The notes: generated by a model from the sequence alone, not told the origin. Shown: positions 1 to 48,207, counted from the first letter of the stretch. The stretch: 48,207 nt of DNA from Candidatus Pacearchaeota archaeon (GCA_016186425.1 JACPLR010000023.1:1-48207), one strand, 5' to 3'. Translations and numbers: made by a program.

Positions 1-342
1 AATGGACAGCTTTGGGATACTACTGAAGGTAGCTGTAAAGCCCTAAGCGAAGGTGATTATGTACTGGGCATAATAAATAACAGAAATATTTGGTCTGAAA
101 AAAAATTAACAAATTTTAAAGGCGAGTATAAAAATAAATATTCTGAAATAAAAGATTTTTTTATACAAAAAACAAATGATTTTGGCTTTATTATAAAAGA
201 AGTTGAAACAGAAAAGACACTATTTGACGGGCAAAGAAATATTCCTCGCGGAGTTAATGTTTATGCTGAAACAACCCCGATAGACATTCTTGACAAGAAT
301 GCAAATATCACCGGAAGTTCTATAAATGTGATTGTTTGGTAA
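1..342 (+). CDS. C-terminal part of an unknown protein (5' end outside the window)
   Basis: Frame 1 is open from the first base to a TAA at 340-342 and gives 113 residues without an internal stop. The piece is polar, has one Cys near its start, and ends in a beta-rich tail with an N-glycosylation-like NIT site and the terminus NVIVW. No family is recognised. The mixed polar/beta composition and the surface-protein setting suggest an extracellular or pilin-like protein, but that is inference. The start and any signal peptide are missing. Confidence 0.6.
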   Translation, partial: NGQLWDTTEGSCKALSEGDYVLGIINNRNIWSEKKLTNFKGEYKNKYSEIKDFFIQKTNDFGFIIKEVETEKTLFDGQRNIPRGVNVYAETTPIDILDKNANITGSSINVIVW

Positions 343-560
343 GGCATCATAAGATTTTTCTGAAATATTACAACACTAAATTTTAATATGCAAAAAATTT
401 AATCCATTTCTAAAATGAATTATTTAATCTTAAAATCTAAAGTATCTGTAGCTTACCCATTTAAATCAGGCAAAATTATGGTATGATTTCAAAACTTCTG
501 AAATGAATATAACCTTAAATCTTCGTTGAAGAAAATTTATACATAATTCAACATATATTT
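343..560. repeat. AT-rich intergenic stretch with a family F repeat copy
   Basis: No gene is seen here. The stretch carries the family F phrase ATTACAACACTAAATTT (about 367-383) followed by an imperfect AAATTT...AAATTT hairpin. Further on (about 470-500) is the phrase AATCAGGCAAAATTATGGTA, which recurs near the other F copies at 17.97, 33.15 and 37.5 kb. Confidence 0.5.
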
Positions 561-571
561 AATTATTTTTT

Positions 572-600
572 AATGAGCGTAGACCGAAGGTCTGCTCATT
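572..600. other. Strong GC-richer hairpin beside the SRP RNA candidate
   Basis: AATGAGC pairs with GCTCATT and, inside, AGACC pairs with GGTCT around a GAA loop. The hairpin lies just beyond the predicted 3' end of the minus-strand RNA at 605-838. It has no long T tract on either side, so it may be a processing or 3'-end element instead of a plain terminator. Confidence 0.45.
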
Positions 601-604
601 AAAA

Positions 605-838
605 CCAGAAAAGCTACCCTTATTTTTTCTCCGCCTTGCTACCCTATAAGCACCTTGATTCCTGTTTAGGGCTGCTTCGATCAAGATCTGACCCATTTCG
701 CAAGAGCAAGATCGAATAGGACAAAACATCAACGTCCAAACAAGGACTTGACTGATCCTAAATCACTCGCCTTCTTGCGGCCTGCTTAAAGCTCGCTAGC
801 AGATGGCGCAGAGCTAACGCGCCGGCCTGTCTACTGAA
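605..838 (-). ncRNA. Signal recognition particle (SRP) RNA candidate
   Basis: This is a GC-rich island in an AT-rich intergenic region. On the minus strand, 669-694 reads GGGTCAG...GAAGCAGCCC, the conserved helix 8 signature (GGUCAG paired opposite AGCAGCC) bound by SRP54. The 5' part (781-827) looks like an Alu domain: stem GGCGC/GCGCC, a second small stem, an outer GGCC/GGCC closure, and complementary loops (GCUC at 811-814, GAGC at 791-794) able to make the loop-loop contact. A GUCC/GGAC stem fits helix 6. The apical loop of helix 8 reads CUUG instead of the usual GNRA type. A box A (857-867) lies about 26 nt upstream of the proposed 5' end. The RNA would scaffold SRP for protein export. 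I could not pair all of helix 5, and the 3' end is approximate. Confidence 0.62.
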
Positions 839-856
839 ATTCAACATAGAGAGCCT

Positions 857-867
857 TTTTAAATATA
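857..867 (-). promoter_or_regulatory. Box A (TATA) of the SRP RNA candidate
   Basis: Minus-strand TATATTTAAAA with purine-rich flanks, an archaeal TATA element. It places transcription start near 838, just before the predicted Alu domain. Confidence 0.55.
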
Positions 868-930
868 TCTTTTAGAAATTTGAAAATAAGTAAACGAAAG
901 TATTTTAAATGAGTTTTATATTATTTAAGT

Positions 931-1077
931 ATGAAAAAAGAAGGTGTTTATGATTTAGTTACAATAATAATGTTCTTATTGGGAGCGTTATTTTTAATTT
1001 CAAATAATATTACAATAGGTTTTGGATTGTGGATACTAACTCTGATAGCTGTTCTATTTAAAAGACAAATATTATAA
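931..1077 (+). CDS. Small two-helix membrane protein (48 aa)
   Basis: An ATG at 931 opens 48 codons ending in TAA at 1075-1077. The product has a short charged start (MKKEGVYD) and two hydrophobic helices (about residues 10-23 and 29-43) ending in a basic KRQIL tail. A box A-like TTTTAAAT at 903-910 lies about 26 nt upstream, which suits a leaderless transcript. The stop is one base before the next ATG, so it is probably co-transcribed with the 122-aa membrane protein that follows. Function unknown. Confidence 0.6.
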   Translation: MKKEGVYDLVTIIMFLLGALFLISNNITIGFGLWILTLIAVLFKRQIL

Positions 1078-1078
1078 A

Positions 1079-1447
1079 ATGGGGTTTATTGAAAACATTA
1101 ATGCAGATGGTTTGCCTAAACAAATAAGATATGACTTTTTTCTCGCTCTTCTAGGGACCATCATTATGTTATATAGTGGATATGTTTTGATTAATAAACT
1201 GCCTCAAGATCCAGATATTAATTTATTATTTTTTATGATTATAGGTTATGGAATATTTCTATTAGGGCTAAATAATCTAAGAGAAGATTTTGTTATGGAG
1301 TATAATTTAAAAAGACTATATTATGAGATAACTAAATTTGATTTATTAAAAGAATTAGAAAAAAGAAAGATTAATACAAAAAGAATATTTTTGATGAAAA
1401 TGAGATATAACAAAGTAAAAGAAGAAACGATTAATAATAAGAAGTAA
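1079..1447 (+). CDS. Two-helix membrane protein with charged C-terminal tail (122 aa)
   Basis: Residues about 19-38 and 48-66 are hydrophobic helices. The remaining 55 residues are Lys/Glu-rich and probably helical and cytoplasmic, with MKMRYNKVKEE near the end. It follows the 48-aa membrane protein with a one-base gap, so the two form a small operon. No family is recognised. The arrangement could be a regulator or assembly partner of a membrane complex, but nothing in the sequence fixes a role. Confidence 0.65.
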   Translation: MGFIENINADGLPKQIRYDFFLALLGTIIMLYSGYVLINKLPQDPDINLLFFMIIGYGIFLLGLNNLREDFVMEYNLKRLYYEITKFDLLKELEKRKINTKRIFLMKMRYNKVKEETINNKK

Positions 1448-1524
1448 ATATACTATTACTTTTAAATTTAAAATTAGTGGCTCCAGATAATAAATTAGGT
1501 AAAGTTATTGCAATATTTTCAGAT

Positions 1525-1680
1525 TTATTTAGTACTAGGATATCTTCTCAAGCTAAAATTCCCTTTTCCATCATTCTCAAAAAAATATAAACGTCCTTTC
1601 CTATACTCATAAAGATTATATACTCCAGCAACTAAATCTACATCTCCATCTCCATCAAAATCTGCACTTGTTAAATCCAT
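1525..1680 (-). pseudogene. VCBS/FG-GAP repeat half of a split small surface protein
   Basis: A 51-codon frame opens with ATG at 1680 and encodes MDLTSADFDGDGDVDLV, a textbook VCBS/FG-GAP calcium-binding repeat, ending YPSTK before TAA. It lies in the same frame as the 63-aa membrane-anchored frame just upstream and is separated from it only by one TGA (1693-1695) and four codons. The two look like one protein of about 116 residues interrupted by a nonsense codon. No ribosome-binding site is visible before the internal ATG. It might be translated separately, but a broken gene is the simpler reading. Confidence 0.55.
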
Positions 1681-1692
1681 TCTAGATTTACT

Positions 1693-1884
1693 TCACATAG
1701 GGATTTCAGCAAAATAATCTGCTTTAACAGCTTCCTGTTCAGCTTGTATTCGGGATGTTTCTTTTTCTTGTCTAATACTTTTTAATTTTTCACGGAGATT
1801 ATAAGCAAAAAAAGAGCTTCCACCTATAAAAAGTATTAATAGTCCACCATTAACTATTTTATTTGTTAAATCTTTTCTTTCCAT
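1693..1884 (-). CDS. N-terminal anchor half of the split VCBS protein (63 aa)
   Basis: The frame begins MERKDLTNKIVNG, has one hydrophobic helix (about 14-29), and then a charged, probably coiled segment (LREKLKSIRQEKETSRIQAE) leading to ADYFAEIPM and a TGA. The same frame continues directly into the VCBS repeat at 1525-1680. As it stands the product is a small single-pass membrane protein that has lost its extracellular repeat. The gene follows the 1346-aa surface protein's neighbourhood but ends before it. Function unknown. Confidence 0.55.
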   Translation of the reverse strand: MERKDLTNKIVNGGLLILFIGGSSFFAYNLREKLKSIRQEKETSRIQAEQEAVKADYFAEIPM

Positions 1885-1930
1885 TTTTTTATTAGTATTA
1901 TAAGATTTTTAATCTTTTATATACTATTTT

Positions 1931-4900
1931 TTACCCCCTAAAATAAAGAATTAATCTAATTATAGCAATTATTATTCCAATAATGAATAAAGCATCTAAA
2001 ATCCATAAAAGATATTTTATTGTCGGGTCTTTTAGATATTCAGCAGCTTTCTTGCTGTAATCTGTCTTTCCATTTTCCATCTGTGGCTTTGTATCTTCTT
2101 TGTAAATTGTTAGCTTCTTTTTATTGCTTGTCAGCTTTGCAGTTCCAAGATTTATTACATTATCTTCTTCAGCAACTGGCTGTGCTGTTTCAGCTTCTTC
2201 ACTAACAGATGTTGCTGCAACAGCAACTTCTTCAGTTTCTTTTGTGATTGTAAGTGTTTTTGCTTCCCTGTCAACTCCGCTTCCATTGAAATAAACACTT
2301 GCAGTTATTTCATAGCTTGCTTCACTTGCATTTTGCGGAAGCGTGAATGAGAAACTTTTAGTCGCACTATCATCATCACCAAAGCTCTCAATGTCAAATT
2401 TTTCTGATTTAAGATTAATTCCCAATTCAGTATTTTTTATCTCAACATAAACATCTTCCTGATCGTCACTTCCAACATTTTGGACTTTTACTCTGAAATT
2501 TATAATTTCTTGCTGTGAAGCTTGAGACGGATCAATAGTAAATTTGTCAATTACAACTTTATCATCTTCTCTCTCAATATTTACATTTATGAAATTGGAA
2601 TTGCACTCGCCAGAATCTGCTTTTGCAAATACATAAATTGCAAACTCGTCTTTTTCATCAATATCTTCAGGAATTGTAATTTTTATCTCGCTGTCTTTAC
2701 TCCTTCCTTTATTAATATCTAATGAATCATCATCACTGTCTTCAGACCGGTTTGTATCTAAATTATACAAATGAGCTTCGACCTTGAAATCATTATCTTT
2801 ATTTAATCCGTTTCTTATTTTAGCTTCAACAGTTATATCATCTCCAATATTCAGCTTATCATTATTATCAGGGTTTCTTATTTCAATGCCAATTAAGCTG
2901 GTTTTATTTGAACATTGAGCCACATTACTGAATGCAGGAGGCTGTTTAACATCATTTACAGTTATTTTAACTATTTTTGTTGTTGTTAAATTTGTTTCAT
3001 CAGTAGCTATAAATCTGACATTATAAATTCCGCTTTGGCTAAATGTTGGAGTCCATAAAAATCTTTGGTTTTCAAAACTTGCTCCGCTTGGCAAATTATT
3101 AGCAGTGTAAGTTATATTGTCTCCATCAAGATCAACAGCATTAACACTGAATTCTATTGTCTGGTTTTCTAAAATTGTTCTATCACTGATACTATTAAAA
3201 ATAGGCGCATCAGGAGCGCTTACACTAAATGTCCTGTTTTCAGATGCAAAGGCAGAATTCCTTGAATCACTGCATCTTACATTCCATAAATAGATTCCAT
3301 CATTAACATTTTCTAAAGCGAAATTTCCTGTAACCATTCCATTTACAAGAGAAAATATCAAAGAAGATACTGGCCCGAAATTACCATTAACATTGCTGTA
3401 TAATTCGCAGTTTAAATTTTCAGCATTGTCAGTAGTGTTAAATGTAAAATTAACATTCCTTACATTAAATGTAGAATTATTATCCGGATTATTCAGAACA
3501 ACACTTGGAATAATCATATCTGCGGAATTTGGCAGTTCAAGTGTTGGAATGTCAAACACTTTAAAGTCATTGCTGTCAGTATTTGTATCCAATCCGTCTG
3601 TTTTTCTTCCAACAGATTTGTTTTGCGGAGGAAGAGGGGCATTTTCCTCTCCGTCCCCATAAATAATCATATCCACATTCTCATTATTGCATATTAATTT
3701 TATAGTATCTCCAGTATCTCTCAACCCATTAACCCATTCAAAAACTATAAACTCTCCAGAATTTAAGCTTCCGTCAAGAGCAAGATTGTCATTATTGCTA
3801 TTTTCTAATTTGCATATTCCCAAATTAAGATTCGTATTGCTTGGATTATAAATTTCAACCCAGTCATTTTCTCCAGTTCCCGGATTTGCTAATAATTCAT
3901 TAATAACTGCTTTTGGCATTACATTTATTGTAATCTGCTGTTCATCTATTCCCCCTTTTCCATCACTTACACTAATCATTACATTGTAACTTCCTTCATT
4001 TCCTTTAGTCGTTTGCCACATTCCGGAAGCATTTAATGGAGATGAAAATGCAAATACAAGATTATCATTGTCAATATCACTGGCAGAAGGGCTAACAACA
4101 ACTAACTGTCCTGCAACTACATCTATATTGTTTAAATGTTGCAATACAGGAGCATCATTTGCTGCAGTAACATTGATAAGAATATTATTGCTATCCACAG
4201 AATTCTGCCCGTCAGAAGCACTGATAACTATAAATCCGTTTCCAAACCAGTTTAATACATTTCTTAAAGTCAGCATACTTCCGGAAATTGTCGCCAAAAT
4301 ATTATTATTTGAAACACTTTTAATGCTGTAATTTAGCGGATCATTCTCAGGATCGCTAAAGTGGCCGTTTAAATCCACATTTAAATTTAAATCTTCATCA
4401 AATGAAACAGATGAGAAATTAGATATTAATCTCGGAGCATCGTTTATGCAGTTTTTAAGCAAGTCACTCGAATTTATATTATATGTTGCATCATCATCAT
4501 TGCAGTCATTACCGCCAGCGACTATTGCGTTGAAACCATCTAAATCAACATCCCTTAAGTCTTTGCCATCGCAATTCTCATCAATTCCATTGTATTTTAT
4601 TTCAGTCGCATTCGGATTAATATTGGCATTGTCATCATTGCAGTCATTGTCAAAAAATCCATCTCCATCCCTGTCCTGCCCGTTAATGCTCCAAGCTAAA
4701 GAATTTCTGAATAAATTTCTTGTATCCCCGCTCCAGTATGCTGTTTCAGTCAGGCCAAAAAACAAGCTTCTTTTGCTTGCTATTTTTCCATTAAGCATAA
4801 GCGTGTTTGGCTGAACATAAGCTACAAATGTTTCGCCGCTTGCAGCATTTTCTCCAATACTAACTTTTTTTAATACTGGTTTTTTTCCACTAAGGTAGTA

Positions 4901-5971
4901 AGCATTTACAGTTGCAGGAGTGTTTGTATAAGCAAAAAATAAATCATTTAATCCTTCTGTTATGGTTATATTTATTTTATTATTTCTTAATTGCAGGAAG
5001 CTTGCTCCGGTTTGTCCGCTGCTTGCACTCCATCCCCATTTTGTTGCAAAATATTTTGAATTAAATATAAGTGAGTTGTGTTGAGTTATTATATTAGATA
5101 ATCTGTCAACATTCAAGCTTCCAAATAAATCATCTCCCACAAAAACTAATCTATAATCTGAGAAATTTGTGCTTTGAATCTGAGTTTCCTGTATTATATC
5201 ATAGCTGTATCCGCTTTCATTAAATATATTCTTTAAGTTGTTATCAGCCATTGAAGCACTTTTTACAACATAAGCAATGTCTTTGGCAAAAACAAGTGGT
5301 GAAACCATTAGAGCTAAGAATACTGTTAAAAAAATTCCAGCCAATATTAAAATAAATAATTTCTTCTCCTTTTTCTTTTTTATAATATACATCAGGCCAA
5401 CAATAACTGCAATTAATAAAATACTTGTTAGCAGCAGGCTTAATACTAAACTGCCATTTATTTTTCCATCGCTATTATTATTTCCTGAAAATACTGAAAG
5501 TATATTTCCACTCAGGGTTCCATTGCCATTTGAATTGCTGTTTGAACTTCCTTGATTAACATTGACAATAATCTGTGAAGATAAAATAACTCCTGCCTCA
5601 TTTTCGTTTGTCGGAGCAAACTTTACATTGATTCTTCCCTCATCTCTTCCAGTTTCCTCTCCAGCCCTTAATGTAAACTTTGCCCGTTTCTCCTCTCCGG
5701 CATTTAAGATAAAATTCTCATCAATTAATTCTATATTGTCAGTTAAATTCCCGCCAACAAATAGAGTGATATTCAAAGGAACATCATTATCATTAATAAC
5801 CTGTATTGATCTTTCAATTTCCTCGCCAGGATCAAGATTTAATACCATTCGGCCGTTTCCTATCTTGCCGGTTATAGCGCTGGCTAAATTTAATGAAAAA
5901 ATTAATAAAATAAATAATCCAATAACCATCCATATACCCTGAAATAAGTTAAATAAATTCTTTTTTTTCAT
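1931..5971 (-). CDS. Giant multidomain surface protein: beta domain, GATase-like, MopE-like, cadherin-like and lamin-tail modules
   Basis: 1346 residues from ATG 5971; an upstream GTG at 5989 is possible. Order: signal/TM (11-32); beta-sandwich (33-138); Asn/Ser linker; TM (174-196); Lys cluster; a second signal-like helix (205-228, ending SPLVFA); a glutamine-amidotransferase-like domain (about 230-425, with YRLVFVGDD); two MopE-type Cys/Asp metal-binding repeats (DRDGDGFFDNDCNDDN, about 430-500); cadherin-like domains (SFDEDLN, PENDPLNYSI); a lamin-tail domain (VINELLANPGTGENDWVEIY); more Ig-like domains; an acidic CARDB-like region; and a C-terminal TM. It is a cell-surface protein, probably Ca-binding and adhesive. 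The GATase-like domain has no obvious catalytic Cys. It shares that domain and a promoter element with the protein starting at 11362. Confidence 0.8.
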   Translation of the reverse strand: MKKKNLFNLFQGIWMVIGLFILLIFSLNLASAITGKIGNGRMVLNLDPGEEIERSIQVINDNDVPLNITLFVGGNLTDNIELIDENFILNAGEEKRAKFTLRAGEETGRDEGRINVKFAPTNENEAGVILSSQIIVNVNQGSSNSNSNGNGTLSGNILSVFSGNNNSDGKINGSLVLSLLLTSILLIAVIVGLMYIIKKKKEKKLFILILAGIFLTVFLALMVSPLVFAKDIAYVVKSASMADNNLKNIFNESGYSYDIIQETQIQSTNFSDYRLVFVGDDLFGSLNVDRLSNIITQHNSLIFNSKYFATKWGWSASSGQTGASFLQLRNNKINITITEGLNDLFFAYTNTPATVNAYYLSGKKPVLKKVSIGENAASGETFVAYVQPNTLMLNGKIASKRSLFFGLTETAYWSGDTRNLFRNSLAWSINGQDRDGDGFFDNDCNDDNANINPNATEIKYNGIDENCDGKDLRDVDLDGFNAIVAGGNDCNDDDATYNINSSDLLKNCINDAPRLISNFSSVSFDEDLNLNVDLNGHFSDPENDPLNYSIKSVSNNNILATISGSMLTLRNVLNWFGNGFIVISASDGQNSVDSNNILINVTAANDAPVLQHLNNIDVVAGQLVVVSPSASDIDNDNLVFAFSSPLNASGMWQTTKGNEGSYNVMISVSDGKGGIDEQQITINVMPKAVINELLANPGTGENDWVEIYNPSNTNLNLGICKLENSNNDNLALDGSLNSGEFIVFEWVNGLRDTGDTIKLICNNENVDMIIYGDGEENAPLPPQNKSVGRKTDGLDTNTDSNDFKVFDIPTLELPNSADMIIPSVVLNNPDNNSTFNVRNVNFTFNTTDNAENLNCELYSNVNGNFGPVSSLIFSLVNGMVTGNFALENVNDGIYLWNVRCSDSRNSAFASENRTFSVSAPDAPIFNSISDRTILENQTIEFSVNAVDLDGDNITYTANNLPSGASFENQRFLWTPTFSQSGIYNVRFIATDETNLTTTKIVKITVNDVKQPPAFSNVAQCSNKTSLIGIEIRNPDNNDKLNIGDDITVEAKIRNGLNKDNDFKVEAHLYNLDTNRSEDSDDDSLDINKGRSKDSEIKITIPEDIDEKDEFAIYVFAKADSGECNSNFINVNIEREDDKVVIDKFTIDPSQASQQEIINFRVKVQNVGSDDQEDVYVEIKNTELGINLKSEKFDIESFGDDDSATKSFSFTLPQNASEASYEITASVYFNGSGVDREAKTLTITKETEEVAVAATSVSEEAETAQPVAEEDNVINLGTAKLTSNKKKLTIYKEDTKPQMENGKTDYSKKAAEYLKDPTIKYLLWILDALFIIGIIIAIIRLILYFRG

Positions 5972-6033
5972 TTGAAAATATAATAACACTTCATGCCTGG
6001 ATAGTGCTACTTAGAAATTAAACCTTTTTCGTA

Positions 6034-6082
6034 AGTATTTAAAGATTATTATCGTCGAGAAAATAGTTTTTTGTAGTTACTT
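6034..6082 (-). promoter_or_regulatory. Shared promoter element, copy 1
   Basis: Upstream of the 1346-aa gene the minus strand reads AAGTAACTACAAA, then CTATTTTCTCGACGATAA, then TTTAAATAC (box A). Nearly the same series with the same spacing occurs at 11398-11447 before the other GATase-like surface gene. The conserved part lies directly upstream of the TATA box, where activators or TFB contacts act. It predicts co-regulation of the two genes. Confidence 0.6.
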
Positions 6083-6116
6083 GAATTAGATGAAAATTTA
6101 ATATAATTAGTAATTT

Positions 6117-6192
6117 AAGGGAGATGTCAAGAAGAACCGCAGCATTCTAAAGGGAAGCGTCATAAGAGAAACCGCAGGTGTCTTTTATTTTT
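6117..6192 (+). repeat. Family E repeat, two tandem copies (first degenerate)
   Basis: The first copy (6117-6149) keeps GGAGATGTCAAGAAGAACC but has lost its second hairpin arm. The second (6150-6192) reads AGGGAAGCGTCATAAGAG, then AAACC-GCA-GGTGTCTTTT as the hairpin, and ends in a T tract. Confidence 0.65.
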
Positions 6193-6247
6193 GAAAATAA
6201 TTCAATATCTTTACATGATTTTTAAGCTGGAAATAATTAAGTTACAT

Positions 6248-6288
6248 TTAAAAGGAGATGTCATAAGAAGAACCTTGGTTCTTTTTAT
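6248..6288 (+). repeat. Family E repeat, complete copy
   Basis: AAAAGGAGATGTCATAAG followed by the hairpin AAGAACC-TT-GGTTCTT and TTTAT. The core matches the copies at 33246 and 33417 almost base for base. Confidence 0.7.
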
Positions 6289-6328
6289 CCAGTAACTTTA
6301 TCTAATGAATCAATCCAAATTTCTCCTA

Positions 6329-6374
6329 ATAAAAGGAAAGTTTGATAAAGAAAACCATTGGTTGTCTTTATTAT
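6329..6374 (+). repeat. Family E repeat, variant hairpin, inserted beside an F arm
   Basis: AAAAGGAAAGTTTGAT is followed by AAAGAAAACC-ATT-GGTTGTCTTT. Both arms differ from the common copy but still pair. Just upstream is CCAAATTTCTCC, the left arm of the family F hairpin. The copy lies about 22 nt past the stop of the minus-strand Cys-rich gene, in position to act as its 3' end element. Confidence 0.65.
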
Positions 6375-6397
6375 TTAATATGGTATATTTACCAAAA

Positions 6398-7399
6398 TCA
6401 AATCGGCTTAATTACGCAATTCAAGCTCTTTACTTCATTGACTTCATTAAGCCCCTTTCCAAATATAAATACATTGTCATTTACAATATCGTAAATATCG
6501 GGGAACAATGTTACATCATATGCAGGGCATAGATTATTCTTGTTGTAAGGTGTTTTAACCAGTGTGAATGTGTTTGCAGTGAAATCTCTCCATTTTTCCA
6601 ATCCAGCCATTTCTCTTTTAACTCTCACATAAAGTTTTCCTTGATTGTCAACTCTTGCATAGAACTTGTAAGTATCATTTCCAGTTATAATATAATGCAT
6701 GTCAGTGCCTATTGAAAATGGTTCTACAGGCTGGTATTGGGTATAGAGTAATCCGCTTAATACTGAGAATCTATGCTTCTGTATTCCAGCTTCAACTTCG
6801 CGATAGCTATTATCTAATGTTAGAGTTACAGGAGCTCCAGGCTGATTGCTCTCGCCATATGTACAATAAAAATTATATGTATGTCCTTGCTGCAAGCTTG
6901 TTTGTATAGGCTGTTTTATTTCCAAATACCTTTCAGGATTTGGATTAAATATTGTGCTCGCCTGGCAGATTTGATTGAAATTATCGAAATCATCGTCAGT
7001 TATATTAATAATTGTATCATTTTCACGAGGTTGTGGCAAGCATGCAGCATTCAAGCATCCAAATGGGCAATTTTGTACAAATGTATTGGTTGTCTGTGTG
7101 TTGCAGTTATTGTTTAAGCATTGTGGAGTTTGAGTTCTGTTCATAATATTATTTCCATCACAAAATAGCTGGCTTGTTACACTTCCGCATTGTGAATCAA
7201 TTGTACATTGAGGTTGCGGCAAACACGCTCCATTACTGCAACCAAACTGGCAGTTTTGCAAAGTAGTATTTGTTGTAATTGTTGTGCATGTATTAGTCAA
7301 AGTGCATGTTGGTGTTTGAGTAATATTGATTCTGTTATTTCCAGAACAAATTACCTGGCTTGACTGGATTCCACACTGCGCGTTATTTATGCATTGCAA
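6398..7399 (-). pseudogene. C-terminal fragment (piece 4) of the giant Cys-rich surface protein
   Basis: The frame starts inside a Cys-rich repeat (QCINNAQCGIQSSQVICSG) that in intact paralogous units is preceded by a DxCxNPGTxxSxC unit, so it has no natural start. After three or four six-Cys units, residues about 125-333 form a different, non-repetitive beta-rich domain (YNFYCTYGESNQPGAPVT, FYARVDNQGKLYVRVKREM) that ends NCVIKPI and TGA. This is probably the C-terminal domain of the original protein. Compared with intact units about 19 nt are missing at the junction with piece 3 (7387-7399), which shifts the frame. Confidence 0.6.
7257..7394. repeat. 138-bp exact direct repeat, copy A
   Basis: Bases 7257-7394 match 9502-9639 without a difference that I can see. 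The repeat is inside Cys-rich coding units. Its protein-upstream edge (7394) coincides with the frame break between pieces 3 and 4. Confidence 0.75.
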
Positions 7400-8097
7400 C
7401 TATTCACAGTTCCTGGATTTACACAAATGTCAGTTGTCTGCGCATTATTATCATTGCAGTCATTATTTGTTATGCATCTTATATTATTGTGCTGGCAGAA
7501 GCTCTGTTGTGTTCCCGGATTTATGCAAAGATCCTGGGTATATGCATTATTGTCATTGCATTCAGCATCTGTAAAACATATTGGTCTTGGAAGGCAGGCT
7601 GCATTAGCACAACCATACTGGCAGGCCTGAACTAACAAATCATTTGTCACACTTGTGCAAAAATTATTTGCAGTGCATGTAGGTGTTATAGTTCTGTTAA
7701 CTAGATTATTTCCAGAACAGACTAAAATACTTGCCATACTTCCACACTGAGCATTATTAATACACTGCAATAAATCATGTCGGCAGAAACTATTAACAGT
7801 TCCAGGATTTACACAAATGTCTCTTGTCTGCTGGTTATTATCATTGCAATCAACATTTGTGAAGCATATTATTGTTTCATGCCTGCATTGATTATTCACA
7901 CATTGATCTATAGTATGATTATTATTATCATTACAATCTAAATCCTCATCACATTCTCCAATTTGTGTGAATACACAAATTCCATTACTGCATGAATCCT
8001 GAGTATTTGCATTATTATCATTGCAATCCTGTATTAATCTAGGTGTTCTGCTTACAACGCAGTTGCTTTGCAGTGTTCCAGGATTTACACAAATGTC
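7387..8097 (-). pseudogene. Middle fragment (piece 3) of the giant Cys-rich surface protein
   Basis: The frame is open from 8097, although the first ATG is only at 7899. It reads CVNPGTLQSNCVVSRTPRLIQ, then repeated units of the form CxNDxDCNDNNxxTxDxCxNPGTxxSxC, and stops at NPGTVNSCNA-TAA. The part before 7899 has clear Cys-rich homology, so the ATG at 7899 is not a true start. At its 5' side about 14-16 nt are missing relative to the paralogous unit near 10190 (KTFQNSTCINPGTLQSNC). At its 3' side about 19 nt are missing. It would have been an extracellular disulfide-rich stalk. Confidence 0.6.
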
Positions 8098-9659
8098 TTA
8101 TAAACATCATTCAGCGAACAGAATTCTCCATCAATAAATCCAGTCACTCCGCACTCTAAATCATTCAAACAATTTACTTCAGTATTCAAACAATAACTTT
8201 GAGGTGTTGAAGGATTTACACACTGGTCAACAGTTCTCACATTATTATCATTGCATTCATTGTCATTATTACATTCAATATTAGGTATTATACACACTTC
8301 ATTATTGCATCCATACTGACATGTTTGAACAACATTATCTGTTGTAATTGTTGTACATGTATTGCTGGCAGTGCAGTCTGGTGTTTGAGTTCTATTAACT
8401 CTGTTGTTCCCAATACAAATTATATTACTTATTTGTGTTCCACACTGAGCATCATTTATGCATTGTAATAAATTATTTTCACAGAAACTCTGCGGAGTTC
8501 CAGGATTTCTGCATATATCCTGTGTTTGTGAATTATTATCATCACATTCATTATCATTATTACATTCAATTGTCTGATTTACACAAACCAATTCACAGGT
8601 ATTATTTCCAAGGTTTTCATAAAGCTGGATTATTCCATTATAGTTGTCAACAAAGAAATACTGCCCATTAGTTATTTGAGCCATGTCTTTCAAAACCTGC
8701 TCGTTAATTTCGTTTTTCTTTCCAAATCCGACAGTTATTATCATAACTCCTCTGTTTTTGGCATAATTTGCAGCGCTGATTGAAGATTCAATATCAATAG
8801 GATCTGTGAATGTTCCTGTAGTATCTTGTGAATTTGCAACAGTTGGCGCTCCGTCTGACAAAAATATTATGACCTTTGGCGCAGTATTTCTTCCCTGGTT
8901 GATTAGCTTGTCGACAGCAGCAATTATGGATTGATTATAATTTGTATCAGCATTTCCGTTTGCATATAATTGGGTTATTCCAGCATTTATTACATTAAAG
9001 TTGCTTGTCAAGCCAACTTCATTGACAACATCTGTTGAAAAAGTGCTTAATCCTATTTTTGTTCCGCTGTTTTTGTTTAAAGCAGCTTCAGCAAGTTTTG
9101 AAGCAGCGTCTCTCGCGCTTTTTATTTTTGTTATTCTCTGGAACCTATTATCTGCAGGAGGATCTAGATAGCGATTCATGCTTCCACTTCTGTCAAATAC
9201 CAACTCAAAATCCAACGCCCCACCAGAACATATTTCTGTGCATATCTGCCCTTCTATTATACAAGTTGACGAACATCCATCTCCATTAATTAAATTTCCA
9301 TCATCGCACTGCTCTCCGCTTTCTCTAATTCCATTACCACATACTGGTTGTATAGGATTATGTACACATTGTGATTGTGGAGTTCCAGGATTCAAGCAAA
9401 TATCCTGTGTATTTGGATTATTGTCATTGCATTGCGCATCATTACTACATTCAATATTCGGCTGGATACAAGCGCCATTTACACAACCATATTGGCAATT
9501 CTGCAAAGTAGTATTTGTTGTAATTGTTGTGCATGTATTAGTCAAAGTGCATGTTGGTGTTTGAGTAATATTGATTCTGTTATTTCCAGAACAAATTACC
9601 TGGCTTGACTGGATTCCACACTGCGCGTTATTTATGCATGCAGCGGAGTATTTACGCAA
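8085..9659 (-). pseudogene. VWA-domain fragment (piece 2) of the giant Cys-rich surface protein
   Basis: Starts with Cys-rich units, then a Myxococcus-type Cys-rich repeat (CGNGIRESGEQCDDGNLING), then a von Willebrand factor A domain (about residues 148-345) with MIDAS motif DRSGS and a conserved FLSDGAPT strand, then further Cys-rich units. The frame ends at SLNDVYKTFV-TAA inside a unit. VWA domains bind metal and mediate adhesion. The apparent start MRKYSAA is an artefact: the sequence before it is frame-shifted coding sequence for NCVNTPLQCINNAQCG, and adding one A near 9639 would restore it. The domain itself is intact. Confidence 0.65.
9502..9639. repeat. 138-bp exact direct repeat, copy B
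   Basis: Same 138 bases as 7257-7394, 2245 bp away. Its protein-upstream edge coincides with the one-base frame break between pieces 1 and 2. Confidence 0.75.
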
Positions 9660-11362
9660 TTGCTGTTTATTGTTCCTGGATTATCACATTGATCACTTGT
9701 TTGAGAATTTCCATCATCACAATCAGCATTTGAATTGCATTCTATAATAGTATAGTTGCATTGATAATTAATACACTGGTCAATTGTCAAAGCATTATTG
9801 TCGTTGCAATCCACATTATTAATACATTGTATAGGATTATGCACACACTCGGCTTGCGGTGTTCCTGGAGATAAACAAATATCTTGTGTATATGCATTAT
9901 TATCATTACAGTCAGCGTCGTTGTTGCAAGCTGGCTGATTTAAACAAGCTCCATTGCTGCAACCAAACTGGCAGGTTTGAATTAAAACAGCTTCGTCTTC
10001 AGGATTGCTTACACAAGAATTATCACTGCATCCCCTGTCTGTACAAACCCTATTTTGATAAACGCTATTATTTAAGCAATATCTCGCTCCAACATCACTG
10101 CAGGAATCTTCTCCGCATTCATTTACTAATAAAGGATTTTGAGTTACAACGCAGTTGCTTTGCAGCGTTCCAGGATTAATACAAGTTGAATTCTGGAAAG
10201 TTTTTTGAACATCATCAGCTGAGCAAAATTCCTGTCCAAGAAATCCTGTGAAACCGCAATCACTATTTGTCAGGCAGTTTACTTCTGTATTTCTGCAAAA
10301 ACTATCTTCATCTCCCGGATTAATGCATTCATCAACTGTTCTGTTGTTATTGTCATTGCAGTCGCTGTCAGATGAACATGGAATAGGTATGTATTCGCAA
10401 GTGTGATCCTCTTTACACTGGTCAATTGTTCCAGCATTATTGTCATTGCAGTCAGCATCAACATTGCATTCAACGCAATTTCCATTGAAGCAGGCATTAG
10501 TGCATTCCTGAACTAATGTTTTATTCTGAGGCACTCCAATACATTGGGCATTTAAGCTTCCAGGATTCTGGCAGCTGTAATCAACATTGTCTCTGAAAAT
10601 ATTTTTTCCTTCACAATAAGGGTCTCCAATAGAATCATCTGAACAATCATTGTCGTTTGAGCAAGCTGTTGCAACAAATGCCGCACATTCTGAGAAAAGC
10701 TGCTTTGCCTCCGGAGTCCAAAAATCAGACTCTATAATCCCATAGAAACACATCTTTCCGTCTGCAAATTCTCCATTGTTTAATCTGCTGCTTGCATTTG
10801 CATAAGCTATTACAGCCCCCAAATCTCCGTCTAAGTTCCCGACATGAGTTCCTGCTATTTCTTCAAATCCAGGAGCTTTGTTATTGTGGTCAAGATAATA
10901 ATAAGGAATTGCAACAGTGCTTCCCGGATTAAAAAAAGCATCAGTATAAACCTGCAGAACCTGTATAAAATTTCCAAATTTTTTTACCTTAAGAGGCTGA
11001 GTTCCGCCTATTTTGGACACTCCATCAGCATCAGTTATATCCCAGTCTCTTCCATGATAATAATTTGCGATAATGCTTGGAAAATCATTGACAGGTATTA
11101 ATCTTGGATTTGAGAATTTTTCATCACCAACGAAAATTAATCTATACTGCGAGAAATCTGTCTGTGAAGCCTGGGATGATTTTATTGTATCAACGCTTAA
11201 TCCCAAGTTATTGAAAACTTCTATTACATTGGGGTCAATCTTGAAATTTTTGTTGTAAATGTATGCAACATCTGCAGCGCTTGCAAAAGAAATAGATAAC
11301 AGGCTGATAAATATAATGCAACACAATAGGAGTATTACACCCCTTTTTTTAATGCCCCTCAT
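9632..11362 (-). CDS. N-terminal part (piece 1) of the giant Cys-rich surface protein, with GATase-like domain
   Basis: Residues 1-30 are a signal peptide (MRGIKKRG, then a hydrophobic core ending SFASA). Residues about 31-235 form the same glutamine-amidotransferase-like domain as in the 1346-aa protein: VAYIYNK, then FSQYRLIFVGDE, then MCFYGIIESDFWTPEAKQLF. From about 236 on there are Cys-rich units (CSNDNDCSDDS, CNDNNAGTIDQC, CINPGTLQSNC) until a frame break at 9639. Joined with pieces 2-4 the product would be about 1650 residues: signal, GATase-like, Cys-rich stalk, VWA, more stalk, C-terminal beta domain. As it stands it ends without a membrane anchor. Confidence 0.65.
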   Translation of the reverse strand: MRGIKKRGVILLLCCIIFISLLSISFASAADVAYIYNKNFKIDPNVIEVFNNLGLSVDTIKSSQASQTDFSQYRLIFVGDEKFSNPRLIPVNDFPSIIANYYHGRDWDITDADGVSKIGGTQPLKVKKFGNFIQVLQVYTDAFFNPGSTVAIPYYYLDHNNKAPGFEEIAGTHVGNLDGDLGAVIAYANASSRLNNGEFADGKMCFYGIIESDFWTPEAKQLFSECAAFVATACSNDNDCSDDSIGDPYCEGKNIFRDNVDYSCQNPGSLNAQCIGVPQNKTLVQECTNACFNGNCVECNVDADCNDNNAGTIDQCKEDHTCEYIPIPCSSDSDCNDNNNRTVDECINPGDEDSFCRNTEVNCLTNSDCGFTGFLGQEFCSADDVQKTFQNSTCINPGTLQSNCVVTQNPLLVNECGEDSCSDVGARYCLNNSVYQNRVCTDRGCSDNSCVSNPEDEAVLIQTCQFGCSNGACLNQPACNNDADCNDNNAYTQDICLSPGTPQAECVHNPIQCINNVDCNDNNALTIDQCINYQCNYTIIECNSNADCDDGNSQTSDQCDNPGTINSNCVNTPLHA

Positions 11363-11397
11363 TTTAGTTAAAAATTAACTTTTTTAAAGTAAAATCA

Positions 11398-11447
11398 TTT
11401 ATAAATATTGTTGTCGTCGAAAAAATACTTCTTTGTAATTACTTTTG
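11398..11447 (-). promoter_or_regulatory. Shared promoter element, copy 2
   Basis: Minus strand: AAGTAATTACAAAGAAG, then TATTTTTTCGACGACAA, then ATTTATAAAT (box A). It matches copy 1 (6034-6082) in sequence and spacing, including the unusual GC-containing TCGACGA core. The gene start at 11362 lies about 40 nt downstream. Confidence 0.6.
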
Positions 11448-11514
11448 ATTGATACTAGAGGTATTTTTTGCGTTTTAAAAGAAATATTAAATATTTTTAA
11501 GTGATATTTAAAAT

Positions 11515-11769
11515 TTAATTACTATTAATCTTATCTTTAATTTCTAATTGAATATTGTTACAATTAGAAAATTGTTTTACTGCAAGTGCTCCAAAAATTC
11601 CTAACCAAATTATACTAAGAAGAAGTGCAATTGTTTTTTCATTTATAAATTCTTTTGCGATTGAATAGAAAGAAAAAGCTCCAATAATACCAAAACCTAA
11701 AAACGAAGCCCCCTTAACAGAATATAAATCATGCTGTAAATCTAATAAATTCTTTTTTAGATTGTCCAT
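11515..11769 (-). CDS. Two-helix membrane protein (84 aa)
   Basis: An amphipathic start (MDNLKKNLLDLQHDLYSVKG) is followed by hydrophobic helices at about 21-38 and 45-66, then a polar tail. The ATG lies 3 nt after the stop of the 52-aa membrane protein encoded just upstream, so the two are one transcription unit. No family is recognised. Small paired membrane proteins like this recur in the window (931-1447, 44167-44573). Confidence 0.65.
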   Translation of the reverse strand: MDNLKKNLLDLQHDLYSVKGASFLGFGIIGAFSFYSIAKEFINEKTIALLLSIIWLGIFGALAVKQFSNCNNIQLEIKDKINSN

Positions 11770-11772
11770 TCT

Positions 11773-11931
11773 TTAACTTAAAGATTTTACTATAAGAAAA
11801 ATTCCAAATAAAATCCCTATAATTGCTGGAATCTGGTACTGATTATAATTTACTAAGCTAATTACTTCTAAAATAAGTCCTGACACGAACATCAAAGTTT
11901 TTTTAGTACTATCATCAAATGTCTTTACCAT
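11773..11931 (-). CDS. Small two-helix membrane protein (52 aa)
   Basis: ATG at 11931 (MVKTFDDSTKKTLMF) through TAA at 11773-11775. Helices lie at about 13-27 and 35-50 with NYNQYQ between them. It sits upstream of the 84-aa membrane protein with a 3-nt gap and downstream of the AT-rich tail of the lipase gene. Coding is inferred from an intact frame with membrane-like hydrophobicity and tight spacing. Function unknown. Confidence 0.55.
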   Translation of the reverse strand: MVKTFDDSTKKTLMFVSGLILEVISLVNYNQYQIPAIIGILFGIFLIVKSLS

Positions 11932-12020
11932 TTCACTCTTTTTTATTGTTATAAGTATGATTTTATACTTTTTAATACTTTCTTATCCTTTTAGGTCATA
12001 TAATTATTTGATATATTATA

Positions 12021-15000
12021 TTAAGCAAGATTAAATTCAACTTGCTTAGAATCAGAATTTCCAGCTTTGTCAACAGCCCTTATTGTTAGATTATGGGTGC
12101 CTGGCTTGAATGTTATCTTTCTTTCGCAAATGTTTCCTTCTTTTAATCTTGAGCATAATAGTTTCCATTTCGGCCTTGAATCGCTGTTATCAATGTATTT
12201 AACAGAATCAAGATTAAGCTCGGATATATTAATTGTAAATTTAACTCTTTTATTATCAATCGTTTTATTTATGTAATTAATTATTGGAGGAGTTGTATCA
12301 ACATTTATTGGAATTTCTCTTGATTCTCCAATATTTCCGGCAAGATCAGTTATTGTAAATTTATATTTAACTTCTTGCCCATCAAATGAACTTAAATCTT
12401 GGTTTATGAATTTTTCAACATTTCTGCCAGATTCACAAGGACCAGCTCCACCTCCTCCACTTTGCTGTCCACTTATTGTTAGCCCAAGCGATTTACAGTT
12501 ATCTTCACTGTATCTAATATAAAAATTACTTCCGTTTGTGAAAGAGTTTCTTCTTGGAAGTGTTTTTAGGATTCTCGGTTTTTTGGGATCTATAATGGGC
12601 TGAGTATTAATTGAAGAATTATATACATAGAATTGAATATTGAATTCATTATTTGATTCATTTGTTTCTTTAAATTGATTATTCGGATCTATATTAATCT
12701 TAAAAAGATGCTGTCCTGGATTTAAAGGACCTATGACCCAAACAAATCCCGATTTAACTAATCCTCCTCCCTCAAAGTTAAACGAGTGTATCATTGAAAT
12801 ATTATCTAATGATGTAATTGTGGGAAGATTAACCTCAGAATCTAAAGGATTGTAAGTATAAAAAAAGAAAGCTAAAGTAGATTCATTATCATATATTTTT
12901 GGAGGACTATTAAAATAAAGATAACTATTTCCAGGGAAAACTGATCCGTTTAACATATAAAAGTCAATTAGTTGATTATCACAAGCATCTCCAATTCCAT
13001 CATTATCTAAATCTTTTTGATCAGGATTGTAATTATTAGGGCAATTATCTAAATTGTCTTTTATTCCATCGTTGTCTGAATCTGGTATTACGTTAACAAA
13101 AAATTCTAAAATATTATTTGTGGTATCACATAAAGTAGTATTAAAGATGAGAGGAAAAATAATAGATTGATTTTGTAACCCACTTTTTAAAGACAAGAAT
13201 TCCATAGAACTACTTTTATTTATTCTAAGTTTACATGTATTATATATAGTATTCAATCCTGAAAATCTAAAAGTATAGTAATTATCTTTAATTAAAGCAG
13301 TTGTTTCATCTCCCGGTTCCATGTGATAAAAATTTGGAGGTTTTGGTAAAGAAGAATCTAAGTTTATCTCATATACATTTGTCCTTAATGATTGTATATT
13401 TATATCTTTCCCAGTATCTTGATTATTAACATATAAGTCATAATTCCCAGATGAGATGGTAGTTCCCAGTTCTACAGAATTACCAGAATAATAAGTAAAT
13501 ATTCCGGTATCAATATTTTTTACTAAAGGATAATCAATAGAAGATTTTCTTAATTTAACACAGGAAGGACAAGGGGTATTAGAGCCAGTAAATCTTATTA
13601 GAACCATTCCCTCATTAAAAGGATAGTTAATGCTATTTTGTGTTAAATAATATTCGTTTGATTTAAGGTTAAAGTTATTCTTAACATTAGATTCACCAGA
13701 GTCTTTCAAGAAAGAAGATATACCAGATACAAGATTATTAATGCTACATGTCGATATTGTACTACTACACCAAGGAGCTAAAGGGATTACACTCTTTCCA
13801 TGTTCATTAGCATGGTTAAGTTGTAATAATACTAATGGAATGTTATGATTTAATAAACTTGTACTTGAAGCTGAAACAACAGAATCAGAATCATCAGCTT
13901 CATAATAAAAAGCATTTATTACTATTATATCGTCCGCAATTCCAGAAATGGCTAAATATCCTATTGAAGATGATATACCTTTTTGATTTAAATTCCAAGT
14001 TAATGCACTTCCAACTGATAAATCGTGATATGATGCCTCATTAAAATTTTCATTAGTATATTTGCCAAAAGTTAAAATTTCCTTAGTATTATAAAGATTT
14101 CGCAATCCAATATCGCCTTCAACTAATTTATTGGAAGCGTATGAACCGTATAAAGGAGAACCAATTGTAACTAAATGTGCTATATCAGAATCATAATTGA
14201 TATAGTTTCCAAAACTATTTCTGCCTAATCCAGCTGTATAAACTCTAGCAACTAAACCCCCCATACTATGACCTATCAAATTTACTTGTGATGAAGTTGC
14301 ATGGATTTTTACAGCATCAATACATCCTTTAAGGAGGTAAGCATTATACCTATTATCTCCATTTGCGGGAGAATATTCTATTTGATATACTTTAAATCCT
14401 TTATCTGAAAACTTATCCGGAATATGCCCCCAGTATTTTTCTTCATCTCCATGGATTCCATGAATTAAAATAATAGGATAATAATTACTTGGATTATTTT
14501 TTAATGATCTACATATAGAAGACAAAGAGAAGGAAGGCAATGGTGGATCTTGAATTGAAGAAAAGGATTTAACCGTTTGGTCATTATTTTCTCCATCAAA
14601 TCCATTAATCTTTTTAATATATCCATTATAATAAATTAAGTTTGATTTATCGATAGATTGATATTCTCCCTTATTATTAGATAGTTTAAGATTAGGTAAG
14701 GAACCATCGTAAATATAAATATACTTTAAATAAAAAGATGATGATCCATTTATATTAGAGATGTTAAAGGTATATTCTTTATTTGATAAATTATCTGATT
14801 TAAATACTATTTTTTCTTTATTAGAACTAAATTCCATCCAATATGCGTTTAAACTCAACCTCAAATTATCAACTAAATCACTAGTTAGTATTGAGCCATT
14901 ATACTCAATATAATATCCATCTTTACTTATTCCAGGTAAATTTTTATCAATTTCTTTTATATTATTATATTTATCAGAAGATTCGTCTATGATAACATCC

Positions 15001-15353
15001 TCAAAATAATTTTCAAATTTATTAATATAATTTGATGTATGGTACTCTATAGATATTGGAGTCTCTTTTTCAATTATTAAATATTCTCCCCCTATTGGAG
15101 GAACAACATTACATCCAGACCAACAAAAGATATCTTTAGTTTCTACATTATAATTACCTAAAGAATCTGTCATAATATTTTTTATCTGTCCACTAGAAAA
15201 CTTTATTTCAATAAAAGTATTTGAATAGGGATTATATACAGACTTATTTAATGACGAGTTGACCTCAATAGAAGCTATTTTCCCGCTATAGGAAAATACA
15301 AAATTTATTGTTAAAATAAAAAAGAATAAAATAAAGATTTTCTTACCATTCAT
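12021..15353 (-). CDS. Secreted alpha/beta-hydrolase (lipase-like) with thrombospondin-3, CARDB and Ig-like tail
   Basis: 1110 residues. A signal peptide (3-21) is followed by a beta region. The hydrolase domain (about 290-430) has the oxyanion motif ILIHGIHGDEEKYW and nucleophile elbow GHSMGG (about 359-364), as in triacylglycerol lipases and esterases. Later come a Ca-binding thrombospondin type 3 stretch (DSDNDGIKDNLDNCPNN, DLDNDGIGDACD), a CARDB-like domain and two Ig-like domains. The last contains YIDNSDSRPKWKLLC and RAVDKAGNSDSKQ, a module also ending the proteins at 33456 and 45571. Probable role: extracellular lipid or ester hydrolysis while bound to the surface. The start adjoins the stop of the 69-aa membrane protein upstream, so they are likely co-transcribed. 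Confidence 0.8.
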   Translation of the reverse strand: MNGKKIFILFFFILTINFVFSYSGKIASIEVNSSLNKSVYNPYSNTFIEIKFSSGQIKNIMTDSLGNYNVETKDIFCWSGCNVVPPIGGEYLIIEKETPISIEYHTSNYINKFENYFEDVIIDESSDKYNNIKEIDKNLPGISKDGYYIEYNGSILTSDLVDNLRLSLNAYWMEFSSNKEKIVFKSDNLSNKEYTFNISNINGSSSFYLKYIYIYDGSLPNLKLSNNKGEYQSIDKSNLIYYNGYIKKINGFDGENNDQTVKSFSSIQDPPLPSFSLSSICRSLKNNPSNYYPIILIHGIHGDEEKYWGHIPDKFSDKGFKVYQIEYSPANGDNRYNAYLLKGCIDAVKIHATSSQVNLIGHSMGGLVARVYTAGLGRNSFGNYINYDSDIAHLVTIGSPLYGSYASNKLVEGDIGLRNLYNTKEILTFGKYTNENFNEASYHDLSVGSALTWNLNQKGISSSIGYLAISGIADDIIVINAFYYEADDSDSVVSASSTSLLNHNIPLVLLQLNHANEHGKSVIPLAPWCSSTISTCSINNLVSGISSFLKDSGESNVKNNFNLKSNEYYLTQNSINYPFNEGMVLIRFTGSNTPCPSCVKLRKSSIDYPLVKNIDTGIFTYYSGNSVELGTTISSGNYDLYVNNQDTGKDINIQSLRTNVYEINLDSSLPKPPNFYHMEPGDETTALIKDNYYTFRFSGLNTIYNTCKLRINKSSSMEFLSLKSGLQNQSIIFPLIFNTTLCDTTNNILEFFVNVIPDSDNDGIKDNLDNCPNNYNPDQKDLDNDGIGDACDNQLIDFYMLNGSVFPGNSYLYFNSPPKIYDNESTLAFFFYTYNPLDSEVNLPTITSLDNISMIHSFNFEGGGLVKSGFVWVIGPLNPGQHLFKINIDPNNQFKETNESNNEFNIQFYVYNSSINTQPIIDPKKPRILKTLPRRNSFTNGSNFYIRYSEDNCKSLGLTISGQQSGGGGAGPCESGRNVEKFINQDLSSFDGQEVKYKFTITDLAGNIGESREIPINVDTTPPIINYINKTIDNKRVKFTINISELNLDSVKYIDNSDSRPKWKLLCSRLKEGNICERKITFKPGTHNLTIRAVDKAGNSDSKQVEFNLA

Positions 15354-15563
15354 TTAACTTAAAGCCTCCTTTAATCCAAAGAATATAGGCCAAAATAAGA
15401 TTATTATAATATTTGACCAAATACTGCTAAAATAAGTTTCAAGGAAATTTTTATTGGGTAAGGTTAAAAAAGTTAAATAGTTTACATATATAGATATAAA
15501 AAATCCAATTAATAAATAGATGAGTAAAAAAATAATGAGGATATTTTTAGTTCTCTTTTTCAT
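15354..15563 (-). CDS. Small two-helix membrane protein (69 aa)
   Basis: MKKRTKNILIIF opens a first helix (about 8-30), a short polar loop (LPNKNFLETY) follows, and a second helix lies at about 46-63. The stop is immediately before the ATG of the lipase gene, so the two are translationally linked. It could help export or anchor the lipase, but only the position argues for this. No family is recognised. Confidence 0.6.
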   Translation of the reverse strand: MKKRTKNILIIFLLIYLLIGFFISIYVNYLTFLTLPNKNFLETYFSSIWSNIIIILFWPIFFGLKEALS

Positions 15564-15738
15564 GTTTCATCAACCCCAAATTACACTCTTTCTTTCCATC
15601 CTCTCCCTACGTTCCCCCTTCTCTTAAACCTATCTTACTACTCAAAGATAATCATAAACAATTGTTAAGTTTTTTGAAGATAAGACAATGGAATTTAACG
15701 ACCGAAAGATTTAAATTGTATATATATGTGTATATATT

Positions 15739-15812
15739 AACAGGTAAGACCTGAAAGTCAGTGTACCTTGAGGTGCACGTTTTAGTGCTTTCAGGTTCTG
15801 TTGCTTTTATTC
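15739..15812 (+). ncRNA. Structured RNA candidate with long stem-loop
   Basis: ACCTGAAAG (15749-15757) pairs with CTTTCAGGT (15788-15796). Inside, GTGTACC (15761-15767) pairs with GGTGCAC (15772-15778) around a TTGA loop, with an asymmetric internal loop of 3 and 9 nt. A box A (ATTTAAAT, about 15709-15716, preceded by purine-rich CGAAAG) lies at the right distance for a start near 15739, and CTTTTATT follows the stem. It is therefore promoter, structure and terminator in order. The class is unknown and no H/ACA or C/D boxes were found. It is antisense to the last codons of the antitoxin-like frame. A weak 62-aa minus frame over it (15652-15840) is probably not a gene. Confidence 0.5.
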
Positions 15813-16040
15813 TACCAGACATGATAAACCCCTTGGCCATTTTTTATCTGCCTCTTTAATAGCTTCTTCAATCGGAATAAATCCTTCATCAGACATTAAG
15901 AATTCTTTTAGCTGCTCTTTTACAGCCATAGCATAAATCCTTTTAAGAATTTCATCATAACTTTCTACTTTTAAGCCAAAAGTAGATATTTTTTCTTTTG
16001 TTTCCTTGCTTAATTGAATTGTTGTTGTTTCCCTGTTAAT
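15807..16040 (-). CDS. RHH/DUF7557-like antitoxin without a normal start codon
   Basis: The frame reads TTTIQLSKETKEKISTFG, then ESYDEILKRIYAMAVKEQL, then EEAIKEADKKWP, and stops with TAA. This pattern fits short archaeal antitoxins of the DUF7557/RelB-like kind, a beta strand that contacts DNA followed by two helices. It begins about 18 nt after the protease stop. Upstream is an in-frame TAG and the natural start position reads ATT (16038-16040) instead of ATG, so the gene may be silent or use a rare start. No toxin gene is seen next to it. An orphan or decaying antitoxin is the likely reading. Confidence 0.5.
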   Translation of the reverse strand: MNRETTTIQLSKETKEKISTFGLKVESYDEILKRIYAMAVKEQLKEFLMSDEGFIPIEEAIKEADKKWPRGLSCLVE

Positions 16041-16058
16041 CTATAGTAACTATAGTTT

Positions 16059-17591
16059 CTAAATCTTCTTACACTTGCAGTTCGCTGTTTCTCCTCTAGA
16101 AGTATTTTTGTAAGCTATTGTGCAGTTCCATCCTAAATCAATAAAGCTGGTTAAATGGCTATCTTTAGCATACCCACATGCAATATTTTTTCTGTCACTG
16201 CTGCTTAAATACTTGAAATAATTTAAGAAACTTAAATTTGTTGAATTAGCATTTATAATTTTTTGGCTTTCCAGTTTTTTTATTCTTCCCTCTTGGTTAT
16301 TTGTTTTTGAAATTAATCCGTTTATTGTTAGTGTAAAATTTGCAATTGTGTTTATTATTGAGGTTTTCCATATTTCCAAAGCAGAAACTTTATTTTCAAT
16401 ATTTTTTATTCTTGCTTCTGTAATATTATTTTCCTCTTTAAGTTTTGCTTGCACTAAACCATAGCCATAAATCTCATCCCATCCGCTAATTCCAAGATCA
16501 AGTGCATCTTCATGAAGCTTTGCTCTTATTTCATTGGGAGTTTTGCTTTTATTTTGTTCAAGCATCAGCGCAGCAACTCCTGCAGCATGTGGTGCTGAAA
16601 AAGAAGTTCCTGATGCAATTGCATAACTATTATTTATGTAAGTTGTCAGAATATCTGTTCCAGGAGATGCAAACTCTAAATCACTTCCAATATTTCCGAA
16701 GGGAACATCATTATTTTCATCAATATTTCCAGCTGCAATTACACTTGTATATTTTGCAGGATACAAAACATTGCCTCCATCATTTCCTGCAGCTGCAACC
16801 AAAATTATCCCGGAATTATATGCTTCAGCAAGCTTAATTTCTAATACTTCTGAATAAACATCTGTTCCAAAACTCATGCTGATTATACTCATATTATTTT
16901 CAATAGCCCAATCAATTCCGCTTATTATATCACTTAATGTTCCCCCTGTTTCATCCATTACCTTAACCATATATAATTCAATGTTTGGAGCAACTCCAAC
17001 AATTCCAATTCCATTGTCTCTGGCTGAAATAACTCCTGCAACAAGTGTTCCATGCCCGACAAAATCCTGAGTGTAATTTTCTCCTGCAATAAAGCTGATT
17101 CCTCCGCTTACATTTAGCTCACTATGTTTTGCATCTATTCCTGTGTCTAAAAGTGCCACTCTTATTTTTTTGCCAGTTGTTTTATGCCAGACATAAGGCG
17201 CTCTAACTCTTTCAACTCCCCACGGAATTAATTCACTAGAAGCCAGCTCAGAATAAGTTTCATTGCTCACATTGTTTAATATATTATATTCTGTTTCTGA
17301 ATCAGGATTTATCTGAATTTTCTTGCCTCTCAGCACAGGCTTCAGTGTAGCTTTTGCCTTGCTTACAGAAATTCTTTCGCTAACATTTGGCAATGGAATT
17401 TTAAAATTCTTTTCACTCACCCACTTGTCATTTTGAGAATCATAAACATTTACTATAACGCTTCCATCAGTGCTTTTATTAATTACTGCTTTATTTGCGT
17501 ATTTTGCAGAGCTGAATGGCAGGGCAATAAAAACTATGAATCCTGCAAGTAATATAATTAACATTAACTTATACAACAGCCTCTTTTTCAT
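16059..17591 (-). CDS. Secreted subtilisin-like serine protease (S8)
   Basis: The preferred start is the ATG at 17591 (MKKRLLYKLMLIILLAGF), which begins directly with a signal peptide; 19 more residues are possible from 17648. A propeptide (about 30-125) is followed by the catalytic domain with Asp in LLDTGIDAKHSE (about 148), His in VGHGTLVAG (about 180) and Ser in GTSFSAPHAAG (about 328), plus AAAGNDGG of the oxyanion region. All triad residues are present. After about 370 comes a predicted coiled coil (TEARIKNIENKVSALE, NQEGRIKKLESQ) and a four-Cys tail ending NCKCKKI. It could mature surface proteins or digest host or environmental protein. It may share a transcript with the antitoxin-like frame. 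Confidence 0.88.
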   Translation of the reverse strand: MKKRLLYKLMLIILLAGFIVFIALPFSSAKYANKAVINKSTDGSVIVNVYDSQNDKWVSEKNFKIPLPNVSERISVSKAKATLKPVLRGKKIQINPDSETEYNILNNVSNETYSELASSELIPWGVERVRAPYVWHKTTGKKIRVALLDTGIDAKHSELNVSGGISFIAGENYTQDFVGHGTLVAGVISARDNGIGIVGVAPNIELYMVKVMDETGGTLSDIISGIDWAIENNMSIISMSFGTDVYSEVLEIKLAEAYNSGIILVAAAGNDGGNVLYPAKYTSVIAAGNIDENNDVPFGNIGSDLEFASPGTDILTTYINNSYAIASGTSFSAPHAAGVAALMLEQNKSKTPNEIRAKLHEDALDLGISGWDEIYGYGLVQAKLKEENNITEARIKNIENKVSALEIWKTSIINTIANFTLTINGLISKTNNQEGRIKKLESQKIINANSTNLSFLNYFKYLSSSDRKNIACGYAKDSHLTSFIDLGWNCTIAYKNTSRGETANCKCKKI

Positions 17592-17705
17592 TTTAAATCT
17601 AATATAAGAATAATCATGATTGTAAGTTATAAAGTTTGTTATGGTCATCTGTTGAGAAGATATTTTTCTGCGACAGAATTATGGTTCATTTAGTCAAATA
17701 TACAA

Positions 17706-17734
17706 TACTAAATTTCTCCCTGCTAGAAATCTAA
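17706..17734. repeat. Family F hairpin copy (nearly empty site)
   Basis: ATACTAAATTTCTCCCT, then GCTAGAAATC, then TAAATT: the F left arm with a damaged right arm. It directly joins the 84-bp repeat at 17732. The same flanks at 33.2 kb enclose two E elements. Confidence 0.5.
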
Positions 17735-17815
17735 ATTAATTTATTATACATATTAAATAATCTTAAAATAATCAGTAACTTTCATTGATAAAGTATGTAA
17801 AGATATTATATGTTT
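17732..17815. repeat. 84-bp dispersed repeat, copy 1
   Basis: Matches 33293-33376 with three differences by eye (a T-A-C/T-C-C change near the start and TT/AG near the end). It is AT-rich, non-coding and lies downstream of the F arm. Confidence 0.75.
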
Positions 17816-17995
17816 TCAAAAATATTTAATGAATCACTACAACACTAAATTTTTCTCTTGTGAAAAATTTAACATAATTTTAACATTAATGAAGTGATTT
17901 TAAATCATATGAGTATTAATTATAGCTTACTTAAACTTAGTCACTTAAAATGAATAAATAAGGTAAAATTATAGCATGATTCAAGAACAATTTCG
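17816..17995. repeat. Family F copy with intact hairpin
   Basis: ATCACTACAACACTAAATTT is followed by the hairpin AAATTTTTCTC-TTG-TGAAAAATTT (17847-17870) and AACAT. Downstream, TAAATAAGGTAAAATTATAG and ATTCAAGAA recur at other F copies. There is no gene in 17650-18015 apart from promoter sequence of the protease near 17620-17632. Confidence 0.55.
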
Positions 17996-18015
17996 GATTA
18001 ATATTATTTATTTTC

Positions 18016-18882
18016 CTATTTGCACCTCTCCATCAGAGTTGCTGTCATGTCATCAACATTCATATTCTTGCCCGCAATATCTACCATTTTATTTTTCTTG
18101 TCAAGATTTATCACAGCTAATTGTTTTATATTGGCATTTCTGTTCTCTCTGAAATCTCCGTTTACAAGAATCTGTGCATTATTATTGTCATTTGATAAAG
18201 CTCCGATTACTTCAAAGCCATAAGTTATTCTTTTTTTATTTCCCTGAGCCTGCAATGATCCCTGGCTTGGAGCTGCATTCGCCAAAGGTATGCTGAAGCT
18301 TAATTTATTTCTTGATCTTTCACTGCCATCCTCTAAACTTCCCCCATTAGCCCTGACAGAACAGCCTGCAAGCATTGTTTTATTTACAATAAATAATGGC
18401 TCTCCAATTTTTTCTCCATCTTTTTCATTATTCAGGAATGTAATAAATTTTGTAGAATAAATTCCTATTTTATAATTTTTGGTATTTGAAGTAATATTAT
18501 ATGAAAAAATGCCGTTTGTAAAGCAATTGTTATATCCATAGCCATATCCATAGCCATATCCATTGCAAGATACATTTTCAACTTCAGAAATTTTTTTAAT
18601 TGTCATTCCCTTGCATCCTGAAATTATTGTCCCATTTGGAAGAAAATCACATGCGATTGTTTCAGGCCCGTCAAGAACAAAAGAAAATTTTGTGATCGGC
18701 ATTTTTTCGTTTGACTCAATTTTTGCCGAGACAAAAAAATTTGTTTTCTGCCCGCTTCTTACAAATTGGTCAGAAGAAATTAATCCAAGTGTGAATGCCT
18801 GTGCAGGGCCGGCCATAATTAAGAGTAGAAGTATTGTTATTGTCGTTATTGCTGAAAATATTTTTATTGATTTGCCATTCAT
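18016..18882 (-). CDS. Secreted GPAQAF-family protein, short form (288 aa)
   Basis: Signal peptide 1-29 ends GPAQA, followed by FTLGLISSDQFVRSGQ. An N-terminal beta domain (about 30-160) has paired Cys and LDGPETIACDFLPNG, and a loop of YG dipeptides (GYGYGYGYGY, about 110-120) coded by a TATGGATATGGC tandem. A second domain (about 165-288) with GCSVRANGG ends in NVDDMTATLMERC without a membrane anchor. The first domain is homologous to that of the neighbouring 351-aa protein. An AGGGG sequence lies about 5 nt before the ATG. Extracellular role unknown; structure suggests binding, not catalysis. Confidence 0.7.
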   Translation of the reverse strand: MNGKSIKIFSAITTITILLLLIMAGPAQAFTLGLISSDQFVRSGQKTNFFVSAKIESNEKMPITKFSFVLDGPETIACDFLPNGTIISGCKGMTIKKISEVENVSCNGYGYGYGYGYNNCFTNGIFSYNITSNTKNYKIGIYSTKFITFLNNEKDGEKIGEPLFIVNKTMLAGCSVRANGGSLEDGSERSRNKLSFSIPLANAAPSQGSLQAQGNKKRITYGFEVIGALSNDNNNAQILVNGDFRENRNANIKQLAVINLDKKNKMVDIAGKNMNVDDMTATLMERCK

Positions 18883-18885
18883 TAT

Positions 18886-19242
18886 TCCCCTAGTCCCGAT
18901 CCATGTTCACATCTTTTTTAAATGTCTTTTTGTGATTTAACAATATTTACAATTATTAATCACACGAAAGTTAATACGCGCTTATATTTAAATTGTGTTA
19001 ATTGATATCCAGTGGTAAAAATTTCAAAAATACCATATTTAAGCTTTATTTTTGGCCTTTTCAGCAGTATTTTTAATAATTTTAGTTAAATTTAGTGTGA
19101 ATAGTCCAGCTAAATTTGTAAGTTATTTTGAAACACCAAAACTGATTAAATTGATTAAATAAATGGTAGTTTAATAATTAAGAAATAGTTGTTAAGTATA
19201 ATAAGTTAGGGGAAGATATTGTAGTAATTCAAAATTTATTTT
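18886..19242. other. Intergenic stretch without a gene
   Basis: It holds a likely promoter for the 288-aa gene (ACATTTAAAAAAG on the minus strand near 18915, and a second TTTAAATATAAG near 18985) and a weak family F phrase (ATTGTAGTAATTCAAAA, about 19219-19235). No reading frame is convincing. Confidence 0.4.
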
Positions 19243-20298
19243 TTATCTTTTCTTTGCATAAACAATTCCGACAAGAGCAACCATGATTAAGTTTACAAGA
19301 ACAAAAATTAAAATCATAAACCAGTAGTTGTTTGTTGAATTAGTATTTCCTGCTTCATTTTCATCTTTAACAACAACCGGAATTTTAGTAAGTGAATTTG
19401 CTTTTTTAGCAGTTAATTTCTGAGAAGCAATATTTGAAGTCTGTGCTTTGTCATCTTTTATTATTTTTCCGTCATAAACTTCAGCATAAATACTTGCTTC
19501 ATTTTTTCCTAAAAACCAGATGCTCATTTCCATATCTTCTTTTTGATCCTTATTCAGGTCCACTTTTTCTGTCTCATCCATTTTTATTTCAAGTTCCTGC
19601 TTATCATTGCTATTAATTCCAACATGAACTGAATCAGCATCTATGCTTTCAATCTGCATTTCATGCCAGTCTTCAGATGTCATGATAGTGTAATCATCTC
19701 CGCTTGTTACTTTCAATGTTTGTTTTGAATCTCCGGCATTATTCACATTTGTTTTCTTGCTATTTCCCCTGCTATGCCCGTAAGGGTTTGAGCTTGAGGA
19801 TTCTGATTTTATAACAACTTTATTGCTCATTTCCTGAATAATAACATCATTCCCAATAACTGCTTTTGCAATAATATCATAAGCTCCTAAAGAATATCCA
19901 TCTGTATCCAAGGTTATTTTATAAGTTACTTCCTTGTCCTTGAAACCATATCCAAATTCAGATAAATAGCCGTATATTCCTCCAGCAACATTAACTTTTG
20001 TAATATTAACCACTCCCATACACTGGGATAACTTATTCCCGTTTGAATCAAAAACACATTCTTTGCTTCCATCTGGTCCGTCAAGTGTTAAAGTTATGGT
20101 ATTCAGCGAAGTTTCCTCATTTGAATTCATCTTAACAGAAACATCAAAAGTTATATTCTCGCCTTTGCTAACAAAATCCTTGTTGGAATCAATAGCTAAA
20201 GTAAATGCTTGTGCAGGCCCCGAAATAACAAGAACTGCAATAATTATCAAGCTCATAAGAACCGCGCTTGTTTTTATCAGAATATTTTTTGCTTTCAT
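19243..20298 (-). CDS. Surface-anchored GPAQAF-family protein (351 aa)
   Basis: A signal peptide ends GPAQA and is followed by FTLAIDSNKDFVSKGENI. The N-terminal beta domain (about 34-170) matches the 288-aa protein next door, including LDGPDGSKECVFDSNGNKL. A Ser/Asn linker with a GHSRGN segment leads to a second, acidic beta domain (about 185-310). A C-terminal TM (about 324-346) with KKR follows, so the protein is held in the membrane with its domains outside. The pair looks like a duplication in which one copy kept an anchor and the other is released. Function unknown. Confidence 0.7.
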   Translation of the reverse strand: MKAKNILIKTSAVLMSLIIIAVLVISGPAQAFTLAIDSNKDFVSKGENITFDVSVKMNSNEETSLNTITLTLDGPDGSKECVFDSNGNKLSQCMGVVNITKVNVAGGIYGYLSEFGYGFKDKEVTYKITLDTDGYSLGAYDIIAKAVIGNDVIIQEMSNKVVIKSESSSSNPYGHSRGNSKKTNVNNAGDSKQTLKVTSGDDYTIMTSEDWHEMQIESIDADSVHVGINSNDKQELEIKMDETEKVDLNKDQKEDMEMSIWFLGKNEASIYAEVYDGKIIKDDKAQTSNIASQKLTAKKANSLTKIPVVVKDENEAGNTNSTNNYWFMILIFVLVNLIMVALVGIVYAKKR

Positions 20299-20378
20299 TT
20301 TTTATCAATTTTCTAATGCTTTTTCTTAATTTTACTTATTTATAAATGTTACTATTTTTAAATTAACACAAAATGATA

Positions 20379-20501
20379 AGCTTTAAATACTACTATCAAC
20401 CAGGGAATAACATATTATATATAGAAGAAGGACTTCAAATGAGAAATAAATTAAATAAATTGGTTCCAGGATTCATAAAAACCCAGAGGTGGTTTTTATA
20501 A
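20379..20501 (+). promoter_or_regulatory. Leader of the glycosylation cluster: promoter, 20-codon upstream frame and RBS-sequestering hairpin
   Basis: A box A (GCTTTAAATAC, about 20381-20391) is followed by a short frame from ATG 20439 to TAA 20499-20501 (MRNKLNKLVPGFIKTQRWFL), ending exactly at the ATG of the first transferase. Within it, ATAAAAACC (20475-20483) pairs with GGTTTTTAT (20491-20499) in nine base pairs around a CAGAGGT loop. The Shine-Dalgarno-like GAGGTGG is thus partly buried. Translation of the upstream frame could open the hairpin, giving coupled translation or a switch. Confidence 0.5.
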
Positions 20502-21497
20502 ATGATAACCTACTTAAAAATGCCGCAAAAAAAGAAAGTAAAATTAATTGTGCAGATTCCTGCTTATAACGAGGAAGCTCATATAGGCAAGGTTATAAAA
20601 GAAATTCCGAGAGAGATAGAAGGAATTGATGAAGTTGAAGTTCTTGTTATTGATGACGGTTCTTCTGACAATACAATTGAAGAGGCAAAGAAAGCAGGAG
20701 CTGATTATATTGTTAGGAATATTGACAATCAAGGTCTAGGAAAGACATTCAAGAATGGAATCGATCATGCTATTGAACTTGGAGCAGATATAATAGTAAA
20801 TATTGATGCAGATGGGCAATTTAATTCTAAAGATATTTCAAAATTAATTAAACCTATTTTAGATAAAGAAGCTAATATGGTTACTTGCTCTCGTTTTTTA
20901 AAACCCGAGATGACAAGAAACATGCCTTGGATTAAAAAATGGGGCAATAGAAGATTTACTAAATTAGTTAACAAGCTTACTGGACAAAAGTTTACAGACA
21001 CTCAATGTGGTTTTAGAGCTTATAGTAAAGAAGCAGCTATGAGGTTGAATGTTACAGGAAGCTTTACATATACACAAGAGGTTTTTCTTGATTTAGCTGA
21101 GAAGGGTTTGAAAATAAAAGAAATACCCTTGGAAGTTAATTATTTTAAAGATAGAAAGTCCGTTGTGTCTGGTAAATTAATGAGATATGGCTTTAAGAGT
21201 TTTGGAATAATTGCAAGAGCAACACGTGATACACAACCAATGACTTTTTTTGGATTGCCTGCAATGATAATATTCATCTTAGGATTTATTGGAGGCGCTT
21301 ATTCATTCGGCTACTGGCTTTTTACTAGCACTACAACTCCTGTAAGAACTCTTTTATGGATTTCTATATTTTTTGTAACATCTGGAATAGCACTTGGAAT
21401 ACTTGCTCTTGTTGCAGATATGCTTAAAAGAGTTAATAAAAATCTTGAAGAGATTTTATATAAATTAAAAAAGAAAGAGTTTGGCAACGGGCATTAG
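20502..21497 (+). CDS. GT2 glycosyltransferase, dolichol-phosphate sugar synthase type (DPM1/AglD-like)
   Basis: The GT-A fold (about 10-235) shows VQIPAYNEEAHIGKVI, the nucleotide loop VIDDGSSDNT, the metal site NIDADGQF (DxD), and DTQCGFRAYSKEA. Two C-terminal TMs follow (about 248-273 and 285-310), then a short charged tail. Such enzymes move a sugar from a nucleotide donor to dolichol phosphate on the cytoplasmic face, feeding N-glycosylation or surface glycans. It is first in a tight plus-strand operon, the next ATG lying 6 nt after its stop. MPQKKKV at 20520 is an alternative start. Confidence 0.88.
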   Translation: MITYLKMPQKKKVKLIVQIPAYNEEAHIGKVIKEIPREIEGIDEVEVLVIDDGSSDNTIEEAKKAGADYIVRNIDNQGLGKTFKNGIDHAIELGADIIVNIDADGQFNSKDISKLIKPILDKEANMVTCSRFLKPEMTRNMPWIKKWGNRRFTKLVNKLTGQKFTDTQCGFRAYSKEAAMRLNVTGSFTYTQEVFLDLAEKGLKIKEIPLEVNYFKDRKSVVSGKLMRYGFKSFGIIARATRDTQPMTFFGLPAMIIFILGFIGGAYSFGYWLFTSTTTPVRTLLWISIFFVTSGIALGILALVADMLKRVNKNLEEILYKLKKKEFGNGH

Positions 21498-21503
21498 GGG
21501 GAG

Positions 21504-22562
21504 ATGATGAAACTCCTGTTTATTACAAAATCATATTCTATGAATAAAGGGGGAAAAGAAATATATAATTATAATCTTGTTAAATCTCTAAAAGACAATA
21601 AATTTAATATTAAATTAATTGCAACTTATGGGAATATCTTAAACTTGATATGGTTTTATCCATATTCATTGATAAGAGGCTTTTTTTCTTTGATCTTTAA
21701 TAAAATTGATTACATTCATATTGGAGATACTTTCACACTTCCAGTAGGTATGGTTTTGGCAGCTTTATTTAATAAAAAAATATCAGTTACTTTATATGGA
21801 TTAGACATAACTTATCCTTCTGAAGTCTATCAATCAGTTTTTATACCTTTAGTTAAGAAATGCGATAAAATTATTGTTATTAGCGAAGCAACAAAACAAG
21901 AAGCAATTAATAAAGGAATTAGTAAAGATAAACTAGTTGTCATGCCTTGTGGAGTGAATATAGATGATTTTTCAATAAATAAAGATAAGAATAAATTAAA
22001 AGAAGATATTGAAAAGAAATTCAATTTAAACTTAAAAGATAAAAAAATACTCTTAACAGTTGGCAGATTGGTTAAAAGAAAAGGTGTTGAATGGTTTATC
22101 AATGAGATAATGCCAAAATTAGAGAAAAGCTATATTTATTTAATTTCAGGAGAAGGAAAAGAAGAAGAAAATATAACAAAGGCTATAAAAAATAATAACC
22201 TAGAAAAGAGAGTGTTTTTGCTTGGAAGAGCGGATTTTGAAACACTTAAAATACTATATAATATTTCAGATGTTTTTGTTATGCCAAATATAAAAGTTGA
22301 AGGAGATATGGAAGGTTTTGGTATTGTTGCTATAGAATCTGCATCTGTTGGATTGCCTGTTGTTGCTTCAGATATTGAAGGCATAAAAGATGCAGTTATA
22401 AAAAATAAAACAGGTTATTTAGTAAAAGAGAAAAGTACTAAAGAGTTTATTAAATCAATTAAATCAGCCAATATGCTAAACAAACAAACCATGAAAACAT
22501 TAATAAAACAAAACTTCGCTTGGGATAAGATTGCCCAAGAGTATGGGGGTGTTTGGAGATGA
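21504..22562 (+). CDS. GT4-type glycosyltransferase (352 aa)
   Basis: GT-B fold. The N-terminal half includes HIGDTFTLPVGM and SVTLYGLDITYPSE. The C-terminal half has the donor-binding region: LLTVGRLVKRKGVEWFI, LISGEGKEEENI, VEGDMEGFGIVAIESASVG and LPVVASDIEGIKD, the EGFG plus E-x7-E pattern of retaining GT4 enzymes. It adds a sugar to a lipid-linked or surface glycan at the cytoplasmic face. GGGGGAG lies just before the start; MKLLF at 21507 may be the true first residue. Its TGA overlaps the next ATG (ATGA). Confidence 0.88.
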   Translation: MMKLLFITKSYSMNKGGKEIYNYNLVKSLKDNKFNIKLIATYGNILNLIWFYPYSLIRGFFSLIFNKIDYIHIGDTFTLPVGMVLAALFNKKISVTLYGLDITYPSEVYQSVFIPLVKKCDKIIVISEATKQEAINKGISKDKLVVMPCGVNIDDFSINKDKNKLKEDIEKKFNLNLKDKKILLTVGRLVKRKGVEWFINEIMPKLEKSYIYLISGEGKEEENITKAIKNNNLEKRVFLLGRADFETLKILYNISDVFVMPNIKVEGDMEGFGIVAIESASVGLPVVASDIEGIKDAVIKNKTGYLVKEKSTKEFIKSIKSANMLNKQTMKTLIKQNFAWDKIAQEYGGVWR

Positions 22563-23542
22563 AAATAATTGTCTGTACTAGAGACTTAGATTTTGGAGTA
22601 GGAAGCGTTGTGAAAAATGAATTAAAAGATATGGACAAAGATAAAAAAATTAGAAAAGTAATTGTGATAGGTCCAAAAAAATTAGGTGGATATAGTGATA
22701 AGATTAAATTTGAAATAATAAATAATATTGGAAGATTTTTTATTACTAAAGAACCTTATTTTGCATTTAAATGTAACTATAAAATAAAGGAAATCTTGAA
22801 AAAAGAGGAATTTGATAGGATTAATTTACATTTTCCAATATATGCTGAAAATTTTGGCCCAAAATTAATTATTAAATTTCATAGAATACATAAAGCTAAA
22901 GTTCCTATAAAAGAGGTTAAGGAATTTATGAGTCTACTATTTCATAATATATACTCTTATTTTGATTACAGAACAATAAAATATTCAAATCAGGTCCTAT
23001 TTGTTAGTAGAGCGTCATTAGAAGAGGCTAAAAAATTATATCCTAAATTTAAATCAAAATTCTTATTTGAACCTAATAAGGTAGATAGGTCAAGATTTTT
23101 TCCATTATCTATTAATAAAAGAGAGAATCTCAAAAAACAATTAGGGTTTGGAGATAGAAAAAAGAATCTATTATATGTGGGGAGGTTAGATCCTCTAAAG
23201 GGGATTATGAATCTAATTAAAACCTTAGATGAATTAAAAGATCCTAAATTAAGGTTAATAATTATTGGTGATGGATTTCTTAAAAATAAGGTAGTAAAGT
23301 ATCCGTTTGTAGTTTATTTAGGGAGAATTTCAAATGAAGAACTTTATAAATATTATAATATTGCAGACCTATTTATTTTACCCTCACTTTATGAAAATGC
23401 CCCAATGTCAATACTAGAAGCAAAGGCTTGTGAATGCAAAATATTGGCGACCAATGTTGGAGATAATATGTATTTATTAAATAAAGGTCAGATTTATTTA
23501 GATAATAATGAACTGAAGAATAAACTAAAGAGGTTAAAATGA
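22559..23542 (+). CDS. GT4-type glycosyltransferase (328 aa)
   Basis: The start is chosen at ATG 22559, overlapping the previous stop; TTG 22553 is also possible. The N-terminal domain is short and basic (KIIVCTRDLDFGVGS). The C-terminal donor domain has LLYVGRLDPLKGIMNLI, IIIGDGFLKNKV and SLYENAPMSILEAKACE, where the Glu pair of GT4 is in ENAPMSILEAKA. It is slightly shorter than average for the family. The stop overlaps the start of the next gene by four bases, so translation is coupled. Probably adds one sugar in the same glycan pathway as its neighbours. Confidence 0.85.
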   Translation: MKIIVCTRDLDFGVGSVVKNELKDMDKDKKIRKVIVIGPKKLGGYSDKIKFEIINNIGRFFITKEPYFAFKCNYKIKEILKKEEFDRINLHFPIYAENFGPKLIIKFHRIHKAKVPIKEVKEFMSLLFHNIYSYFDYRTIKYSNQVLFVSRASLEEAKKLYPKFKSKFLFEPNKVDRSRFFPLSINKRENLKKQLGFGDRKKNLLYVGRLDPLKGIMNLIKTLDELKDPKLRLIIIGDGFLKNKVVKYPFVVYLGRISNEELYKYYNIADLFILPSLYENAPMSILEAKACECKILATNVGDNMYLLNKGQIYLDNNELKNKLKRLK

Positions 23543-25020
23543 GATTAAAAAATAAACTTTTATATTGTCTTTTTGTTTTAATTATTTTAATTTATTTATT
23601 ATTTTATTCAGTTTCTTTTTGGAATTATCATTTACCTTTTTATGGTCAAGGTTTTGATTCTTATCAATATATGGGCTTATATAAAATTAGTGAAGATAAG
23701 ATATTTAACTCTTTTATTTATTCAGAAAATCTTTTTCCAGGATTATATTCTGATGATTTTCATTTTGGAATTAATATTTTTTTATTTATTATCTTGAAAA
23801 ATATACTAGGAATAAACAATTTACAGACAATATTTATAGTGGGGTTGTTTGGGTCCTTACTATTTTTAGTTGCTATTTACTTTTTCTTAAAGAAAGTTAT
23901 GGATAAGGACACTAATAAAATTATCCTTACGATAATAATATATCTAATTTTTTCAGTAGGTTCATTAAAATGGCTTGGTAGATTTAATTCCTTTTTTGAT
24001 TTGTTAGTTATCTCATCTTACCCATCAAACATTGGAATTTCTTTAATGTTAATTCTATTAGGGCTTAATATAAATATAGTTAAATTAAATTTTAAATTAG
24101 TAACTTTAAACATATTAATATTTTTTTTGCTATTTTCCTCACATATTTTAACTGGATTTATTTATTTATTATTATTCTTTATATTATTTTTTACAAATTC
24201 TATAAAAGTTAAAAAAATAAATAGAAATTATATATTTATATTTTTGATTTATATAATGATACTCTCAATATTGCTTTTGTGGCCATATTATAATTGGCTA
24301 GATTTTTTTATTAATTCTAATCCAATTCAAACCGAGAGTCTTAGAGAATTACCATTAACTATTCAAGAATCGTTATCAATTTTAGGTATACTTATGATAA
24401 GTTTGGGTTCTTTAATTAAAAAACCTAAAGATAACTTATTCATGATTATATGGATTTTAGTCTTTTTTATAGTTACTTTATCCTATTTAACCCCATTCAG
24501 AGTTTCTTCTTACTGGAGATTCTTAAGTTTTATAAAAATACCTTTAATGATATCAACGACTCTACTCTTATTTTATCTCGATAATAAGAAATTAAGAGTA
24601 TTTATGATATGTATAATAATAATTACTTCTTTTTTAGCTATTTCTTTTAATATTAATGAGTTAAAATTGAAAGAGAATAATTTTGATAAGGTGTTAAATA
24701 TTAATAATCAGCTAAAATCTAATTCTAGAATATTTGGAGATCCCTTTATCTCGTATGGATTACAAGGACTTGGCGATCAACAAACCTTTTTTGTTGCTGA
24801 AGGGCATACAGGAAATATTAAATCCCAGAAAATAAATAAAGAGAGATTAAAAATATGGGATAGTGGATGTAATAATCTTACTAAAGAATTTTATATTCAA
24901 TTTGACTATTTTATAACATATAAAAACACGAATTGTAAGTCTAATTTTTTAAAGGTTTTTGGTTCAATAAATTATACAGACTATAAAGGTATTGAAATAT
25001 ATGAAATATCAAAAATTTAA
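23539..25020 (+). CDS. Polytopic GT-C-like membrane glycosyltransferase (493 aa)
   Basis: About 10-12 hydrophobic helices. After the first helix comes an extracellular-type loop with an acidic motif (GQGFDSYQYMGLYK) like the loop-1 acidic residues of GT-C enzymes, and a second (LYSDDFHFGINIF). The last hydrophobic span ends near residue 380, followed by a soluble tail of about 110 residues with three Cys. GT-C enzymes take sugar from dolichol phosphate on the outer face. Its end overlaps a 35-codon frame at 25001. Its base composition is even more AT-rich than its neighbours. Confidence 0.7.
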   Translation: MRLKNKLLYCLFVLIILIYLLFYSVSFWNYHLPFYGQGFDSYQYMGLYKISEDKIFNSFIYSENLFPGLYSDDFHFGINIFLFIILKNILGINNLQTIFIVGLFGSLLFLVAIYFFLKKVMDKDTNKIILTIIIYLIFSVGSLKWLGRFNSFFDLLVISSYPSNIGISLMLILLGLNINIVKLNFKLVTLNILIFFLLFSSHILTGFIYLLLFFILFFTNSIKVKKINRNYIFIFLIYIMILSILLLWPYYNWLDFFINSNPIQTESLRELPLTIQESLSILGILMISLGSLIKKPKDNLFMIIWILVFFIVTLSYLTPFRVSSYWRFLSFIKIPLMISTTLLLFYLDNKKLRVFMICIIIITSFLAISFNINELKLKENNFDKVLNINNQLKSNSRIFGDPFISYGLQGLGDQQTFFVAEGHTGNIKSQKINKERLKIWDSGCNNLTKEFYIQFDYFITYKNTNCKSNFLKVFGSINYTDYKGIEIYEISKI

Positions 25021-25108
25021 GCATTCCAAACTCTTCCCCCAGTCAAAATGTGCCAGAGAGACCTTGAAGATTTACAAGCAAGTTTTGAAAGAAAAAATAA
25101 AAAAATAA
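25001..25108 (+). CDS. Short CARETLK-tail protein or remnant, left boundary copy (35 aa)
   Basis: The frame MKYQKFKHSKLF, then PQSKCARETLKIYKQ, then VLKEKIKK ends at TAA 25106-25108 and overlaps the end of the GT-C gene. The same peptide tail occurs at 25534-25600 (YDKCVRETLKVYQEVMKNNQ) and 27637-27712 (SQSKCARETLKVYKQVMKND), and the DNA of the first and third is about 90% identical. The conserved Cys-containing amphipathic tail suggests the C-terminus of a small protein family. Here it may be an intact mini-protein or a leftover. Confidence 0.45.
   Translation: MKYQKFKHSKLFPQSKCARETLKIYKQVLKEKIKK
25022..25090 (+). repeat. About 70-bp direct repeat, left copy
   Basis: TTCCAAACTCTTCCCCCAGT, then CAAAATGTGCCAGAGAGACC, through AAGCAAGTTTTGAAA. 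It matches 27644-27705 with only a handful of changes. Together they bound the 2.6-kb toxin/caspase block inside the glycosylation cluster. Confidence 0.65.
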
Positions 25109-25124
25109 ATTCTATTTGTAACAA

Positions 25125-25292
25125 TTACTTAGCAAAAAATGCTAAATTTGCCATGATAAGATATATAAATGCGCAAGAAAACATTATTACTTTTTGCCAA
25201 CTTTTTGGAACAATAAATCCTATTCCAAATAAAGATAATGCTACTCCTAGCAAAGTTGACCCATTAACAAAAGTGGGTGTTATAGTTATCAT
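25125..25292 (-). CDS. Small two-helix membrane protein (55 aa)
   Basis: ATG at 25292 (MITITPTFVNGSTLL) to TAA at 25125-25127. Helices lie at about 12-28 and 34-53 with a VPKSWQK turn, and it ends FFAK. On the minus strand a box A-like GCATTTAAATAAC lies near 25336-25348, followed by GGAGGAG upstream of the start. A convincing promoter, leader and hydrophobic frame support a gene. It runs against its neighbours. Function unknown. Confidence 0.55.
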   Translation of the reverse strand: MITITPTFVNGSTLLGVALSLFGIGFIVPKSWQKVIMFSCAFIYLIMANLAFFAK

Positions 25293-25399
25293 TTTGTTAT
25301 TTTGACTCCTCCATAGAGAATAAAAATACTCAAGTTATTTAAATGCTTACTTTTATACTTTTTTTATTTTTTTAAAATATATTAATAAAACAACTTAAC

Positions 25400-25600
25400 C
25401 CTCTTCTTCACCCCCCAACCCTACTTTTACTTAGGCTTGATAATTTCAGGAACAACGCTAATTTTGTGTTTGGCTTATTTGGTTTATGATTGGAGAAAAA
25501 GAGGAAAAAAACCTTAAACAATCCAAAAAATTCCCTTATGATAAATGTGTAAGGGAGACATTGAAGGTTTATCAAGAAGTTATGAAAAATAACCAATAAC
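25400..25600 (+). pseudogene. Frame-shifted small membrane protein with CARETLK-like tail
   Basis: One frame gives a single TM segment (YLGLIISGTTLILCLAYLVY, then DWRKRGKKP and a stop near 25516). The next frame, after an A7 run at about 25501-25507, gives LKQSKKFPYDKCVRETLKVY and QEVMKNNQ. Read together they make a natural small protein: helix, basic patch, conserved tail. No start codon is seen upstream of the helix. It looks like a broken relative of the tails at 25001 and 27637, and hints at what the full protein looked like. Confidence 0.5.
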
Positions 25601-25625
25601 CACATTGATAATATAAATAAGGCAT

Positions 25626-25646
25626 AAATTTTCTTAATGAAAATTT
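25626..25646. repeat. Family F hairpin
   Basis: GGCAT then AAATTTTC-TTAAT-GAAAATTT, a perfect eight-base-pair stem, followed by AAAC. The same type occurs at 42602. Confidence 0.55.
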
Positions 25647-25709
25647 AAACATTGTATGCTTAAAAGATAACAACAAAAGTCTTATAACTCCTTTATTCTT
25701 ATTTTGATT

Positions 25710-25919
25710 ATGGAAATAGTTTTTACAGAACATTCAAAAGAGAGGATGCAGATAAGAAAAATAACAGAAGAAGAAATTAATGAAGCTATAAAATATCCAG
25801 AAGAAGTAAGAAAAAAAGAAGGAAAATATTATGCAAGAAAGAATATTGGAAGAGCCAATATAGAAGTTGTTTACGAAAAAGAAAAATATATAAAGATCAT
25901 AACTATATATTACTTATAG
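25710..25919 (+). CDS. DUF4258 protein, toxin-like (69 aa)
   Basis: Starting at ATG 25710 (MEIVFTEHSKERMQIRKI), the sequence has the DUF4258 pattern: HSKERM helix, ITEEEINEAIKYPEE, GKYYARKN, and the final strands IEVVYEKEKYIKIITIYY. The family has a RelE/BrnT-like fold and is often paired with a DUF2283 protein, as here, 22 nt downstream. A toxin role (RNase) is inferred from the fold and pairing. A TTG at 25704 could add two residues. First gene of the boundary-repeat block on the plus strand. Confidence 0.75.
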   Translation: MEIVFTEHSKERMQIRKITEEEINEAIKYPEEVRKKEGKYYARKNIGRANIEVVYEKEKYIKIITIYYL

Positions 25920-25941
25920 ATTACAAAGGTAAAAATAAAAA

Positions 25942-26151
25942 ATGAAAATAACATTTGACAAGGAAGCAGATGCAATGTATATAGAAGTAAGCGAGGGAGC
26001 TTTTGCTAAAAATAGAAAGATTGATGATGAAACTATTATAGATTTAGATAAAAATGGGAAGATTATAGGAATAGAATTATTGAATGTAAGCAAAAGAATG
26101 TCAAGTGATTTTCTTTCAGATATAAGGGTTCAAAACTTGGTTTCTTCTTGA
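25942..26151 (+). CDS. DUF2283 protein, antitoxin-like (69 aa)
   Basis: The order DKEADAMYIEVSEGAF, then DETIIDLDKNGKIIGIELLN, then VSKRM is the DUF2283 signature, a small beta protein. It follows the DUF4258 gene by 22 nt. The pair is widespread in archaea and bacteria and behaves like a toxin-antitoxin module in arrangement. It ends in TGA, which shows that TGA is a stop in this genome. After it lies a family F hairpin. Confidence 0.75.
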   Translation: MKITFDKEADAMYIEVSEGAFAKNRKIDDETIIDLDKNGKIIGIELLNVSKRMSSDFLSDIRVQNLVSS

Positions 26152-26169
26152 GATTTACAGCTAAATAGA

Positions 26170-26262
26170 TGATATTTTTGAAAATATATAATACTAAATT
26201 TCTCATTGGAGATAAATTTAACCTACTTTAATAGTTTTTTAAGTTGGTTTTAAATTAGCAAT
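26170..26262. repeat. Family F copy
   Basis: TATATAATACTAAATTTCTC, then ATTGGAGATAAATTTAACC (hairpin about 26196-26219), then TTTTTTAAGTTGGTTTTAAA, the same right-hand phrase as in the 37.55-kb copy. Confidence 0.55.
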
Positions 26263-26445
26263 CTGTTTATAACTCTTTTCCTCATCTTTTGTTCTCCCTC
26301 TTCCCAAATAACATTTTCCACAAAAACATAACTTTAAAAATCCCTTCCTTATCTTTCTACCATTAATATAATGCCAAAAAATGCCAAAACTAAATGCCAA
26401 AATGCCAATTAATACTAAAGACAAGAAGCGGATACTTATAATTAA
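26239..26445 (-). other. In-frame TM continuation after the caspase-like gene's TAG
   Basis: Directly after the TAG of the caspase-like gene the same frame stays open: LIISIRFLSLVLIGILAFSF makes a helix, then a basic patch, then CFCGKCYLGRGRTKDEEK and a TAA. There is no ATG; TTG 26424 is the only fair start. It may be a separate small membrane protein, the product of readthrough that would tether the protease, or a chance frame. Confidence 0.35.
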
Positions 26446-27105
26446 CTATGAATTCCCGCTTAAAAAACTAGCAGCAGAATTTCCATGCAAAACTTGCCCG
26501 TCAAAATTATTCCAAAGAGCTTCAGCTATTTTAAATGATTCTGAATCTGCTTTTGCAAGAATTTTTCTTATATTTTTTAACATTTGTTTCTTTGCATTCT
26601 CGTTTGCATAAGATGCTGAATTTCCTTTTATTAATGATATTGGAACAAGATTAGAAGGCTCTAAAAATAACCTTGCTGTATTGTCTTTTAAGGGATTGCC
26701 TATCCATTGTGTATCTACATAGAATTGAAATGGCCTGTCATAACCAATAAAACATCCATCTTTGGAATTTTTTGTGCAGGCAACACCGAGAACTGCGGCA
26801 GCATGGCAAGATCTCGCATAAACTATTCTATCTTTGATTAGAAAATCATTAACTCCAGCTTCTACTAAAATTTCTTTATTTCCGCTTATAGCTTTATCTG
26901 ATCCATGGCCATTAAAAATAACCATTTTATAATCTTGCTTCTTGATTATTTTTTCAAATATATCTTTAACTGCATCTTTATCTTTAAGAGGCTTAATTTC
27001 TATATTTGCCTTATTGGCTGCATCTTCAATTTGCTGTGAAAATTGGGATAAATATTCAGTTACATCATCATGTCTTGGCATGGTTATCAGAATTCCTTTT
27101 TTCAT
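26446..27105 (-). CDS. Caspase-like (CHAT/C14-type) cysteine protease (219 aa)
   Basis: The start MKKGILITMPRHDD (ATG 27105) is preferred because it directly follows the stop of the gene upstream; a 14-residue longer start at 27147 would overlap that gene. The fold pattern is clan CD: strand YKMVIFNGHGS with the catalytic His (about 80) and strand IVYARSCHAAAVLG with the catalytic Cys (about 113). A variable C-terminal half follows, with FQFYVDTQWIGNP and a helical end. It has no signal peptide or TM, so it is cytoplasmic. Such proteases act in defence and regulated cell death when triggered by partner proteins. Here the partners are probably the two small proteins upstream in the same operon. 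Confidence 0.75.
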   Translation of the reverse strand: MKKGILITMPRHDDVTEYLSQFSQQIEDAANKANIEIKPLKDKDAVKDIFEKIIKKQDYKMVIFNGHGSDKAISGNKEILVEAGVNDFLIKDRIVYARSCHAAAVLGVACTKNSKDGCFIGYDRPFQFYVDTQWIGNPLKDNTARLFLEPSNLVPISLIKGNSASYANENAKKQMLKNIRKILAKADSESFKIAEALWNNFDGQVLHGNSAASFLSGNS

Positions 27106-27106
27106 T

Positions 27107-27343
27107 TTATATAGTTGTAATAGCCCTTGTAAAGTCTCCCCTCGCAACAGCTTTCATAAAAGAAATATGCGAATTAATTATTTGTCTGCCTATAGAATCC
27201 CCATCTTTAACATGCCTTATCATCTCTTCTTTTGTTAAAGCTTTATCGCTGCCTATGGCTAGTTTAAGATTGGAAGGAATCGTTTCTATTCGCATTATAA
27301 CAACTTCTTTCAATTCCTCTTTAATTTCTTTTTCTTCACTCAT
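27107..27343 (-). CDS. Small protein of the caspase-like operon, partner 2 (78 aa)
   Basis: After an acidic start (MSEEKEIKEELKEVVIMRIE) comes TIPSNLKLAIGSDKALTKEE and MIRHVKDGDSIGRQIINSHI, then FMKAVARGDFTRAITTI. It looks helical apart from one strand. The start overlaps the previous stop by four bases, and the protease ATG comes right after its stop, so all three are translated together. No family is recognised. It may be an effector-associated or adaptor protein that controls the protease, an inference from the operon alone. Confidence 0.7.
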   Translation of the reverse strand: MSEEKEIKEELKEVVIMRIETIPSNLKLAIGSDKALTKEEMIRHVKDGDSIGRQIINSHISFMKAVARGDFTRAITTI

Positions 27344-27534
27344 ATTATTTTAATATCCTCCAATACTTTCAAAATTTTCTTTCCTAAAGCAGTATTTTCC
27401 TCTATCTCTATAAATGCAGTATTCCAAGTGTATGGCTTTTTTTCAATAACTACTATTATATCTTTCCTTAACCCATCAGGAATATCTGCGTAAATCTTAA
27501 GAAATTTAGCCCTTTTATCTTCTTGCTTTGCCAT
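27340..27534 (-). CDS. Small protein of the caspase-like operon, partner 1 (64 aa)
   Basis: MAKQEDKRAKFLKIYADIPD, then LRKDIIVVIEKKPYTWNTAF and IEIEENTALGKKILKVLEDI. The VVIEKKPYTWNTAFIEI stretch looks like a beta hairpin of the kind 'x-G/K-PYTWN-x-A', followed by a helix. It is first in the operon and overlaps the next gene by four bases. Upstream on the minus strand is an AAACTTAAATATATAC-type box A near 27545-27560. No family is recognised; a sensor or substrate role is possible. Confidence 0.7.
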   Translation of the reverse strand: MAKQEDKRAKFLKIYADIPDGLRKDIIVVIEKKPYTWNTAFIEIEENTALGKKILKVLEDIKII

Positions 27535-27636
27535 AAATAGTTAATGTTAAGTATATATTTAAGTTTAACGCTCTTGGTTTTTGCAATATTTTGCCTACTA
27601 TTATAACTTATTCCAATATACAAACCTCTCTGTTTT

Positions 27637-27712
27637 TCAAAACTCTTCTCCCAGTCAAAATGTGCCAGGGAAACCTTGAAGGTTTACAAGCAAGTTATGA
27701 AAAATGATTGAT
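27637..27712 (+). pseudogene. CARETLK-tail remnant and right boundary repeat
   Basis: The frame FSKLFSQSKCARETLKVYK, then QVMKND, ends in TGA with no start codon upstream (a stop lies about 50 nt before). The DNA at 27644-27705 is the right copy of the roughly 70-bp direct repeat whose left copy is at 25022-25090. Immediately downstream a box A (CTTTTTAAATACTCC, about 27734) starts the second half of the glycosylation cluster. Confidence 0.5.
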
Positions 27713-27785
27713 TCTAAGGCCTCAAAAGAATATCTTTTTAAATACTCCAAGATAGCTTAATTAAGCCTAAAACCCTCATTTTAGC

Positions 27786-28736
27786 ATGGAAATTAGCTAT
27801 AAAAAAATCATAGGTATTTTGATAATTTTAGTTTTATTAGCTTTGCTTATATATTATGCAAGCACTAATATATCTGATTTTAAGCAGTTAAAAATAGAAA
27901 ATCCCTGGTACATCTTTCCAATTGCCATTCTGTTTCTTTTGCTATCTCTTACTAACGGGCTTGTAATAAAATATTTTACAGAGCCTTTTAATATAAAGTT
28001 AAAAGCAAAAGAGTGGTTTGGCTTGTCAATAATCACTTCTTTTTACAATATGATCACTCCTTTCAGGGGGGGAGCAATAGCAAAGGCAGCTTACCTGAAA
28101 AAAAAGCATAAGCTGGCTTACACTGATTTTTTAGCAACATTTTCAGGAGTATATGTCATTACTTTTCTTGTCGCAAGTTTCTTCGGTTTATTTTCTTTTA
28201 GCCTGCTTTATTTATATCAGGGAATATTCAACGTGATTGTTTTGCTAGTCTTTTCAGCAGTTTTCTTTCCGCTGTTATTTATTGTTTTATTTTCTCCATA
28301 TATTCCTCCTGTAAAACATAAACACTTAAATAAAATAATTCAGGTTATTAACGGGTGGCATACTATCAGAAGAAACAGAAAAATAATTGCAGAAATTTCA
28401 ATTATAACTTTAATACAGCTTATTTTATCCCTTATTTCAACAATTTTATCCTTTAGGGTATTTGGAATAAATATTGGGGTGATTGAATCAGCATTTTTAG
28501 TGTCTATAGGCAGTCTTGCAATGCTGGTAAGCATAACTCCAGGTTCTTTAGGAATTGCCGAAGCAATAGCTGTTTTTTCAGCGCTTATAATCGGAATAAC
28601 TCCTGCCCAGTCTCTTACAGTCGCGATTCTTGGAAGGGTTATTTCAGTGGCAATCATATTTATTCTAGGGCCGGTATTTTCTTTCATCCTTATTAAACAC
28701 AGGCCCAGAAAAATTTCTTATAAAATTAGGCGTTAA
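27786..28736 (+). CDS. LPG-synthase-type flippase-like membrane protein (UPF0104, 316 aa)
   Basis: Eight or so TMs with the family landmarks: TPFRGGAIAKAAYLKKKH after the second to third helix, a central Arg/Lys loop (GWHTIRRNRKIIAE), and SITPGSLGIAEAIAVFSALI near the end. Family members include the transmembrane half of lysyl-phosphatidylglycerol synthases and many archaeal proteins next to glycosyltransferases, where they are thought to move lipid-linked sugars or lipids. A promoter (box A about 27734-27746) lies before it. The next gene starts 6 nt after its stop. Confidence 0.8.
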   Translation: MEISYKKIIGILIILVLLALLIYYASTNISDFKQLKIENPWYIFPIAILFLLLSLTNGLVIKYFTEPFNIKLKAKEWFGLSIITSFYNMITPFRGGAIAKAAYLKKKHKLAYTDFLATFSGVYVITFLVASFFGLFSFSLLYLYQGIFNVIVLLVFSAVFFPLLFIVLFSPYIPPVKHKHLNKIIQVINGWHTIRRNRKIIAEISIITLIQLILSLISTILSFRVFGINIGVIESAFLVSIGSLAMLVSITPGSLGIAEAIAVFSALIIGITPAQSLTVAILGRVISVAIIFILGPVFSFILIKHRPRKISYKIRR

Positions 28737-28742
28737 TAGAAA

Positions 28743-30362
28743 ATGAAACAAAAAATCCAGTCTATTATGGAAAGCAGCTTTTATCAGCTTTTGTTAATTT
28801 ATTTTATACTTGTATTGATGATTACTTTTAGTTTATTTTATAAATACACTATTCACATGGAGGTATTTGCTTTAATCCTGGGGATATTGGGATTTTTTAT
28901 TATAGGAAAGAACATTGAAGAAAAAACCAGCAGGTTTTTAGAAAACAAAAATTTTCATTATTCTCTGGTTGTTCTTGCTTTATTGCTTATCTTTTTTCTA
29001 AGAGCTATACCTTACATGAATAATAATATTCCTCTTGGTTATGATGCCGGAATTTACAAATATGCAATAGAACACGGTCTGGAAAATTTAGATAACTGGA
29101 TTCTGCAGGGAGTAGAGCCAGGATTTCTGTATTTAATGTCAGTATTTAGATTATTTTTAAGCACAGATTTCACACTTAGATGGCTTTTTATTTTGTTTAA
29201 TGTTCTTCTTGGGTTTTCAATTTATCTAGTTGCCAGAGAATATTTCAATAAAACTGCCGGCATTTTGGCTTTGTTCATTTACACATTTTCAATTATCCAG
29301 TTTAAGGTTTTTGAAATGATGTATTATAAGAATGTTATTGGATTAAGCCTTGCTTTGCTCGCCTTGTATTTTCTGAAAAAGCATGAAACCAGAAAAAAAT
29401 ATAGTCTTTTATTCTTTGTTATCTGCGCTGTCTTGACTGCCTGGATTCATAGACCAACCTTTTATATATTTGGGCTTTCATATTTCTTTTACTCATTTGC
29501 AAGCCCGTATAAGGACAGAAAATACCAATGGAAGATGCTTGCAAATAATATTTTAATCGGAATAATTATTCTTGCCCTCGCTTCGCTGCTTTATTTTGGG
29601 AAATTCAGCAAAGCAATCTTGCTTTTAATTGAACCTATTTTCTCGGGTTTTGTCGAGCCAGGGCAGAGTTCCGGAACATTTATCAACTTTTTCACTTACC
29701 AATTTACAACTCTTGTTTATCTGCCGCTGGGAATTATTGGGCTTTTATACCTCACCAAAAAGAAGCAGTTTAATGCACTTTTCTTCTGGGCATTAATAAG
29801 TGCAGTCATTGTTTATTTTCAATTTTTCTTTTTCAACAGGTTTATAATTTTTTTAGATATTGTAATAGTGATCCTGGCTTCAGCAGGATTTTCAGTAATT
29901 CTTGAAAAAAGCAGAAAAATAGGCATATTAATATTCATAATTCTTTTTATTTCTTTAATATTCAGCTCTTTTTCCTATTCTTTTGGCTCAAAACCTCTTT
30001 TAAACGAAAACGAGCTGGATACAATAAGCCAAATATTTACAATATCTGAAAATGAGGCCTTTGCAATGTCAACCTCAGCATATTACTCCACATGGGTTCA
30101 GGGATATTCTCAAAGAAGGACAATTGCCCCGGGATTATTTGATTATGATATCCATAATGAGCAGGAATGGAAAGATTTTTGGGCTTCAAATCAACCAAAT
30201 TTAATAAAGAATTTTTTAGAGGATTATATAAACAAATATAAACAGCCATTATACATATTTATTGGCGAAAGGCAGAAAGACAATCTAATGTCTGTAAACA
30301 TCACCTGCCTTCAGCAGGTCTATAATAAAAATGGAAACAAAATTTACAAATATCAATGTTAA
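28743..30362 (+). CDS. GT-C-like membrane glycosyltransferase / mannosyltransferase (539 aa)
   Basis: About 11-12 TMs. The first large loop has the acidic motif IPLGYDAGIYKYAIEHGLEN, which fits the catalytic loop of dolichyl-phosphate sugar transferases (PMT/ArnT clan). It ends in a soluble domain of about 110 residues (ENEAFAMSTSAYYSTWVQGY) with two Cys (ITCLQQ, YKYQC). Probably transfers sugar from a polyprenyl-phosphate donor to a glycan or protein on the outside. It overlaps the next gene by 32 bases. Confidence 0.75.
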   Translation: MKQKIQSIMESSFYQLLLIYFILVLMITFSLFYKYTIHMEVFALILGILGFFIIGKNIEEKTSRFLENKNFHYSLVVLALLLIFFLRAIPYMNNNIPLGYDAGIYKYAIEHGLENLDNWILQGVEPGFLYLMSVFRLFLSTDFTLRWLFILFNVLLGFSIYLVAREYFNKTAGILALFIYTFSIIQFKVFEMMYYKNVIGLSLALLALYFLKKHETRKKYSLLFFVICAVLTAWIHRPTFYIFGLSYFFYSFASPYKDRKYQWKMLANNILIGIIILALASLLYFGKFSKAILLLIEPIFSGFVEPGQSSGTFINFFTYQFTTLVYLPLGIIGLLYLTKKKQFNALFFWALISAVIVYFQFFFFNRFIIFLDIVIVILASAGFSVILEKSRKIGILIFIILFISLIFSSFSYSFGSKPLLNENELDTISQIFTISENEAFAMSTSAYYSTWVQGYSQRRTIAPGLFDYDIHNEQEWKDFWASNQPNLIKNFLEDYINKYKQPLYIFIGERQKDNLMSVNITCLQQVYNKNGNKIYKYQC

Positions 30363-31914
30363 CAAGACGAACAATAAGGAAAAAAAGATACCTAGTTTAT
30401 CAAATATAGAAGCAGATAGGCTTAGAAAACTTGTTTCAGAACCATATTATATTAAATTTATTAAAACTCTCATTATTTTAATTCCTGCTGCAATAATTAT
30501 TTATATTACAGCATCTCATTTTTTAATAAACCAGCAGTTCAATTATGTTTATGATATTGGAAGTGAAGATGATAATTATCTTTCCCCATTACAAAGAGTG
30601 TCTGATAAAATATCAGACAAAACCATAAATTATCGAAATATAACTTCCTCGCTTGTTTATTTTGACATCCCAATAGCTGAGGGGGCAAGCGAAATTGAAA
30701 TAGATATTAAATTCAAAGATAACTTTCCAGATAATTCAAAATTGATACTTGGGGCAAAAAATCAGGAAAATTGGAGTTATTATTTTCAGACGATTTACTC
30801 GCCAACTATAGAAGATTTGATGAATATAAACTCTTATGAAGAAGATAGCCCATTTATACTGATTAAAACTAATGAAAAAGCCAAAAATTACTCAATAAAG
30901 GAAATATTTGGCTCTGGAGAAAATATAGGAGGAATCAAGCTTGCAACAGACCAAAACTTGACTGTTAGAAAATTCTTTATTCCGGATTACACTCCTGAAA
31001 AATTTACAATAGATACTGCATTAAGGGAAAGCCCAAATTTTTATGTTTATGTTAAAGGAGATTTCACAGTAGAAGTTGAGAAAAATGACTTGAACTGGTA
31101 TGAAAATCCGGATATTCTTGAAATAAATTTATATAACTTAAATAATACTTTAATTGCAAAAACAAAAATAGAAGATGATGGAGAAAAAGACAAAGAGCCG
31201 GATAAAGATGATAAAACAGTTCAAAAAGGCAAGCTGGAAGTATCTAATTTAGATGAGGGAGTTTACAGGCTTGAACTCAAAAATAATGCAGATATGATTA
31301 TAAGAAAGATTACCTTAAATCAAAATAAAATTGTTTTGAAAGACAAGGTTTTTTTAGCTTCAAGCAGTGTTTATTTTAATAATATTGAATCAAAATCCAA
31401 AATTTACTTTAAAGCAGAAGATAGTGATAAACTGAAACTAATCACTTATCATCCATATGCTTTAAATCAATCAATAGAATTAGATAATAGGAATATTAAA
31501 TTAAAAGAAATAAATAAAGAGTATCTTTTTGATATTTTATATTCTGACAACTTGCACACTTTAACTTCTAAAAAAAATGATGTTATCGTGTCTGCTCCGG
31601 TTTTGTTCTCATTTTCAGAGGATTCCTGGTTTGATCCGTTTAATGCTGGAAAGCTGGCATTTAAAGATGATATTAATTATCTTGAAAAAAATGCAGATTA
31701 TGTGCTTGTTTCTTACAAACCGGTAATTAATCAGGATGAAAACTGGAGAATAGCTAAAGTAAGATTTAACTTATCCGGCTTGTATATTAAAGATAATAAG
31801 CTGAACATGGTATTTAATCTTCCACATTTAAATGAGAATAATAACCTCACAAAACAAGATTATATTTCAATAGACTGGATAAATATAACAGTTTATAAAC
31901 CATCTAAATTTTAA
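30331..31914 (+). CDS. Single-pass protein with large beta-rich ectodomain (527 aa)
   Basis: A polar cytoplasmic start (about 1-45), one TM (about 46-67, TLIILIPAAIIIYITAS), then about 455 residues outside with alternating strands and several Asn-X-Ser/Thr sites. A Lys/Asp-rich insertion (DDGEKDKEPDKDDKTVQK) sits near residue 290. Gene order (between a GT-C enzyme and small membrane proteins) suggests a part of the glycan assembly or attachment machinery. No family is recognised. It overlaps the preceding gene by 32 nt; a later Met is unlikely because the frame upstream of the TM is needed for orientation. Confidence 0.65.
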   Translation: METKFTNINVNKTNNKEKKIPSLSNIEADRLRKLVSEPYYIKFIKTLIILIPAAIIIYITASHFLINQQFNYVYDIGSEDDNYLSPLQRVSDKISDKTINYRNITSSLVYFDIPIAEGASEIEIDIKFKDNFPDNSKLILGAKNQENWSYYFQTIYSPTIEDLMNINSYEEDSPFILIKTNEKAKNYSIKEIFGSGENIGGIKLATDQNLTVRKFFIPDYTPEKFTIDTALRESPNFYVYVKGDFTVEVEKNDLNWYENPDILEINLYNLNNTLIAKTKIEDDGEKDKEPDKDDKTVQKGKLEVSNLDEGVYRLELKNNADMIIRKITLNQNKIVLKDKVFLASSSVYFNNIESKSKIYFKAEDSDKLKLITYHPYALNQSIELDNRNIKLKEINKEYLFDILYSDNLHTLTSKKNDVIVSAPVLFSFSEDSWFDPFNAGKLAFKDDINYLEKNADYVLVSYKPVINQDENWRIAKVRFNLSGLYIKDNKLNMVFNLPHLNENNNLTKQDYISIDWINITVYKPSKF

Positions 31915-31930
31915 AAAACAGAACAATAAA

Positions 31931-32323
31931 ATGGAAAAATACTTATTAAAAGGACATTTGGCCTCAATTGTAAATTACACTTTTCAAACATTGCTGGTTA
32001 CATACCTTATTTTGCTCCTAGCAGAGCAAATACAAAAGGGTTTTATTTTAAACTATCTTAATTTAAATTACTTGCTTGCCTTGGTTATTCTTTTAGGAAT
32101 TTTAGATGTTTTTTCAGAGCATTCTTTTATCTCAAGCACCAAGCCTACTTGGAAAGATTATTCATTTATAACTATCTTAGGTATGGCAGGTTTTATAATA
32201 ATAAAATTTAAAACAGAACAGCTTGGCTGGTTGTCCTTAGTTATTTCAATAATAGCTGGAATACTGATAATTCTGCTTTCAATACTTGTGCTGGAGGATA
32301 ATGAAAATGAACAAACTGAATAA
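31931..32323 (+). CDS. Four-helix membrane protein (130 aa)
   Basis: Helices at about 13-33, 37-58, 73-90 and 96-118, then an acidic end (EDNENEQTE). It follows the 527-aa protein by 16 nt and overlaps the start of the DUF1616-like gene. Nothing catalytic is visible. It may be a small partner of the glycosylation membrane complex. Confidence 0.65.
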   Translation: MEKYLLKGHLASIVNYTFQTLLVTYLILLLAEQIQKGFILNYLNLNYLLALVILLGILDVFSEHSFISSTKPTWKDYSFITILGMAGFIIIKFKTEQLGWLSLVISIIAGILIILLSILVLEDNENEQTE

Positions 32324-32738
32324 TGCAAAGATTAAATGGATAATTGGGATTATCCTGGCAATTCTGGTATTGAACATCATATCAGTTATTATTGTCGCTT
32401 TCTCAAATATAAGTTATAAAGAATCACTTAGGATAGTTTTTGGGGCAGTTTATGTACTCTTTCTGCCAGGTTTTATAATGAGCTATATTTTCTTCCCTAA
32501 AACAAAATCAATTGAGGAAAAAATAAAAAGCGAAGCAGAAAATAGTAAAGAAATTGACTTGATTGAAAGAATAGCTTTAAGCTTTGCACTTTCAATTGCA
32601 ATTGTGCCTTTGCTCGTTTTTTATTTGAATTTGATTGGCGTAAAAATAAGTTTTCTTAATACTTTTATGACAATTCTTGGAGTAATTAGTATTTCTGCCA
32701 TAATATTGCTTGTAAAGAATAAAAAGAAAGTAGATTAG
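32301..32738 (+). CDS. DUF1616-family membrane protein (145 aa)
   Basis: The start at ATG 32301 or 32307 follows GGAGG at 32293-32297, inside the end of the previous gene. Helix 1 is at about 8-28. Then SYKESLRIVFGAVYVLFLPG is followed by a charged segment and IERIALSFALSIAIVPLLVF, typical of DUF1616 (LFLPGY and ERxALSxGLSIA elements). The family is common in archaeal glycosylation and surface-glycan loci. It closes the operon. Confidence 0.75.
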   Translation: MKMNKLNNAKIKWIIGIILAILVLNIISVIIVAFSNISYKESLRIVFGAVYVLFLPGFIMSYIFFPKTKSIEEKIKSEAENSKEIDLIERIALSFALSIAIVPLLVFYLNLIGVKISFLNTFMTILGVISISAIILLVKNKKKVD

Positions 32739-32815
32739 CGTATTTAAAAACTCTCCCATAAAAATCTTTAAAAATCGAAAAGTTCTTATATTTATATAAT
32801 CAATTTGACTATACG

Positions 32816-33010
32816 ATGAATCGAACAATAAAAGATCAATTGGACAGGTATATATTCGCATATGAGCATGCAAAAACCACTGATGAGAGAAAAGAGATAG
32901 ATAAAGAGGTTATTCATTATCTCGGAGAAACATATAGAAATCTTCCTTTTAAAGATGAAGTTACTTATCTTGAATATTATGCTAGAAAAAGAAAAAACGG
33001 AAGGAAATAA
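32816..33010 (+). CDS. Small soluble helical protein (64 aa)
   Basis: MNRTIKDQLDRYIFAYEHAK, then DERKEIDKEVIHYLGETY, then YLEYYARKRKNGRK. It is all-helical and charged with a basic C-terminus. A strong box A (TTATATTTATATAA, 32786-32799) lies 26 nt before the ATG, so it is a leaderless single gene, probably well expressed. The basic tail could bind nucleic acid, but no family is recognised. Confidence 0.65.
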   Translation: MNRTIKDQLDRYIFAYEHAKTTDERKEIDKEVIHYLGETYRNLPFKDEVTYLEYYARKRKNGRK

Positions 33011-33042
33011 CTCTTTTTTCTGAAAATATTGCAATATCCAAA

Positions 33043-33087
33043 TTAAAAGGAAGCTTCATAAAAGAAACCCTAGGTGTCTTTTATTTT
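33043..33087 (+). repeat. Family E repeat, variant hairpin
   Basis: AAAAGGAAGCTTCATAAAAG, then AAACC-CTA-GGTGTCTTTTAT. Both arms have changed together relative to the common type. It lies 33 nt after the 64-aa gene. Confidence 0.65.
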
Positions 33088-33129
33088 TACGCTGGATTAT
33101 ATAAATTTAATTAAATCTAGTAATCTAAG

Positions 33130-33212
33130 TAATTTAAGATATATAAACCAGGTAAGATTATGGTAAGGATTCAAAAACAGATTCTGAAATTATTACAACA
33201 CTAAATTTCTCA
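33130..33212. repeat. Family F copy interrupted by E elements
   Basis: AACCAGGTAAGATTATGGTA, then ATTCAAAAACAG, then ATTACAACACTAAATTTCTC. The right arm expected next is replaced by a family E array (33213-33289). Confidence 0.6.
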
Positions 33213-33289
33213 CTTAAAAGGAGAGTTCATAAAGAGAACCTTGGCTATTAAAAGGAGATGTCATAAGAAGAACCTTGGTTCTTTTTATT
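33213..33289 (+). repeat. Two tandem family E copies inside a family F element
   Basis: The first copy (GGAGAGTTCATAAAGAGAAC) breaks off at TTGGC. The second (33246-33289) is complete with AAGAACC-TT-GGTTCTT. Flanking bases match the nearly empty site at 17.71-17.73 kb. Confidence 0.65.
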
Positions 33290-33292
33290 ATT

Positions 33293-33376
33293 TAAATTAA
33301 TTTATTATCCATATTAAATAATCTTAAAATAATCAGTAACTTTCATTGATAAAGTATGTAAAGATATAGTATGTTT
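33293..33376. repeat. 84-bp dispersed repeat, copy 2
   Basis: Same 84-bp sequence as 17732-17815, about 96% identical by eye. Confidence 0.75.
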
Positions 33377-33381
33377 AGCAT

Positions 33382-33459
33382 TTAAAAGGAGATGTCATAA
33401 GAAGAACCATTGGTCTATTAAAAGGAGATGTCATAAGAAGAACCATTGGTTCTTTTTAT
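33382..33459 (+). repeat. Two tandem family E copies reaching the stop of a surface gene
   Basis: The first breaks off at CATTGGTC. The second (33417-33459) is complete, AAGAACC-ATT-GGTTCTT, and its TTTTTAT tail contains the TAA of the minus-strand lamin-tail protein (33456-33458). Confidence 0.7.
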
Positions 33460-35612
33460 ATTACACCAAATTCAACATCTTCACTATCAGAATTTCCAGC
33501 TTTATCTGTTGCTCTTATAGTTATCTCATGATTCCCAGGCTTGAAGCTTTTTGTAACATTTTTCACAATTCCAAAATCCTGGCAGTTTGAGCATAATCTC
33601 TTCCATCTAGGCTTGAAATCAGAATGGTCAATGTACTCAAGCAACACCGTTTCATTTATGCTTACTTTAAAGGGAACTTTTTTATTATAAACTTCCTGTT
33701 CTGGCTTCATCACATTTAATACAGGAGCTTGTGTATCAACAATCACTCTTATCATACTTGAATTAACAGTATTGACTTTGTCTTTTAACTGAAAGTAAAA
33801 ATCAATAAATTCTCCATTGAATGCAGTTAAATCTACAAATTGTGAACAAATTGCATTACTGCCTGAAACACAACCATTAAACTGAATTACCGGATTAAAT
33901 ATTAAAGAAACATTCTGTAAATCTCCTTCAGTATATTTTACCAAAAACTCAGATCCATTAACAACCTGATTTTTCTTTGGCATTGTTTGCTTTATTTGTG
34001 GAGGTTTTGAATCAATAAACAAAACAATATTCTCTTCTTTTACAATTCCAAACTCGCTTGTTCCTCTTATTGTTATATTATTCCATCCGTCATTCAGAGA
34101 CTGTGTTTTTCTCCTGCTTTCTCCATACTCTTCGCAGTTTCTGCATAAAGTTATCCATCTTGGCCTTCCGTCATTATAATTGATATATTCTAAAATTGAA
34201 GCAACTCCTTCAATACTTATATTAAATTCAGCTCTTTTATTATTATACATTTCATTTTCAGGCGAGTTAACAGTTATGTTAAATCCGTCTGTAATATTTA
34301 GCATAAACTGCCATGTTAATTGTGAGTTTCTTCCAGCCTTGTCAGTTGCATTAATTGTTACATTATGCCATCCTACTGATAAAGGATTTGGAGTATTATA
34401 TTTCGCAATTACATCCAAGCTTCCTGAATTAAGCAGTGTTGGTATTACAGGACTGCCATCTAAAAACATGAAAACCTTGAGCTTATTTATTCCGGAATTT
34501 GATTGATATACCTCATCAATTAATGCCTGAATCTGGGGCATTAGATTATTATAGACAATAGAATTATGCGGAGGTTGTAAATCATTTATCAAAGGATCTG
34601 TAAAATCAGACTTAAATGTTTTGCTTTGCTCGTTCTCAACCCTGTTACAACTGAAATTGCTCCAATAAGTTAAAGTCATTACCCCTCCGGTAGTATTTCC
34701 GTTGTTTGGAGTGTTTTCCAAGCCAAATGCAATTCCAGAAAACACTGAATATGCCAGCCCGTCCCATCTATAAAAAATATTTGCAGCATCAGTATTTATT
34801 AGAATGAAACTTGGCTCACTAATGTACCATCCAGCCAAGCCATCAGGATTAGCAGGATTTACTGAAAGAATTGTTTTATTATTCACATAAAAGCTTTCAA
34901 TGCCGTCCTGTGCAGTTATATTTAAGCAGTTTCGAGTATAAACAGTCCAGTCAACATTTCCAGTTAAATTAAATAAAGAAGAATTTATAGTTGTTGTAAA
35001 ATTTGTCGGATTATTTTCAACTCCTGTAAAATTCATCCAATTTCCATTAATTAACACACTAAAAATAACTTCTTCAGCACAAAATCCAGAAACATTTACA
35101 TTTAACCTTACATTATCTCCGTTTAAAACACAGATAGGAGAACTTGTTTTGTTCTGTATTGTTGTTGGCTGGTTTGAAGCGTTTTTTGTCCCTAATTGAA
35201 ATATAAAACTTCCTGTAACATCTGGTATTCTGCTGTAAGTGCTTCCATTATTTCCAATATCAGTAAATATTCCTGTCTGATCTATTAAGCTGTTAGTATT
35301 ATCGAAAAGTTTTAAGTTCTGGCTCGTATCTGCAATAGAAGGAGTAAATCCCTGCCTAATATAAAACGAATTTTCATTTAAACTAATATTATCTAAAGAA
35401 TGATTTAATCCTCCAGCAGTATTAATATACCATCCACTTAGGTTTACCCCATTATTATCATTGTTAAATATTTCAACCCATTCAGTTCCTATATCGCTAC
35501 CAGCAGGATTTATTTCAGCTTCATTAATCACAACTGCTGAAATAAATGAGATATTAAAGATAGAAAAAATTAGAATAAAGAATAATAATGCTAATATTTC
35601 TCTTTTTATCAT
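33456..35612 (-). CDS. Secreted lamin-tail / Ig-like repeat surface protein (718 aa)
   Basis: A signal peptide (about 6-26) is followed by a lamin-tail domain (about 27-145: VINEAEINPAGSDIGTEWVE, GWYINTAGG, FTDIGNNGSTYSRIP). Then come several Ig-like domains. Two of them are of the tail type shared with 12021 and 45571: YINYNDGRPRWITLCRNC (about 475) and YIDHSDFKPRWKRLCSNC (about 660), each followed by a strand ending in RATDKAGNSDSE or similar. There is no C-terminal TM, so the tail domain itself may bind the surface. Many N-glycosylation sites fit the glycosylation cluster next door. Upstream, TTTCATCTGATTCAAGTAA matches the start of the shared promoter region at 6.08 kb. Confidence 0.78.
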   Translation of the reverse strand: MIKREILALLFFILIFSIFNISFISAVVINEAEINPAGSDIGTEWVEIFNNDNNGVNLSGWYINTAGGLNHSLDNISLNENSFYIRQGFTPSIADTSQNLKLFDNTNSLIDQTGIFTDIGNNGSTYSRIPDVTGSFIFQLGTKNASNQPTTIQNKTSSPICVLNGDNVRLNVNVSGFCAEEVIFSVLINGNWMNFTGVENNPTNFTTTINSSLFNLTGNVDWTVYTRNCLNITAQDGIESFYVNNKTILSVNPANPDGLAGWYISEPSFILINTDAANIFYRWDGLAYSVFSGIAFGLENTPNNGNTTGGVMTLTYWSNFSCNRVENEQSKTFKSDFTDPLINDLQPPHNSIVYNNLMPQIQALIDEVYQSNSGINKLKVFMFLDGSPVIPTLLNSGSLDVIAKYNTPNPLSVGWHNVTINATDKAGRNSQLTWQFMLNITDGFNITVNSPENEMYNNKRAEFNISIEGVASILEYINYNDGRPRWITLCRNCEEYGESRRKTQSLNDGWNNITIRGTSEFGIVKEENIVLFIDSKPPQIKQTMPKKNQVVNGSEFLVKYTEGDLQNVSLIFNPVIQFNGCVSGSNAICSQFVDLTAFNGEFIDFYFQLKDKVNTVNSSMIRVIVDTQAPVLNVMKPEQEVYNKKVPFKVSINETVLLEYIDHSDFKPRWKRLCSNCQDFGIVKNVTKSFKPGNHEITIRATDKAGNSDSEDVEFGVI

Positions 35613-35806
35613 TTTTTCCTCTTGTAAAATATATTCAGATATATTAATATAATTTTAGTTATCGCCCATATTTAAATGCTTTTGAGAATTGTTTATTACT
35701 TGAATCAGATGAAATATTGATCAACCAAAACCCTTAAAAACATACTTTAATTATTTATATTATTAAATAAATTTTAAATAAAATCGTAAAAAACAGGGGA
35801 AAATAA

Positions 35807-36091
35807 ATGGATTCAATTCTTCTTGCAGCAATTCTTGGAGGCATTGGAGGATTAACACGGGGTTTTGTTGGTTTGTTGAAAGCATTAAGCTTACGAAGAA
35901 GAATTTTATGGGGATATTATGCAATTACAGTTCTAATTGCTTTAATAATCGGAATCTTCGTCGGAATTGTGTTTAATTTTGATCCAAGGCTTTCCCTGCT
36001 TTCAGGATACGCAGGAACAGATATTCTTGAAGGAATCTACAAAAGTTTTGCCGTTCAGAAGGTTTATATAGCACCTAAATCTACAAAATAA
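35807..36091 (+). CDS. Small membrane protein, holin-like in shape (94 aa)
   Basis: Helix 1 (about 5-24, with LGGIGGLTRGFVGLLKAL), basic turn RRRILWG, helix 2 (about 37-57), and a third short hydrophobic span (about 62-80, LSGYAGTDILEG). AGGGGA lies about 7 nt before the ATG, and TTAAAAACATACTTTAATTATT is a promoter candidate. The TDILEGIYKSF end is recalled from small archaeal membrane proteins of unknown role. It may share a transcript with the 221-aa protein 27 nt downstream. Confidence 0.65.
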   Translation: MDSILLAAILGGIGGLTRGFVGLLKALSLRRRILWGYYAITVLIALIIGIFVGIVFNFDPRLSLLSGYAGTDILEGIYKSFAVQKVYIAPKSTK

Positions 36092-36118
36092 TAAGTTAAT
36101 AATTGAACAAAAAGAAAA

Positions 36119-36784
36119 ATGGCAAAAAAAATAGCAAAAAAACCTGTGAAAGAAATAACTGAAAAAAAAGAGAATAGCCAAACATTAACTCAAAAAGAAA
36201 AGAAAAATATATCATTCTTTTCATATTCAAAATCAAGATTTATCCTGCCAGTTGTAATCATCTTGATTTTGCTATCAATTTTTATTGCAACTAAAAATCT
36301 TGACAATGCATTGGGCAGTTATTCATGCAAATTCTTGGATTTAAGCAAGCAGTTTAATGAGGCAAGAAACACAAGTAATAACGAATCTCTTAACAGAATA
36401 ATGACAGAAACAAGAAATTTGCAGCAGGAGATGTCTAGTAAAGTTTCTTCCAATAAAAAATTATATGCTTATGCAATTGCAGGAAATATTTATCTTGCTA
36501 AAATAGACCCTATTTACCCTGTTGATTGTGCTTTTGTTCCCGGCAGCAAATTCTGTTCTTTTTATATAAGCGAGGAAAATTATCAATGCAGCAAGACAGT
36601 TATTGAAGAGCAAGCAAAGGCTTTAAATAGGCCCCTGCCAAACTTGCCAGAATACAAATCAATGGATTACATTATGCTTTTGATTAACCTTGCGATATTC
36701 TTTGTCATAGGATATTTAATCTCTTTCTTAGTCGCTTTGGCTTACAGCAAATCAAAGATAAGAGTTAATATAGCTAAAGATTAA
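36119..36784 (+). CDS. Two-TM protein with Cys-containing extracellular domain (221 aa)
   Basis: A Lys-rich cytoplasmic start (1-42), TM1 (about 43-61), an external domain (about 65-180) with four or five Cys (YSCKFLDLSKQF, VDCAFVPGSKFCSFYI, YQCSKTV) and a helical stretch, then TM2 (about 185-210) and a basic end. The Cys pattern suggests disulfides. It follows the 94-aa membrane protein. No family is recognised. Confidence 0.65.
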   Translation: MAKKIAKKPVKEITEKKENSQTLTQKEKKNISFFSYSKSRFILPVVIILILLSIFIATKNLDNALGSYSCKFLDLSKQFNEARNTSNNESLNRIMTETRNLQQEMSSKVSSNKKLYAYAIAGNIYLAKIDPIYPVDCAFVPGSKFCSFYISEENYQCSKTVIEEQAKALNRPLPNLPEYKSMDYIMLLINLAIFFVIGYLISFLVALAYSKSKIRVNIAKD

Positions 36785-36895
36785 TTATGTTTAGGTAATC
36801 ATACCATAACTCTTACATAATTTATATGAGCAGCTAACTTTACAACTTTATTTTAGTGTGATTTAATATAAATTTAGTAGATTAATCCAATAAAT

Positions 36896-36930
36896 TAGGT
36901 CAAATTTTTTCTATATAAAAAATTTATTAT
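36896..36930. repeat. Family F hairpin copy
   Basis: AATTAGGTC precedes AAATTTTTT-CTATAT-AAAAAATTT (36902-36925), a nine-base-pair stem. It is the main feature of the 244-nt gap before the RHH gene. Confidence 0.5.
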
Positions 36931-37028
36931 AATATGTTTTCAAAAAATGTTCAGATAATATCAAATAATTTCTAAAACTTACAATTTAAAAACCCAAAAA
37001 GCTTTATCTAATTATTAAAAGAGGCAAA

Positions 37029-37382
37029 ATGCCAAATAAACAGCTTATTAATTTTATAAAAGAGGCAAGAAAAAGAGGTTTTGACGATTACCAGATTAAA
37101 GAACCTCTACTTAAGAATGGTTGGCCTTTAAATGAAATTGAAAAAGCATTTGCATCTTTAAGTCCAAATATTGAATTCAAAAACAAGATTACAATATTTG
37201 TTGATTCAAAAATACTGAAACTGCTTGAAAAAAGAGCTAAGAAAAATATGTTAACAATAAGCGAGCAGATCGAGGATATTTTAAGGAGAAGCGCAATAAA
37301 TGCAGGAAAAATAAAGAAAGATAAAGAAAAGCTCGATGATCTTTTAGTTGCTTTATTTTCAAGAAAAACTTATAAAAAATAA
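37029..37382 (+). CDS. Ribbon-helix-helix protein with N-terminal helical domain (117 aa)
   Basis: Residues about 5-45 form a two-helix unit seen in many archaeal and CPR proteins (FIKEARKRGFDDYQIKEPLL, NGWPLNEIEKAF). Residues about 52-95 look like an RHH DNA-binding domain: strand KITIFVDSKILKLLEKRA, then MLTISEQIEDILRRSAI. A basic tail follows. RHH proteins bind DNA as dimers and regulate transcription or act as antitoxins. GAGGC lies just before the start and no toxin is adjacent, so a regulator is more likely. Confidence 0.7.
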   Translation: MPNKQLINFIKEARKRGFDDYQIKEPLLKNGWPLNEIEKAFASLSPNIEFKNKITIFVDSKILKLLEKRAKKNMLTISEQIEDILRRSAINAGKIKKDKEKLDDLLVALFSRKTYKK

Positions 37383-37479
37383 ATTTATAAAATTTATAAA
37401 ATATATAAGTTACTATTAAAGATAAACTATGAAATATAAGATAATAAAAATATGGGTGTATAAAAATAAAAGAATCAGA

Positions 37480-37605
37480 AACTTATCTATAATAAATCAG
37501 GCAAAGGCATTGTAATAATTCAAGAATATTAATGAATCAATACAATTCTAAATTTCTCGTTTAGAGAAATTTAACATGGTTTATTAAACAGTTAAGTTGG
37601 TTCTG
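37480..37605. repeat. Family F copy, best-preserved
   Basis: AATCAGGCAAAGGCATTGTA, then ATAATTCAAGAATATT, then AAATTTCTC-GTTTA-GAGAAATTT (37550-37572), then AACATGGTTTATTAAACAGT and TAAGTTGG. It is used as the reference for the family consensus. Confidence 0.6.
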
Positions 37606-37630
37606 GGAAATTGATTGATAATAAAATAAA

Positions 37631-38185
37631 ATGGGACGAACAATAACTATTTACAGATGGGAATTTGACCTAGTTAATTTAATTATCACAGGAATTGCTT
37701 TGCTTGTTATCCTCTCATTAATTTTTTTTATAATCCCAAGCTTAAAAAACAATTTAAAAGATATAAATACTGGAAAAAATGCAGAAGTAACTGCAGATAA
37801 TTCATCAATAAATAGGCAGGAAGCAACAGCGATTCAAGTTATTGATGGGGATACATTTCAGATTCAAACTGGAGAATATGTAAGGCTTATTGGCATAAAT
37901 GCGCCTGAAAGGACAGAAAAATATTATGATGAATCAACTTCATTTTTAAGATCTTTAATTTTTGATAAAGCGATTATTCTGGAATCTGATCTTGATAATC
38001 GGGATAGCTATGGCAGGCTATTAAGGTATGCTTATTCTTCAGACGGCAAATTAATTAATGAAGAATTAGTAAGGCGTGGCTATGCTATTCCTATGGAAGT
38101 AACTCCTAATTTAAAATACAGAGAAAAAATCAGCGATGCTTATAGGCAATGCATAAGCGAAAGATTAAGGTTATGCGGGGAGTAA
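37631..38185 (+). CDS. Membrane-anchored thermonuclease-like nuclease (SNase, 184 aa)
   Basis: One TM (about 16-40) is followed by an SNase-fold domain: VIDGDTFQI, then YVRLIGINAPERTEKYYDES, then RDSYGRLLRYAY with the second catalytic Arg. The Arg and Glu of RLIGINAPE are present, but the Asp usual in 'GIDAPE' is Asn here, as in a subset of relatives. It would cut nucleic acid outside the cell while held to the membrane, in line with nutrient salvage in a dependent archaeon. Two Cys lie near the C-terminus. Confidence 0.83.
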   Translation: MGRTITIYRWEFDLVNLIITGIALLVILSLIFFIIPSLKNNLKDINTGKNAEVTADNSSINRQEATAIQVIDGDTFQIQTGEYVRLIGINAPERTEKYYDESTSFLRSLIFDKAIILESDLDNRDSYGRLLRYAYSSDGKLINEELVRRGYAIPMEVTPNLKYREKISDAYRQCISERLRLCGE

Positions 38186-38192
38186 ATAGGAA

Positions 38193-39728
38193 TTAATGAA
38201 TATTATTTTTAGGAACAATAACCTCAACAGAAGATTCTGAAGTATTGCCTACACTGTCTGATGATTCATAAGTTATTGTGTAAACTCTTCCATTATTCTG
38301 AGGATATCTTTGAGCTCTCAGAAATATATTCCCAAGAGAATCTATTTGCGTATCTTCTTTAACATTTCCTTCACTGCTTGTAATTTGCTTTAAATATACA
38401 GAAGGATTTGGATCACAATTATCAGATGATTCAACAGAGGGATAAACCTGAACCATTTTATTATTTGGTGGCCATATAAATCCAGGAGTTACTGAAAGAG
38501 AAATTATTGGAGGAATTCTGTCTAGCATATTTGTAAATAATAAATTTGGCCTATTGTAAATAGCAGCAACAATATCCAAAGCTCCATCCCTATTAACATC
38601 TCCTATATCAATGTTATAAATCCATCCAATATCAGAAGTTAGGTCTATTCCACTTACCCCGTCAAAGGAATTAGAGGTTTTATTATTAAGATAAAGAGAT
38701 ATTTTTTTCTCCGGAAATCCAGATATTAAATCCAGATAACCATCTAAATTGACATCACCTAAAGAAAGAACCATGCCTCCAGCAAGTCTAGAATCATAAT
38801 CCACAACTCTCGCTTCAATATCTCTAAATGGATCATTTGTTCTGTTATTTCTGTAGAATAAAATTTCTCCCATAGTGCTAAGAATTAAATCTTTATATCC
38901 GTCATTATTTGTATCTCCTACAGAAATACCTTGTCCGCTTCCAACTCCTGGAAGACTTAATCCAATAACTCCGTTAAAGGGATTTGCAGTTCCATTATTT
39001 AAATAAAGATAACTTAATTCTCCATTATACGCAGCATTTCCTGCAATAATGTCATTATCTCCGTCGTTATCTATATCAACTATGGCTACTGATGGTGTAT
39101 GATTTATATCACCACTTAATGGAACTCCTGCAACTCCTGTAAAAGGATTTGGAGTGTTATTATTAAAATATATATTATTAGTGCTATTAGGGTTATATGT
39201 CCCAAGTATTACATCTAAACTTCCATCTCTATTTAAATCTCCTAGTGCAATAGAATGGCAACTGCCAGTATCTGGAGCAAATCTTACCCCTCCAACTCCA
39301 TTAAATGGATCCGGTGTTCTATTATTTAAATAAAGAAAATGTTCTCCAGTTAAATAACCTGCAGTCAAAATATCTAAAGCTCCATCTCTGTTAATATCAC
39401 CAATTGCTAAACTATTTGCATGATAAGACTGGTTAGGAATATCTTTGCCAGTAACAGATTCAAAGGAAAATTGCGTTCCATTATTAAGGTATAATTTATT
39501 TGCATCACCAAATTCGTTTGCAACAATAACATCTAAAAATCCGTCCCTGTTCATGTCTGCTAATTTTATTGCCCTTGTTCTTTGAGTATCATTTGTAATA
39601 TTTGTTGAGACAAAATTTTCTAACCCACAAGAATTTTGTTGAGCCAATAGTTCTCTTTGAGGTAAAATAGAAATGGCAAACATCAAAGGTATTGCAACTG
39701 TTTTTGATAACTTGCTAATTAGTTTCAT
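38193..39728 (-). CDS. Secreted VCBS/FG-GAP beta-propeller protein (511 aa)
   Basis: A signal peptide (1-29, ending LLAQQ) is followed by seven or so repeats of the form 'IGDINRDGALDILTAGY...LYLNNRTPDPFNGV', each with a DxNxDGxxD calcium loop (about 50-410). Together they suit a seven-bladed FG-GAP propeller, as in integrin alpha chains. Residues about 415-511 are an Ig-like domain (PPNNKMVQVYPSVESSDNCD). There is no anchor. The propeller is well preserved and its repeat spacing is regular. Probably a ligand- or sugar-binding extracellular protein. It converges with the nuclease gene, the two stops being 7 nt apart. Confidence 0.82.
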   Translation of the reverse strand: MKLISKLSKTVAIPLMFAISILPQRELLAQQNSCGLENFVSTNITNDTQRTRAIKLADMNRDGFLDVIVANEFGDANKLYLNNGTQFSFESVTGKDIPNQSYHANSLAIGDINRDGALDILTAGYLTGEHFLYLNNRTPDPFNGVGGVRFAPDTGSCHSIALGDLNRDGSLDVILGTYNPNSTNNIYFNNNTPNPFTGVAGVPLSGDINHTPSVAIVDIDNDGDNDIIAGNAAYNGELSYLYLNNGTANPFNGVIGLSLPGVGSGQGISVGDTNNDGYKDLILSTMGEILFYRNNRTNDPFRDIEARVVDYDSRLAGGMVLSLGDVNLDGYLDLISGFPEKKISLYLNNKTSNSFDGVSGIDLTSDIGWIYNIDIGDVNRDGALDIVAAIYNRPNLLFTNMLDRIPPIISLSVTPGFIWPPNNKMVQVYPSVESSDNCDPNPSVYLKQITSSEGNVKEDTQIDSLGNIFLRAQRYPQNNGRVYTITYESSDSVGNTSESSVEVIVPKNNIH

Positions 39729-39817
39729 AAAAAATTCAGTTATAAGTTATATTTAAGCTTTTCTTAATGGGTGAATTAACTACTAATATGAACTCAATTA
39801 TTTATATATCCACACAG

Positions 39818-39873
39818 GCATAAATTTTCCTTTTAAAAGGAAGCGTCATAAGAGAAACCTTGGTTCCATTTAT
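39818..39873 (+). repeat. Family E copy inserted after a family F left arm
   Basis: GGCATAAATTTTCC is the F left arm as at 25.62 kb. It is followed by AAAAGGAAGCGTCATAAGAG and AAACC-TT-GGTTCC. It lies about 30 nt beyond the stop of the PGF-pre-PGF gene on the minus strand. Confidence 0.6.
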
Positions 39874-39903
39874 TATTTATTGTTATGATCCAAGAAAGTC
39901 TTC

Positions 39904-41892
39904 TTACCAAAATTTCTTCTTCTTTTTCTGTATAAAGAATATTACAGCTCCAATTATTACAATTAGGATAATAATGCCGATTATCACTCCTGTTACAGCT
40001 GCATTGCTGGTTTTTTCAGTTTCAACTGGAGGAGCTGTTGGCTCGCTGACAGTAGTTGCTTCTTCAGGAGTTACTACTTGCTCCTGAACTTTTTCTCCAA
40101 TAGCAAAGAAACTGAATGATAGCAGTTCTACATCATAATAATAATTTGTTGCATCTTCTTCTTTAAATGTTGTTGGCAGCTCTTTCCAATCTCCATTTAT
40201 AAACTTAAACATTGATATTTTGTCTTTAGCCAAACTTTTCCCATTTGCCCATGATTTCTCAACTTGTATTCTTACTATTGCTTTAGATAGCTTATCTTGA
40301 ACATTTTCAGCGCTTATTTGAAGATATTTGTAAACATTTCCGGATTTTTCAACACTTACTTCAGCAGGCTTTCCGTCATATTTAGATACAGTTATCTTTA
40401 CATTCTGTGCAGGGTTATTTACATCAATTGTTATTTCCTTAACTCCATACTCTTTGTCAAAATTCTTGACAATTGCCGCAGCTCCGGGAGTAATTTTATC
40501 TAAAGTATTGACTACTTTCTTAGAAGGTGCTGTTGTGCTGCTTCCTCCACCTCCACTTCCTGCACTGCTACCAGGCGCTTGATTTACTCTATATTGAATA
40601 GTAGAGCTTGCTGATAAGCCTACATGATTTGAAACAGTGCATGATGTTGAAATACTTCCTGTTTCAGATGTTGATGGATTTGTAGTATAAGTTGTTATAT
40701 TTATTCCAGAGTCGTCATCCGATCCTGTGCAGCTGCATGTGATAGTTGCATCTTTTTGTACAGGATCTGGCGTACAGCTGAATGTGCTTACAGATGGAAC
40801 AGTATTATCAAATCTTACAGTGAAAACCTTTGCAGTATTATTCTGGTTTCCAGCTGTATCATTTACATAAGCGGTTATATTATAGACTCCACCGAGAAAA
40901 TTAGCAGTATTGAAACTAACATTCCATACATTGCCTGTAGGGTTTGTTGTAAATAAAGTAAGATTCTGCGCTCCGCTGCTGTTTGTTATATTAAACATAA
41001 CAGATCCAATACTGCTGTTATCATCAGAGACAGATATGTTTAGCATGAATGTTCCAGTAAGATTTTGCCCGTTTGCAAGCCCGGAGAAATTAGCAGCAGC
41101 AGCTCTCGGCCTCGTTCCATCAATCCTTATACCATTGGCAAGAGCCCGGCTATTATTTAAATTATTAACAGTATCATTAGCATAAATTGTGACATTATAC
41201 ACCCCCTCACCTCCCAACGCATGAGTATTCAAGGTAGCATTCCAAAAATTTCCACTAGGGTTTGTAGCATTCGCTATATATACCTGCGTTCCAGTAATAT
41301 TTGTTATATTAAAATAAACTGCCTGAACAAGCAGCGTTGAATCTACAATAGATACATTAATAGTGAAATTACCACTAACATTCTGGCTGATATTCTGGGC
41401 ATTTATAGGGGCAGTAAACGCTGAAACATTTGGAGGGGTTGAGTCAAACCTAACAAAACTACTTAAATTATTTGTTATAATAACATCAGCAGAACCACTA
41501 GTCAAATTATATAATGTCACATTAATAGAATAATTTCCATCAGCTATTGAGGTAAAATTAACCAAAGTCCAACAAGCATTTGCGGTACAAGTTCCAATTA
41601 CCCTACTTGTAACATTTAACATAGTGCCGTTTCCATTTGGACTTGCCCATATAGTAATATTTGTGGGGCTAGTAAGAATTGTGTCATTGGTATAACTTAC
41701 ATTTACAAGAACATTTGTTTTAGTGAAATTTGTTCCGTTTCCAGGATTACGCATAGCTAAACCGCTTGCACTGACAAAATTCATTAAAAATATAACTCCA
41801 AATAGAACTGCTAATGAAAACAACCATACTTTAACAGGTAAATTACTTTTTGCCATCCTCTTTTTTATACTTATGCAAACTATATTTTGCAT
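39904..41892 (-). CDS. Surface protein with PGF-pre-PGF domain and C-terminal TM (662 aa)
   Basis: A signal peptide (about 22-43, start possibly MAKSNLPVKVW at residue 13). About four Ig-like repeats with many Asn-X-Thr sites follow (GNFTINVSIVD, SGNFWNATLNT), then a Cys-containing one (TFSCTPDPVQKDATITCSCT) and a Gly/Ser hinge. The PGF-pre-PGF domain (about 455-610: TPGAAAIVKNFDKEYGVKEI, YLQISAENVQDKLSKAIVRI, LLSFSFFAIGEK) comes next. A Thr/Glu stalk, one TM (about 633-653) and KKKKKFW end the chain. In this family the domain sits before a membrane-anchoring tail of archaeal surface glycoproteins. It may be a major glycosylated surface layer component. Confidence 0.83.
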   Translation of the reverse strand: MQNIVCISIKKRMAKSNLPVKVWLFSLAVLFGVIFLMNFVSASGLAMRNPGNGTNFTKTNVLVNVSYTNDTILTSPTNITIWASPNGNGTMLNVTSRVIGTCTANACWTLVNFTSIADGNYSINVTLYNLTSGSADVIITNNLSSFVRFDSTPPNVSAFTAPINAQNISQNVSGNFTINVSIVDSTLLVQAVYFNITNITGTQVYIANATNPSGNFWNATLNTHALGGEGVYNVTIYANDTVNNLNNSRALANGIRIDGTRPRAAAANFSGLANGQNLTGTFMLNISVSDDNSSIGSVMFNITNSSGAQNLTLFTTNPTGNVWNVSFNTANFLGGVYNITAYVNDTAGNQNNTAKVFTVRFDNTVPSVSTFSCTPDPVQKDATITCSCTGSDDDSGINITTYTTNPSTSETGSISTSCTVSNHVGLSASSTIQYRVNQAPGSSAGSGGGGSSTTAPSKKVVNTLDKITPGAAAIVKNFDKEYGVKEITIDVNNPAQNVKITVSKYDGKPAEVSVEKSGNVYKYLQISAENVQDKLSKAIVRIQVEKSWANGKSLAKDKISMFKFINGDWKELPTTFKEEDATNYYYDVELLSFSFFAIGEKVQEQVVTPEEATTVSEPTAPPVETEKTSNAAVTGVIIGIIILIVIIGAVIFFIQKKKKKFW

Positions 41893-41958
41893 TAACTATG
41901 ATGTAATATAGATAATTAAGGTTTATAAATCTTTCTTCGAATTATTTTAAAATGAAAC

Positions 41959-42441
41959 TTAATTAAAGCAATTTTTATATTTAATTTCATTTTTGTATTT
42001 CCACAAAAAGCTGACAATATTTAATTTCATTTCAAAATTCATCTCATTATTTTCTTTTGCTTTCTTTAATGTCTCACACAAGCCATTTTCAAGCTCGTCA
42101 ATATATTTTGAATTTAAAGTTATTGCTACATCAGGATTTTCTGCCTCATTTTCCATAACACTATTCCTAGAGATAATATAATTTTTTTCAATAATCTTTT
42201 CATCATTTATTAGTTTCAATAATATCTCAGAATCTTTTGGAAGATCTTTTACAATTTGCTGCGAAACAAGATATTGCGGGAAATTTTCCTTATTTATATC
42301 ACTCCACTCGCCATTATCCTCTTTAAAATTTAATGTGGCCTTGCCTGAAAAAATTCCTTTAGATCCAATATAAAGAAAAAAAGAAATTATAATTAATGCA
42401 AAAAGAACTGACAAGAAAATTAACAGTTTTTTAGTCTTCAT
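41959..42441 (-). CDS. Membrane-anchored extracellular protein of unknown family (160 aa)
   Basis: One TM at the start (about 6-27), then a soluble alpha/beta domain of 130 residues rich in Glu and Lys, with GKATLNFKEDNGEWSDINKE early and a final Cys-containing stretch (GLCETLKKAKENN, YKNCFN). Nothing identifies a role. It stands alone between the PGF-pre-PGF gene and a 269-nt gap with a family F copy. Confidence 0.6.
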   Translation of the reverse strand: MKTKKLLIFLSVLFALIIISFFLYIGSKGIFSGKATLNFKEDNGEWSDINKENFPQYLVSQQIVKDLPKDSEILLKLINDEKIIEKNYIISRNSVMENEAENPDVAITLNSKYIDELENGLCETLKKAKENNEMNFEMKLNIVSFLWKYKNEIKYKNCFN

Positions 42442-42554
42442 AAAAAATCAAGTTATCCTTTGTTTAAATAGTTTTTTATAATTAAAGTAAAAACCATTTA
42501 AATTCTAACATAAAACTAATCTAAGACCTGGAAGCGCAAACGAATAAGTAAGGC

Positions 42555-42640
42555 AAAAGTATTGTAATAATTCAAGATATTTTTGAAGTTATACAATAAA
42601 TAAATTTTCTATATGAAAATTTATCCCTTATTTAAATAAA
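42555..42640. repeat. Family F copy
   Basis: GTAAGGCAAAAGTATTGTAA, then TAATTCAAGATATTTTTGAA, then AAATTTTC-TATAT-GAAAATTT (42602-42622). The next 30 bases hold a second small hairpin (CCCTTATTTAAATA...TATTTAGGGG). Confidence 0.55.
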
Positions 42641-42710
42641 CTATTTAGGGGTTATTCTTAATAGCTTATATATATAAGTTGTTCTAGACATTCGTAGTAA
42701 TATGATAACT

Positions 42711-43397
42711 TTAGATATTTCTTTTCAATTTCTTAATATTTTTCTTATTTGCTTTTTCCTCTTTCTTCTCTATTTTTGCATTTAATTTCATATTTAGGCT
42801 TAGCATGTAAATAAGCACAATAACTAAAACAAGTGTTGAAGTTAGCATTGGAATCATTGCCAGTTGTGTTGTTGACATGCCAGAAACAGCGCCGGTTATT
42901 TTATTTAAAACAGATTCTCCATCAGAGCCAGAGCTTTCATTTCCAATTTCATTTTCTTCAGCCGCATTTCCATTAACCTTCAATATTATCCATGTGCCGA
43001 CAGCAGCGCTTTTATTTGTGCTGTATATTAGCGAACCATAATAGGTGCCTGCTTTATTGCCGCTAATGCAAACATTGAACTCTAACTGCCTCTTTGCATA
43101 AACTTCTTTTGGATACTTGAAAGTTATTCCAAGCCCATTAGCACTTAAAGTGTATTTTCTTATATCTTTGACAAAAGTCTTCTCACTAGACCATTTATCG
43201 CTTCCTATTAAATTCTCATCCTCGCCAGAATAAACACTGACTTTTTTACATACTTCCTGTCCTGCATCTGCTTTAAACTCAAGTTGTGCAGGAGAAATTC
43301 CAATTTCAACGGCAGAAACCATTGAAGCAGCTGAAATGCTTAACATTATACCTAATATTATAATAGCTGAAGCAAATAAAGCAACTAGATTCTTCAT
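42711..43397 (-). CDS. Surface protein with beta domain and C-terminal TM (228 aa)
   Basis: A signal peptide (about 5-28, ending SMVSA) is followed by a beta-sandwich (about 30-145: VEIGISPAQLEFKADAGQEV, VCISGNKAGTYYGSLIYS) with two Cys, an acidic Gly/Ser hinge, a TM (about 178-205) and a Lys-rich cytoplasmic end. The sandwich resembles the bacterial/archaeal 'ISPAxLEF...' domains that precede a membrane anchor. Probably an accessory surface protein. Confidence 0.68.
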   Translation of the reverse strand: MKNLVALFASAIIILGIMLSISAASMVSAVEIGISPAQLEFKADAGQEVCKKVSVYSGEDENLIGSDKWSSEKTFVKDIRKYTLSANGLGITFKYPKEVYAKRQLEFNVCISGNKAGTYYGSLIYSTNKSAAVGTWIILKVNGNAAEENEIGNESSGSDGESVLNKITGAVSGMSTTQLAMIPMLTSTLVLVIVLIYMLSLNMKLNAKIEKKEEKANKKNIKKLKRNI

Positions 43398-43473
43398 ATC
43401 ATCCCTCTTTTAATAAATATAATATATAATAGCTATAATGCCTATATTAATATTATTGTGGGGGAGAATATAC

Positions 43474-43517
43474 TATTAAAAGGAAAGTTTGATAAAGAAA
43501 GCCTTTGGTTGTTTTTA
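43474..43517 (+). repeat. Family E copy overlapping a stop codon
   Basis: AAAAGGAAAGTTTGATAAAG, then AAAGCC-TTT-GGTTGTTTTTAT. The TAA of the minus-strand 157-aa gene (43515-43517) lies inside the TTTTTAT tail, as at 33456. Confidence 0.65.
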
Positions 43518-43988
43518 TGTAGCATCCATAGCTAAGAATCTTATTTGTGCGGTTGCATCAAGAATATCTTCAGTTATTGCAGTTCCATTATAGTCCTCTA
43601 AATTTATTCTTACATTGATATTTTTACTTGTTATATCACCTAAAGAAGGTTTATTTATAGTTGTTGTGAAATTATCAACTCTTCTAATAGCTTCTGTTGT
43701 AGTATCAAATTCTGTGTAATTAAATACCTCATGATCTGAATTAATTAGTTCAGATGTAATTCTTACTTTTACATTTCCAGTATTATTTATTGTGAAATTC
43801 ATCCAAGAAGGGGTATCCCCATTTGATATATTTCCTAAATCTATTTCATCTGGAACTTGAATACTTACTCTTGGCCCAATAATATCTGCTTTTACAGTCA
43901 ATATATCATTTGCTTTAACTAAAAAAATTAACATCGCAATGAATAATAAGCTAAGAATAAACAATATAACCTTTCTATTATATACCAT
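43515..43988 (-). CDS. Secreted beta-domain protein (157 aa)
   Basis: A signal/TM helix (about 6-26) is followed by a single beta-sandwich: SIQVPDEIDLGNISNGDTPS, then NFTINNTGNVKVRITSEL, then INVRINLEDYNGTAITEDI. This is the 'DLGxIxxGxxSxxxxxxxNTGNVxxxI' pattern of small archaeal surface or pilin-like domains. It ends without an anchor. Its stop codon lies in a family E element. Confidence 0.65.
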   Translation of the reverse strand: MVYNRKVILFILSLLFIAMLIFLVKANDILTVKADIIGPRVSIQVPDEIDLGNISNGDTPSWMNFTINNTGNVKVRITSELINSDHEVFNYTEFDTTTEAIRRVDNFTTTINKPSLGDITSKNINVRINLEDYNGTAITEDILDATAQIRFLAMDAT

Positions 43989-44166
43989 TTTAATATATAT
44001 CTTGTAATATATATTTTATAAAATAGATATTGGTTTATAAATCTTGCTTACTACTCAATTCTACGACTTTTATTAAGAATAATATTCATCATTATCCAAA
44101 CTTATTGAATAAAACAAACATTTTAAAAAGATAATAATATTAAATGAATTGATAAAAAGAGGGAAA

Positions 44167-44331
44167 ATGGTTAAATCAATCTTTCCATTTAAGGTTATAG
44201 AAAATCAGAGAGTTTGGTCTATTGTAATATTATTATTGTCTATTTTTCTGATCTTTTCTCCACAGATTAAAGTTTTAGGAATAATATTATTCTTAATTTC
44301 TGCATTTTATCTTTTAAAGACTTTTATTTAA
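44167..44331 (+). CDS. Small two-helix membrane protein (54 aa)
   Basis: ATG 44167 (MVKSIFPFKVIENQRVW) is preferred because AGAGGG lies 4-9 nt upstream; a TTG at 44149 would add six residues. Hydrophobic helices are at about 18-31 and 36-52. The next gene starts 2 nt after its stop, so they form a pair. Function unknown. Confidence 0.55.
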   Translation: MVKSIFPFKVIENQRVWSIVILLLSIFLIFSPQIKVLGIILFLISAFYLLKTFI

Positions 44332-44333
44332 AA

Positions 44334-44573
44334 ATGAAGGATTCAGAAAAGCAAAAGAATATCTATGATTTACAGTATCAGACTTACTTAAATTATCTTA
44401 ATATTTTTCTTGTAGGCATATTGGGTATATGGATTACAATATTTTTTCAAACTGAAATTCAGTTAAGGGATAAATTGCTTATAACTTCATTGGCGATAAA
44501 TTTAGTAATAATCTCTATTGTCGCTTTTATTTATTATTCAAATAGATTAAAGCAAAAGATATTGTCGATTTAA
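44334..44573 (+). CDS. Small two-helix membrane protein (79 aa)
   Basis: MKDSEKQKNIYDLQYQTYLN is a polar, probably helical start. Helices lie at about 21-39 and 47-68, then a basic end (NRLKQKILSI). It is coupled with the 54-aa protein upstream. The pattern of a charged N-terminal helix followed by two TMs is like other small paired proteins in the window. No family is recognised. Confidence 0.58.
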   Translation: MKDSEKQKNIYDLQYQTYLNYLNIFLVGILGIWITIFFQTEIQLRDKLLITSLAINLVIISIVAFIYYSNRLKQKILSI

Positions 44574-44607
44574 CACTTTCTCCAGATGAATTTTTTTAAC
44601 CTAAAAC

Positions 44608-44615
44608 CTTAAATA
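44608..44615 (+). promoter_or_regulatory. Box A of the 44.64-kb RNA candidate
   Basis: CTTAAATA preceded by AAAAC. It places the start at about 44637, which is exactly the first base of the closing stem of the predicted RNA. Confidence 0.5.
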
Positions 44616-44636
44616 TTTCTTAACATTAAAATTATT

Positions 44637-44721
44637 GTATCCAAGCTAGTGAGTTCATCTGGTCAAGTCCAGAATGGCATAACTAGATTATTGTTATAAA
44701 CAACCCCACGGATATTTTTTT
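44637..44721 (+). ncRNA. Structured small RNA candidate with three stems
   Basis: GTATCC (44637-44642) pairs with GGATAT (44710-44715), closing the molecule. Inside is a long arm: CTAGT/ACTAG (44646-44650 with 44682-44686), an internal loop of five and five, then CATCTGG/CCAG-A-ATG (44656-44662 with 44669-44676) with one bulged A. A second hairpin, TTGTT-ATA-AACAA (44691-44703), follows. The closing stem runs straight into T6 at 44716-44721. Promoter, structure and T-tract all agree on the ends. It is not a tRNA and matches no class I can name. Confidence 0.55.
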
Positions 44722-44761
44722 AATTTATCATCGGTAAATGGAGATTTTTGACTATAGAAAA

Positions 44762-44860
44762 GTTTATAAAGAAAATAAGCATTATTATATCATAATGGTT
44801 GATAGTTAAGGGGGTGCCCTTACTTAAATGTCTGGGCGGTAAACCCCTTCTATTTTTATA
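44762..44860 (+). promoter_or_regulatory. Switch-like leader of the NYN gene
   Basis: A box A (GTTTATAAAG, 44762-44771) would start an RNA at about 44792. Two exclusive folds are possible. Fold 1: AAGGGG (44808-44813) with CCCCTT (44844-44849) and GCCC (44816-44819) with GGGC (44834-44837), followed by a T5 tract, terminator-like. Fold 2: TAAGGG (44807-44812) with CCCTTA (44817-44822) around GGTG. The ATG is 13 nt past the T tract. It may be a riboswitch or attenuator for the gene below, or a separate small RNA. Confidence 0.45.
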
Positions 44861-44871
44861 ATGGTATAAAA

Positions 44872-45555
44872 ATGAAAGTGATGATATTCATAGATAACTC
44901 TAATTTTTTTAATAGTATTAGGTGTTTACATGAAGACAGAAATCAGGATAGAGTAATAGATTACAACAAAATCCACCCATTTATAATAAAATTTCTTTCA
45001 AACAATCCTCAATATAATGATAAAGTTTTAACTCATATCAGAACCTATTATTATGATGGGGGATATACTGACAATGTCATAAACAAAATAAAAAACCATC
45101 TTTCTCAAATTGATGATTCTTCTGAAAACCAAGAGTACAAACACAAAATAACAGAAATTTTAGAGAAAACCATGAGAAGTATGGAAGCGCAGAAAAAACA
45201 AATGGAAAAAATGAAGAGCTTTTATTTTTTTGAAACCAGACTAAAACCCTTGCAATATTCTAAGACACAAGGAATTTTTCAAAAAGGTGTGGATGTCCAA
45301 TTAGCCGTTGATTTAGTCTCAAATGCTTATTTAAATAATTATGATATTGCGGTTATTTTTTCTGGCGATATTGATTTATATGAATCTTTAAAGTTGGTCA
45401 AAACCTTAGGAAAGCAAGTAATAATTTTTTCTCATAAAAACTTAATGTCAGAAGGAATGATAGAAATTTGTGATTTTTACAAAGATATATGCAGGTTAAA
45501 AGATGAACAATTAGATGAATTTACACATATTTTTGAAAAGAAGAACGATTCTTAA
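44872..45555 (+). CDS. NYN-domain (LabA/DUF88-like) RNase candidate (227 aa)
   Basis: MIFIDNSNFFNSIRC carries the first acidic residue of the PIN-like NYN fold, and KGVDVQLAVDLVSNAYLNNY with VIFSGDIDLYESLKLVKTLG the remaining ones. ARG/HIS-rich helices lie between (about 60-125), with a coiled coil (MEAQKKQMEKMKS). Metal-binding Asp residues of the family are all seen. NYN proteins cut RNA or act in RNA processing and stress. It has its own promoter and a structured leader. The ATG at 44872 is the only good start. Confidence 0.8.
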   Translation: MKVMIFIDNSNFFNSIRCLHEDRNQDRVIDYNKIHPFIIKFLSNNPQYNDKVLTHIRTYYYDGGYTDNVINKIKNHLSQIDDSSENQEYKHKITEILEKTMRSMEAQKKQMEKMKSFYFFETRLKPLQYSKTQGIFQKGVDVQLAVDLVSNAYLNNYDIAVIFSGDIDLYESLKLVKTLGKQVIIFSHKNLMSEGMIEICDFYKDICRLKDEQLDEFTHIFEKKNDS

Positions 45556-45570
45556 TTTTTTTAAGATTTA

Positions 45571-46704
45571 TCAAACAATATTAAAATTAATCGCCGAGCT
45601 GCTTGCAATATTTCCAGCTTCATCACTTGCTTGTATTATAACACTATGCGCTCCAGCCCTGAAGCTTACTTGTTTCTCGCAAATTCCGTTATTTAATTTA
45701 GTGCATAACCTTTTCCATTTTGGCCTTGAATCAGAATTATCCATATACTCAACAATATCTAAATTTATTTCAGTTATATTTATCTTGAATATCATATGAT
45801 TTTTATGTATTGTTGTATTTATTGAATTTATCTTCGGAAGTATTGTATCAACGCTTAAAGTTACAATTCTTGACATTACTTTGTTTCCAGCTTTGTCTTC
45901 AACACTAAAGTAATATTGGATTTCCTGCCCGTTGTAAGAGCTCAAGTTAACATTGTTTATATCACACCACTCTTTTTTTCCAGAAGCGCAATTCTGCAAA
46001 TTACTGCTTTTAAATCCCTTTCCTGAATTTCCGTATGTTAGATTTATTTTCTTTAAATTATCTTCAGTATATTGCAATAAGAAATCTCCACTAGCCCATC
46101 CTTTTTTTGGATCTATCTTGTGAATTATCGGGTTTTTTGAATCAATGAAAAATATTACATTTTTAAATGCCTCATTCCCTGCTCTGTCTCTTGCCCTTAT
46201 TCTCAAACTATTTATTCCTTCTTTGAAGCTTCTTTTATTTGAATATGATTTGCAGTTTGAGCAGACTTTTGTCCATCTTCCTCTTCCATTTATTAAATCA
46301 AGATAATAAACATCACTTACCTCATTTAAATTAAATGCCAATAAAACCGTTCTTTCCCTGTATAAAGAATTATTCAACGGATTTCCTAAAGTCATTACAG
46401 GCGGCGTTATATCAATACTTGCTCCGCCGCCGCTTCCGCCAGTGCATGCTGGAGGCAGTGTATTGCACACATTCCAGTTGCCAGGAGTGTAACAATTTCT
46501 TGCAGAATCAAAACTATCCATACAAAGCTTATAGTTATCAGAATTTGCAGTTCTGTCAGGAATATTTGGATTGCAGTAATCAATTCTTTGCCCGTCTGAA
46601 AAACACGCCCAGAATACCGCGCTGACAAGCGAAGCTTGAGTTGTAATTATAATTGCTAATATGAAAATTGAAAATACTAAACCAACTAATATGTTTCTTT
46701 TCAT
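45571..46704 (-). CDS. Secreted Cys-containing surface protein with shared Ig-like tail (377 aa)
   Basis: A signal peptide (about 5-30) is followed by a Cys-rich start (FWACFSDGQRIDYCNPNIPD, CYTPGNWNVCNTLPPACT) and a Gly hinge. Two Ig-like tail units follow: YLDLINGRGRWTKVCSNC with RARDRAGNEAF (about 135-195), and YMDNSDSRPKWKRLCTKL with QASDEAGNIAS (about 315-377). Between them is a DLSSYNGQEIQYYFSVEDKAGN-type domain also present in the proteins at 12021 and 33456. It has no anchor and ends exactly at the tail domain, as the other two do. Confidence 0.75.
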   Translation of the reverse strand: MKRNILVGLVFSIFILAIIITTQASLVSAVFWACFSDGQRIDYCNPNIPDRTANSDNYKLCMDSFDSARNCYTPGNWNVCNTLPPACTGGSGGGASIDITPPVMTLGNPLNNSLYRERTVLLAFNLNEVSDVYYLDLINGRGRWTKVCSNCKSYSNKRSFKEGINSLRIRARDRAGNEAFKNVIFFIDSKNPIIHKIDPKKGWASGDFLLQYTEDNLKKINLTYGNSGKGFKSSNLQNCASGKKEWCDINNVNLSSYNGQEIQYYFSVEDKAGNKVMSRIVTLSVDTILPKINSINTTIHKNHMIFKINITEINLDIVEYMDNSDSRPKWKRLCTKLNNGICEKQVSFRAGAHSVIIQASDEAGNIASSSAINFNIV

Positions 46705-46995
46705 TTTTTAATGAATTATAATAATACGCTGATTTAGTTATATAATCTTAATTGATAATTATCTACCAATTTATTAACAGCATATTGATTTTTTCTTACA
46801 TTTCAATAATTATTATATGATTTTGTAACTATCTTTTTTATTATTTATTTTGTTAATAATGTATTTTTTTATATTTCAAAATATTAATTATATAATTTCC
46901 CAACTATCTTAAATAATAATTTTATTATGTTTTTCTTTCTAAATATAAAAAACTAAAAAGGAAGGAAAATAAAAAATAAAAAATAAAATTCCCTT
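46705..46995. other. AT-rich intergenic stretch
   Basis: No gene, repeat or hairpin stands out in these 291 bases. It should contain the promoter of the minus-strand gene at 46704 (for example TATAACTAAATC near 46736). Confidence 0.4.
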
Positions 46996-48096
46996 TTATA
47001 TTGCTTCTCCCCAGAAGTATATTTGTCCTGAGTCGAAGTCTCCGTTACATGGTTCTGGTAAACTCAATCTGAAGGTCAATGCCATCTCAGCACCAGGTGC
47101 AAGCACATTTGCAGCAAAATAGCCGCCAGGAGCTGGTCCTGCTTGTAAAATTTCGTATGTACCATAGAACACATTTGGATTATTCCACCCAATTCCGTAT
47201 CCTATCCCTGTGTATCCTTCGCCATCATTTGTTCCTATACCATCATTATCTCCTCTAGGGTCTAACAATGATGAGTAGGCACCATTTGTTACAAAGTAAT
47301 TGAAGTTACCTAATGCTAACTGATTTGTTGTTGGGCATCTTGCTCCGCTTGATGAACTATCGTAGAAGTCTGTACCTGATATAAACATATCAAGCATTAC
47401 TCCTGATCCATCATCAGCATCGTTTCCAACAAGTATTGTATCTGAATAAGACTCTGATCCTGGCCTTACATCTTCAAAAGCCAAACCGCCGTCAACACTG
47501 ATAGCGATTACTGGATTGAAGAACCAGAATTCATTCTCATCCATTGTTCCCATTAAACCATCTCCATCTTGTGCTTCGACAGTTACCCAGTATTCTCCGT
47601 ACATAGAGTCTGCTGTTTCAACAGTCAAAGTACAATCAAAGAAAGCCATTGTTTCTTCATTAAATTCCAAGTCTTCTTCTAGGATTCTTGCATTACAAGA
47701 ATCAAAAAGATTTCGTTGTTCATCAGTTCTCTTACAATTTACTTCAATATCGTTGCCTTCACCTTGTGAGTCTCCGATTGTAGCATATACATCTATATTC
47801 TGGTCAATTTTATTTTTGTCCATTACAAGAACTGTCCATGTAATTTGTTCTCCTTCAAAAGCATAGTTATTTATTCTTTCAGTAAGATTTACTGAATCGA
47901 AAAAATTCACCTGAAGTCTTCCTGGTTCAGTGCTATCATCAGTAACAATTCTATTATCACACATCCAAACTAATGGAGGGAAGTCTTCAGTTGTTACATC
48001 AACTCCGATTCCTGTACCTACGCTTGTAGCAAATGCCAAAGGCATAACTGACAAAAGCATAGATGTCATTAATAACAATCCTAAGAGTTTTCTCAT
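46996..48096 (-). CDS. Candidate S-layer / major surface protein (366 aa)
   Basis: A signal peptide (1-23, ending PLAFA) is followed by an acidic, almost Lys-free beta-rich ectodomain without an anchor. Landmarks are TTEDFPPLVWMCDNRIVTDD, NNYAFEGEQITWTVLVMDKN, FFNPVIAISVDGGLAF, GNDADDGSGVMLDMFISGTD, and a Gly-rich part (GYTGIGYGIGWNNPNVFYGT) with paired Cys. It resembles a family I recall from Pacearchaeota and Woesearchaeota surface layers, but cannot be confirmed here. Its DNA is visibly less AT-rich than its neighbours, as expected of a highly expressed gene. The long leader includes GAAAGGGGG upstream of the ATG. Confidence 0.6.
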   Translation of the reverse strand: MRKLLGLLLMTSMLLSVMPLAFATSVGTGIGVDVTTEDFPPLVWMCDNRIVTDDSTEPGRLQVNFFDSVNLTERINNYAFEGEQITWTVLVMDKNKIDQNIDVYATIGDSQGEGNDIEVNCKRTDEQRNLFDSCNARILEEDLEFNEETMAFFDCTLTVETADSMYGEYWVTVEAQDGDGLMGTMDENEFWFFNPVIAISVDGGLAFEDVRPGSESYSDTILVGNDADDGSGVMLDMFISGTDFYDSSSSGARCPTTNQLALGNFNYFVTNGAYSSLLDPRGDNDGIGTNDGEGYTGIGYGIGWNNPNVFYGTYEILQAGPAPGGYFAANVLAPGAEMALTFRLSLPEPCNGDFDSGQIYFWGEAI

Positions 48097-48207
48097 TTCT
48101 TTTTACATTAACCCCCTTTCAATCAATATAGTTTTGTTATCCGATTTGGTATAACCATAAATTGAGTTCTTTGATAGATTAATTAAGTTAATCGAGTTAA
48201 TTGATTT

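What the first reader, a model, noticed from the sequence alone, without database searches (positions are those of the whole stretch)
25001..27712. Toxin-like pair and caspase-like operon in a repeat-bounded block splitting the glycosylation cluster
Direct repeats of about 70 bp (25022-25090 and 27644-27705, about 90% identical by eye) flank 2.6 kb that hold a DUF4258/DUF2283 pair and a protease operon. On both sides are glycan genes that read as one cluster. The repeats encode the tail of a small protein (CARETLK), so they could be target-gene remnants or recombination sites of a movable defence cassette. Seen: repeats and gene order. Inferred: insertion as a unit.
Basis: partly seen in the sequence, partly recalled or inferred. 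Interest (0 to 1): 0.8.

Follow-up and report, generated by a model that had tools for sequence, protein, structure and literature searches.

The report
Defence genes inserted between gene-end copies
In a tiny archaeon, a toxin-antitoxin-like pair and a protease-like operon sit in a sugar-coat gene cluster between three leftover copies of the end of a glycosyltransferase gene, and related archaea show the same pattern of such modules flanked by duplicated ends of ordinary genes, which suggests an undescribed way for small defence-type modules to move.

Summary
The repeats are real, but there are three, not two: 25024-25090, 25521-25587 and 27636-27702. All encode the C-terminal tail of GT4 glycosyltransferases. 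A profile built only from intact GT4 genes of relatives ranks exactly these three first among 1796 reading frames of the window. They are not a small gene. The nearest upstream GT4 gene (22553-23542) lacks this tail.

The block holds two independent modules: DUF4258/DUF2283, and a three-gene operon (p64, p78, His-Cys protease-like protein) found in 44 of 371 genomes of the phylum. Both recur elsewhere in unrelated places, so 'insertion as one unit' is not supported. Insertion flanked by target-gene ends is.

In related genomes, toxin-antitoxin pairs and this operon are repeatedly bracketed by copies of a neighbouring gene's end: 6 of 37 operons against 4 of 400 control positions, and 3 of 17 pairs against 9 of 500. 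In this genus an empty site exists: one species has a single thrS 3' end, while the window's own genome and another species carry a DUF4258 pair plus an extra thrS 3' end there. Copies differ mainly at silent sites. No attC fold was found. The mechanism, probably single crossover of circular cassettes carrying a gene end, is inferred.

The parts
22553..23542 (+). GT4 glycosyltransferase whose C-terminus stops about 25-40 residues short of its homologues
   Evidence: PF00534 E 8e-25; BLAST alignments end at query residue 326-329 of 329 while 27-42 residues of the intact homologues remain
23539..25020 (+). 493-aa membrane protein gene between the truncated GT4 body and tail copy 1
   Evidence: ORF; no homologue in 55 relatives
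25001..25108 (+). GT4 3'-end remnant, copy 1 (repeat core 25024-25090)
25389..25514 (+). possible C-terminal remnant of a membrane protein, out of frame with copy 2 (weak)
   Evidence: translation only
25486..25599 (+).
25710..25919 (+). DUF4258 protein, predicted BECR-fold toxin
   Evidence: PF14076 E 3e-9; recurrent pair; family listed as toxin in PMC11980606
25942..26151 (+). DUF2283 protein, predicted antitoxin
   Evidence: PF10049 E 2e-16; 15 of 18 DUF4258 loci (this one included) have a DUF2283-type partner, 3 a MqsA-like one
26446..27105 (-). caspase/gingipain-like (clan CD-type) putative cysteine peptidase
   Evidence: invariant H67 and C100 in 34 homologues; fold not confirmed
27107..27343 (-). 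p78, conserved small partner protein
   Evidence: present next to the peptidase in every complete operon examined
27340..27534 (-). p64, conserved small partner protein, first gene of the operon
27607..27711 (+). GT4 3'-end remnant, copy 3 (repeat core 27636-27702), no start codon in frame
27786..28736 (+). LPG_synthase_TM gene, first conserved glycan gene right of the block
   Evidence: PF03706 E 8e-34; conserved with its downstream genes in G004 and G006

Best explanation
The repeats are orphan 3' ends of GT4 glycosyltransferase genes. They mark successive insertions into one spot of a glycan gene cluster. Small one-operon modules (here DUF4258/DUF2283 and p64-p78-peptidase) enter at the end of an ordinary gene together with a copy of that gene's end, so that module and gene-end fragments alternate. 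Most likely route: a circular or transferred piece carrying [module + end of a homologous gene] recombines by a single crossover with the resident gene end, or a recombinase supplied in trans does this. One copy completes the gene and the other is left as an orphan beyond the module. In the window at least two insertion steps happened, and the nearest GT4 gene (22553-23542) has lost its own tail. Shown: identity of the repeats, three copies, module independence, enrichment of the pattern, one empty site at another locus in the genus. Inferred: circular intermediate, crossover step, order of events here, antiviral role of the modules.
For: GT4-tail profile from 23 intact GT4 genes (none found through the repeats) ranks the three copies 1-3 of 1796 frames (E 8e-6, 1.3e-4, 3.3e-4; next 0.057; best of 20 shuffled windows 0.03). 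The closest match elsewhere is the C-terminus of a 365-aa GT4. Flank-against-flank repeats: 6/37 peptidase operons vs 4/400 control positions, 3/17 DUF4258 pairs vs 9/500. Clear cases: PD-(D/E)XK gene 3' end around the operon in L160 (96%), VanZ 3' end x3 in L162 with MNT-HEPN and then the operon between copies, mnmA 3' end around a DUF4258 pair in L207, peptidase 3' end copied beyond MNT-HEPN in L049. Arrays with gene 5' ends: GT4 fragment x6 in L211, in a cluster with a GT2 41% identical to the window's, and methyltransferase-like fragment x6 in L051. Empty site: G003 thrS has one 3' end, while G000 (the window's genome) and G002 have DUF4258/MqsA-like plus a second thrS 3' end before the same downstream gene. 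Codon-position differences 25/9/45 (p 6.5e-6).
Against: No empty site for this very locus. No recombinase was identified; one was not searched for genome-wide. Most operons (31 of 37) show no detectable flanking repeat. Gene 5' ends are used in some loci and 3' ends in others, which a single site-specific recombinase would not explain easily. Copies at 70-80% identity are poor substrates for homologous recombination unless they diverged afterwards. Control positions are overlapping samples from 20 regions of 12 genomes, so p values are approximate.
Confidence: 0.68

Rival explanations
1. Glycosyltransferase graveyard: repeated gene replacement in a hypervariable glycan cluster left GT4 tails behind, and conflict modules later settled in the non-essential gaps. 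The repeats have no role in movement.
For: The truncated GT4 body, a possible membrane-protein tail next to copy 2 and an orphan GT4 tail in another glycan cluster (G091, L028:4395-4544) fit decay. Deletion-coupled insertion is documented in Haloquadratum surface genes (PMC3119063).
Against: Does not explain the same bracketing at thrS, mnmA, VanZ, PD-(D/E)XK and other non-glycan genes with an intact gene copy, nor the enrichment over controls.
Confidence: 0.2
2. One mobile defence cassette of 2.6 kb inserted as a unit between repeats 1 and 3.
For: Copies 1 and 3 are the closest pair, 91%.
Against: Third copy inside; pair and operon on different contigs in G026, G027 and G030; DNA similarity to other genomes ends at the pair (L121, L124) or at the operon (L088, L048) and never spans both.
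Confidence: 0.06
3. Integron-type cassette array with attC sites.
For: One-operon cassettes rich in toxin-antitoxin genes resemble integron arrays, and archaeal integrons are known, including attC sites in Nanoarchaeota (PMC9668308).
Against: Repeats are coding gene ends that differ from locus to locus and fold no better than shuffled sequence (z 0.55 to -1.2).
Confidence: 0.03
4. Transposition with long target-site duplication.
For: Direct repeats flank modules.
Against: Lengths vary from about 45 to 280 nt, no terminal inverted repeats in the window block, and copies differ in the manner of diverged coding sequence.
Confidence: 0.03

Closest known systems
Phage-like elements that integrate at the 3' end of a protein gene and rebuild it (e14 in E. 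coli icd; own knowledge)
   Same: Gene end duplicated on both sides of the insert, gene stays complete
   Different: Here inserts are 0.4-2 kb single operons without an integrase gene, stacked in arrays, and in some loci the duplicated piece is the gene's 5' end
Integron cassette arrays, including archaeal ones (PMC9668308)
   Same: Tandem one-operon cassettes rich in toxin-antitoxin genes, separated by repeats
   Different: Separators are fragments of a neighbouring protein gene, with no attC fold
Deletion-coupled insertions in Haloquadratum (PMC3119063)
   Same: Archaeal surface-gene islands exchanged at precise borders, with truncated genes
   Different: That paper contrasts them with site-specific islands that produce direct repeats; here gene-end copies are the mark
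DUF4258 toxin family (PMC11980606) with DUF2283 or MqsA-like partner
   Same: Toxin family plus exchangeable small partner gene, as in type II toxin-antitoxin modules
   Different: No DUF2283-toxin report in the library searched; activity untested
Clan CD peptidases (caspase, gingipain C25, CHAT)
   Same: Conserved NGHG histidine and ARSC cysteine in order
   Different: No family model matches the window protein; profile comparison with C25 is weak

Membership tests
GT4 glycosyltransferase 3' end | sequence match to C-termini of intact GT4 genes | tested here: met
   top three of 1796 frames with an independently built profile
Type II toxin-antitoxin module | toxin family adjacent to small partner gene, recurrent across genomes | tested here: met
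   18 DUF4258 loci including this one: 15 with a DUF2283-type partner (2 of them longer, by eye), 3 with a MqsA-like partner
Type II toxin-antitoxin module | toxicity neutralised by the partner | not testable with these tools
   needs expression assay
Clan CD cysteine peptidase | His-Gly then Cys catalytic dyad invariant in the family | tested here: met
   H67 and C100 invariant in 34 sequences
Clan CD cysteine peptidase | caspase-like fold or significant profile match | tested here: inconclusive
   model pLDDT 51, no PDB fold hit at E 1e-3; hhalign to C25 no better than the best of 100 shuffles
Integron cassette array | attC-like folded recombination site | tested here: not met
Integron cassette array | integron integrase in the genome | not tested
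Integration at gene ends | empty site with a single gene end in a relative | tested here: met
   thrS locus in the same genus; not shown for the window block itself
Known anti-phage systems | match to PADLOC models | tested here: not met
   no hit for five block proteins

The most novel reading that the evidence does not exclude
DPANN archaea carry an integrase-free cassette system in which conflict modules travel with a fragment of a host gene end and insert, stack and exchange by recombination at that gene, giving integron-like arrays whose 'attachment sites' are ordinary protein-gene ends.
Probability: 0.35. Interest if true: 0.88.

Novelty: new variant of a known kind. Interest (0 to 1): 0.74.

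Why it matters
It would explain how toxin-antitoxin and other conflict modules spread among tiny, reduced archaeal genomes without visible integrases. It offers a sequence signature (duplicated gene ends) by which such modules, including unknown ones, can be found, and it links glycan-cluster variability with defence-module gain. It also describes a widespread, unannotated three-gene peptidase-like operon.

Tried and rejected
Small-gene reading of the repeats: copy 3 has no start codon in frame and the match is to GT4 ends. Exact rejoining of GT4 22553-23542 with tail 1: the best spacing is ambiguous (0 or 5 residues), so only 'tail missing' is claimed. attC fold: no. Peptidase on phages, plasmids or viral contigs: none by these searches. 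Structure prediction with two sequences: low confidence, matches not used. Conserved-block scan with the 7-row alignment failed, and the single-protein scan of genome contigs found one locus. A weak tail match in G006 was chance-like (E 0.1). No literature found for DUF2283 as antitoxin.

Full report
WHAT IS THERE. The window is a whole contig (C14, 48,207 bases) of an 869-kb archaeal genome in 29 contigs. A genome of the same family is titled Candidatus Pacearchaeota. The repeats reported at 25022-25090 and 27644-27705 are real: 67 nt, 91% identical, with identity falling to background immediately outside. A third copy, 70% identical, lies inside the block at 25521-25587. No further copies exist in the genome apart from a weak match to the end of a GT4 gene on another contig.

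WHAT THE REPEATS ARE. In frame they read SKLFPQSKCARETLKIYKQVLK, SKKFPYDKCVRETLKVYQEVMK and SKLFSQSKCARETLKVYKQVMK. A search of 139 relatives found the best outside match at the very C-terminus of a 365-aa GT4 glycosyltransferase. To avoid circularity I built a profile of GT4 C-termini from 23 intact GT4 genes taken by their Pfam domain, leaving out every gene found through the repeats. It ranks the three repeats first, second and third among 1796 reading frames of the window (E 8e-6, 1.3e-4, 3.3e-4; next 0.057), and 20 codon-shuffled windows give nothing better than 0.03. So the repeats are orphan 3' ends of GT4 genes. The nearest GT4 gene upstream, 22553-23542, ends where its homologues still have 27-42 residues to go: it lacks just this tail. 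Copy 3 has no in-frame start codon.

THE MODULES IN BETWEEN. DUF4258 (25710-25919) and DUF2283 (25942-26151) match their Pfam families well. Across 55 relatives, 18 DUF4258 loci (this one included) were found: 15 have a DUF2283-type gene next to them (two of these longer and recognised by eye) and three a MqsA/MazE-like gene. DUF4258 is listed as a BECR-fold toxin family with DUF4258-MqsA fusions in PMC11980606. The operon on the minus strand, p64 (27340-27534), p78 (27107-27343) and a 219-aa protein (26446-27105), has no match in Pfam, NCBIfam, PADLOC or PHROGs. Homologues of the 219-aa protein occur in 44 of 371 genomes of the phylum, and p64 and p78 precede it in every complete locus examined. 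His67 (NGHG) and Cys100 (ARSC) are invariant in 34 sequences, which suggests a clan CD peptidase. The fold was not confirmed: low-confidence model, no significant fold match, and a weak comparison with C25 that a shuffle control nearly equals. Neither module needs the other: in G026, G027 and G030 they lie on different contigs, and DNA similarity to other genomes stops at the borders of one or the other. 'One cassette' is therefore unlikely.

A GENERAL PATTERN. Near direct repeats are denser around the peptidase operon (0.99 per 10 kb) than in control regions (0.17 per 10 kb). Comparing upstream with downstream flank, 6 of 37 operons share a repeat against 4 of 400 control positions; the window was not counted. 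For DUF4258 pairs it is 3 of 17 against 9 of 500. Control positions are overlapping samples from 20 regions, so the p values are only indicative.

Read case by case, most of the repeats are ends of neighbouring genes. The operon in L160 lies between the 3' end of a PD-(D/E)XK gene and an 81-bp copy of it (96%). In L162 the 3' end of a VanZ-like gene occurs three times, with a MNT-HEPN pair and then the operon between the copies. In L207 a DUF4258/DUF2283 pair lies between the 3' end of mnmA and its copy. In L049 the 3' end of the peptidase gene itself is repeated beyond a MNT-HEPN pair. In L196 a piece of a surface-protein-like gene occurs four times with three modules between. In other loci the piece is a 5' end: six GT4 fragments in L211 and six methyltransferase-like fragments (read by eye) in L051 separate toxin-antitoxin and nuclease modules. 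L211 is striking because it follows a GT2 gene 41% identical to the window's, and its GT4 fragment is 51% identical to the N-terminus of the window's GT4 at 21504. Thus a related glycan cluster in another genus holds an array of the same style. Not every repeat was assigned to a gene end (for example L156, 33 bp; L171, a non-coding repeat).

EMPTY SITE. At this locus none could be shown. The right flank gene exists in G004 and G006, but G004's contig ends there and G006 has other genes upstream; the left gene has no homologue in 55 relatives. At another locus in the same genus it can be shown. In G003, thrS has one 3' end followed by small genes and a conserved MKIQ gene. In the window's own genome thrS is followed by DUF4258 and a MqsA-like gene, then a second thrS 3' end (L117:1084-1136), then small genes and the MKIQ gene. 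G002 has the same with 48 of 48 compared bases identical between its two thrS ends. A scan of 504 kb of G003 gave ten near repeats; of those inspected, one gene-fragment pair (L229, 97%) brackets a NYN-domain gene and the others are paralogous genes or repeats inside one gene; two contigs with repeats (L226, L230) were not inspected.

AGE AND ORIGIN OF THE COPIES. Over nine copy pairs from five other loci and the window, differences at codon positions 1, 2 and 3 are 25, 9 and 45 (p 6.5e-6; pairs sharing a copy are not fully independent). In L211, 17 identical residues carry eight synonymous differences. The copies therefore diverged as coding sequence, as ends of homologous genes in different lineages, rather than as exact target duplications that decayed in place.

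MECHANISM. Shown: the repeats are gene ends; modules sit between such ends more often than chance; insertion with an added gene end occurred at thrS in this genus. Inferred: a piece carrying [module + gene end] recombines with the resident gene end by a single crossover, completing the gene with one copy and leaving the other as an orphan. This handles both 3' and 5' cases. A recombinase acting in trans is not excluded. In the window at least two such steps plus later decay are needed. What the modules do, presumably defence or addiction, is inferred from their families and from neighbours such as MNT-HEPN, NYN, PIN and restriction-type genes.

COMPARISON AND NOVELTY. The closest ideas are elements that rebuild a gene's 3' end on insertion, integron arrays, and deletion-coupled insertions in Haloquadratum (PMC3119063). 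Integron membership fails on the attC test; archaeal integrons use attC sites (PMC9668308). I found no description of gene-end-bounded conflict cassettes in the open library, but that library is incomplete. I rate it a new variant of a known kind, with a real chance of being a distinct cassette system.

Noticed in passing
L211:7565-13528 (G030:C96): Array of DUF4258/DUF2283, MNT/HEPN-like, two NYN and AF2212-like/PIN modules separated by six GT4 5'-end fragments; the contig ends inside a repeat.
   Followed up: partly
L051:1-8000 (G030:C16): Array of the peptidase operon, DUF5615, NYN, MNT-HepT and RelE-like modules separated by six methyltransferase-like 5'-end fragments; the contig starts in a repeat.
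   Followed up: partly
L117:1084-1136 and L205:5777-9225 (G000:C25): Second gene-end insertion in the window's own genome: DUF4258/MqsA-like pair between thrS and an extra thrS 3' end.
   Followed up: yes
L028:4395-4544 (G091:C41): Orphan GT4 tail in a nucleotide-sugar and glycan cluster of another family.
   Followed up: partly
L047:4120-4173, 5343-5396, 6610-6653 (G026:C25): Copies of what looks like the 5' end of a RadC-like gene before a KilA/Bro-like gene and before the peptidase operon.
   Followed up: no
window 7048-10291: Dense family of long, diverged direct repeats across the minus-strand genes at 6398-11362, probably repetitive proteins or paralogues.
   Followed up: no
L205:6389-6809 and L233:12861-13347: Family of 60-85-aa proteins (MKxHII...) stacked behind thrS, number varying between congeners.
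   Followed up: no
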